From IMG/VR virus record IMGVR_UViG_3300030329_003938, positions 1-28,399 of that record: a stretch of 28,399 nt of DNA, one strand, 5' to 3'. Position numbers and translations under genes: made by a program. The DNA is from a virus. Shown here piece by piece: positions 1-28,399 of this stretch (the first letter of the stretch is position 1; each line of letters begins with the position of its first letter). The notes under the pieces were generated by a model. The model did no database searches. It had not been told where the DNA came from and saw only the letters and a program-made list of their open reading frames with translations.

Positions 1-810
1 CTTAACGTAGAACGGGTCAAACTCGTCGTAACCAAAATGCTTTTCGCGGTCAGTAATTGACTGAAGAGCATCACTAAGCGGAGTCGCTGCGCCTTTCTCT
101 GCCCCTTCAGCTTCTTCATTTAATATGCTACCAAGGACAGCAAATAACTCGTCGTCCTGCCGTGCTTGGAAGTTGGTGCGCCCCGCAAAACCAGAGTCGT
201 TCAGCCCCTCGTTGACCTGCCACATGTCGCGTGGATCAAGGTAGCCTGACTTATAAGACTCTATCGCTGCCTTCTCAGACGCTCTTCGGCCAGCACCATC
301 AGAACTTTGTTCAAGGTAATTGCCACTACGAACAAGACCAACATCGTTCTTGATCAATGTTGCATACGATATGTCGCCTGTTGCCAGGAGTGCCTCACGG
401 GCATCATTGGACACGCCCAGTTGAGTATTGTAATCGCTGGCGATAAATCTGTCGGCTGCTTCTGTCCCGTAAACACTGGATACAAGACGAGACTCTCTGT
501 CGGGGTCAAATCTGTAGGCCGTAGATTCGGAAGCAATCCTCTGATATTCTTCGTCAGTTACCTCTGAGTCCCCAATAATCTCATTCGCGTAGAACTCTTG
601 AATATCAATCTCCTTTTGCTTGTCCAGTTCGCCACGTTCAAGGAAAGAGACCCTTAAATAGTCCAGGTAACTGGGAAGGTCTTCTGTGTATGTTAAAGAC
701 GGGTCACTGAACAAGGAACTCCACTGATCATACGAATAAATAGGATCAAGCAAAGCGGTATCCGGCAAGGCTTCTGCGGGAGGTTCAAGGGTGGAACTGG
801 GTTCAGGCAC
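1..810 (-). CDS. Large virion-associated protein, N-terminal part (partial)
   Basis: An open frame of 270 codons runs from a GTG at 810 to the window edge with no stop, so the C-terminus is missing. An in-frame TAG at 820-822 makes this GTG the most upstream start; the next ATG lies about 200 codons in. There is no Shine-Dalgarno before it, only AT-rich bases. The visible part is acidic and hydrophilic, rich in Asp, Glu, Ser and Tyr, and shows no membrane segment, signal peptide or recognised domain. It starts 18 bases after the stop of the 418-residue gene, so it belongs to the operon that begins at terL. By position after two coiled-coil proteins I infer a large internal or ejection virion protein, such as those at the end of podovirus structural operons. 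That role is inference only. Confidence 0.75.
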   Translation of the reverse strand, partial: MPEPSSTLEPPAEALPDTALLDPIYSYDQWSSLFSDPSLTYTEDLPSYLDYLRVSFLERGELDKQKEIDIQEFYANEIIGDSEVTDEEYQRIASESTAYRFDPDRESRLVSSVYGTEAADRFIASDYNTQLGVSNDAREALLATGDISYATLIKNDVGLVRSGNYLEQSSDGAGRRASEKAAIESYKSGYLDPRDMWQVNEGLNDSGFAGRTNFQARQDDELFAVLGSILNEEAEGAEKGAATPLSDALQSITDREKHFGYDEFDPFYVK

Positions 811-828
811 GACAAAATACTACTTGGG

Positions 829-2085
829 TTACTGTGGTTTTGCAATCTGGCTAATCGCATCAACGCCAGGACGCTTCCTGCTGGGGTCAATTTCTCTACC
901 CCGTCCCCCACTAGAAAATGAAGTCCCTGTTTGCAAAGACTTCAGCATAATATTATTTACCTCAATCACTGTCGCAGATAACAATGCTTTAAGCTCATTG
1001 CTGGCTTTTTCAACAGCTAACTCTCGCAATGTAGACCCCGTCTTTGACGTTGAAGCACCGGCAGCAGCGATCTCTGCGTCAACTGCCTGCTTTAATTTAT
1101 TATAAGACTCTGATGAAGCTCCCAAAGTATTAAGGACATCGCCAAGCTGCTGTTGAACCTGGTTAACTTTGGCGACTGTCGCGCTGGTGTCTTCTATGAC
1201 ACTGTTAGCTTCTTTCCTGACAGCACTGAACGTGTCATATACAGCACGTTGATACGCTTTATTCTGCTCCCCTTCAATAGTCGCCGCCCTATCCTTAACA
1301 CTGGCGATCAAACTATCCGCTACGTCAGCAGGTAGTTTGTGGTCTTGGATAATCTTCTCCATCCCCGAAACAGAATTGGAGTTAAGGGCAGCATCTACGG
1401 CGAGTTTTACTGTTGGGTCGAGCGTGTCTTCTCTAGCTTGCAACTGACTCGTTTGTGGGATAGATGACAACGCATTGTTTGCCAGTTTAGACCCTGCGGG
1501 AGACGTAAAGAAGTTTGGGTTACTATTTATAAACGAAGCGACTCCCTGGTATTTCTTAGCCGCTGGTTGGTCACTACTCAAAATATTGTCGAGACGGTCT
1601 GCCATCTCAGGCATCATCTCCTCTGCCTCGCGTTCACGCTGGATTTTCTTTCTGGCTTCCGCCAACTGAAGTTGCGCGTTCTGGAAAGCGAGGTCAGAAT
1701 TACGGATACTCTGGAGGTTGCTACGATCCTTGACTGCGCGATCCTCAATAGAGTCGAACTCAGGAGCATACCTACTGGTAAGCATGTCCTGCTGATTGTC
1801 GGGCAGGCCGGATGTAGCTAGACCCCCAAAAAATGCCTGACGCAACGGCTTAATATCCTTCTCGTAATCGAAGGTCGGATCAGTTGCAATTGTCTGAGCA
1901 TAGGATACCAAGTCATGCGCCTGGTTCTGCTGCGCCCTATACATGGGGGTCATGGTTGAAGGCTCATTGAGACGCGCAGTCTCAGAAGCCATCATCATCT
2001 TACCGGCTTCAGCCGAATATCCTTTTCTGCGAAGCCTCCGTGCTGCGCGTTTCAGCCGAGAGGACTCTCTATCTAACGAAGACAT
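829..2085 (-). CDS. Coiled-coil virion protein candidate (internal/ejection protein)
   Basis: 418 residues, almost entirely helical in composition, with repeated Ala, Gln, Lys and Glu and few aromatics. The first 30 residues form a strongly basic stretch (RLKRAARRLRRKG), the middle is predicted coiled coil, and the tail ends in a Gly/Arg-rich segment. No signal peptide, membrane helix or catalytic motif is visible. The start is secure: AGGAG lies eight bases before the ATG, one of the clearest ribosome binding sites in the window. It begins three bases after the stop of the 569-residue gene. I do not recognise the family. Helical, charged proteins in this position are often internal virion proteins ejected with the DNA, and I infer that role from context alone. 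Confidence 0.7.
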   Translation of the reverse strand: MSSLDRESSRLKRAARRLRRKGYSAEAGKMMMASETARLNEPSTMTPMYRAQQNQAHDLVSYAQTIATDPTFDYEKDIKPLRQAFFGGLATSGLPDNQQDMLTSRYAPEFDSIEDRAVKDRSNLQSIRNSDLAFQNAQLQLAEARKKIQREREAEEMMPEMADRLDNILSSDQPAAKKYQGVASFINSNPNFFTSPAGSKLANNALSSIPQTSQLQAREDTLDPTVKLAVDAALNSNSVSGMEKIIQDHKLPADVADSLIASVKDRAATIEGEQNKAYQRAVYDTFSAVRKEANSVIEDTSATVAKVNQVQQQLGDVLNTLGASSESYNKLKQAVDAEIAAAGASTSKTGSTLRELAVEKASNELKALLSATVIEVNNIMLKSLQTGTSFSSGGRGREIDPSRKRPGVDAISQIAKPQ

Positions 2086-2088
2086 AGT

Positions 2089-3798
2089 TTATCTCCTAGC
2101 TGATCTTGACTTGCGTCTTGGATTGCTCCCGCGACCTGTGCGCAGGCCGGTTTTTGAATCTCCCATATACACTGGCGGCTGGCTCATGCCCCATGTGCCA
2201 CCAATATCGCTGGTGGAGTCTCCTGGTTTTAAACGGTCACCTCTTTTATACCTATGCCCTGTTGCGCCTCCAGTCTGTGGTGTTCTCCACGCGCCTTCTG
2301 GGAGCTTTTGGGTAAGAGGCCGTTTACCGCCCCCTCTGCCGCGTCTGCCTTCAATCTGTCTCCGCCCCCTGTCGCGGCTGCGCTGTCTCTTACGTTCGTC
2401 TTCATCAGACTCCCTGACAGACTCACGCACTTCTGTATCGGTGGGTGATACTTTACCGGTTTTGTAACGCGCAATATTCCTGCCCCTGGCAGACGGAGTA
2501 GGAACGCCCATCTGGTTGAGTGAAGGCTGGTCGAGTTTTTCGTTGAGCCAAGCGCGACCTTCCGCGCTTTCGCGGTCAAACTCCCTTAACTTGTATTCCC
2601 TCTTAGCGTTCTCGTAGTTCCGATTAATAAAGCTGTTAAACTGATCGGCAGTTATGCCGAGCCTCTTTGCCCTGGCAAACAGGTCGTATTTTTCTTCCCT
2701 GTTTTTCTTGAAGAAATCAGGGTCTTCCGCCATCTTTCCGGCCATATCGGCAGCGAGTTTAATCCTGTCATCGGCCTGGTTGGCTGCTTTCCGCTCCTCC
2801 TTACGACCCAGCCGTGCCTCCTTCAACTGCATGCGCTTATCAAACCTGCGCTGACTTTCCTTAAAATCTCTACGCTCACGTTGCTCTTCACGCTCCCGCT
2901 GCGCCCTGGCAGCTTTGCGTTGCTTCCTCGCACCCTTCTTGGCTCTACGCTCACTTTCCTCATCCAGCAATCCCTCCTTCTCCCCTGGCGGGGGCGTGGT
3001 TGGAGGCTCTGGCGGTTTAGGTTTGGCAGATCCGGCTAAATCATCCAAATAGTCTATAAAGTCTGCAAACGAATCGTGTTTGTCACGCTCCTCTTGGGGT
3101 AACTCCGCCCACATTTTTCTTTGCGCGTCTCGTCTTTGAGCGGGTGGGAGGCCAAGAACAGCAAGGGCAAAATTAGCGAGCTTAGTTTTCCCTTTGCCCC
3201 CAATATATTGAGTTCCAAGCTTTCCTTGAAAAGCTCCTTTAGCAGCCCCATACCTTCCACGGAGAGTTTTAGACGCGGCTTCGGCAGCTCTTGCCTCTTT
3301 AAGGGACTGCTTGGCTCCTCTAAGACCAGAAACATCCTGACGAGCTTTCTTCCGTGCCTCCTTCAACAGCTTCTTTTTTGAGGTTAACTCTTTTTGAGCT
3401 TTACCTACCAAAGCGGATTTGGGCGGTGAGCCGAGTCCTGGTGTTCTGGTTCTAGCTAAATCAAGTGCTTCTTGTGCTGCTTTCTTAGAAGCTCTACCTC
3501 CCTCGACAGCGGTCAACGCAGCCTTAGCCTGCCTCTTTGCACCGGAAGCTGTTTTTTGGGCTGTCTTGGTAGCCTTCGCAGCGGCAGCCCCAGATTTGGC
3601 AGCTAATTTAGTAGCGGTTGCTATCTGACCCGCGCCAGGGGCAGCGGCTAAAAGCGATAAAGCTGCATTTTCATTGTCTCCTTCTGCTTTATACCAAGCT
3701 GCGTTAGCTAAATCAGCCAAGTTGCCTGCTACGGGGAACATTCCGACAATGTCAAGTGCAGTATGCCCCCATTCTTTTAAACCATCAAACCATCCCAT
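2089..3798 (-). CDS. Basic virion protein with pretoxin-like hydrophobic N-terminus
   Basis: 569 residues in three parts. Residues about 1-75 are hydrophobic and Gly/Ala-rich, with the pattern DIVGMFPVAGNLADLANAAW, then an EGD motif, then a second Ala/Gly/Pro stretch. From memory this resembles the pretoxin segment that precedes nuclease toxins in polymorphic toxins. Residues about 75-350 are Lys/Arg/Glu/Ala-rich and probably coiled coil, interrupted near 265 by a Pro-rich stretch. The last 150 are very basic (many Arg, RGRRQIEGRRGRGGG), suggesting nucleic-acid binding. No toxin domain is visible at the C-terminus. It follows terL on the same strand after a 166-bp gap and precedes two other helical proteins. 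I infer an internal virion protein that helps DNA cross the host envelope. The ATG lacks a Shine-Dalgarno. Confidence 0.65.
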   Translation of the reverse strand: MGWFDGLKEWGHTALDIVGMFPVAGNLADLANAAWYKAEGDNENAALSLLAAAPGAGQIATATKLAAKSGAAAAKATKTAQKTASGAKRQAKAALTAVEGGRASKKAAQEALDLARTRTPGLGSPPKSALVGKAQKELTSKKKLLKEARKKARQDVSGLRGAKQSLKEARAAEAASKTLRGRYGAAKGAFQGKLGTQYIGGKGKTKLANFALAVLGLPPAQRRDAQRKMWAELPQEERDKHDSFADFIDYLDDLAGSAKPKPPEPPTTPPPGEKEGLLDEESERRAKKGARKQRKAARAQREREEQRERRDFKESQRRFDKRMQLKEARLGRKEERKAANQADDRIKLAADMAGKMAEDPDFFKKNREEKYDLFARAKRLGITADQFNSFINRNYENAKREYKLREFDRESAEGRAWLNEKLDQPSLNQMGVPTPSARGRNIARYKTGKVSPTDTEVRESVRESDEDERKRQRSRDRGRRQIEGRRGRGGGKRPLTQKLPEGAWRTPQTGGATGHRYKRGDRLKPGDSTSDIGGTWGMSQPPVYMGDSKTGLRTGRGSNPRRKSRSARR

Positions 3799-3824
3799 AA
3801 GTCAATTGTGTATAGATAAAAGTA

Positions 3825-3852
3825 AATTTAAGGTTTCTCAAAGGGAAGTCAA
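3825..3852 (-). promoter_or_regulatory. Possible sigma70-like promoter for the 569-residue gene
   Basis: Read on the minus strand, TTGACT (3852-3847) is followed after 16 bases by TAAATT (3830-3825), 27 bases before the ATG at 3798. The -35 matches consensus at five of six positions and the -10 at four. It sits between the large palindrome and the gene, where a new transcript could begin. The match is modest and the spacer is short. Confidence 0.3.
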
Positions 3853-3900
3853 CGTGGGAATAGGACACCCAAGTGACACTTAAAAAACTCTTCTAACTAC

Positions 3901-3941
3901 AGTAACTAATTAATTACATTTTCTATAATTAATTAGTTACT
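3901..3941. repeat. Perfect 16-bp AT-rich inverted repeat downstream of terL
   Basis: AGTAACTAATTAATTA at 3901-3916 is the exact reverse complement of 3926-3941, with a nine-base loop. Outside the stem an A6 run (3882-3887) faces a T6 run (3956-3961). The arrangement lies in the 166-bp gap between the terL stop (3965) and the next gene. The stem is AT-rich and the T run stands 14 bases away from it, so it is not a textbook intrinsic terminator. It could be a bidirectional terminator, an RNA processing hairpin or a protein-binding palindrome. Confidence 0.85.
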
Positions 3942-3964
3942 CATTATGTGAGAACTTTTTTATG

Positions 3965-5731
3965 TCAATCAACCGACAAATTGTCACTGGCTAGAACATT
4001 CGTTAAACTTTTAATTGTCCTTCTTTGACGCGGCATTTTAGCGTTATCGCCTTCGGCAGGTTCAACGGCTACCAGGTTATGCCGTTGCCTTGCTAAATCG
4101 AGACAAAGAAAAGCAGCGTCTGCGAGGTCGGGGCTATGACCAAAACGGCTTTTATAGTCTACCTTTGATTCTATCTTTACCCGCAGCGTTCCACTTTTTA
4201 CCATTTCGTAATTACGAGCGGTTATCTCTTTTGCTAATGCGTTATCAATTCCGAATAACTGTTTAGTCCTTACGAGTTCCTTGCCACAAAACCACAACTC
4301 GCTTACTCTGTTCATATACATCTCTTGGCCGGTGAGCTTGGAGTTTGCTGAAACCCGCCTATCTGATGCTTTTCCGCCGAAAGAAACACGCAAAATCTGG
4401 TCAGACCATTCGCCAGCCAGGACATCGCAAAACGGCGCACCAGCACCCGTTGCGTCAACCGCAACATCCTGTGGAAGAATCCCCCGCTTCTCACATGCTT
4501 CCTTTACCTGGCGAACAATCTGATATGTTCGTGGCACGGCCTTATTGGTTGCGTCATCGTTAAGGTGTAGTGCCTCCCCAAGTTCGCACACATACTGCCC
4601 TGTCTGATCATACCCGACCTTTCCGGTATATAAAATGGATCGGTCTCCACCGTTGGTGAACGCAGGGTCAAGTCCGGCAACAGGTATCGGTTTGCCTGCC
4701 CAATCTACCTCGTTCATCGCTCCAGACCTGCTTAGTTCTGCTTCGGAGTAGATGCCTTCAGTTTCATCGCTATCAAAGAAGATAGCCCTTACCATCCGCA
4801 TGTAACCACGCGACTCAGCACCTAAGAGTGACCTATCCTCTGAGAGCTTTTCTTCAGTTGGTAGCCAGGGATACTTTACTTCTCCCGATAGAATATTAGG
4901 GCTGCGCTCCCCGTCGAAGCGGATATATGTGCCTCCCCACTTAGTTACCCATCTGTCATCGGTGTCTGGGTTTATCGAAGACCAACCATTAAGAGGCTCA
5001 CTCCACACCCCAAAAGCGTCGAAACGGGAATTGGGGTTACTCATTCCAATTAACTGGAAAGACGGGTTCTTAGACAAGTTAGATAAACCAGCGTGGAGAA
5101 TTTTTTCGGAGAGGTCGCTGAGTTCGTCACCCACCAGAATTACGGATTTTTGTTTAATTCCAATAAATTTAGATAGCGCGTCCTTTGCGTTTGCGCTGGC
5201 GATTAGGGATAGTCCTGCTCGTTCGATTAGATTTCCGTTCTCATTGATGTATGCCACGTTTCCTATGCTGTCCCGCACCTTCATCGGCGCACCTTCTACA
5301 ACAGTCAGCAGAGAAATAATCGATCCCCAAATACGTTTCCTTGCTTCACGGAGTGTTGTTGACGTTATCAATACCAGGGTATCACGGGGTGCAGATAACC
5401 AATTAACGATAGCCCAAGCAGCCATTGTGTGGGACTTGCCGCTATTAGCAGCACCTCCAATAGAGACATATTTATTTTCGATTACGGCACGAATCATCTC
5501 TTCCGCCCAAGGATGTCGAACCATCATGTGTTCCGGTAAATCATCACGATTCCAGAATTCATCACATAGTCGCCAGAAATAATACTCCTTTGCTTTTTTG
5601 TTTTTGTTTTTTGCAAAGCCGTAAAGCAGCGCGGTAACCGTATTAGTTACCGGTATCTTGAGACCACCGACTTCCATCTCTTTGGTGTCGGGATTGATAC
5701 GAGGTTCATATGCACGGAGCTTACGTTTCAT
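3965..5731 (-). CDS. terL: Terminase large subunit
   Basis: 588 residues, normal length for a phage packaging ATPase-nuclease that drives DNA into the prohead through the portal. The ATPase part shows Walker A GGAANSGKS (residues 92-100, K99) and a Walker B ILVGDE with D202 and E203. The RNase H-fold nuclease part shows GLDPAFTNGGDRS with D355, a second acidic motif VAVDATGAG (Asp near 433) and a final HSPDLADAAF acidic motif near 550. All expected active-site positions are present. The ATG is preceded by AT-rich sequence with no Shine-Dalgarno; a candidate promoter lies just upstream. It is transcribed away from the small-terminase-like gene and leads the operon of putative internal virion proteins, whereas in most phages terL follows terS and precedes the portal. 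Confidence 0.96.
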   Translation of the reverse strand: MKRKLRAYEPRINPDTKEMEVGGLKIPVTNTVTALLYGFAKNKNKKAKEYYFWRLCDEFWNRDDLPEHMMVRHPWAEEMIRAVIENKYVSIGGAANSGKSHTMAAWAIVNWLSAPRDTLVLITSTTLREARKRIWGSIISLLTVVEGAPMKVRDSIGNVAYINENGNLIERAGLSLIASANAKDALSKFIGIKQKSVILVGDELSDLSEKILHAGLSNLSKNPSFQLIGMSNPNSRFDAFGVWSEPLNGWSSINPDTDDRWVTKWGGTYIRFDGERSPNILSGEVKYPWLPTEEKLSEDRSLLGAESRGYMRMVRAIFFDSDETEGIYSEAELSRSGAMNEVDWAGKPIPVAGLDPAFTNGGDRSILYTGKVGYDQTGQYVCELGEALHLNDDATNKAVPRTYQIVRQVKEACEKRGILPQDVAVDATGAGAPFCDVLAGEWSDQILRVSFGGKASDRRVSANSKLTGQEMYMNRVSELWFCGKELVRTKQLFGIDNALAKEITARNYEMVKSGTLRVKIESKVDYKSRFGHSPDLADAAFLCLDLARQRHNLVAVEPAEGDNAKMPRQRRTIKSLTNVLASDNLSVD

Positions 5732-5736
5732 ATAAC

Positions 5737-5765
5737 TTGAATAAGTATTAGAATAATAGTATTAT
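5737..5765 (+). promoter_or_regulatory. Sigma70-like promoter for the plus-strand replication operon
   Basis: TTGAAT (5737-5742), a 17-base spacer and TATTAT (5760-5765) give a good sigma70-type match with ideal spacing. Transcription would start near 5772, only about two bases before the TTG start of the first gene, so that message would be nearly leaderless. Confidence 0.5.
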
Positions 5766-5766
5766 T
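5752..5766. promoter_or_regulatory. 15-bp palindrome between divergent genes, possible operator
   Basis: AATAATAGTATTATT has two perfect 7-bp arms about a central G. Its right half holds the plus-strand -10 (TATTAT, 5760-5765) and its left half, read on the minus strand, holds an identical -10 (5758-5753). A protein binding here would block both transcripts. AT-rich palindromes also arise by chance from facing -10 boxes. Confidence 0.45.
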
Positions 5767-5780
5767 AAGTGGTTTGTCGA
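5753..5780 (-). promoter_or_regulatory. Candidate sigma70-like promoter for terL
   Basis: On the minus strand TCGACA (5780-5775) is followed after 16 bases by TATTAT (5758-5753), about 22 bases before the terL ATG. Both boxes match consensus at five of six positions. The -35 box overlaps the TTG start codon of the divergent gene, so the two promoters overlap physically. Confidence 0.45.
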
Positions 5781-6373
5781 AGGTTTCTAAAAAAGAAGAA
5801 TTACTGCAACGGGCAATCGCCCTGTATAAGCAGGACTATAAACTGGTTAGCATCAGCAGGGAACTGGATGTTCACACATCTACGCTTCGCCGCTGGTTGC
5901 GTAACGCAGGCTACGGAGCTAAGAAAAACCCGCACGGAGCTAACCCCGTTAACGAAGAGAAAAAGGAAGGCGACCCTCTACAGGACGCTCTAGTCGAGAA
6001 GCTCGACGAAGCCGTTAAAGAGGAAACGCAACTTGAAGCACATGATGCCAGGATAACAGAAGACAAGGATTTGCTTGAGGTAGCGCAGGCGCAGGCTTCG
6101 CCAGGGGAAAAATATCAGTCTTATGTGGCTGCCACAGCCGTCAAGCTAATGCGGGATTCTGTTAAGAACCTGCGTGGCCCCCGCACAATTAAAGAGTTAT
6201 CGGAACTCGATCAAATCATTCGGCGCAATTTGGGTCTAGATAACAGAGGAGGCTCTGGCAAAGTCCAAATAGATATATCGATCCTAAATAACACCAAGGC
6301 AGACAAAGGAAAAGGGGCAGTCGATATCGACTCAAAAAAGGTAATTGATGTAGAACCACTTGAAGACAAGTAA
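5774..6373 (+). CDS. HTH protein, probable terminase small subunit
   Basis: 199 residues. Residues about 10-50 form a helix-turn-helix (ALYKQDYKLVSISRELDVHT, then STLRRWLR), the DNA-recognition fold used by many small terminases. The middle is acidic and helical. A segment near 145-170 (ELDQIIRRNLGLDNRGG, then QIDISILNN) resembles, as I recall, C-terminal parts of phage small terminases. It would recognise phage DNA and hand it to TerL. The divergent terL gene is 42 bases away, which supports the call, although the two are usually co-directional. The only in-frame start is TTG at 5774 with no Shine-Dalgarno; no in-frame ATG lies near the N-terminus. It could instead be a transcription regulator of the divergent promoters. 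Confidence 0.6.
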   Translation: MSKVSKKEELLQRAIALYKQDYKLVSISRELDVHTSTLRRWLRNAGYGAKKNPHGANPVNEEKKEGDPLQDALVEKLDEAVKEETQLEAHDARITEDKDLLEVAQAQASPGEKYQSYVAATAVKLMRDSVKNLRGPRTIKELSELDQIIRRNLGLDNRGGSGKVQIDISILNNTKADKGKGAVDIDSKKVIDVEPLEDK

Positions 6374-6379
6374 ACCGCC

Positions 6380-6652
6380 ATGTCAGAATCTGCCGATGCT
6401 TATGAGGAGCCGGAAAGCGTATTGCTTTTATACTCAGGATTACAAGACGCTTTCATAGGCTCAGTAGAGACCTACGGTAAACCTCCGGTTGCCTGTTATT
6501 CCAAGAAGGTAACCATTGAAGTTCTTCAAAAGGACTATGGGCTAAGTGAGGACGAGGCTTATAGAAGATACGAATACGAATATCTTCAATCAGACTACGG
6601 TGAGGCGACTCCTGTTTTTCTAGACGATGCACCGATAAAAGATGTTTCCTGA
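6380..6652 (+). CDS. Small unknown protein, AFIG family (copy 1)
   Basis: 90 acidic residues, no membrane segment or signal peptide. The core reads GLQDAFIGSVETYG, followed by PVACYSKKVTIEVLQ, then GLSEDEAYRRYEYEY and a C-terminal ATPVFLDD. The same pattern (AFIG, Pro-x-Ala-x-Tyr-Ser, a Leu-rich helix, a S(R)EDA(E)xYF-like helix, then a SPLF/TPVF ending) recurs in the 89-residue gene at 14868, so the two are paralogs. Similar small proteins are, from memory, common beside replication genes in phages, with no known function. It starts six bases after the TerS-like gene and overlaps the next gene by 11 bases. Confidence 0.85.
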   Translation: MSESADAYEEPESVLLLYSGLQDAFIGSVETYGKPPVACYSKKVTIEVLQKDYGLSEDEAYRRYEYEYLQSDYGEATPVFLDDAPIKDVS

Positions 6653-6875
6653 CCGAATACTTATTTCAAACCCAAAGGTTCTTATTAGAGTCGAGCTTCC
6701 GCCATCGGACTTCAAGTTTATTGTAGAAGTGCAGCTAGGAGACTTCTATTTAGTAATCCCTGCGGTTGCAAAAGAAGTATACTACCTGCAAATGCTTGGT
6801 AAGAACATCGATGTCTTTTTACCTACAGAAGGTGAAGGGCTATTAGTTCGTCGGAAGGCACTGGATTTCGCATGA
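6642..6875 (+). CDS. Small hypothetical protein
   Basis: 77 residues, rich in Val, Leu and Ile alternating with charged residues, suggesting a small beta-rich soluble fold. I do not recognise it. The ATG lies inside the last codons of the upstream gene, and its own stop overlaps the next start by four bases (ATGA). The tight packing on both sides supports a real gene translated by coupling. Nothing in the sequence points to a function. Its place directly ahead of the resolvase suggests an early, DNA-metabolism-linked role at most. Confidence 0.75.
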   Translation: MFPDRILISNPKVLIRVELPPSDFKFIVEVQLGDFYLVIPAVAKEVYYLQMLGKNIDVFLPTEGEGLLVRRKALDFA

Positions 6876-7348
6876 TCATAGGCATTGATAACGGGCTAAC
6901 GGGTGGCCTGGTAGCCATATCAGCGCACACGGGGGCGGTTATCGACAAGACAGTAATGCCGACACTGCATCGTTTGAAAAAGAGGGAAGTGGATACTAGG
7001 AAAGTATACGAGTGGGTCACTGCGCTTAACTCCCCTTTTATATTTGCAATAGAGGAACCACTGCACCATGCACGTTCTTCGCAGGCGGTAAGGTCGATGG
7101 CGATTTCTTTTGGTAAACTGTTGGGGCTTGCGGAAAGTCGCCAGTGGGACTCCCGTTGCGTGAGTGTTCATAAGTGGCAAAAGGTCATGCTGGGAAGCAC
7201 TCCTAAAGGGAGGACAAAGGAAGCAGCCCTGGCAGTCGCGAATGAGCTTGCTCCAGAAGAATGCTGGCTGAAAAGCAAGCGAGCTACTAAGCCCCACGAC
7301 GGGTTAATTGACGCTTTTTTGATTGCCAGATACATAAGGGGGAAATAG
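6872..7348 (+). CDS. RuvC-like Holliday junction resolvase
   Basis: 158 residues, the usual length for RuvC-fold resolvases, which cut four-way junctions and branched DNA before packaging. The RNase H-fold acidic set is visible: D6 in IIGIDNGLTGG on strand one, E61/E62 in FAIEEP, and the C-terminal PHDGLIDAFLIA with D143 and D147. The central helix (QAVRSMAISFGKLLGL) also fits the family. It overlaps the previous gene by four bases (ATGA), implying translational coupling, and lies among replication and recombination genes. In the phage it would resolve replication and recombination intermediates so that TerL can package unbranched DNA. Confidence 0.88.
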   Translation: MIIGIDNGLTGGLVAISAHTGAVIDKTVMPTLHRLKKREVDTRKVYEWVTALNSPFIFAIEEPLHHARSSQAVRSMAISFGKLLGLAESRQWDSRCVSVHKWQKVMLGSTPKGRTKEAALAVANELAPEECWLKSKRATKPHDGLIDAFLIARYIRGK

Positions 7349-7390
7349 TTCTGGACAAGAACTTGACTGTCGTTTAAAGTCGTCCGCCAA

Positions 7391-8686
7391 ATGAAAGCAC
7401 TTTTTCCCAGACAAAAGGGGACTTGGGCGTTTTTTGTAGAAAAACTAGCCGAAGGAACCAATACAATTGATACATCCAGCGTTGGAACCGGAAAGACTGT
7501 CGTTGCCGCCGCGATAGCAGAAACCCTTGGATGCCCTGTAGCGGTAATATGCCCGAAAGCCGTTATTCCTGCTTGGGAGCGGGAACTGGAAGAGTTTGGC
7601 GTTAAACCTATTTTCGTCCTGAATTACGAGAAGATACGGACGGGGGGAACGCCCCACATGAGCAAGCGGGGCAAGATGATAATGGCGTGGAATCTGCCAA
7701 AGAACACCCTGGTATTCGTTGATGAGATTCACAAGTGTAAAGGCCCATACACACAAAACTGCCAACTGGTTATATCCTTAGTGCAGCAGGGCTACCGTAT
7801 ACACGGCATGAGTGCTACTGCTTGCGAGAACCCCACAGAGATGCGCTCAATAGGTTTCATGCTGGGGTTGCACGGGTTGAACAAGACCGGTAACGGTAAA
7901 AGCTCTTGGTATCGCTGGATGAAAGAAAACGGGTGCGCTCAAGATCGCTGGAAGCAGTGGAGACTGCTGAGTCGTGCTAAACTGTCTGATGTTAAAGATT
8001 CTATCTACGGTGTAACCGGAAAGAAACTAACGGTGGAAGACTTCCCTGACAGCTTTCGGGACAACAGGGTTTTTGTAGAGCCTGTTGAGTTTGGTGGTGC
8101 AAAGAAGATTATCAAGGCATACGACGAACTGGGTATCACCCCTGCTATCGTCCAAGAGTATATCGAGAATGGAACTGTAACAGACAATGAGCATGTATTA
8201 GTCAACTTGTTGAGAGCTAGACAACTTGCTGAGTCCTTCAAAACGCCAGACATTGCGGAAATGGCGGAAGACCTAGTCGGCCAGGGCAACTCTGTCGTTA
8301 TGTTCGTTAACTTCAGGGAAACCGTGGAAGCCCTGTGCGAGAAGCTGCATAAGTGCTACCGGATCGAGGGAGGTCAATCAGCAAAGGAGAGGCAACAGGT
8401 TGTGGACGCTTTCCAAAATGACGACATACACCTCCTGGCTGTGAACATCGCGGCAGGGGGAACCGGTCTCTCCCTGCATGATATCAACGGCAAGAGACCC
8501 CGTATTTCCCTCATAAGCCCGTCCTTCTCTGCCAAGGATCACTTGCAGACGTTGGGGCGTATTCACCGCAACGGGGCTAAATCTGATGCCATACAGAAGA
8601 TTCTGGTCGCTGCTGATTCCATTGAGGAAGCAGTGATGAAGTCAATAAAACGCAAGCTCAAAAACCTAGAAGCACTACACGGATAA
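7391..8686 (+). CDS. SNF2-like superfamily 2 helicase/ATPase
   Basis: 431 residues, a compact SF2 enzyme with both RecA lobes. Lobe one has Walker A VGTGKT (31-36), motif Ia around VICPKAVIPAW (52-62), motif II DEIH (111-114) and motif III SAT (141-143). Lobe two has VVMFVNFRETVEAL (motif IV), GGTGLSLHD (motif V) and QTLGRIHRNG (motif VI), the last two close to SNF2-family patterns. It would remodel or unwind DNA using ATP, perhaps in replication fork restart or recombination with the neighbouring nucleases. The ATG at 7391 follows a 42-base gap and has no Shine-Dalgarno. No extra nuclease or zinc domain is fused to it. Confidence 0.93.
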   Translation: MKALFPRQKGTWAFFVEKLAEGTNTIDTSSVGTGKTVVAAAIAETLGCPVAVICPKAVIPAWERELEEFGVKPIFVLNYEKIRTGGTPHMSKRGKMIMAWNLPKNTLVFVDEIHKCKGPYTQNCQLVISLVQQGYRIHGMSATACENPTEMRSIGFMLGLHGLNKTGNGKSSWYRWMKENGCAQDRWKQWRLLSRAKLSDVKDSIYGVTGKKLTVEDFPDSFRDNRVFVEPVEFGGAKKIIKAYDELGITPAIVQEYIENGTVTDNEHVLVNLLRARQLAESFKTPDIAEMAEDLVGQGNSVVMFVNFRETVEALCEKLHKCYRIEGGQSAKERQQVVDAFQNDDIHLLAVNIAAGGTGLSLHDINGKRPRISLISPSFSAKDHLQTLGRIHRNGAKSDAIQKILVAADSIEEAVMKSIKRKLKNLEALHG

Positions 8687-8689
8687 TTT

Positions 8690-8760
8690 AGGCTTTAGGA
8701 CTAGAGCCGTAAGAGAACTACGGACACAGCTTGAGTTCTGGCATTGAACACCTGAAGCCT
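8690..8760 (+). ncRNA. Possible structured RNA element between helicase and nuclease genes
   Basis: In the 85-base gap, AGGCTTTAGG (8690-8699) can pair with CCTGAAGCCT (8751-8760) over ten bases with one G-U. Inside it, CCGTA (8707-8711) pairs with TACGG (8719-8723) around a seven-base loop, and GTTC (8735-8738) pairs with GAAC (8746-8749) around a seven-base loop. This is a three-helix junction by eye. It is not a tRNA. It could regulate translation of the nuclease gene, which starts 12 bases later, or be chance. Confidence 0.3.
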
Positions 8761-8771
8761 GCCTATTTAAA

Positions 8772-9890
8772 ATGAAAGACACACCAGACCACACCAGTAG
8801 AGACCACGCTGAATTCTCACCATCTAGCCTCAAGTATGTAGCCGCATGTTCCGGTTACAACGGGCGTTCGGGGACGAGTGCTGCCGCTGAGAAAGGCACA
8901 CGCATCCATGAAGCTCTGGAAGTGCGTGACCCTTCCGCGCTCCATGACGAGGAGGAGGTCGAGATATATGAGGAGACCTGTCGCATGGAGGACAATTTCC
9001 TGGCATCCATAATCGGAGACGCTGAGAACAAGGAATACCATGAGATTCAGGTCGATGTGGAATTGGATGGCACAAGCACCTGGGGAACCTGTGACCGTCT
9101 TACCACGTTTGGTGACACGGCAATCATGGGCGACTACAAGACAGGTATCAGCATCATCGACGAACCGGAGAAAAACTGGCAGGCGAAGACGTATACGATT
9201 GGGGCTTTCCAGAAGTTCCCTGACCTCAAGAAGATTATCTTTGTATTTTATATCCCTGTCCGTGGGGAAGTCCTGCACGGGGAGTTCAAGCGCGGTGACT
9301 TACCCAGGCTTATCAAGGAAGTATCTGATGTAATCAAGGCAGGTGAGAAGATACGCCCCCTTTGGGAAGAAGGCGCACCTGAACTAGGTGATCTATCACC
9401 TAACGTGAACTGCCGATTCTGTGCATATGAGGACAAATGCCCTGCGCTGGGTGCTATTGCATTTGAGGTAGCCAAGAGGGTGTCAGAAAACACACTGCCG
9501 GATGTGGATATCTCTGACCCTGACAACCCTGAGACCCTGGAACAACTGTGGCCTATCGCAAAGATCGTGACGAACTGGGCTACGCGCATCAGGGCGAAGG
9601 CTGTGGCAATGGCTAGGGATGGCACGGAGTTCCCGTCCCTGAGATTACGCTCTATGGGCGCGTCTCGTAAATGCAATGACAATACACAACTATTGGATAT
9701 CGCTGCACAATTTAACCTACCCCAGGAAGAAATAATTAAATTAGCCAACTTTCCCTTGAAAAAAGTATCAGAGGCTGTAGGTAAAGCAGCCCCTGATGGG
9801 GAAAAGGGTCGTATGGCTCAAGAATTTATGGACGCTGCTGAAGCAGCAGAAATAATAGACACATCAGATACGCGATATACGCTGACCTGA
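8772..9890 (+). CDS. RecB/Cas4-like PD-(D/E)XK nuclease (DUF2800-type)
   Basis: 372 residues. The nuclease core is complete: H46 in GTRIHEALE, D108 in WGTCDRL, then D121 and K123 in GDYKTG, and Q137 on the following helix with Y141. Four cysteines, C26 near the N-terminus (AACSG) and C214, C217 and C223 (NCRFCAYEDKC), match the iron-sulfur cluster arrangement of Cas4 and AddB-type nucleases. The enzyme would degrade or resect DNA ends as a phage exonuclease for recombination. The architecture and length fit what I know as DUF2800-type phage proteins. It follows a helicase and precedes an unknown protein in the position often held by a single-strand binding or annealing partner. The last 130 residues are helical and unassigned. 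Confidence 0.85.
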   Translation: MKDTPDHTSRDHAEFSPSSLKYVAACSGYNGRSGTSAAAEKGTRIHEALEVRDPSALHDEEEVEIYEETCRMEDNFLASIIGDAENKEYHEIQVDVELDGTSTWGTCDRLTTFGDTAIMGDYKTGISIIDEPEKNWQAKTYTIGAFQKFPDLKKIIFVFYIPVRGEVLHGEFKRGDLPRLIKEVSDVIKAGEKIRPLWEEGAPELGDLSPNVNCRFCAYEDKCPALGAIAFEVAKRVSENTLPDVDISDPDNPETLEQLWPIAKIVTNWATRIRAKAVAMARDGTEFPSLRLRSMGASRKCNDNTQLLDIAAQFNLPQEEIIKLANFPLKKVSEAVGKAAPDGEKGRMAQEFMDAAEAAEIIDTSDTRYTLT

Positions 9891-9924
9891 TTCATTCAAA
9901 ATAGTAAAATACACAAAATAACAA

Positions 9925-10590
9925 ATGCCTAAAACAAAGGAAAAAAAGGAAGAAATCGTCGAAGTGAACACTGGAGTAGCTATTCCAGTAGAAAGCAATC
10001 TTGAATTCAGGATTGATCCTGACGACATCAACATCCCCTATTTCGCTATCAAGTCTGCTTTGTCGCAGTATGATGCCGGTGAACTGGGGGACTTAGTAGT
10101 AGACAAAACCCATGTCGTTGCAAAAGCAGGCAACCCTGTTGAAGTCAGTATTCTCAAGATGATCAAGGGCTGGGAAGAAGACGTTAAGTTCGGTGAGCCA
10201 AAGGAGCGTGTTTACTCCAAAGAGGCGCGTGACGACCTTGCAGAACGCAAAGGTGTGCCAGTAGAAAAACTGAAGGAATTTGCGGAGATTACATTCGCGA
10301 TTGAAAAGCCTGAAGATGGTGACGATGGAGCTTATCCATTTCCCATCGGAGATAAATTCTACACTGTCGGTGTCCTTACCGTTAAGAACTACGCATTCGT
10401 AAATACCTACATGCGTGTAACCACTTTAGCACGATTTAACCCAAACATGGCACTGGGTGACAAGAAGTGGAAGCTGACCGTCAACCATGTCCAGGGTAAG
10501 CACAACGATTGGTGGCAGCCGGAACTTGCTGTGACTCAGGAGGACTCTCCCCAGGCTATCATCGACTTCGTTGCATCCTTCAATTCTTAA
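9925..10590 (+). CDS. Unknown protein, candidate ssDNA-binding or recombination partner
   Basis: 221 residues. The N-terminus is Lys/Glu-rich (PKTKEKKEEIVE), followed by a mixed alpha/beta body with many aromatics and hydrophobics in the last 80 residues (GDKFYTVGVLTVKNYAFVN, then KWKLTVNHVQG and WWQPELAV). I see no nuclease, ATPase or HTH motif and no membrane segment. It sits directly after the RecB-like nuclease, where many phages carry a single-strand DNA-binding or annealing protein, so I infer a DNA-binding role without sequence proof. The ATG is preceded by an A-rich leader (ACACAAAATAACAA) with no Shine-Dalgarno. Confidence 0.8.
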   Translation: MPKTKEKKEEIVEVNTGVAIPVESNLEFRIDPDDINIPYFAIKSALSQYDAGELGDLVVDKTHVVAKAGNPVEVSILKMIKGWEEDVKFGEPKERVYSKEARDDLAERKGVPVEKLKEFAEITFAIEKPEDGDDGAYPFPIGDKFYTVGVLTVKNYAFVNTYMRVTTLARFNPNMALGDKKWKLTVNHVQGKHNDWWQPELAVTQEDSPQAIIDFVASFNS

Positions 10591-10594
10591 AAAG

Positions 10595-10801
10595 ATGCCT
10601 AATTCAGAAGAAGAAATTGTAGTGATCGAGGGGGAACTTACCTTGGCTGAACAGCTTATTGGCGAGGTTACCGAAAAGATCGAGGAACTGGGGAAACAGA
10701 GGGAACGCCTGGTCGTTCTTTCCTCCGTGTTTACGAAGTCTTTGAAAGACCTTCGGGATAATCCGGTGCAGGCTGCACTGGATATTGAAAGCGAGAAGTA
10801 A
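10595..10801 (+). CDS. Small coiled-coil hypothetical protein
   Basis: 68 residues from the ATG at 10595; a longer frame from a TTG at 10571 would overlap the previous gene and is less likely. The sequence is acidic and helical with heptad-like leucines (ELTLAEQLIGEVTEKIEEL), so a short coiled coil is probable. No domain is recognised. It starts four bases after the upstream stop, is the last gene before a structured gap with a probable terminator, and may therefore close the first replication transcript. Confidence 0.75.
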   Translation: MPNSEEEIVVIEGELTLAEQLIGEVTEKIEELGKQRERLVVLSSVFTKSLKDLRDNPVQAALDIESEK

Positions 10802-10812
10802 TTCAAATCCAC

Positions 10813-10864
10813 GGCGATACGGGGCTTTATCGTTTTGGCCTTAACTCGCCTGCCGCTCCAGCGG
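10813..10864 (+). other. Structured leader segment before the polymerase gene
   Basis: Two stem options lie ahead of the terminator hairpin: GGCGA (10813-10817) with TCGCC (10846-10850), competing with CGATA (10815-10819) with TATCG (10828-10832), and then GCCGC (10852-10856) with GCGGC (10861-10865), which shares its last base with the terminator stem. Such mutually exclusive helices are typical of attenuators, but no ligand or leader peptide is recognised. Confidence 0.35.
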
Positions 10865-10910
10865 CACTGAGGTCTTACGCTTTCTTCCTCAGTGTCGTTG
10901 GGGCTTTTTT
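10865..10910 (+). terminator. Probable intrinsic terminator or attenuator before the polymerase gene
   Basis: CACTGAGG (10865-10872) pairs perfectly with CCTCAGTG (10887-10894) around a 14-base loop, and a GTTGGGGC stretch leads into T6 at 10905-10910. The T run ends at the base before ATG 10911. The ten-base gap between stem and T run is longer than in a canonical terminator, so strength is uncertain. Confidence 0.5.
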
Positions 10911-12707
10911 ATGTGCATAATTATGGCTGAAAAGCACCCGATAGACAGAAGCACTTACGCGGTAGACTTTGAAACCTACTACGACAAAAACTGTTCCATT
11001 AAAACTTTAGGGACATTGGGTTATTTTTCGCACCCCGATTTTGACGCTTACATGGTGTCAGTAGTGGGAGATGAGGGAACCCATTTTGTGGGAGACCCGA
11101 AAGTTTTTGATTGGTCACTTCTTAACGGGCATACAGTCCTTTCGCACAACGCATCCTTCGATGAGACGCTTTACTTGTTCGGTGTAACTAAAGGGTGGTG
11201 GCCGGAATTAAATCCGGCTGAGTGGCACTGCACGGCAGACCTGGCCGCCTTTTGTGGCTTACCACGATCACTAAAAGGGGCTACAGGAGAATTATTCAAC
11301 CTGGAAGTATCTAAGGAGACTCGTAACAACATGTTAGGTAAGCGGTGGGGCGACATGTCTACAGAGTTTAAACAGGAGGTCAGTGACTACGCCCTAAAAG
11401 ACTCAGAACTTTGTTTGAAACTTTGGCAGGAACTAAAGCACAAATGGCCGCAGCAAGAGAGGGATATAAGTAGCACCAACAGGAGGTGTGTCCAAAGGGG
11501 CATACCGATTGATATAAATCTGTTGAAACACCAGCAGGAAAATGTATCGCAAAGACTTTTCAAAGCAGAGAACTGCATCCCCTGGATAAACGATTTTCCA
11601 CCCCTTTCCCGAAAAGCGTTTAATGAAGAGTGCCGAAAAGTGGGCATTGAACCACCGGCAAGCCTAGCTCTCTCAAGCGAAGAGGCAAACGAATGGATAT
11701 GCGTCCACGGCAAAGACTACCCTTGGATTGAGGCTGTCCGCGACTACAGGCGTATCAATGCATTAAAACGTAAATTGGAGAGCTTCGATTACGCTACAAT
11801 GTCAGATGACCGTTATTATGGCGGATTAATGTATATGGGGGCGCATACTGGACGCTTTAGTGGCAGCGGGGGAAATTTAAATTTGCAAAATTTACCAAGG
11901 GGAGAAATGTTCGGTGCTAATCTTAGGCATCTCGTTAGCCCAAAGAAAGGTAAGAAACTTATCGTAGCGGACTTATCTCAAATTGAGGTTCGCACTTTGT
12001 GCTGGCTGGCAGAAGACCAGGTGACCCTGGAAGAAATCAAGAAGTCAGATGACATTTATGAGGCGTTTGCAGTCCGGTTCGGGAAGTGGGATTACGCAAA
12101 GGGGTCATTAAAAGACAAGGACTCCAGGCTACGGCACATGGTCAAAACGATGGTTCTTGGATGCGGCTACGGGGCTTCTGCCAAAAAATTTGCCCTGATC
12201 TCAGGGATGTCTCTGATGGACGCACAATCGGCTGTGAGCCTGTATAGAAACAAACTACAAAAGGTTGTAGCACTGTGGAACAAGCTGCAACGTGATATGC
12301 ATGTAGCATACGCACAAAACAAAGAGTTTAAATTAAGCCTTCCATCTGGCAGAACTTTAAATTACGGAAAAGTAACTACCGCTTTGCACGGAGGTAGGCG
12401 TAACTACATAGCTATGCTTACCAAAGGATCAAAGAAGATACCAATAAGACTTTGGGGTGGGCTGTTAGCGGAAAATATATCTCAGGCACTTGCCAGGGAT
12501 ATCTTCGCAGACATGCTCCTCCGCATCGACGCAAAAGACATAAACGTCATTTTTCATGTGCATGACGAGTTTGTGATCGAAGCAGAAGAATCAGAGGCAG
12601 ATAACGTCCTGAAACAGGTAATAGAAAGCATGTCAAAAGCTCCTGGCTGGATACCGGATATCCCGCTGGCAGCAGAAGGCAAAATACTAGAGAGATACGA
12701 AAAATGA
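10911..12707 (+). CDS. Family A DNA polymerase with 3'-5' exonuclease
   Basis: 598 residues, the length of T7-like and marine podovirus polymerases. The N-terminal proofreading domain shows Exo I DFE (D19, E21), Exo II around HNASFDETL (D84) and Exo III DYALKDSE (Y160, D164). The polymerase domain shows TGRFSG with NLQNLPRG (313-331), motif A VADLSQIEVR (D354), motif B RHMVKTMVLGCGYG (K412, Y420, G421) and motif C HVHDE (H551, D552, E553). All catalytic residues are present, so it should replicate phage DNA with proofreading. Two in-frame starts exist: ATG 10911, directly after a T6 run, and ATG 10923 (MAEKHP); the second may be the true one. Its end overlaps the primase gene by four bases (ATGA). 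Confidence 0.97.
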   Translation: MCIIMAEKHPIDRSTYAVDFETYYDKNCSIKTLGTLGYFSHPDFDAYMVSVVGDEGTHFVGDPKVFDWSLLNGHTVLSHNASFDETLYLFGVTKGWWPELNPAEWHCTADLAAFCGLPRSLKGATGELFNLEVSKETRNNMLGKRWGDMSTEFKQEVSDYALKDSELCLKLWQELKHKWPQQERDISSTNRRCVQRGIPIDINLLKHQQENVSQRLFKAENCIPWINDFPPLSRKAFNEECRKVGIEPPASLALSSEEANEWICVHGKDYPWIEAVRDYRRINALKRKLESFDYATMSDDRYYGGLMYMGAHTGRFSGSGGNLNLQNLPRGEMFGANLRHLVSPKKGKKLIVADLSQIEVRTLCWLAEDQVTLEEIKKSDDIYEAFAVRFGKWDYAKGSLKDKDSRLRHMVKTMVLGCGYGASAKKFALISGMSLMDAQSAVSLYRNKLQKVVALWNKLQRDMHVAYAQNKEFKLSLPSGRTLNYGKVTTALHGGRRNYIAMLTKGSKKIPIRLWGGLLAENISQALARDIFADMLLRIDAKDINVIFHVHDEFVIEAEESEADNVLKQVIESMSKAPGWIPDIPLAAEGKILERYEK

Positions 12708-14881
12708 GATACCGGTTCATTAAAAACCTTAAAGAAACAAAAACGACTAAAGCGGACTCCCTTTACTCCAAGAAGGTTAGTAAACCGAAGTTTGCATCAA
12801 AAGCTAAGTATAGAGAGTGGTGTGCAGAACCTACGACAGACCATATCTTTTATAGCTTATGTGAGGGCGATAACCCCAATGTCCGCATTAGTAATGACAA
12901 TCCAGTTAATGCGGTCAACGGATTTGCAGCCGACTATGACGCACCCGTTGATTGGGATGTAGTCGATAAACTGATACAAACTCAATGTAAGGAATATCTT
13001 CCCACTTGGAGGACGCGCACACAATCAGGGTATATACGTTTGGTGTGGGTATTTGAAAATCGCCTGCCTATTACCCCTGATATGTATGATGCCTTTGTTA
13101 AGAGGCTTTCTACACAAATAGGTATTGAGCGTATATTTGCTGGGTTTGATACTTCGTCATACAAAGCGAGTCAGTATTTTGAGATAGGCGAGGATTGGGT
13201 CAAGACAGGCGATCTGTTGCCAAAAGCTATTTACCGGACGGCACTGATGAAAGCTGCTGGGGATAAACCGCCTCAGTCTTCGGATACCTCAATTCCCATC
13301 GACGTTGTTGGAGAACAGGTTCATAAAAAATTCCCAAACAGATGGGAGGGCGAATTTACAATTGGAGCAAGGGGGCCGCTGTTTTGGGTTGATGACGGTG
13401 TAGAGAGGGAGGGCTGCCAGGTGGTCGATGAGGGGATGATTTGTTATTCTGACAGGGCTGGGAAGGGGTTTGTATCCTGGAAAGAGATATTTGGGTCAAA
13501 ATTTGTAGAGGACTATGAAACCCAAAAGATGGGGAGTTTGCTGGATCAATATTGGTTCAATGGAAAAATGCATTACAAACTCTTACACGGGTCAGCACAA
13601 CAGATACCCAAGGATCAATTGTGTATGGAACTCAGGAAGGCTGGGTTCTCACCACGACCAAAAAGAGGGCAACCGCTATCAGAAATGGAGAATGCTTTAC
13701 TGGCTATAGCAAATGAGAACAGGATTGACGAAGTCGCTCCTGTTGTGTTTAGCAACGATAGGGTGGTGGAATACAACAGTCACCGGATTCTTAACAACGC
13801 TAATATCAATCCTGTTGAGCCAGCAGAAGATGGCGACCCCTCCAAATGGCCCTTCCTTCATGGCTGGCTATCTCAGTTGTTTGCTGACGATAAGATCGAC
13901 ACGGTTACTTATTTTTACGCATGGATGAAGAGATTCTACGAGGCCGTTCTTAACAGGGAACCTGCCCAGGGACATGCTCTCCTTTTAGTGGGGGCGACCA
14001 ACAAAGGCAAAAGCCTGCTATCAAACAGGGTAATCAGTGCGCTGGTTGGTGGGTTTGCTGACGCATCGGACTATCTTAGTGGGCAAACAAACTTCAACAA
14101 GGACTTAGCCAGGGTCGCCGCCTGGGTAATTGATGACACAACATCAGCAGCGTCCTTCCAAGACCAAAGGAGGGCAACGGAGTTAATCAAGAAATGCGTA
14201 GCCAACCCTAGAATAGAATATCACGCGAAGTATGTGGATGCCGTCACCATTCCCTGGACGGGGCGCGTTGTCCTGTCTCTTAACATGGACGCAAACAGCC
14301 TGTCAGTTATTCCCGCCCTCGACTCAAGTAATAAGGACAAGTTGATGGCTCTGCGAGTCTCAAAGAAGGCATCCAGTAAATTCCCTCCCAACGCCGTTCT
14401 TGAAGAGACTATACGGGAAGAACTCCCCCACTTTGCGCGTTGGCTACTTGATTGGGAAGTCCCTAAAGAAGTCAAGGGGGATGCACGTTTTGGCATTGCT
14501 TCTTATATTGACCGTAAGATTGAGTCAGCAGCTTACGACAATTCAAGCCGTTCTACCGTGGCTGAACTGGTTGAGTTCTTTGTTAAACGCGCAAGAGACC
14601 ACTACACAGAACCGGCGTGGAGAGGAACCCTTACAGAGTTTCAAGGGTGCATACACCTCTTCAATAACGGTAGGAACATTGGTGTGTCCGGTAATATGGA
14701 GTTTGTGCGGAGGGGGTTCCTCGTCTTAGAGGAGACAAGTAAGGGGAACAAAAACTCACGGCCAATCAAATCAATAGGGTCAGGGCAAGGTAAAACTTGG
14801 GAAATTGACCTCAATGAAAAGTATGATATAGATAAAAGCAGCCCGATTATAGAAAAAGAGACGGCTGATGCTCATGACTAA
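12704..14881 (+). CDS. Primase-helicase, primase-like domain plus SF3-type helicase
   Basis: 725 residues. The N-terminal third carries a primase/polymerase-like pattern: NAVNGFAADYDAP with D77 and D79, then TQSGYIRLVWVFE near 107-118. The C-terminal half has a helicase of the SF3/D5-like kind: Walker A GATNKGKS near 429-436, an acidic Walker B AAWVIDDTT near 473-480, and a sensor Asn in VVLSLNMD near 525-532. It would prime and unwind DNA ahead of the adjacent polymerase. It overlaps the polymerase stop by four bases, so both are probably made at matched levels. Its own stop lies 14 bases inside the next gene. No zinc ribbon of T7 gp4 type is visible, so this is a different primase-helicase class. 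Confidence 0.85.
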   Translation: MRYRFIKNLKETKTTKADSLYSKKVSKPKFASKAKYREWCAEPTTDHIFYSLCEGDNPNVRISNDNPVNAVNGFAADYDAPVDWDVVDKLIQTQCKEYLPTWRTRTQSGYIRLVWVFENRLPITPDMYDAFVKRLSTQIGIERIFAGFDTSSYKASQYFEIGEDWVKTGDLLPKAIYRTALMKAAGDKPPQSSDTSIPIDVVGEQVHKKFPNRWEGEFTIGARGPLFWVDDGVEREGCQVVDEGMICYSDRAGKGFVSWKEIFGSKFVEDYETQKMGSLLDQYWFNGKMHYKLLHGSAQQIPKDQLCMELRKAGFSPRPKRGQPLSEMENALLAIANENRIDEVAPVVFSNDRVVEYNSHRILNNANINPVEPAEDGDPSKWPFLHGWLSQLFADDKIDTVTYFYAWMKRFYEAVLNREPAQGHALLLVGATNKGKSLLSNRVISALVGGFADASDYLSGQTNFNKDLARVAAWVIDDTTSAASFQDQRRATELIKKCVANPRIEYHAKYVDAVTIPWTGRVVLSLNMDANSLSVIPALDSSNKDKLMALRVSKKASSKFPPNAVLEETIREELPHFARWLLDWEVPKEVKGDARFGIASYIDRKIESAAYDNSSRSTVAELVEFFVKRARDHYTEPAWRGTLTEFQGCIHLFNNGRNIGVSGNMEFVRRGFLVLEETSKGNKNSRPIKSIGSGQGKTWEIDLNEKYDIDKSSPIIEKETADAHD

Positions 14882-15137
14882 AGAAGAAATCGAGGAGTTC
14901 CTTGACGAAGCTATCGGTAGAGACGCAGCAGATGTATTTCTACTTGATGGGTTTGAGCGAGCGTTTATCGGTGCTTCTGTTGACCCTCCCAGGGCTATTT
15001 ACAGCATAGAAACTTGCATCAAGATTCTAACCAGACGGGGCATGAGCCGGGAGGATGCAGAAGATTACTTTTGGGAAGACGTAGCGGGGGCATGTTTAGA
15101 AGAAAGCTCTCCGCTTTTTATATACGCGCTTACTTAA
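14868..15137 (+). CDS. Small unknown protein, AFIG family (copy 2)
   Basis: 89 acidic residues, start ATG 14868 or 14874. The core reads GFERAFIGASVDPPRAIYS, then ETCIKILTRRGMSREDAEDYF, ending with SSPLFIYAL. It shares the ordered motifs of the 90-residue gene at 6380 (AFIG, P-x-A-x-Y-S, Ile/Leu helix, S-x-E/D-D-A, TPVF/SPLF), so the pair are paralogs standing at both ends of the replication operon. The function is unknown. It overlaps the primase-helicase by 14 bases and its last eight bases overlap the end of the convergent nuclease gene. Confidence 0.85.
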   Translation: MLMTKEEIEEFLDEAIGRDAADVFLLDGFERAFIGASVDPPRAIYSIETCIKILTRRGMSREDAEDYFWEDVAGACLEESSPLFIYALT

Positions 15138-15669
15138 ACTGATCGGGAGGGTTTAATTGATCTATGGTTAGCTGGTATCCATTAGATTTAAATACGAAGC
15201 CTGAATCCTCTTGATCCCCCACTTTTCTATATTTGGCCTCGTCTATAAGAGTGTATGAAGGTAGCCAACCCACCAGGAACACATAGGACAAGTCACGCCT
15301 TACACGGGTAAAGAAGTAAACATCGTTCTCAGGAACCTCTATTTTCTTTGTGTTTACAAAGGCACTGAATTCCGGTTTGGGTCGCCCGCTACACACCTTA
15401 GACTTAACCTCTACTTTCTGCTTTTTATACACTATATCAAAAAAGCGTTCCTCGTTCCCCACATACCGGCTACGGGGCAAATATGCGTTTACGGCAATCT
15501 CTCCCAGGCATCCAGTTAGGTTACCCATGCCCTTCATATATGAGCCAGGGAGGATGCCCATAGCGCATGACCTCTGGTGAGCTAACGATATGTCCTCACT
15601 GGAGGGTGTAAATATGACAATATCTTTGTCGTGCTTGAACCGCTTTCTTCCTCTGCGTGGGCGGCTCAC
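15130..15669 (-). CDS. PD-(D/E)XK-fold endonuclease
   Basis: 179 residues. The nuclease pattern is visible: E57 in GCLGEIAV on the first helix, D78 in FFDIVY, and E87-x-K89 in KVEVKSK, followed by a strand (VYFFTRV) and a hydrophobic segment (YVFLVGWLP). The first 15 residues are very basic (SRPRRGRKRFKH) and probably touch DNA. This is the fold of many small phage restriction-like and junction-cleaving nucleases; the exact substrate cannot be read. The start is GTG at 15669, three bases after the lysozyme stop. Unlike the other DNA-metabolism genes it is on the minus strand at the end of the lysis operon, so it is probably expressed late, perhaps in debranching DNA for packaging. Confidence 0.78.
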   Translation of the reverse strand: MSRPRRGRKRFKHDKDIVIFTPSSEDISLAHQRSCAMGILPGSYMKGMGNLTGCLGEIAVNAYLPRSRYVGNEERFFDIVYKKQKVEVKSKVCSGRPKPEFSAFVNTKKIEVPENDVYFFTRVRRDLSYVFLVGWLPSYTLIDEAKYRKVGDQEDSGFVFKSNGYQLTIDQLNPPDQFK

Positions 15670-15672
15670 GGC

Positions 15673-16212
15673 TTACTGCTTCTTACGTTTATCTTGGGCT
15701 TTTTGTAGCTTTAACCGCTCTTCAACTGCGGTATTAAAATCCCACCCCTCTTGGCGAGCATTACCTAAGTTAACTATAACATCGGCATTGCGCTCCATGC
15801 GGGGAGCTATTCCCGTGCCTTCTGCCTTGGACTTTCTATACTCATCGCTATCTAAATACTCTTTTGCAAAGGCGAAATATTCTTCATTTTTGAAATGTTC
15901 CCTAGCCTTGGGGGACAACTGCCAATCGGTTCTAAAAGCCATATCGGCTAACGCAATTTGTGCTTCGTCGGGAAGCATTCCCCAATGCATTTCGCCTATA
16001 TCATTTTTAACTACGGAGATTGCGTGTTTTAAATCTTTATCGAAAAGCTCTTTAATTTTCTTGTCATCAATCTTGCCAAACTTCTCTCCCTTCTTTATCA
16101 GGTGGCCTACACCTATAGTGGCGTTGCCGTAGATGTCGGGATACGGTGTGTATCGTGTCCCCTCGTTTCTTTCGATATAGTCAAAAAATTTTTGTGTGTC
16201 TTCTGTGGGCAT
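15673..16212 (-). CDS. T4-type lysozyme (GH24-like endolysin)
   Basis: 179 residues. The catalytic triad has the T4 lysozyme spacing: E17, eight residues, D26, five residues, T32 (RNEGTRYTPYPD, then IYGNATIGVGHL). It would cut the glycan strands of peptidoglycan. The C-terminus is highly charged (KLQKAQDKRKKQ) and no wall-binding repeat is visible. There is no signal peptide or SAR helix, so release depends on a holin. The ATG follows an AT-rich leader with no Shine-Dalgarno. It shares the lysis block with an amidase, giving two muralytic activities. Confidence 0.88.
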   Translation of the reverse strand: MPTEDTQKFFDYIERNEGTRYTPYPDIYGNATIGVGHLIKKGEKFGKIDDKKIKELFDKDLKHAISVVKNDIGEMHWGMLPDEAQIALADMAFRTDWQLSPKAREHFKNEEYFAFAKEYLDSDEYRKSKAEGTGIAPRMERNADVIVNLGNARQEGWDFNTAVEERLKLQKAQDKRKKQ

Positions 16213-16217
16213 AATAA

Positions 16218-16571
16218 TTAAAATTTAACGGGTTTTAAAATTTTCCATTTAAGAACTCCTCTGGGTTCAGGGGCATCATTAGCCCGTTCAACGCGAACGC
16301 GCCCAACCGCATAGTTGTTAGGCAACACGATTGTGTAGGCCGACATGGTTGTGCCGCGTGGGATATCATTCCAGATAAAAACATCAAACCACCCCCAACC
16401 ATCAAACTCGTTCACCTCAAGCGTGTATGTGTAGTCTGATCCAGCGGAAAACCAATACATACCGAAAATTTCATCCTTTGGGTAAAAGAAAGTGGTAAGG
16501 GTTGGGGTCGGTGGGGGTTCTGCCACCGCAAGACCTGTTAAGGCTAATATGATAAATAGAAACTTTTTCAT
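16218..16571 (-). CDS. Secreted small protein with cleavable signal peptide
   Basis: 117 residues. A classic signal peptide is visible: MKKF, a hydrophobic core (LFIILALTGL) and an A-V-A cleavage site near residue 17. The mature part starts with a Pro-rich stretch and is rich in aromatics (Trp, Tyr, Phe) and short strands, suggesting a small beta-sandwich. No catalytic motif is seen. It starts by a four-base overlap (ATGA) with the HExxE gene, and GAGG lies five bases upstream. It would act in the periplasm or at the cell surface. A role in lysis, superinfection exclusion or envelope modification is possible, but nothing decides between them. Confidence 0.75.
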   Translation of the reverse strand: MKKFLFIILALTGLAVAEPPPTPTLTTFFYPKDEIFGMYWFSAGSDYTYTLEVNEFDGWGWFDVFIWNDIPRGTTMSAYTIVLPNNYAVGRVRVERANDAPEPRGVLKWKILKPVKF

Positions 16572-16867
16572 GCTAGCCTCTGTAGAATTGTCTCCCAGGC
16601 CGGAAAGAATATTTCTTCCATGCAGCGGACAATGGCCTCTTGCTCGTAACGCTCTGCCCAGGCAAGACCAGATATAAACAAACTGGCCTCCATCATTTCG
16701 TGGCGCAGGGTTGTTAGGAATTCCTCATCTGATAAATTTGCATTGATCTGGATTAATTTATCATCATGGAAATACTCCCCAAACGTGTCGCTATCTGCTC
16801 CCTTAAACTCCTCAACAATCAACTTAATGCGCTTTCCAGCGATTGTGACTGTTTTTGGTAGTTTCAT
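16568..16867 (-). CDS. Small zincin-like protein with HExxE motif
   Basis: 99 residues. The pattern TLRHEMMEASLF places H56, E57 and E60 on a helix, preceded by GEYFHDDKLIQIN, which has the strand-then-helix order of ImmA/IrrE-like and related phage metallopeptidase folds. The usual second histidine of HExxH is glutamate here, so it is either a variant zinc site or an inactive relative. The RBS is GGTGAT five bases before the ATG. It sits between the amidase and the secreted protein, all on one transcript. I would not claim protease activity from this sequence. Confidence 0.7.
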   Translation of the reverse strand: MKLPKTVTIAGKRIKLIVEEFKGADSDTFGEYFHDDKLIQINANLSDEEFLTTLRHEMMEASLFISGLAWAERYEQEAIVRCMEEIFFPAWETILQRLA

Positions 16868-16873
16868 ATGTTA

Positions 16874-17428
16874 TCACCATCTGCTGGCTAATTCACTGTA
16901 TAGGACTATACCACCTGCAATGGCTGTAGCCAAGCCGTCCTTGTGTGCGGTAGCTAACTGCCAATCGTCCTGGTTAGTGCCAAAGAACGGTTCTGCAATA
17001 ACCGCTGGGCAGTGGGTTAAACGTAGAAAACTAGCTCCGCGAGACCCTTTTCCACGCGCTTTGATTCCCCTGCTCGTAAACTGTGGAAAGGAATCTTCCG
17101 TAGAATCCCTTAAAGAACGCGCTAAAAGCCTTCCTTTTTCACTACTGTTCCAATACAGCCACTCATGTCCGGTGGCAGAAGGGGAGGCGGCATTGAAGTG
17201 AAGCTCGATGGCGAACTCTGCGCCATCTTTCTTGAGCTTCCTGGCAAGCCAACGCATGGCACTGGTGTAACCGTTGCCCTCATATGCATTATAAATGCGA
17301 ATGTCCTCACGGGTCTTTATGGATATCTGCTGTGCCAGGTCACAGTTATAGTCATACTCAGTGGTTCCGTCAACAGAGGCGGCTCCACTATCTCCTTGGC
17401 GGCTGTGTCCTACGCAAAGTGCTATCAT
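16874..17428 (-). CDS. N-acetylmuramoyl-L-alanine amidase (Amidase_3-like endolysin)
   Basis: 184 residues, the length of a bare catalytic domain. The zinc and catalytic residues are in place: H8 in CVGHSRQGDSG, E24 in TEYDYN, H77 in ELHFNA and E146 in VIAEPFFG. It would cleave the amide bond between muramic acid and the peptide stem. There is no signal peptide, so passage through a holin is expected, and no separate wall-binding domain. It is coupled to the 106-residue gene by a four-base overlap (ATGA). With the lysozyme it makes a two-enzyme lysis set. Confidence 0.9.
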   Translation of the reverse strand: MIALCVGHSRQGDSGAASVDGTTEYDYNCDLAQQISIKTREDIRIYNAYEGNGYTSAMRWLARKLKKDGAEFAIELHFNAASPSATGHEWLYWNSSEKGRLLARSLRDSTEDSFPQFTSRGIKARGKGSRGASFLRLTHCPAVIAEPFFGTNQDDWQLATAHKDGLATAIAGGIVLYSELASRW

Positions 17429-17745
17429 TTCTTTGTATCCCGTGTGAGGATTTCAGCGCGTGAGGGGTGGGGAGCCATGGCTGTTTTCTTAGGAAAGGAA
17501 TAATATCTACCATCATCCCCCCGCCGGATAACATTCCCTGCGGCTTCTTCTCCTGCTAGGGTTTTATGCCAAGTCTTATGCCTACGCCCCTTGAGGGGCA
17601 TACCAGTCTTTGGATTTCTGCTTGGCCAATGACCTCCTTCATCTGGCTTAACCCCTGCTGCTTTAGCGGAGGCATAATCATACCCGCTCCCTTCTGGGTC
17701 AAACGATAACCGCGCATCAACTCTTTCTGTAAATGATCCAGGCAT
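17425..17745 (-). CDS. Conserved-looking phage hypothetical protein (GHWPSR type)
   Basis: 106 residues, hydrophilic, with a DYASAKAAGVKPDEGGHWPS segment (residues about 23-42), a following KGRRHKTWHKT segment and a YYSFPK near the C-terminus. From memory, small proteins with the same order of motifs are frequent in tailed phage structural or late regions, and their function is unknown. No signal peptide or membrane span. It begins three bases after the 37-residue membrane protein and overlaps the amidase by four bases, so it belongs to the lysis transcript. The leader shows no Shine-Dalgarno. Confidence 0.75.
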   Translation of the reverse strand: MPGSFTERVDARLSFDPEGSGYDYASAKAAGVKPDEGGHWPSRNPKTGMPLKGRRHKTWHKTLAGEEAAGNVIRRGDDGRYYSFPKKTAMAPHPSRAEILTRDTKK

Positions 17746-17748
17746 TGT

Positions 17749-17862
17749 TTAGGTCGGGCCAACTCCAAAAAGGATTGCTGTTAAGGGGACAATGAACAAG
17801 GATGCTACTGCCAAGATTATTATCAGCAGGATGATCAAGGTGTTGATGAAACGTAGTATCAT
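17749..17862 (-). CDS. 37-residue single-pass membrane protein
   Basis: A short frame fills the gap between its neighbours exactly: its ATG (17862-17860) begins at the base after the stop of the 361-residue gene, and its TAA ends three bases before the next start. It encodes one hydrophobic segment of about 25 residues (INTLIILLIIILAVASLFIV and beyond) preceded by MILRF and ending GVGPT. Such peptides insert in the inner membrane. By location in the lysis block it could be a small holin, antiholin or membrane modulator, but no family is recognised. Confidence 0.65.
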   Translation of the reverse strand: MILRFINTLIILLIIILAVASLFIVPLTAILFGVGPT

Positions 17863-18948
17863 TTAGGCCATTTGATAGTCGGGGAAATACTTACGCTCTC
17901 CCGTATCGACAAATTGTTTATGAATCTTGCGTAACTGCTTAATCAGTTCTTGCCCTTCTTTAGTTTGCGACCACCGCCTAAGATTGTGAATAAAATGGCC
18001 TGCGTTATTCCTGTCAAACTGCCACCCCTTAAAGTGACCTGTGTTTTTACCGGATATTATTTCGTCAAATCTTTCATCGGTCATATCCTTACCCGTTGCG
18101 GCAAAATCCTGCCTCACTAGTTTGCTCATAGCTTCTCCTAGCTCCTGCGGGGAGAAAAAGGCATGGACACGCTGTTCTGCATAACCGCCACCGCTTGGAA
18201 TAACTCCGTGCTTTGGAAGGTAGGGGGATATATGTTGCCCTGCGTAGTAGGGGTTAAGCCGATTAACATGATGCCCCGCTATTTCATGTTCCAAGGTATC
18301 TTTATCGGCTTTCCTTGAAACCGTAGGTTTCATCCTAACGTCACGCCGCGAAGGAGAGTAGTAACCAGCCGCACTACGGAAAACACCTGGCGAAGCCTCA
18401 TATTTATCTAGTTCTTTGTCCCTATAAACAGGCAAAATGTCCTTTGAGAGTCGTGTAGCGTCTCCTATAACTGCCCTTTTGAACCCAAGTGTATCTGGCC
18501 CCGACTTGTCGCGAGCTTCTGTTGCTTCTCTAAGTTTCCTGTCGGTGTCCTTCCCGTAATATTTTTTCAATATATCGTAGCCTCGCGCACTAGTATAAGG
18601 CGCAGCTCGTCCAGTGTCTCTGGCGCGTTGCACAGATTTAAGCTGAGAGGGGGCAAACTTATTCCCCAGGGGGTCGAGCCTAGATGTCCCTCGCCACTTG
18701 ATATTTGACCCTGGGTAATACTTAGGCCGGTAGTCAGTCGGTTCTTTCTTTTTTGGCGATACTATTGCTCGCGCCCTCTCACGCGCCTCCTCTAACTCTT
18801 CCTCTGACATACCGCCTCCTTGCGCCTTCTTCTGGCTGCCAGCGTCTAGGAGGTTACCGTGCTTATCAATCTTTCCCCAGGGAGTGATGGCAACCGGTGG
18901 CCCCGTGGGTTTCTTAGGAAAGAACAGTAATTTTCTTTCTTCGCCCAT
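17863..18948 (-). CDS. Late-region protein with HEIAGHH metalloprotease-like motif
   Basis: 361 residues. The first 150 are basic, Pro/Lys-rich and probably disordered (several RxxK and KKK runs). Near 210-230 the sequence KADKDTLEHEIAGHHVN carries H221, E222, H226 and H227. This resembles a zincin helix, but the second histidine comes one residue later than in HExxH. A conserved-looking GGGYAEQRVHAFFSPQELGE follows near 250-270, a place where the third zinc ligand could sit. The start is strong: GGGGGAGG about six bases before the ATG, encoded by the last codons of the upstream lipoprotein, with stop and start overlapping (TAATG). It might be a virion-borne or lysis-linked peptidase; that is inference. 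Confidence 0.65.
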   Translation of the reverse strand: MGEERKLLFFPKKPTGPPVAITPWGKIDKHGNLLDAGSQKKAQGGGMSEEELEEARERARAIVSPKKKEPTDYRPKYYPGSNIKWRGTSRLDPLGNKFAPSQLKSVQRARDTGRAAPYTSARGYDILKKYYGKDTDRKLREATEARDKSGPDTLGFKRAVIGDATRLSKDILPVYRDKELDKYEASPGVFRSAAGYYSPSRRDVRMKPTVSRKADKDTLEHEIAGHHVNRLNPYYAGQHISPYLPKHGVIPSGGGYAEQRVHAFFSPQELGEAMSKLVRQDFAATGKDMTDERFDEIISGKNTGHFKGWQFDRNNAGHFIHNLRRWSQTKEGQELIKQLRKIHKQFVDTGERKYFPDYQMA

Positions 18949-19184
18949 TACTTGCCTCCCCCTATAATAATCGCTCTTCGGTAAGAGTGGTCGGAATGAA
19001 ACTTCTGACCCCGTCCCATCAGTGTTCCCTCAACGAAAGGATACTTAAATCCTTCGATGAGGGTCACTGTTGGGGGATCATACATCGCGCTCTCGTTCAA
19101 CGCGCTGCGCGAGCCTTTCAAGCCGCAACTTTGCAGCAGGACTGCCATCGGCAGCAAGGCGATCAATTTCATCTTCCAGGTCAT
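18948..19184 (-). CDS. Outer-membrane lipoprotein, spanin-like (Rz1-type)
   Basis: 78 residues from the ATG at 19184; ATG 19172 would also give a good signal and a longer frame from 19220 is less likely. The N-terminus is a lipoprotein signal: MTWKMKLIALLPMAVLLQSC, with lipobox LLQSC and Cys as residue 20. The mature part is short (about 58 residues), with few features, ending in IIIGGGK. Small phage lipoproteins in a lysis cassette are usually outer-membrane spanins (Rz1). Its start lies inside the upstream small ORF (19078-19263) in another frame, as in overlapping Rz/Rz1 pairs. Its last codons form the ribosome binding site of the next gene. Confidence 0.65.
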   Translation of the reverse strand: MTWKMKLIALLPMAVLLQSCGLKGSRSALNESAMYDPPTVTLIEGFKYPFVEGTLMGRGQKFHSDHSYRRAIIIGGGK

Positions 19185-19263
19185 AAACGTAGGTTCTCTG
19201 CCGCCAGTTGGCATACGCAATGTATGCCTCCAGGGCGGTTGTTAAAAGCCGGAAGAACTTCAC
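19078..19263 (-). CDS. Small helical lysis-cassette protein, possible inner spanin partner
   Basis: 61 residues with a GTG start that overlaps the holin stop (GTGA). The N-terminal 20 residues are fairly hydrophobic (FFRLLTTALEAYIAYANW), and the rest is a charged helix (YDLEDEIDRLAADG, then LRLERLAQRVERE) suited to coiled coil. This is the plan of an i-spanin: membrane-proximal segment plus periplasmic helix. However, it is shorter than classic Rz and its hydrophobic segment is interrupted by Glu and Tyr. The lipoprotein gene overlaps its 3' half in another frame. The alternative is a cytoplasmic accessory lysis protein. Confidence 0.6.
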   Translation of the reverse strand: MKFFRLLTTALEAYIAYANWRQRTYVYDLEDEIDRLAADGSPAAKLRLERLAQRVERERDV

Positions 19264-19424
19264 TTCTTCTTGTTCAGCACCGACCAGACGAGTCCGACAA
19301 GAGTCACGATAGCGGATACGCCAGTGGTGATTTGATCGTCGGATGCGATTCCGGCCTGAGTCATGAACCCGCCACCAAAGGTGAGGATGTGACGCACGAT
19401 TCCTAAAATAGCTTCTTTGCTCAT
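19260..19424 (-). CDS. Holin-like small membrane protein, 54 residues
   Basis: Starts MSKEAILGIVRHIL and ends VWSVLNKKK. Two hydrophobic segments (about residues 6-26 and 35-50) are joined by a short acidic turn (ASDDQ), with a positively charged tail, the usual design of a small class II-type holin that opens the inner membrane for the endolysins. I recall similar sequences annotated as Pam3-gp28-family holins. It overlaps its upstream neighbour by four bases (ATGA) and its downstream neighbour by four (GTGA), so translation of the cassette is coupled. Confidence 0.78.
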   Translation of the reverse strand: MSKEAILGIVRHILTFGGGFMTQAGIASDDQITTGVSAIVTLVGLVWSVLNKKK

Positions 19425-19600
19425 TTCTTATTTTTGTTCTTTAATAAATGGTAGAGCGAAACCACCGCAACGGCAATTCCTAAAAGCCCTCCCAAGATTT
19501 GTATTGTCCATTCCATCTGCTCTTGGTATGGTGAGAGAACCGCAAGGGTCGAGCCAGCAAGCCCTGTCGTTCCTTTAGCTAATATTTCTCCGGTGTTCAT
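19421..19600 (-). CDS. Second holin-like small membrane protein, 59 residues
   Basis: Starts MNTGEILAKGTTG and ends HLLKNKNKK. One strong hydrophobic segment spans residues about 32-53 (WTIQILGGLLGIAVAVVSL) and a weaker Gly/Ala/Leu-rich one spans about 8-22, with a basic C-terminus. Its start overlaps the stop of the 80-residue gene (ATGA) and its stop overlaps the next holin-like gene (ATGA). A pair of tandem holin-like genes suggests holin plus antiholin, or a two-component holin, though which is which cannot be told from sequence. Confidence 0.72.
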   Translation of the reverse strand: MNTGEILAKGTTGLAGSTLAVLSPYQEQMEWTIQILGGLLGIAVAVVSLYHLLKNKNKK

Positions 19601-19839
19601 TGCTCAAACGGGTTGGGTGGATGATTCCAATCGGAGGGTAGATCATCGACTAAAGCATCCTTTTCATCATCTGTCAGCAGGTAGAGGTAGTCCCCGTAGA
19701 CCTGTAAGGCGGCTCTCCCGTCATTATGCTCAACCGTTGCGCTCCATATGAGTGGGTAATCAGGGTTGCCTTTTTCAGTGGCCGCTTGTTCAGAACGGGT
19801 AGTGGCTTCTTGCTCAGTATCAAAAACTAAAAAGTTCAT
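19597..19839 (-). CDS. Small acidic hypothetical protein at the head of the lysis cassette
   Basis: 80 acidic residues with NFLVFDTEQEATTRSEQAA at the N-terminus, DGRAALQV in the middle and an Asp-rich C-terminus ending WNHPPNPFEQ. From memory, similar short proteins lie between tail/adhesin genes and lysis genes in other phages; no function is known. It has one of the best ribosome binding sites here, GGAGGT six bases before the ATG, formed by the last codons of the adhesin gene, whose stop overlaps its start (TAATG). By position it could be an assembly factor for the upstream protein or a lysis-cassette leader; neither is shown. Confidence 0.8.
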   Translation of the reverse strand: MNFLVFDTEQEATTRSEQAATEKGNPDYPLIWSATVEHNDGRAALQVYGDYLYLLTDDEKDALVDDLPSDWNHPPNPFEQ

Positions 19840-20786
19840 TAGTAGACCTCCAAAGCTGTGTTTATGGCTGATGCAATATTAGAACTATTGGACGTTTGAT
19901 CGGTATCGTAATGGATGAACTCTTGCATCTTTCCTTGGTAACCATAGAAACCAACTGCCATTCCAAAACCAGAACTCCCCGACATAGAAGACGTTCCAGT
20001 GTCAGCAGGGTCAGCGGAATCGCTTGTGCCATTAATAGTCATCGTTTGTGCCGATGTAGTAGCCAAATATGAAAAAAGCCTCCGTTTTTCATCAATGTTA
20101 ACGCCGTCATTCATAGCCAGTGAGGCAGCTCCACTAAAACCATTCTGGTAATAAAATGTTCCTGCGATGCTGTATTGAAGGTGTAAGTAATGGGCTGGGG
20201 TGCTGTTATCAAAACTTAATGTCCACGGGATGGAATCGTTCGACCGTGTGGAGCGCGAAACAAAAAACGTGGCGTTGCCCCCAAGGGCAAACCCTGAGTT
20301 GCTAAAGTGCATTAAATCGGCGGCATCCCAAAGCAAGGCGGCTCGCGCTGTGCCTGATGTGACATCTGTTATAAGACTGTTGCTGGTATACAGCTTGGGT
20401 TGATTCGCGAGAGTAGGCGAACCTGATGTGTCCGTAGCATTTTTACTATTTCCTGACTGATCATACCATGTGTCCAGATAAACTTCATTGTCTGATCCTA
20501 CAAAGGTCGCAAGAGTATCCCCATCAGAACCACCAGCAGACGGATTGTATATCTTTGAACTGGCAGATACGAAGCCATCATCATCAAAAGCTACATCGGC
20601 TGTCCGGTCTGATGTAGCATCGACCCTAATCTTCATGGCATACCCCGCATAGTCCTTCGATAGCTTTCGTATCGAATAAGCTATATCTGCGCCGGGATAA
20701 TCGTCCAACAACAGGTTGGGTTCGCCAAACAGTGTGCTTGCCGGGTCAGCGGTTACGCCGCCACCTAATCCAAGTCGGGGAGCCAT
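19839..20786 (-). CDS. Arabinofuranosidase B-fold / lectin-like virion adhesin candidate
   Basis: 315 residues. The N-terminal part has the pattern AYSIRKLSKDYAGYAMKIRV (residues about 36-55), followed by GFVSASSKIYN and VYLDTWYDQSGNSKNATDTS (about 100-120). Those three motifs match, as I recall, the N-terminal region of fungal arabinofuranosidase B catalytic domains and related concanavalin-like phage and bacterial proteins. The rest is Ser/Gly/Thr-rich beta structure ending near the C-terminus in a short helix. It probably binds or trims glycans on the host surface as part of the tail. Catalytic residues cannot be assigned by eye, so binding without hydrolysis is possible. The gene lies between virion genes and the lysis cassette. 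Confidence 0.7.
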   Translation of the reverse strand: MAPRLGLGGGVTADPASTLFGEPNLLLDDYPGADIAYSIRKLSKDYAGYAMKIRVDATSDRTADVAFDDDGFVSASSKIYNPSAGGSDGDTLATFVGSDNEVYLDTWYDQSGNSKNATDTSGSPTLANQPKLYTSNSLITDVTSGTARAALLWDAADLMHFSNSGFALGGNATFFVSRSTRSNDSIPWTLSFDNSTPAHYLHLQYSIAGTFYYQNGFSGAASLAMNDGVNIDEKRRLFSYLATTSAQTMTINGTSDSADPADTGTSSMSGSSGFGMAVGFYGYQGKMQEFIHYDTDQTSNSSNIASAINTALEVY

Positions 20787-20792
20787 TGTTCT

Positions 20793-21107
20793 TTATGCGC
20801 CGTGGTAGCAGAGGACTGTGCCTGAACGGAGCTTAACTGACCGGAATTGCCCATAAATTGTTATCCCCGCAGGGACAGTTACACCATCAGCGGCAGAATC
20901 ACTTCGTAAAAGTTTTTTTCCATTAGTCGCTGAATCCGTTAATTCATCCCATATGGACTTATCACTGGTGTCGCTACCATGACCATCGAAGACTGCGTCC
21001 TCAATAACAAGAATGGCGCATATGTCTTTTGCTACGCCCTCCGTGCCTGTTAACATGGTTGCCCCCGCTTCTCCGAAGGATTGTTTATCTATATTTGATG
21101 TAGCCAT
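20793..21107 (-). CDS. Small hypothetical virion protein
   Basis: 104 residues, with IDKQSFGEAGATMLTGTEG near the N-terminus and a beta-rich C-terminus (GITIYGQFRSVKLRSGTVL). No membrane span or signal peptide. The pattern, with a final strand ending CYHGA, suggests a small beta-barrel such as a tail-tip or decoration protein, as also inferred from its position between the adaptor-like and adhesin-like genes. No family is recognised. The ATG follows an A/T-rich leader (ACAATAATTAGCT) with no Shine-Dalgarno. Confidence 0.75.
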   Translation of the reverse strand: MATSNIDKQSFGEAGATMLTGTEGVAKDICAILVIEDAVFDGHGSDTSDKSIWDELTDSATNGKKLLRSDSAADGVTVPAGITIYGQFRSVKLRSGTVLCYHGA

Positions 21108-21130
21108 AGCTAATTATTGTTTGTTTGAAA

Positions 21131-21817
21131 TTAATACATGCCTCTCATACCGCTGCCCACTCCTTCGGGTGCGATAGTGACTTTTGGTCTTGCTCCACCT
21201 CTATAGGAGTCAATGTCAGCCTCAAGTAGCCTTTGCGCCGTTTGCCAGTGGTATTCAGCCCTTTCAATATCGGCATTGTCTTCTGCCAACTTACCCAGGA
21301 GGCCGTGTTTTATGATCGTGGAGTCGTTCGGAAGGAACACCAAATGAGCGTCTATTGCAACGTCCACCCACTTCCGCTTCATAAGGAGCGTAGCCTTTGT
21401 GTCAGAGTCCACTGGCGATATCCTGTATCTCCTGCGTCCCCCAGCCCCAGAGTAGCCGTCATCAAAGACACCCGCCATTAATGATGTAACATCCGAAGCG
21501 GCTGTCGTGCTTGGCTCCCCAAACATCCGGTAATCGTGCCATATTGAGTATAACACTGTTGGGCTGTCATCCAGAATAGCTGCCAGGACACTGTCATACC
21601 CGACTCCCGTAGACGCATCATCAGCCGGTAGCGTAAAATAACCGCTACTCACATCCTGCTCTTCCAGGGTGGTCATCATATCCCGCCAAAAACCCATCTG
21701 GAATATACGGGGCATGACTTCGTTCAGAGCTTTATACCAATCAGCATCGGTGGCCGCACCTGCATCCAGGTATTGACCATACTTTGACTTTAAATCTCCT
21801 ACTTGTGCAGTTGGCAT
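21131..21817 (-). CDS. Head-tail adaptor / tail tubular A-like protein
   Basis: 228 residues. The N-terminal half is helical with LNEVMPRIFQMGFWRDMMTT (residues about 31-50), followed by FTLPADD and a WHDYRMFG segment near 93-100. The C-terminal half has KRKWVDVAIDAHLVFLPN and a helix-rich end (ADIERAEYHWQTAQRLLE). A helical adaptor that first senses a Trp-rich core and ends in a long helix is how gp11-like tail tube or gatekeeper proteins look, and I recall similar phage neck proteins. It would join the portal to the tail. The assignment is by pattern and position in the structural operon, so it is moderate. Confidence 0.5.
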   Translation of the reverse strand: MPTAQVGDLKSKYGQYLDAGAATDADWYKALNEVMPRIFQMGFWRDMMTTLEEQDVSSGYFTLPADDASTGVGYDSVLAAILDDSPTVLYSIWHDYRMFGEPSTTAASDVTSLMAGVFDDGYSGAGGRRRYRISPVDSDTKATLLMKRKWVDVAIDAHLVFLPNDSTIIKHGLLGKLAEDNADIERAEYHWQTAQRLLEADIDSYRGGARPKVTIAPEGVGSGMRGMY

Positions 21818-21844
21818 GACTTACCAATATAGGTGTTTTAAAAG

Positions 21845-22693
21845 CTATTTCAAGGGATCAACCAGACCCTGATTAGCTACAATTGCGTTGAATGCTGCTA
21901 CTGCGTCCTTCCCCTGGTAAGTAGCGTAGCTAACAGCAGGCGACCTCTCACCGTCTCCCTCGTAGGAAACACTTGGTTTGCCCACTTCCACAGGGTCATT
22001 TGGTGATATTAAGGTATATGCGTCCCACATTCTAGTCGCCTGGGACTCTTCCGGCATAATGTCACTCTTCCCCGCTGCCTGCCCCACGATCCATGATTCG
22101 GGGCAGTATGCGCTCCACAGGCCGTCCTTATGGGCGATCTCTACCTGATGGTCGATATGGTGGTCAAACGCGCCTATGAAGTCAGGAGCCTCATTTATGT
22201 GGGTGTAAAATTTCTTGAATGCTTTTTTACGCAGAGCATAAGCGTGAAGCCTACTTGTAGAGGACACCTTCAGCACACCCTCGTTGTTAGTCTCTTTAGG
22301 ATTTGATGTATGCTGACCCCCTAAATACAACTGATCCCAATCGTCTGGGACGTTCTGCATGAACTCATTAACCCTTTTGAGCGCGGTCTCAGGGAAACAG
22401 GCATCGTCCTCAAGGATCAGGATGCTGTCGATGGAGTCATTGTCCTCGTTAAGGACATCCTCCACAAGCCTCCGGTGGGATTGAAAACACCCCCACGCAC
22501 CTACACTTGCTCCCCAATACTTCGGAGGAGGGGATAACTCACCCCTTACACCAGCGAAAACATGCATCTTGGAGCAGTCGGCAATCCCAGTAGCTTTGAT
22601 ATTATCTTCAAGGGATTGGAGCCTATCAGTCCTATGAGGACAATTGATCACATAAACGCGATCAAACAAATCGGTTAATTTATTCAAGACCAT
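21845..22693 (-). CDS. Glycosyltransferase family 25-like protein
   Basis: 282 residues. The GT25 layout is clear: DRVYVINCPHRTDRL (11-25), a GAWGCFQSHRRLVEDVL motif with C69 and S72-H73, and the nucleotide-sugar/metal site ILILEDDACF (91-100) with E95, D96, D97. A YLGGQH segment follows. GT25 enzymes transfer sugars, often galactose, to lipopolysaccharide or to protein. There is no signal peptide, so it is cytoplasmic. The start overlaps the end of the 420-residue structural gene by 14 bases, tying its translation to a virion protein. It may decorate a virion protein or alter host surface glycans; sequence does not decide. Confidence 0.9.
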   Translation of the reverse strand: MVLNKLTDLFDRVYVINCPHRTDRLQSLEDNIKATGIADCSKMHVFAGVRGELSPPPKYWGASVGAWGCFQSHRRLVEDVLNEDNDSIDSILILEDDACFPETALKRVNEFMQNVPDDWDQLYLGGQHTSNPKETNNEGVLKVSSTSRLHAYALRKKAFKKFYTHINEAPDFIGAFDHHIDHQVEIAHKDGLWSAYCPESWIVGQAAGKSDIMPEESQATRMWDAYTLISPNDPVEVGKPSVSYEGDGERSPAVSYATYQGKDAVAAFNAIVANQGLVDPLK

Positions 22694-23942
22694 AATACGG
22701 GTCGGCTTTACGGTTCAGTGAACTTTTCTGTAGCTTGACTTTATTTTGGAGAGCCGGTTTATGCGGGTCTACCCCCAATTCGCCAAGCAGTTCAACAACG
22801 GGGGACGGGCCACCTATTTTATTTGCAGGTGCGTCAACTACGGGCTTGTGGGGCGGGTTTCGTGAAACAATTCCAGAGTGTCCTGGGTAGCCAGCCCCTT
22901 GCAATATTCCCGCTCCCCCTCCAGGCCCGTCAAACACTCCACCCCCAACTCTACCAGGGGGAGTGCCGATAGGAGGCCCATTTATAAAAGACATCCGTGA
23001 GGATGGGCGTGACCCAACCACAGGGATATTTGGTGTGGGAGTAGTAGTCGTTGTTGTGGGGGTGTCGGCTGAATCTACGCCCTTAACAATGGTTACAGCC
23101 CAATACACATTATCGAATATTTTCTGCTCAATGGCAGATGCTCCTTCGTTTGCCGGTAGAGCTACGTTCCTATGCTCCCCAATAAGAAGGTAATAGTCGC
23201 CACTTGGACGCTCTCTCTCAATTTTACCCGTTGATTTTACCAGTTCGCTAACGGGGTTATCTTCTTCTGGGTCTTCATCTTCGTAGAACAAAACAAGTTC
23301 ACACCCGTTTACGCTACTCTCAGTAGCCCCCCATTTTAAATAAACTGACCCATACGGTTGGTCTTCTTCATCTGGATCATTCGCCGCGTCTCCTATCGGG
23401 CCTCCATCCTCGTCTGTCCTGGCCTCCGTCCCTGCCCACTCCGCATACGCTAATGATACCTTCATAAAATTACCAAACTCATCTTGCACCGAAGTCGAAA
23501 AATCTGCGGGGACATCTATGCTGATGCCTGGGATGCTTGCTTGCCCCTCAATTGGGTATATTTCTTTTTGCGCCCCATCAACATCTTGCACCTTAACATA
23601 CTCAGTAGCAATGGTCGTCACTGAAGAATGTAGCTCGCCGTAGTAACAACGGAGAACGACAGTCCCCACGGGGCGTTCTTCTGTCGCGTTTTCTTCGCTG
23701 ACAATGTAGGACTCTAGCTCAAATGGGTGGATGTGCCTGCCAGCAAAGTCAGGGTCAAGCTGGCTTGGCGTGATCTGGATTCTACTCTCATCATGCCCGT
23801 CAGATATCGGCTCATGCAGTTGGTGCGCGGTGTGAACCCAGGGGTATTCCTCATGCGCTCCATCACGCATGTTGAAGTTAAATTCCTTCTGCTGTCCTTT
23901 TGGTAAATTTGGATCAGGAAGTCCTGTATTGATGTTCGCCAT
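22680..23942 (-). CDS. Large virion protein with Thr/Pro linker and Gly-rich C-terminus
   Basis: 420 residues. The N-terminal 270 are acidic and mixed beta, with aromatic-rich strands (ESYIVSEE, YLLIGEH, IFDNVYWAVTIVKG). Residues about 288-301 are a Thr/Pro run (TPTTTTTTPTPN), followed by a flexible Gly/Pro-rich region (GGGVFDGPGGGAG) to about 370 and a short basic C-terminus. I do not recognise a family. It sits in the structural operon right after the 526-residue protein, with a two-base gap, and overlaps the glycosyltransferase. A tail-associated or fibre-like protein is likely, and the Thr-rich linker is a plausible site for glycosylation. Confidence 0.7.
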   Translation of the reverse strand: MANINTGLPDPNLPKGQQKEFNFNMRDGAHEEYPWVHTAHQLHEPISDGHDESRIQITPSQLDPDFAGRHIHPFELESYIVSEENATEERPVGTVVLRCYYGELHSSVTTIATEYVKVQDVDGAQKEIYPIEGQASIPGISIDVPADFSTSVQDEFGNFMKVSLAYAEWAGTEARTDEDGGPIGDAANDPDEEDQPYGSVYLKWGATESSVNGCELVLFYEDEDPEEDNPVSELVKSTGKIERERPSGDYYLLIGEHRNVALPANEGASAIEQKIFDNVYWAVTIVKGVDSADTPTTTTTTPTPNIPVVGSRPSSRMSFINGPPIGTPPGRVGGGVFDGPGGGAGILQGAGYPGHSGIVSRNPPHKPVVDAPANKIGGPSPVVELLGELGVDPHKPALQNKVKLQKSSLNRKADPYYGLE

Positions 23943-23944
23943 CT

Positions 23945-25525
23945 CTACGCCCCATCGGCATTACTGTTATTCGCATCGGGTGTCCTGCTCCCGTTCGGTC
24001 TATATGCCGTTATAAGTTCCCTCAAGTAACCCCCACGGAAAGGCTTTTGAGTATCCGAAATAATTAAATCGGTAGGCCAACTAGGGCCATCATTTGCATC
24101 TAGTGATGTGGATGGGTCATAGTTAGTAGCGGCATAAGTGGCATCATAGCCAGCAGACTCCCACACGGGATGATCGCTACCTGTTTGATATGTCAAAGTT
24201 ACTTCTGGGTGGAGGCTCGCCTTCACATGGACATTAAACATTGGCGTAACAAAGTCCATAGGTAACGGAACCATAGGTTTTATGTAGGTGAGCTTTGGGT
24301 ATGTTGCGGTAGCTCCAGGAGTTCCGGTAGCATCGGGAGCCTCCCATTCATCCTTGCGCCAATAGGTCTGTATACGCATTCGGGTCGGCCCGTTGTAAGC
24401 CTCATGGTAAAAGTGGGGGGATACGACAAGCTCAGACCCACCATCACGGCGTTGCCATATATTCTTCTGAAGGAAGTGGAATACAGGAGGCCAATAGAAG
24501 TTTTGGTATGTGTAGTATGTGGATACCAGGGCATCCGCAAGGGTCGGTGTATCGGCAAAATCATCAGGAAACTTTATTACCTCACGCTCCAACAGGACAT
24601 ACCAGTTATCAGATAACTGTTTGCCAGACCGCTCTATGCCAAACTCATCAATGCCCCAGAAATTATACTCAACACCACCTTCGCTATATTCAGTATTGGA
24701 AAGGCGGAAGGCGGACTCGGCATCTACCGTCAATGCAGTAGTCGTTCCAGCGTCACTGTCTGCGAAAACTCTAGTTGCTACTATAGGTTCATTAGCGTGA
24801 AAAAGGGTCTCCTTAGAGGCTAACCCACCAGAAGGGTCTACTGTCCCACTATTCCCTTTCCCGTTATACGGAAAGTCAGGATCGACATCCACAGATGTCA
24901 TGGGGACACGCTTTATAAATACACGCTGTTCGATCACATAAAGCGAGTCTAGTGTCTCGTCACCGGAGCGAACCTGCTTCTTTTCAAAAAGAATGTAGTT
25001 CACATCAAACTTGACTGTTCCTGTGTGGCCTCCCCCAGTAAGGAACGCCCCTGAAAAAGGAGTAATATCCGTGTCCCCAGAAGGCATGAAAGTATTTGAA
25101 TTTTGCCTCTGCCCCAGGGTTAGAAGCGCGACAGAATCGGACGCAGTATTATGCCCTATAAGGGGGGCTACGGGGTCATAGTCAGTCCGTAGTATAACAT
25201 AAGTCCTGACGACTGTGTCGTAGCGTGGGTTAGCCCCACCGGCTGCGGAAAACTCCCAGTTATAATCATCCTGGTTCTCGCGGTCTTTGACGTAATACCA
25301 ATCCTGAAACTGCCCCTGGTCATCATCCCCATTCTTAATAAAAGCTAACTTGAAGTTAGGAAACTTGGTCGTGTTCGGGTGGGCTGTCCCATAAGCTGTA
25401 TCGTCAGCAGTCGAAGCCGCATTAATGTTCTTACTAGCATCAACGCGCTCGACAACAACAAGGTCAGCTACCTTGGGGGTCGCAAACTCAATAACCCTTT
25501 GCCGTCTGTTGGAGGAAATAGGCAT
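23945..25525 (-). CDS. Large beta-rich virion protein, probable tail component
   Basis: 526 residues, rich in Tyr, Asp, Thr and Pro, with alternating strands and no coiled coil, membrane segment or enzyme motif. The N-terminus (SNRRQRVIEFATPKVADLVV) is basic. The middle has a run of aromatic strands (GGVEYNFWGIDEFG, VYYTYQNFYWPPV-like) and the end is Asn/Asp-rich. The absence of catalytic signatures and the size fit a tail or baseplate structural protein. It follows the two tandem paralogs after a ten-base gap and precedes another large virion protein. No family name can be given from sequence. Confidence 0.7.
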   Translation of the reverse strand: MPISSNRRQRVIEFATPKVADLVVVERVDASKNINAASTADDTAYGTAHPNTTKFPNFKLAFIKNGDDDQGQFQDWYYVKDRENQDDYNWEFSAAGGANPRYDTVVRTYVILRTDYDPVAPLIGHNTASDSVALLTLGQRQNSNTFMPSGDTDITPFSGAFLTGGGHTGTVKFDVNYILFEKKQVRSGDETLDSLYVIEQRVFIKRVPMTSVDVDPDFPYNGKGNSGTVDPSGGLASKETLFHANEPIVATRVFADSDAGTTTALTVDAESAFRLSNTEYSEGGVEYNFWGIDEFGIERSGKQLSDNWYVLLEREVIKFPDDFADTPTLADALVSTYYTYQNFYWPPVFHFLQKNIWQRRDGGSELVVSPHFYHEAYNGPTRMRIQTYWRKDEWEAPDATGTPGATATYPKLTYIKPMVPLPMDFVTPMFNVHVKASLHPEVTLTYQTGSDHPVWESAGYDATYAATNYDPSTSLDANDGPSWPTDLIISDTQKPFRGGYLRELITAYRPNGSRTPDANNSNADGA

Positions 25526-25535
25526 AGGCTAAAGT

Positions 25536-26129
25536 TTACGATGATCTACCAAGGACTACGACATTAAGTTCATCGGCTCCTCCGGCAGATGTAGGGTTAA
25601 CCCCAAAAGTAATTTTAAGTGTGCTGGATCCAGGGGCGATATGTGGAACCCACATAATAGATTTTACATCAGAACCGCCAGTAGAGAACTCGAACTTAGG
25701 AACTACAGTTACATCCGTAGTGGCTCCTTCTTCTATCATTATATTAGAAGTGTGCTTAGACGGGTTGGTGTAGCACATAACTGCTACTATCCGCCCCGTG
25801 GTCGCGTTTAAACCCGTAGCATCATTTCCTTCAGCGTCTTGAGCCTTGGTGCTAGAAGAAGACCTATTTGTTGCTGTTGCATTGCTCAATGTAATAGCTG
25901 CCGTACTGAAGTTGAGCGTAACTACTCCATCTACGTCAGCACCCGCAGAACCGTTGCAGACAGCAGTAAAAGTGTATAGCACATCGGCTCCAGGTTCATT
26001 CAAACCTCCTCCTATTGAAGGCTGGAAAGAAGCACCTACTTTAGGGTTGGTAAGAGCATCAGGACGAGTAGAGGCAATCGTAGCCTGTAACTGCTGTCGG
26101 ACAAGTATGCCGGATAAATTCTGAGCCAT
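25536..26129 (-). CDS. Virion protein, second of two tandem paralogs
   Basis: 197 residues. It begins MAQNLSGILVRQQLQATIAS and ends ADELNVVVLGRSS; the core is Ser/Thr/Gly-rich beta structure. About half of the first 42 residues and much of the C-terminal 50 (TGGSDVK, PHIAPG, DELNVVVLG) match the neighbouring 194-residue gene. No known domain is recognised. Small beta proteins this near the capsid gene are often head decoration, head-tail completion or fibre-like proteins. It is five bases after its paralog, so the pair arose by local duplication. Confidence 0.78.
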   Translation of the reverse strand: MAQNLSGILVRQQLQATIASTRPDALTNPKVGASFQPSIGGGLNEPGADVLYTFTAVCNGSAGADVDGVVTLNFSTAAITLSNATATNRSSSSTKAQDAEGNDATGLNATTGRIVAVMCYTNPSKHTSNIMIEEGATTDVTVVPKFEFSTGGSDVKSIMWVPHIAPGSSTLKITFGVNPTSAGGADELNVVVLGRSS

Positions 26130-26134
26130 TTTTC

Positions 26135-26719
26135 TTATGCGGATTCGCCTAATACGACCACGTTGAGTTCATCTGCGGTTTGTGCAAAACTAATTTCGAG
26201 CCTTAAATCGCTAGGAGCTACATGGGGAGTTACCAGTAAAGTTTTCACCTGTGAGCCTCCTGTGGGGAATGTAAATACCGGTATAGTAAACAGACCTGTA
26301 TCACCACCTTCATCGGAATCAGATACCGTAATATTCCCCCTATGCTCATTGGGGTTTGTATACATAAAAATAGATACAATACGACCATTAGAAGCATGGA
26401 GACTAGCTGCGGCATTGCCTTCAGCATCTAAATGCGCCCCAGAAGAATTCCTGTTGGTTACGGTGGGAGAACCCGTAAGTGCTGACGTACCTGCCTGTAA
26501 GTCTAATATTACTTTATCGGTTGAGGAACTACCAGATGATCCACTGGCAGTAGCCTTAAATGCATATATTACATCCGCATCTGGGCTGGATGTGCCTCCG
26601 GTAATTGTGGGGTTAAAATGTTTACCGACAGAAAGGTTAACAAGCGTATTGGAACGGGAAGCCGCCATCGTCCCCTGTATCTGCTGTCTGAGGACTATGT
26701 TGGATAGGTTATGCGCCAT
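26135..26719 (-). CDS. Virion protein, first of two tandem paralogs
   Basis: 194 residues, MAHNLSNIVLRQQIQGTMAA at the N-terminus and ADELNVVVLGESA at the end. It aligns along its whole length with the next gene, with differences mainly in the Ser/Gly-rich middle. The composition points to a beta-sandwich with no catalytic motif. It follows the 117-residue head-associated gene with its ATG overlapping nothing and a weak AGG nine bases upstream. Role as decoration, completion or tail protein is inferred from place and composition only. Confidence 0.78.
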   Translation of the reverse strand: MAHNLSNIVLRQQIQGTMAASRSNTLVNLSVGKHFNPTITGGTSSPDADVIYAFKATASGSSGSSSTDKVILDLQAGTSALTGSPTVTNRNSSGAHLDAEGNAAASLHASNGRIVSIFMYTNPNEHRGNITVSDSDEGGDTGLFTIPVFTFPTGGSQVKTLLVTPHVAPSDLRLEISFAQTADELNVVVLGESA

Positions 26720-26720
26720 G

Positions 26721-27074
26721 TTACTTGCCTAGTTTTTTCTCAATCGAAATAAGGAAACCGCCACCCATGTCGCCGCCGTCCCCTCTCACATCCCCATGCT
26801 CATTAGAATCGGCAGCTTCTCTATCATGGACTATATAGTCATGGATGGCGGTTAAGTAGTGGTTAGCCAGGGTCAGCTTTGACTGAACCCAAGCCTTGGA
26901 AAGTTTTTCGTCTAACTGCCCAGAATCGATCATCTTGACCAATTCGCAGGACTTGTCGTGGACAGCGCGGAGATCGGTAGCAGACATACGGGCATCAGAC
27001 TTAGCGTCATCATGATGCGCGTCTTCCTTGCTGGCTACGCCCTTGCTATGATCTGGTTCGGACGGTGACATCAT
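26721..27074 (-). CDS. Helical head-associated small protein
   Basis: 117 residues from the ATG at 27074; a longer frame to 27116 would overlap the previous gene and is less likely. ATG 27071 is also possible. The first 30 residues are His/Asp/Lys-rich and disordered. The middle is helical (MSATDLRAVHDKSCELVKMI, then LSKAWVQSKLTLANHYLTAI), and the C-terminus is Gly/Asp-rich ending ISIEKKLGK. The helix pair with a central WVQSK resembles, from memory, a small protein family found near capsid genes of cyanophages and other marine phages. The function is unknown. It starts five bases after the preceding stop. Confidence 0.75.
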   Translation of the reverse strand: MMSPSEPDHSKGVASKEDAHHDDAKSDARMSATDLRAVHDKSCELVKMIDSGQLDEKLSKAWVQSKLTLANHYLTAIHDYIVHDREAADSNEHGDVRGDGGDMGGGFLISIEKKLGK

Positions 27075-27078
27075 TGGT

Positions 27079-27516
27079 CTAAGCACCAGCGGCCTGTTCA
27101 GCCGCCCTGGTAGCACGTTTCTCTTCCATCACGCGATAAAGCTGGATGGCAAATTCAGATACGGATAATTCACCGGAAGCCAGGGCTGCGGTGAGCCTTG
27201 GGTCAGCAGACAGGATATCCATAAGCTGTTGCATCTGCTCTTGAGCTTCGGGGTTGTCAGCGTCAAATGCTGTTCCAAAGACTACCTCGAAAAGTTGCCC
27301 CATGACAGCTTCGTCCGGCATCTCTGCGGGTTCTTCAGTTTCTTCAACAGCCTCTTCGGCTACTTCCTCTTCAGGGGCATCCATCATCTCTTCCTGTGGA
27401 AGTTGTGACGCAGCATCGTCGGCCTCTATCTCAAGACCTGTTGCAGCAGCCTCTGCTTCAGCAGCAGCCATCCCCTCTTCGGTATATGGAAATTGTTTGT
27501 CTCCTACTTTTGGCAT
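27079..27516 (-). CDS. Acidic head-associated protein, possibly scaffold-like
   Basis: 145 residues, strikingly acidic: residues about 28-70 are mostly Glu, Ala and Asp (EEEVAEEAVEETEEPAEMPD). The N-terminus MPKVGDKQFPYTEEGMAAAE matches, as I recall, a short sequence seen at the start of many small phage head-region proteins. The C-terminal 70 residues are helical (MQQLMDILSADPRLTAAL). The composition suits a scaffold or head-assembly protein, though scaffolds usually precede the capsid gene while this follows it. It starts after a strong terminator hairpin, with an AT-rich leader and no Shine-Dalgarno. Confidence 0.72.
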   Translation of the reverse strand: MPKVGDKQFPYTEEGMAAAEAEAAATGLEIEADDAASQLPQEEMMDAPEEEVAEEAVEETEEPAEMPDEAVMGQLFEVVFGTAFDADNPEAQEQMQQLMDILSADPRLTAALASGELSVSEFAIQLYRVMEEKRATRAAEQAAGA

Positions 27517-27530
27517 AATATCAAATGGTT

Positions 27531-27575
27531 AAAAGAAAGAACCCCGATCCCCTCCTTTTGTCAAGAGGATCGGGG
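27531..27575 (-). terminator. Intrinsic terminator after the 189-residue gene
   Basis: On the minus strand the stem is CCCCGATCCTC (27575-27565) pairing with 27554-27542 as two helices, CCCCGAT/ATCGGGG and CCTC/GAGG, with a two-base bulge and a ten-base loop. It is followed by TTCTTTCTTTT. The position, about 30 bases after the 189-residue gene stop, is ideal. Confidence 0.8.
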
Positions 27576-27603
27576 ATTCTTGTGAAATATGGATTGTTAC
27601 TCT

Positions 27604-28173
27604 TTATTGTGCAGGAATGATATCAACATAGTCATTAATGTCTATCACATTCACAAGAAGAACAAGCTGTCCCGTAGTTGCGGTGCTAAGGTTTTGACTA
27701 CCTCCGTTAGTAAATGTAACGCGCAGCGTGTCTGCGTCCGTAGGGTCACTTACGGCTGAAGCAGCGTCCTCCGCAGGGGTTTCAAGGGCATCACCACTAT
27801 TCTTGGTGAACCCAACAGTTTTCATATCTAGATTATCAATGTAATCGTCAGTGTCTTCATCCTGAATCCCGACATCAATAACAGCCGTTCCACTAGGGTT
27901 AAAAGCTGTTGTTACAACACAAGCAGCTTTATCTACACGGTGAGTAGCTGAAAAGGTGAGTAGATCAACAGTAGCGGAGGTAGCAGCAACAGCGTATGAC
28001 GCGCTATCAAAGTTGAACAGCCAAGCATGGCTATATCCTCCTATAATCTGGGCAGCAGGGACTTGTTGAATCAAGCTACCCCCACTAGCATCTTTGTTGG
28101 AAATAACGAGGCTATCGTTAGCCGCGATTTCTACATTTTTAGCAAGCGTTGTTGTATCATCTAAAGTTGGCAT
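27604..28173 (-). CDS. Head protein adjacent to major capsid, probable decoration/fibre type
   Basis: 189 residues with a beta-rich, Asp/Thr/Ala-rich sequence. Notable segments are SHAWLFNFDSASYAVAAT (residues about 48-65), VIDVGIQDEDTDDYID (about 98-113) and the end LVLLVNVIDINDYVDIIP. No enzyme motif, signal peptide or membrane span. It lies directly after the major capsid gene and is bracketed by a hairpin before and an intrinsic terminator after, so it can be made in large amounts with the capsid protein, as expected for a decoration or head fibre protein. The leader before ATG is A-rich (AACAAATATAAAATT), with no Shine-Dalgarno. Confidence 0.75.
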   Translation of the reverse strand: MPTLDDTTTLAKNVEIAANDSLVISNKDASGGSLIQQVPAAQIIGGYSHAWLFNFDSASYAVAATSATVDLLTFSATHRVDKAACVVTTAFNPSGTAVIDVGIQDEDTDDYIDNLDMKTVGFTKNSGDALETPAEDAASAVSDPTDADTLRVTFTNGGSQNLSTATTGQLVLLVNVIDINDYVDIIPAQ

Positions 28174-28200
28174 AATTTTATATTTGTTGAATTAAATTAT

Positions 28201-28229
28201 GCGGGGTTCCCCTTTACGAGGAACCCCGC
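28201..28229 (-). terminator. GC-rich hairpin after the major capsid gene
   Basis: GCGGGGTTCC (28201-28210) pairs perfectly with GGAACCCCGC (28220-28229) around a nine-base loop, starting seven bases after the capsid stop. On the minus strand the following bases are ATAATTTAATT, so the U tract is poor. It could act as a weak terminator giving partial read-through, or protect the 3' end of the abundant capsid message. Confidence 0.7.
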
Positions 28230-28235
28230 TTTAGA

Positions 28236-28399
28236 TTAAGCAGCGGGAGTCGATGAGTCGCGCTTGAAGAGGATCATGAAACCAAACTCGGTCTTGATCG
28301 GCTTCGATGCGGAAGCAAGGATACCACGGAAGAACCCAGTTTCTGAATCGGGATTGATTACAGCGTCAGGGATATTTAACCATTTAAAGTCGCCCTTAT
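28236..28399 (-). CDS. Major capsid protein, C-terminal end (partial)
   Basis: The last 53 codons of a frame open to the window edge, ending in TAA at 28238-28236. The sequence includes FKWLNIPDAVINPDSETGFF, then RGILASASKPI, then EFGFMILFKRDSS, a pattern I recognise from C-termini of capsid proteins of marine podoviruses and related phages, with the conserved GFFRGILASASKP stretch. The start and the HK97-fold core are outside the window. A GC-rich hairpin follows the stop and the decoration-like gene follows that, as expected for a highly expressed capsid gene. Confidence 0.8.
   Translation of the reverse strand, partial: KGDFKWLNIPDAVINPDSETGFFRGILASASKPIKTEFGFMILFKRDSSTPAA

What the first reader, a model, noticed from the sequence alone, without database searches (positions are those of the whole stretch)
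21845..23942. GT25 glycosyltransferase translationally tied to a Thr/Pro/Gly-rich virion protein
The enzyme gene overlaps the end of a structural gene whose product contains a Thr-rich linker followed by a Gly/Pro-rich tail. Members of GT25 glycosylate lipopolysaccharide in bacteria and collagen in animals. A dedicated enzyme-substrate pair that glycosylates the particle is an attractive, untested idea.
Basis: inference. Interest (0 to 1): 0.5.

Follow-up and report, generated by a model that had tools for sequence, protein, structure and literature searches.

The report
Phage enzyme likely sugar-coats its particle
A marine phage carries a sugar-attaching enzyme right behind a gene for a likely particle protein with a floppy, sugar-acceptor-like tail, and related enzymes in very different phages often sit behind serine- or threonine-rich proteins, which suggests an overlooked way for phages to decorate their own particles with sugars.

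Summary
A GT25 glycosyltransferase gene (21845-22693, minus strand) overlaps by 14 nt the end of a 420-residue gene with a Thr6 run and a Gly/Pro-rich, predicted-disordered tail. The next gene is predicted to fold like a podovirus head-tail adaptor, so the pair lies inside a structural module.

Comparison partly supports the pairing idea and widens it. Of 14 clusters of phage GT25 loci, 9 have (in most members) a Ser/Thr-run protein within 3.5 kb upstream, against 1 of 13 downstream. One of these clusters extends into Planctomycetota genomes (28 of 34 loci upstream). Eighteen GT25 loci of bacterial genomes, chosen outside the phage-type group, give 0. In two relatives a GT9 enzyme takes the GT25 place, and some relatives add further sugar genes. 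Best reading: a dedicated protein O-glycosyltransferase acting on the low-complexity segment of a virion protein.

Against it: the window's own tail is only moderately Ser/Thr-rich and its cluster is among the 5 without a Ser/Thr run; 5 of 34 GT25-bearing slot proteins have neither tail nor Ser-rich insert; poly-Ser genes found without reference to GT25 had none nearby (0 of 29); phylogenetic independence is low. No glycan has been shown.

The parts
21845..22693 (-). GT25 glycosyltransferase, 282 aa (GT25 core of about 225 residues plus a C-terminal extension that, among the five rows of A2, is shared with L001 and L002)
   Evidence: PF01755 38.8 bits; alignment A2; invariant residues intact and dN/dS 0.10-0.14
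22403..22411 (-). E95-D96-D97, the DXD-like motif, invariant in 38 of 38 aligned phage GT25 rows
22680..23942 (-). 420-aa slot protein, proposed virion protein and glycan acceptor
   Evidence: ORF; AF2 model; homologues in the same place of relatives
23064..23747 (-). conserved beta domain of the slot protein, about residues 66-293 (the ordered part of the model runs to about 300)
   Evidence: AF2; profile-profile match to the L105-type slot protein, probability 96.5; no PDB or BFVD fold match at E 0.001
23022..23063 (-). Thr-rich linker TPTTTTTTPTPNIP, residues 294-307, at the place where the L105-type relatives carry Ser-rich runs
22830..23021 (-). Gly/Pro-rich disordered tail, residues 308-371
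   Evidence: pLDDT under 50
22680..22829 (-). C-terminal peptide, residues 372-420 and stop, conserved in L001 and loosely in L002
22680..22693 (-). 14-nt overlap of the slot gene's end and the GT25 start
   Evidence: L001 has the same 14 nt, L002 17 nt
21131..21817 (-). head-tail adaptor-like protein, 228 aa (marker S228)
   Evidence: AF2 pLDDT 79.7; Foldseek to podovirus tail-complex proteins, best E 1.4e-5
23945..25525 (-). 526-aa conserved protein that precedes the slot gene (marker S526), function unknown
   Evidence: of 33 family members one PHROG match at E 0.0069

Best explanation
The GT25 enzyme is a dedicated protein O-glycosyltransferase of the phage's structural module. It is made together with the 420-residue slot protein and transfers a first sugar from a nucleotide-sugar donor to Ser/Thr hydroxyls in the low-complexity segment that follows the slot protein's beta domain. 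In this phage that segment is the Thr/Pro/Gly-rich tail; in other relatives it is a Ser run. In some relatives further enzymes encoded behind it would extend or modify the glycan. The finished particle would carry a flexible glycosylated brush near the head-tail adaptor, which could protect the tail from proteases, tune adsorption or mask the particle. Shown by sequence: the genes, their order, an intact active-site motif, a tail predicted to be disordered, and the association across phages. Inferred: that the acceptor is the slot protein, that Ser/Thr is modified, that the protein is in the virion, and the benefit.
For: 1. Position: the order S526 - slot - GT25 - adaptor is kept in the close GT25-bearing relatives, and the adaptor is recognised by fold. 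2. Podoviruses, loci fetched by S526 or S228: a slot gene with at least 55% S+T in 30 residues occurs in 13 of 28 GT25+ loci, 2 of 35 GT25- loci and 3 of 397 other ORFs. 3. Breadth and direction: 9 of 14 GT25 clusters have a Ser/Thr-run gene upstream in most members, 1 of 13 downstream. 4. Planctomycetota: 28 of 34 loci upstream, 1 of 34 downstream (3 of the 34 hold no downstream DNA). Tail context by tape-measure matches in 2 of 3 far loci tried (L480, L158; not L446). 5. Comparison: 0 of 18 GT25 loci of bacterial genomes outside the phage-type group have any ORF reaching 0.5. 6. Swapping: the protein just upstream of GT25 can be small, beta-propeller-like by inspection, or Ig-like (PF16403) and still carries Ser-rich runs. 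7. Replacement: GT9 enzymes (PF01075, E 2.1e-10 and 1e-8) stand, on the opposite strand, in the GT25 place of L408 and L425 between poly-Ser and adaptor genes; both loci match the S526 and S228 profiles. 8. Glycan cassettes in some relatives: Gly_transf_sug, second GT25, GT29 match, UDP-galactopyranose mutase; GT25-sulfotransferase fusion. 9. A 548-kb contig has a TibC-type protein O-heptosyltransferase (TIGR04414, 293 bits) on the same 10-kb stretch as poly-Ser proteins. 10. Precedent: sdgA/sdgB lie beside genes of their Ser-Asp-repeat substrates (PMC3794999, passages).
Against: The window's linker is not a Ser run and its S+T peak of 0.43 is only moderately high; the cluster of the window and L002 is among the 5 of 14 without a Ser/Thr run. 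GT25 with neither tail nor Ser-rich insert: 5 of 34 rows. Short Thr/Pro tails without GT25 in the record: L011, L029. On the slot-domain tree (a quick tree with several long-branch warnings) the extension changes three times and gives two or three independent pairs, not significant. Poly-Ser genes found without reference to GT25 had no GT25 in the locus: 0 of 29 (7 of the 29 had under 1.5 kb downstream) and 0 of 6. GT25s that score well with the phage profile occur in planctomycete-order genomes without Ser runs (L549-L551). The Planctomycetota set is one GT25 cluster, partly the same elements as (L446 is 100% identical to the query). Glycan-modifying cassettes would also suit changes of the host surface. 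No mass data exist.
Confidence: 0.6

Rival explanations
1. The enzyme modifies the host's cell-surface glycan (LPS core or O-chain) during infection, for example to exclude other phages; it lies in the late module because it is needed late, and the Ser/Thr-rich neighbour is a host-interaction protein in the same variable region.
For: Pfam describes the family as an LPS biosynthesis protein. For marine pelagimyophages, glycosyltransferases in the host-recognition cluster were read as changing the host O-chain (PMC7029224, passages). Some cassettes also hold methyltransferases and a mutase.
Against: Phage GT25s tend to follow a Ser/Thr-run gene, with a clear direction, while 0 of 18 bacterial-genome GT25 loci do. 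The globular part of the protein just upstream varies while Ser runs and GT25 stay.
Confidence: 0.22
2. The Ser/Thr/Gly/Pro-rich segments are only flexible linkers of particle proteins, common in these phages; the neighbouring GT25 is unrelated cargo carried in the same hypervariable spot.
For: Poly-Ser genes occur in phage contexts without GT25: 0 of 29. The tail and GT25 traits are phylogenetically clustered.
Against: Upstream against downstream asymmetry, 53 of 211 ORFs against 5 of 254; 3 of 397 background ORFs reach 0.55; other GT families recur beside Ser-rich proteins.
Confidence: 0.13
3. The enzyme glycosylates another virion protein, or the folded beta domain, and not the low-complexity tail.
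For: Five of 34 GT25-bearing slot proteins have neither tail nor Ser-rich insert; the slot gene is adjacent in those loci too.
Against: Extensions of at least 100 residues after the domain in 27 of 34 GT25-bearing slot proteins and in 2 of 15 without GT25.
Confidence: 0.2

Closest known systems
Virion glycosylation of mycobacteriophages (Che8, Corndog, Myrna; Freeman et al. 2023)
   Same: Phage-encoded glycosyltransferases glycosylate capsid and tail-tube subunits, with glycans at their C-termini. Known here only through passages of PMC12619734, PMC12363180 and PMC11256854; the paper itself is not held.
   Different: No GT25, Ser/Thr-run acceptor or adaptor-side gene pair is mentioned in those passages.
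Staphylococcal SdgA/SdgB acting on Ser-Asp-repeat adhesins
   Same: Glycosyltransferase genes beside genes for low-complexity Ser-rich proteins; two enzymes act in sequence; glycans protect against proteolysis (PMC3794999, passages).
   Different: Cell-wall adhesins and not virions; another GT family (recalled as GT4; no call).
TibC/Aah autotransporter O-heptosyltransferases
   Same: Dedicated protein O-glycosyltransferase encoded next to its substrate (TibA and AIDA: PMC3794999, passage); a family member (TIGR04414 over its cut-off) lies near poly-Ser proteins in the 548-kb contig of L233.
   Different: GT9-like heptosyltransferases (relation to GT9 recalled), not GT25.
COLGALT1 procollagen galactosyltransferase and mimivirus R655
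   Same: Best sequence matches of the GT25 profile in the PDB, E 2.7e-5 and 0.0023; COLGALT1 acts on protein.
   Different: Its acceptor is hydroxylysine in collagen (recalled); the window's tail is not collagen-like.

Membership tests
Glycosyltransferase family 25 (PF01755) | score over the curated cut-off | tested here: met
   38.8 bits against 24
Glycosyltransferase family 25 (PF01755) | intact DXD-like motif and conserved core | tested here: met
   EDD 95-97 and the other columns invariant in 38 of 38 aligned rows
Glycosyltransferase family 25 (PF01755) | transfer activity | not testable with these tools
   needs an assay
Dedicated GT with Ser-rich substrate (SdgA/B, TibC type) | GT gene next to the gene of a Ser/Thr-rich low-complexity protein | tested here: inconclusive
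   met in many relatives; in the window the neighbour is Thr/Pro/Gly-rich, S+T peak 0.43
Dedicated GT with Ser-rich substrate (SdgA/B, TibC type) | the neighbour is the glycosylated substrate | not testable with these tools
   needs mass spectrometry
Phage virion glycosylation (mycobacteriophage type) | acceptor is a virion subunit | tested here: inconclusive
   gene two places before an adaptor-like gene, but the protein has no known family or fold
Phage virion glycosylation (mycobacteriophage type) | glycan on a C-terminal segment | not testable with these tools
   needs mass spectrometry
Temperate-phage O-antigen conversion (gtrABC type, recalled) | flippase and bactoprenol glucosyltransferase beside the GT | not tested
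   the immediate neighbours are the slot and adaptor genes; no search for gtrA/gtrB was made

The most novel reading that the evidence does not exclude
An unrecognised, widespread phage system for protein O-glycosylation: virion or tail-module proteins carry Ser/Thr-run acceptor segments, in one group with a recurring tag like G-S-x-K-S-x-S-S-V-S-E, and exchangeable priming enzymes (GT25 most often seen here, GT9 in two loci) plus variable elongation genes (second GTs, sialyltransferase-like, UDP-galactopyranose mutase, sulfotransferase) build diverse, in planctomycete phages possibly sulfated, glycans on the particle.
Probability: 0.45. Interest if true: 0.82.

Novelty: new variant of a known kind. 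Interest (0 to 1): 0.62.

Why it matters
Glycosyltransferases of environmental phages are often read as host-surface or DNA modifiers (for example PMC7029224, passages). If GT25 and its replacements act on Ser/Thr-run particle proteins, many 'LPS biosynthesis' genes of phages would be virion-decorating enzymes, some poly-Ser proteins of phages would gain a function, and phage glycans could be guessed from gene order. It is directly testable by co-expression and mass spectrometry.

Tried and rejected
Collagen-like acceptor: rejected; no Gly-X-Y run of four or more triplets in the tail. DNA modification: considered and not pursued; it was not tested. Naming the slot protein by fold: no PDB or BFVD match at E 0.001 or less. 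Naming S526 by PHROGs: one of 33 members at E 0.0069, no function. S228 by PHROGs: one of 35 members at E 0.002, no function; the fold search named it. Named phage records: GT25 has 1 match (27.8%) among 50,697, the 420-aa protein none; the L105 adaptor none, the L105 GT25 four uncultured records; these collections may leave out records very near the window.

GT-independent anchors: the TCN run found mostly genes that are not Ser-rich in the longest frame (6 of 120 loci classed Ser). From I judge L220 and L296 antisense artefacts and L263 and L233 real; L274 and L294 were not looked at. The AGY run gave 29 of 120, none with GT25. 'Poly-Ser predicts GT25' is therefore rejected; only the reverse tendency is seen. 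L042's 635-aa neighbour as a GT25: not supported (hhalign probability 2.4; Stealth_CR4 E 0.044). PF01755 in 35 GT25- records gave 0, but that search's built-in controls were silent. The A2 profile on 24 records found all five known positives and L039, and 0 of the 18 others. The slot-domain profile does not match in L408 or L425 at E 0.001, so their slot proteins are placed by gene order only.

Choices that matter: the 0.55 and 0.6 thresholds were set after seeing the data. One search kept the best 80 of 84 GT25 relatives. One search includes two loci fetched by GT25 (L161, L162), skips L029 (775 nt downstream), and counts L039 as GT25+ because one search found the gene beyond the locus end. 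In one search, 7 of 48 loci were left out for lack of upstream DNA; of the 41 read, 34 were Planctomycetota (several from one genome; L446 is 100% identical to the query) and 7 were other bacteria (0 of 7 positive); the p values ignore relatedness. The 18 wide comparison loci: 10 genomes of the proteobacterial searches (8 of the 16 matched genomes, 2) and 8 of the 15 matched genomes; phage-type loci of those calls (L497, L500-L502, L529) were left out, and they are the 5 of 42 profile-found GT loci with S+T of at least 0.6 upstream. That the 18 are not prophages was not tested.

Literature: Freeman et al. 2023 is not held. I saw listings only for the searches: 20 of 112 papers, 0, 13 of 13, 18 of 18, 10 of 31, 1 of 1, 10 of 121, 2 of 2. 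No listed title or abstract start describes GT25 beside Ser-run phage proteins; papers further down the lists and most subscription papers were not seen.

Full report
What is there. The window is a 28,399-base virus record. On its minus strand, a 420-aa gene (22680-23942) overlaps by 14 nt a 282-aa gene (21845-22693). The latter is GT25 by Pfam, over the cut-off, with the columns that are invariant in 38 phage GT25 rows intact and dN/dS of 0.10 and 0.14 against two relatives. In the PDB its profile matches COLGALT1 entries (best E 2.7e-5) and mimivirus R655 (E 0.0023). The 420-aa protein has no match in Pfam, PHROGs or the phage records.

Structural context. The gene after the enzyme (228 aa) gives an AF2 model (pLDDT 79.7) that matches tail-complex proteins of podoviruses: Pa223, cyanophage A4, SU10, KHP30, GP4, N4 (E 1.4e-5 to 2.8e-4), and T7 weakly (E 0.055); I read these as head-tail adaptors. 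Terminase and endolysin matches elsewhere in the window agree with a tailed phage. The 420-aa model has a beta domain and a low-confidence tail and no fold match.

Relatives. Close GT25-bearing relatives keep the order S526 - slot - GT25 - adaptor. L001 (GT 94%; its slot gene is cut by the contig end) and L002 (GT 81%, slot 44%) share the overlap; L001, and loosely L002, share the C-terminal peptide. A related slot domain is present in a wider marine group, where it is followed by a Ser-rich run at the matching place: profile-profile comparison of the two slot families gives probability 96.5, E 7e-10 for a single comparison; compare NVYWAVTIV then Thr-rich in the window with DVYWITAF then Ser-rich in L105. 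In that wider group a second gene, whose product often ends in runs of Ser, Ser-Thr or Ser-Asp, usually overlaps the GT25 start by 4 nt. Its globular part varies: small, beta-propeller-like by inspection (no Pfam match), or Ig-like (PF16403, E 6.7e-27 in L131).

Statistics within the podoviruses. In 63 loci fetched by S526 or S228 and not by GT25 (the window included), S+T of at least 55% over 30 residues in a slot gene occurs in 13 of 28 GT25+ and 2 of 35 GT25- loci (Fisher p 2.2e-4); 3 of 397 other ORFs reach it. The two exceptions, L034 and L042, have other large genes in the GT place, whose nature is uncertain: a methyltransferase domain in one, a sub-threshold Stealth_CR4 match in the other. 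By domain, 27 of 34 GT25+ and 2 of 15 GT25- slot proteins have at least 100 residues after the domain (two of the GT25+ loci, L161 and L162, were fetched by GT25). Two more GT25+ (L020, L055) have an internal SEESSSEESSS insert. Five GT25+ rows have neither. On the tree the extension changes three times and GT25 seven times; the independent pairs go the same way or do not differ, but they are too few for significance. Relatedness could therefore explain much of this part.

Statistics across GT25. Among 71 unique phage GT25 loci with 1.5 kb or more upstream (14 clusters at 60% identity), 9 of 14 clusters have, in most members, an upstream ORF within 3.5 kb with S+T of at least 60% over 30 residues, against 1 of 13 downstream; by ORF, 53 of 211 upstream and 5 of 254 downstream. 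These include GT25s about 30% identical to the window's in the best segment. The window's own cluster (window and L002) is among the five without. One branch, fused to a sulfotransferase domain (PF00685, E 4.8e-7 in L177), is found in Planctomycetota genomes such as Rhodopirellula, Stieleria and Pirellula. There 28 of 34 loci have the Ser run upstream and 1 of 34 downstream, three of the 34 holding no downstream DNA; this is one cluster, partly the same elements as. Tape-measure matches upstream in L480 and L158, not in L446, support a tail context. For comparison, 18 GT25 loci of bacterial genomes (9.6-14.5 kb each) show no ORF at 0.5 or more; 28 of 34 against 0 of 18 gives p 3e-9, without correction for relatedness.

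GT-independent look. A scan for AGY runs gave 29 poly-Ser genes without any GT25 in the locus, so a Ser run does not predict GT25. Yet two of these loci (L408, L425) match the S526 and S228 profiles and hold a GT9 enzyme, on the opposite strand, in the place of GT25. L263 has a weak GT2 match behind its poly-Ser gene (E 0.0053, under the cut-off). L233, in a 548-kb contig, has a TibC-type O-heptosyltransferase over its cut-off on the same 10-kb stretch as poly-Ser genes. Replacement of one GT family by another beside the same kind of neighbour is what a shared acceptor predicts. Most of the 29 loci were not examined for other glycosyltransferases.

Cassettes. Behind GT25 in the Ser-run group lie, in different phages, a Gly_transf_sug enzyme (L086), a second GT25 (L095), a methyltransferase with a GT29 (sialyltransferase) match (L100) and a UDP-galactopyranose mutase (L106, E 3.7e-50). 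A GT8 match (L089) is under the cut-off. The window has no gene between GT25 and the adaptor gene.

Mechanism. Shown: gene order, intact enzyme motif, predicted-disordered tail, broad association. Inferred: O-linked transfer to the tail, presence in the particle, a protective or adsorptive role. The nearest working analogy is SdgA/SdgB with Ser-Asp repeats, where the enzymes are encoded beside substrates and protect them from proteolysis (PMC3794999, passages). For phages, glycans at capsid and tail-tube C-termini are known from mycobacteriophages (passages of PMC12619734 and PMC12363180). The reading given for pelagimyophage glycosyltransferases is host O-chain change (PMC7029224, passages), which remains the main rival.

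Verdict. It is a new variant of a known kind until a glycan is shown.

Noticed in passing
L100:1242-2300: A protein with a Methyltransf_24 domain and a GT29 (sialyltransferase) match (E 4.6e-14) lies behind GT25; a sialyltransferase-like domain in a phage cassette seems unusual.
   Followed up: no
L106:3785-4777 (also L107, L140): UDP-galactopyranose mutase (PF03275 E 3.7e-50; TIGR00031 261.6 bits, under its cut-off of 303.75) between GT25 and the adaptor gene.
   Followed up: partly
L177:4872-6356 and the A9 group: GT25 fused to a sulfotransferase domain, several loci per genome in Rhodopirellula rubra, next to poly-Ser proteins.
   Followed up: partly
L233:8412-10283 (548-kb contig): TibC/Aah-type autotransporter O-heptosyltransferase (TIGR04414, 293 bits) on the same stretch as poly-Ser genes.
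   Followed up: partly
window 20793-21107 and L007:9252-9566: This 104-aa protein is 99% identical to L007's although the neighbouring proteins are about 41-54% identical, a sign of recent exchange.
   Followed up: no
window 25536-26129 and 26135-26719: Two neighbouring genes look like tandem paralogues: each L002 copy matches both.
   Followed up: no
L086:8462-9637: A second poly-Ser protein, beta-propeller-like by inspection, downstream of the adaptor gene.
   Followed up: no
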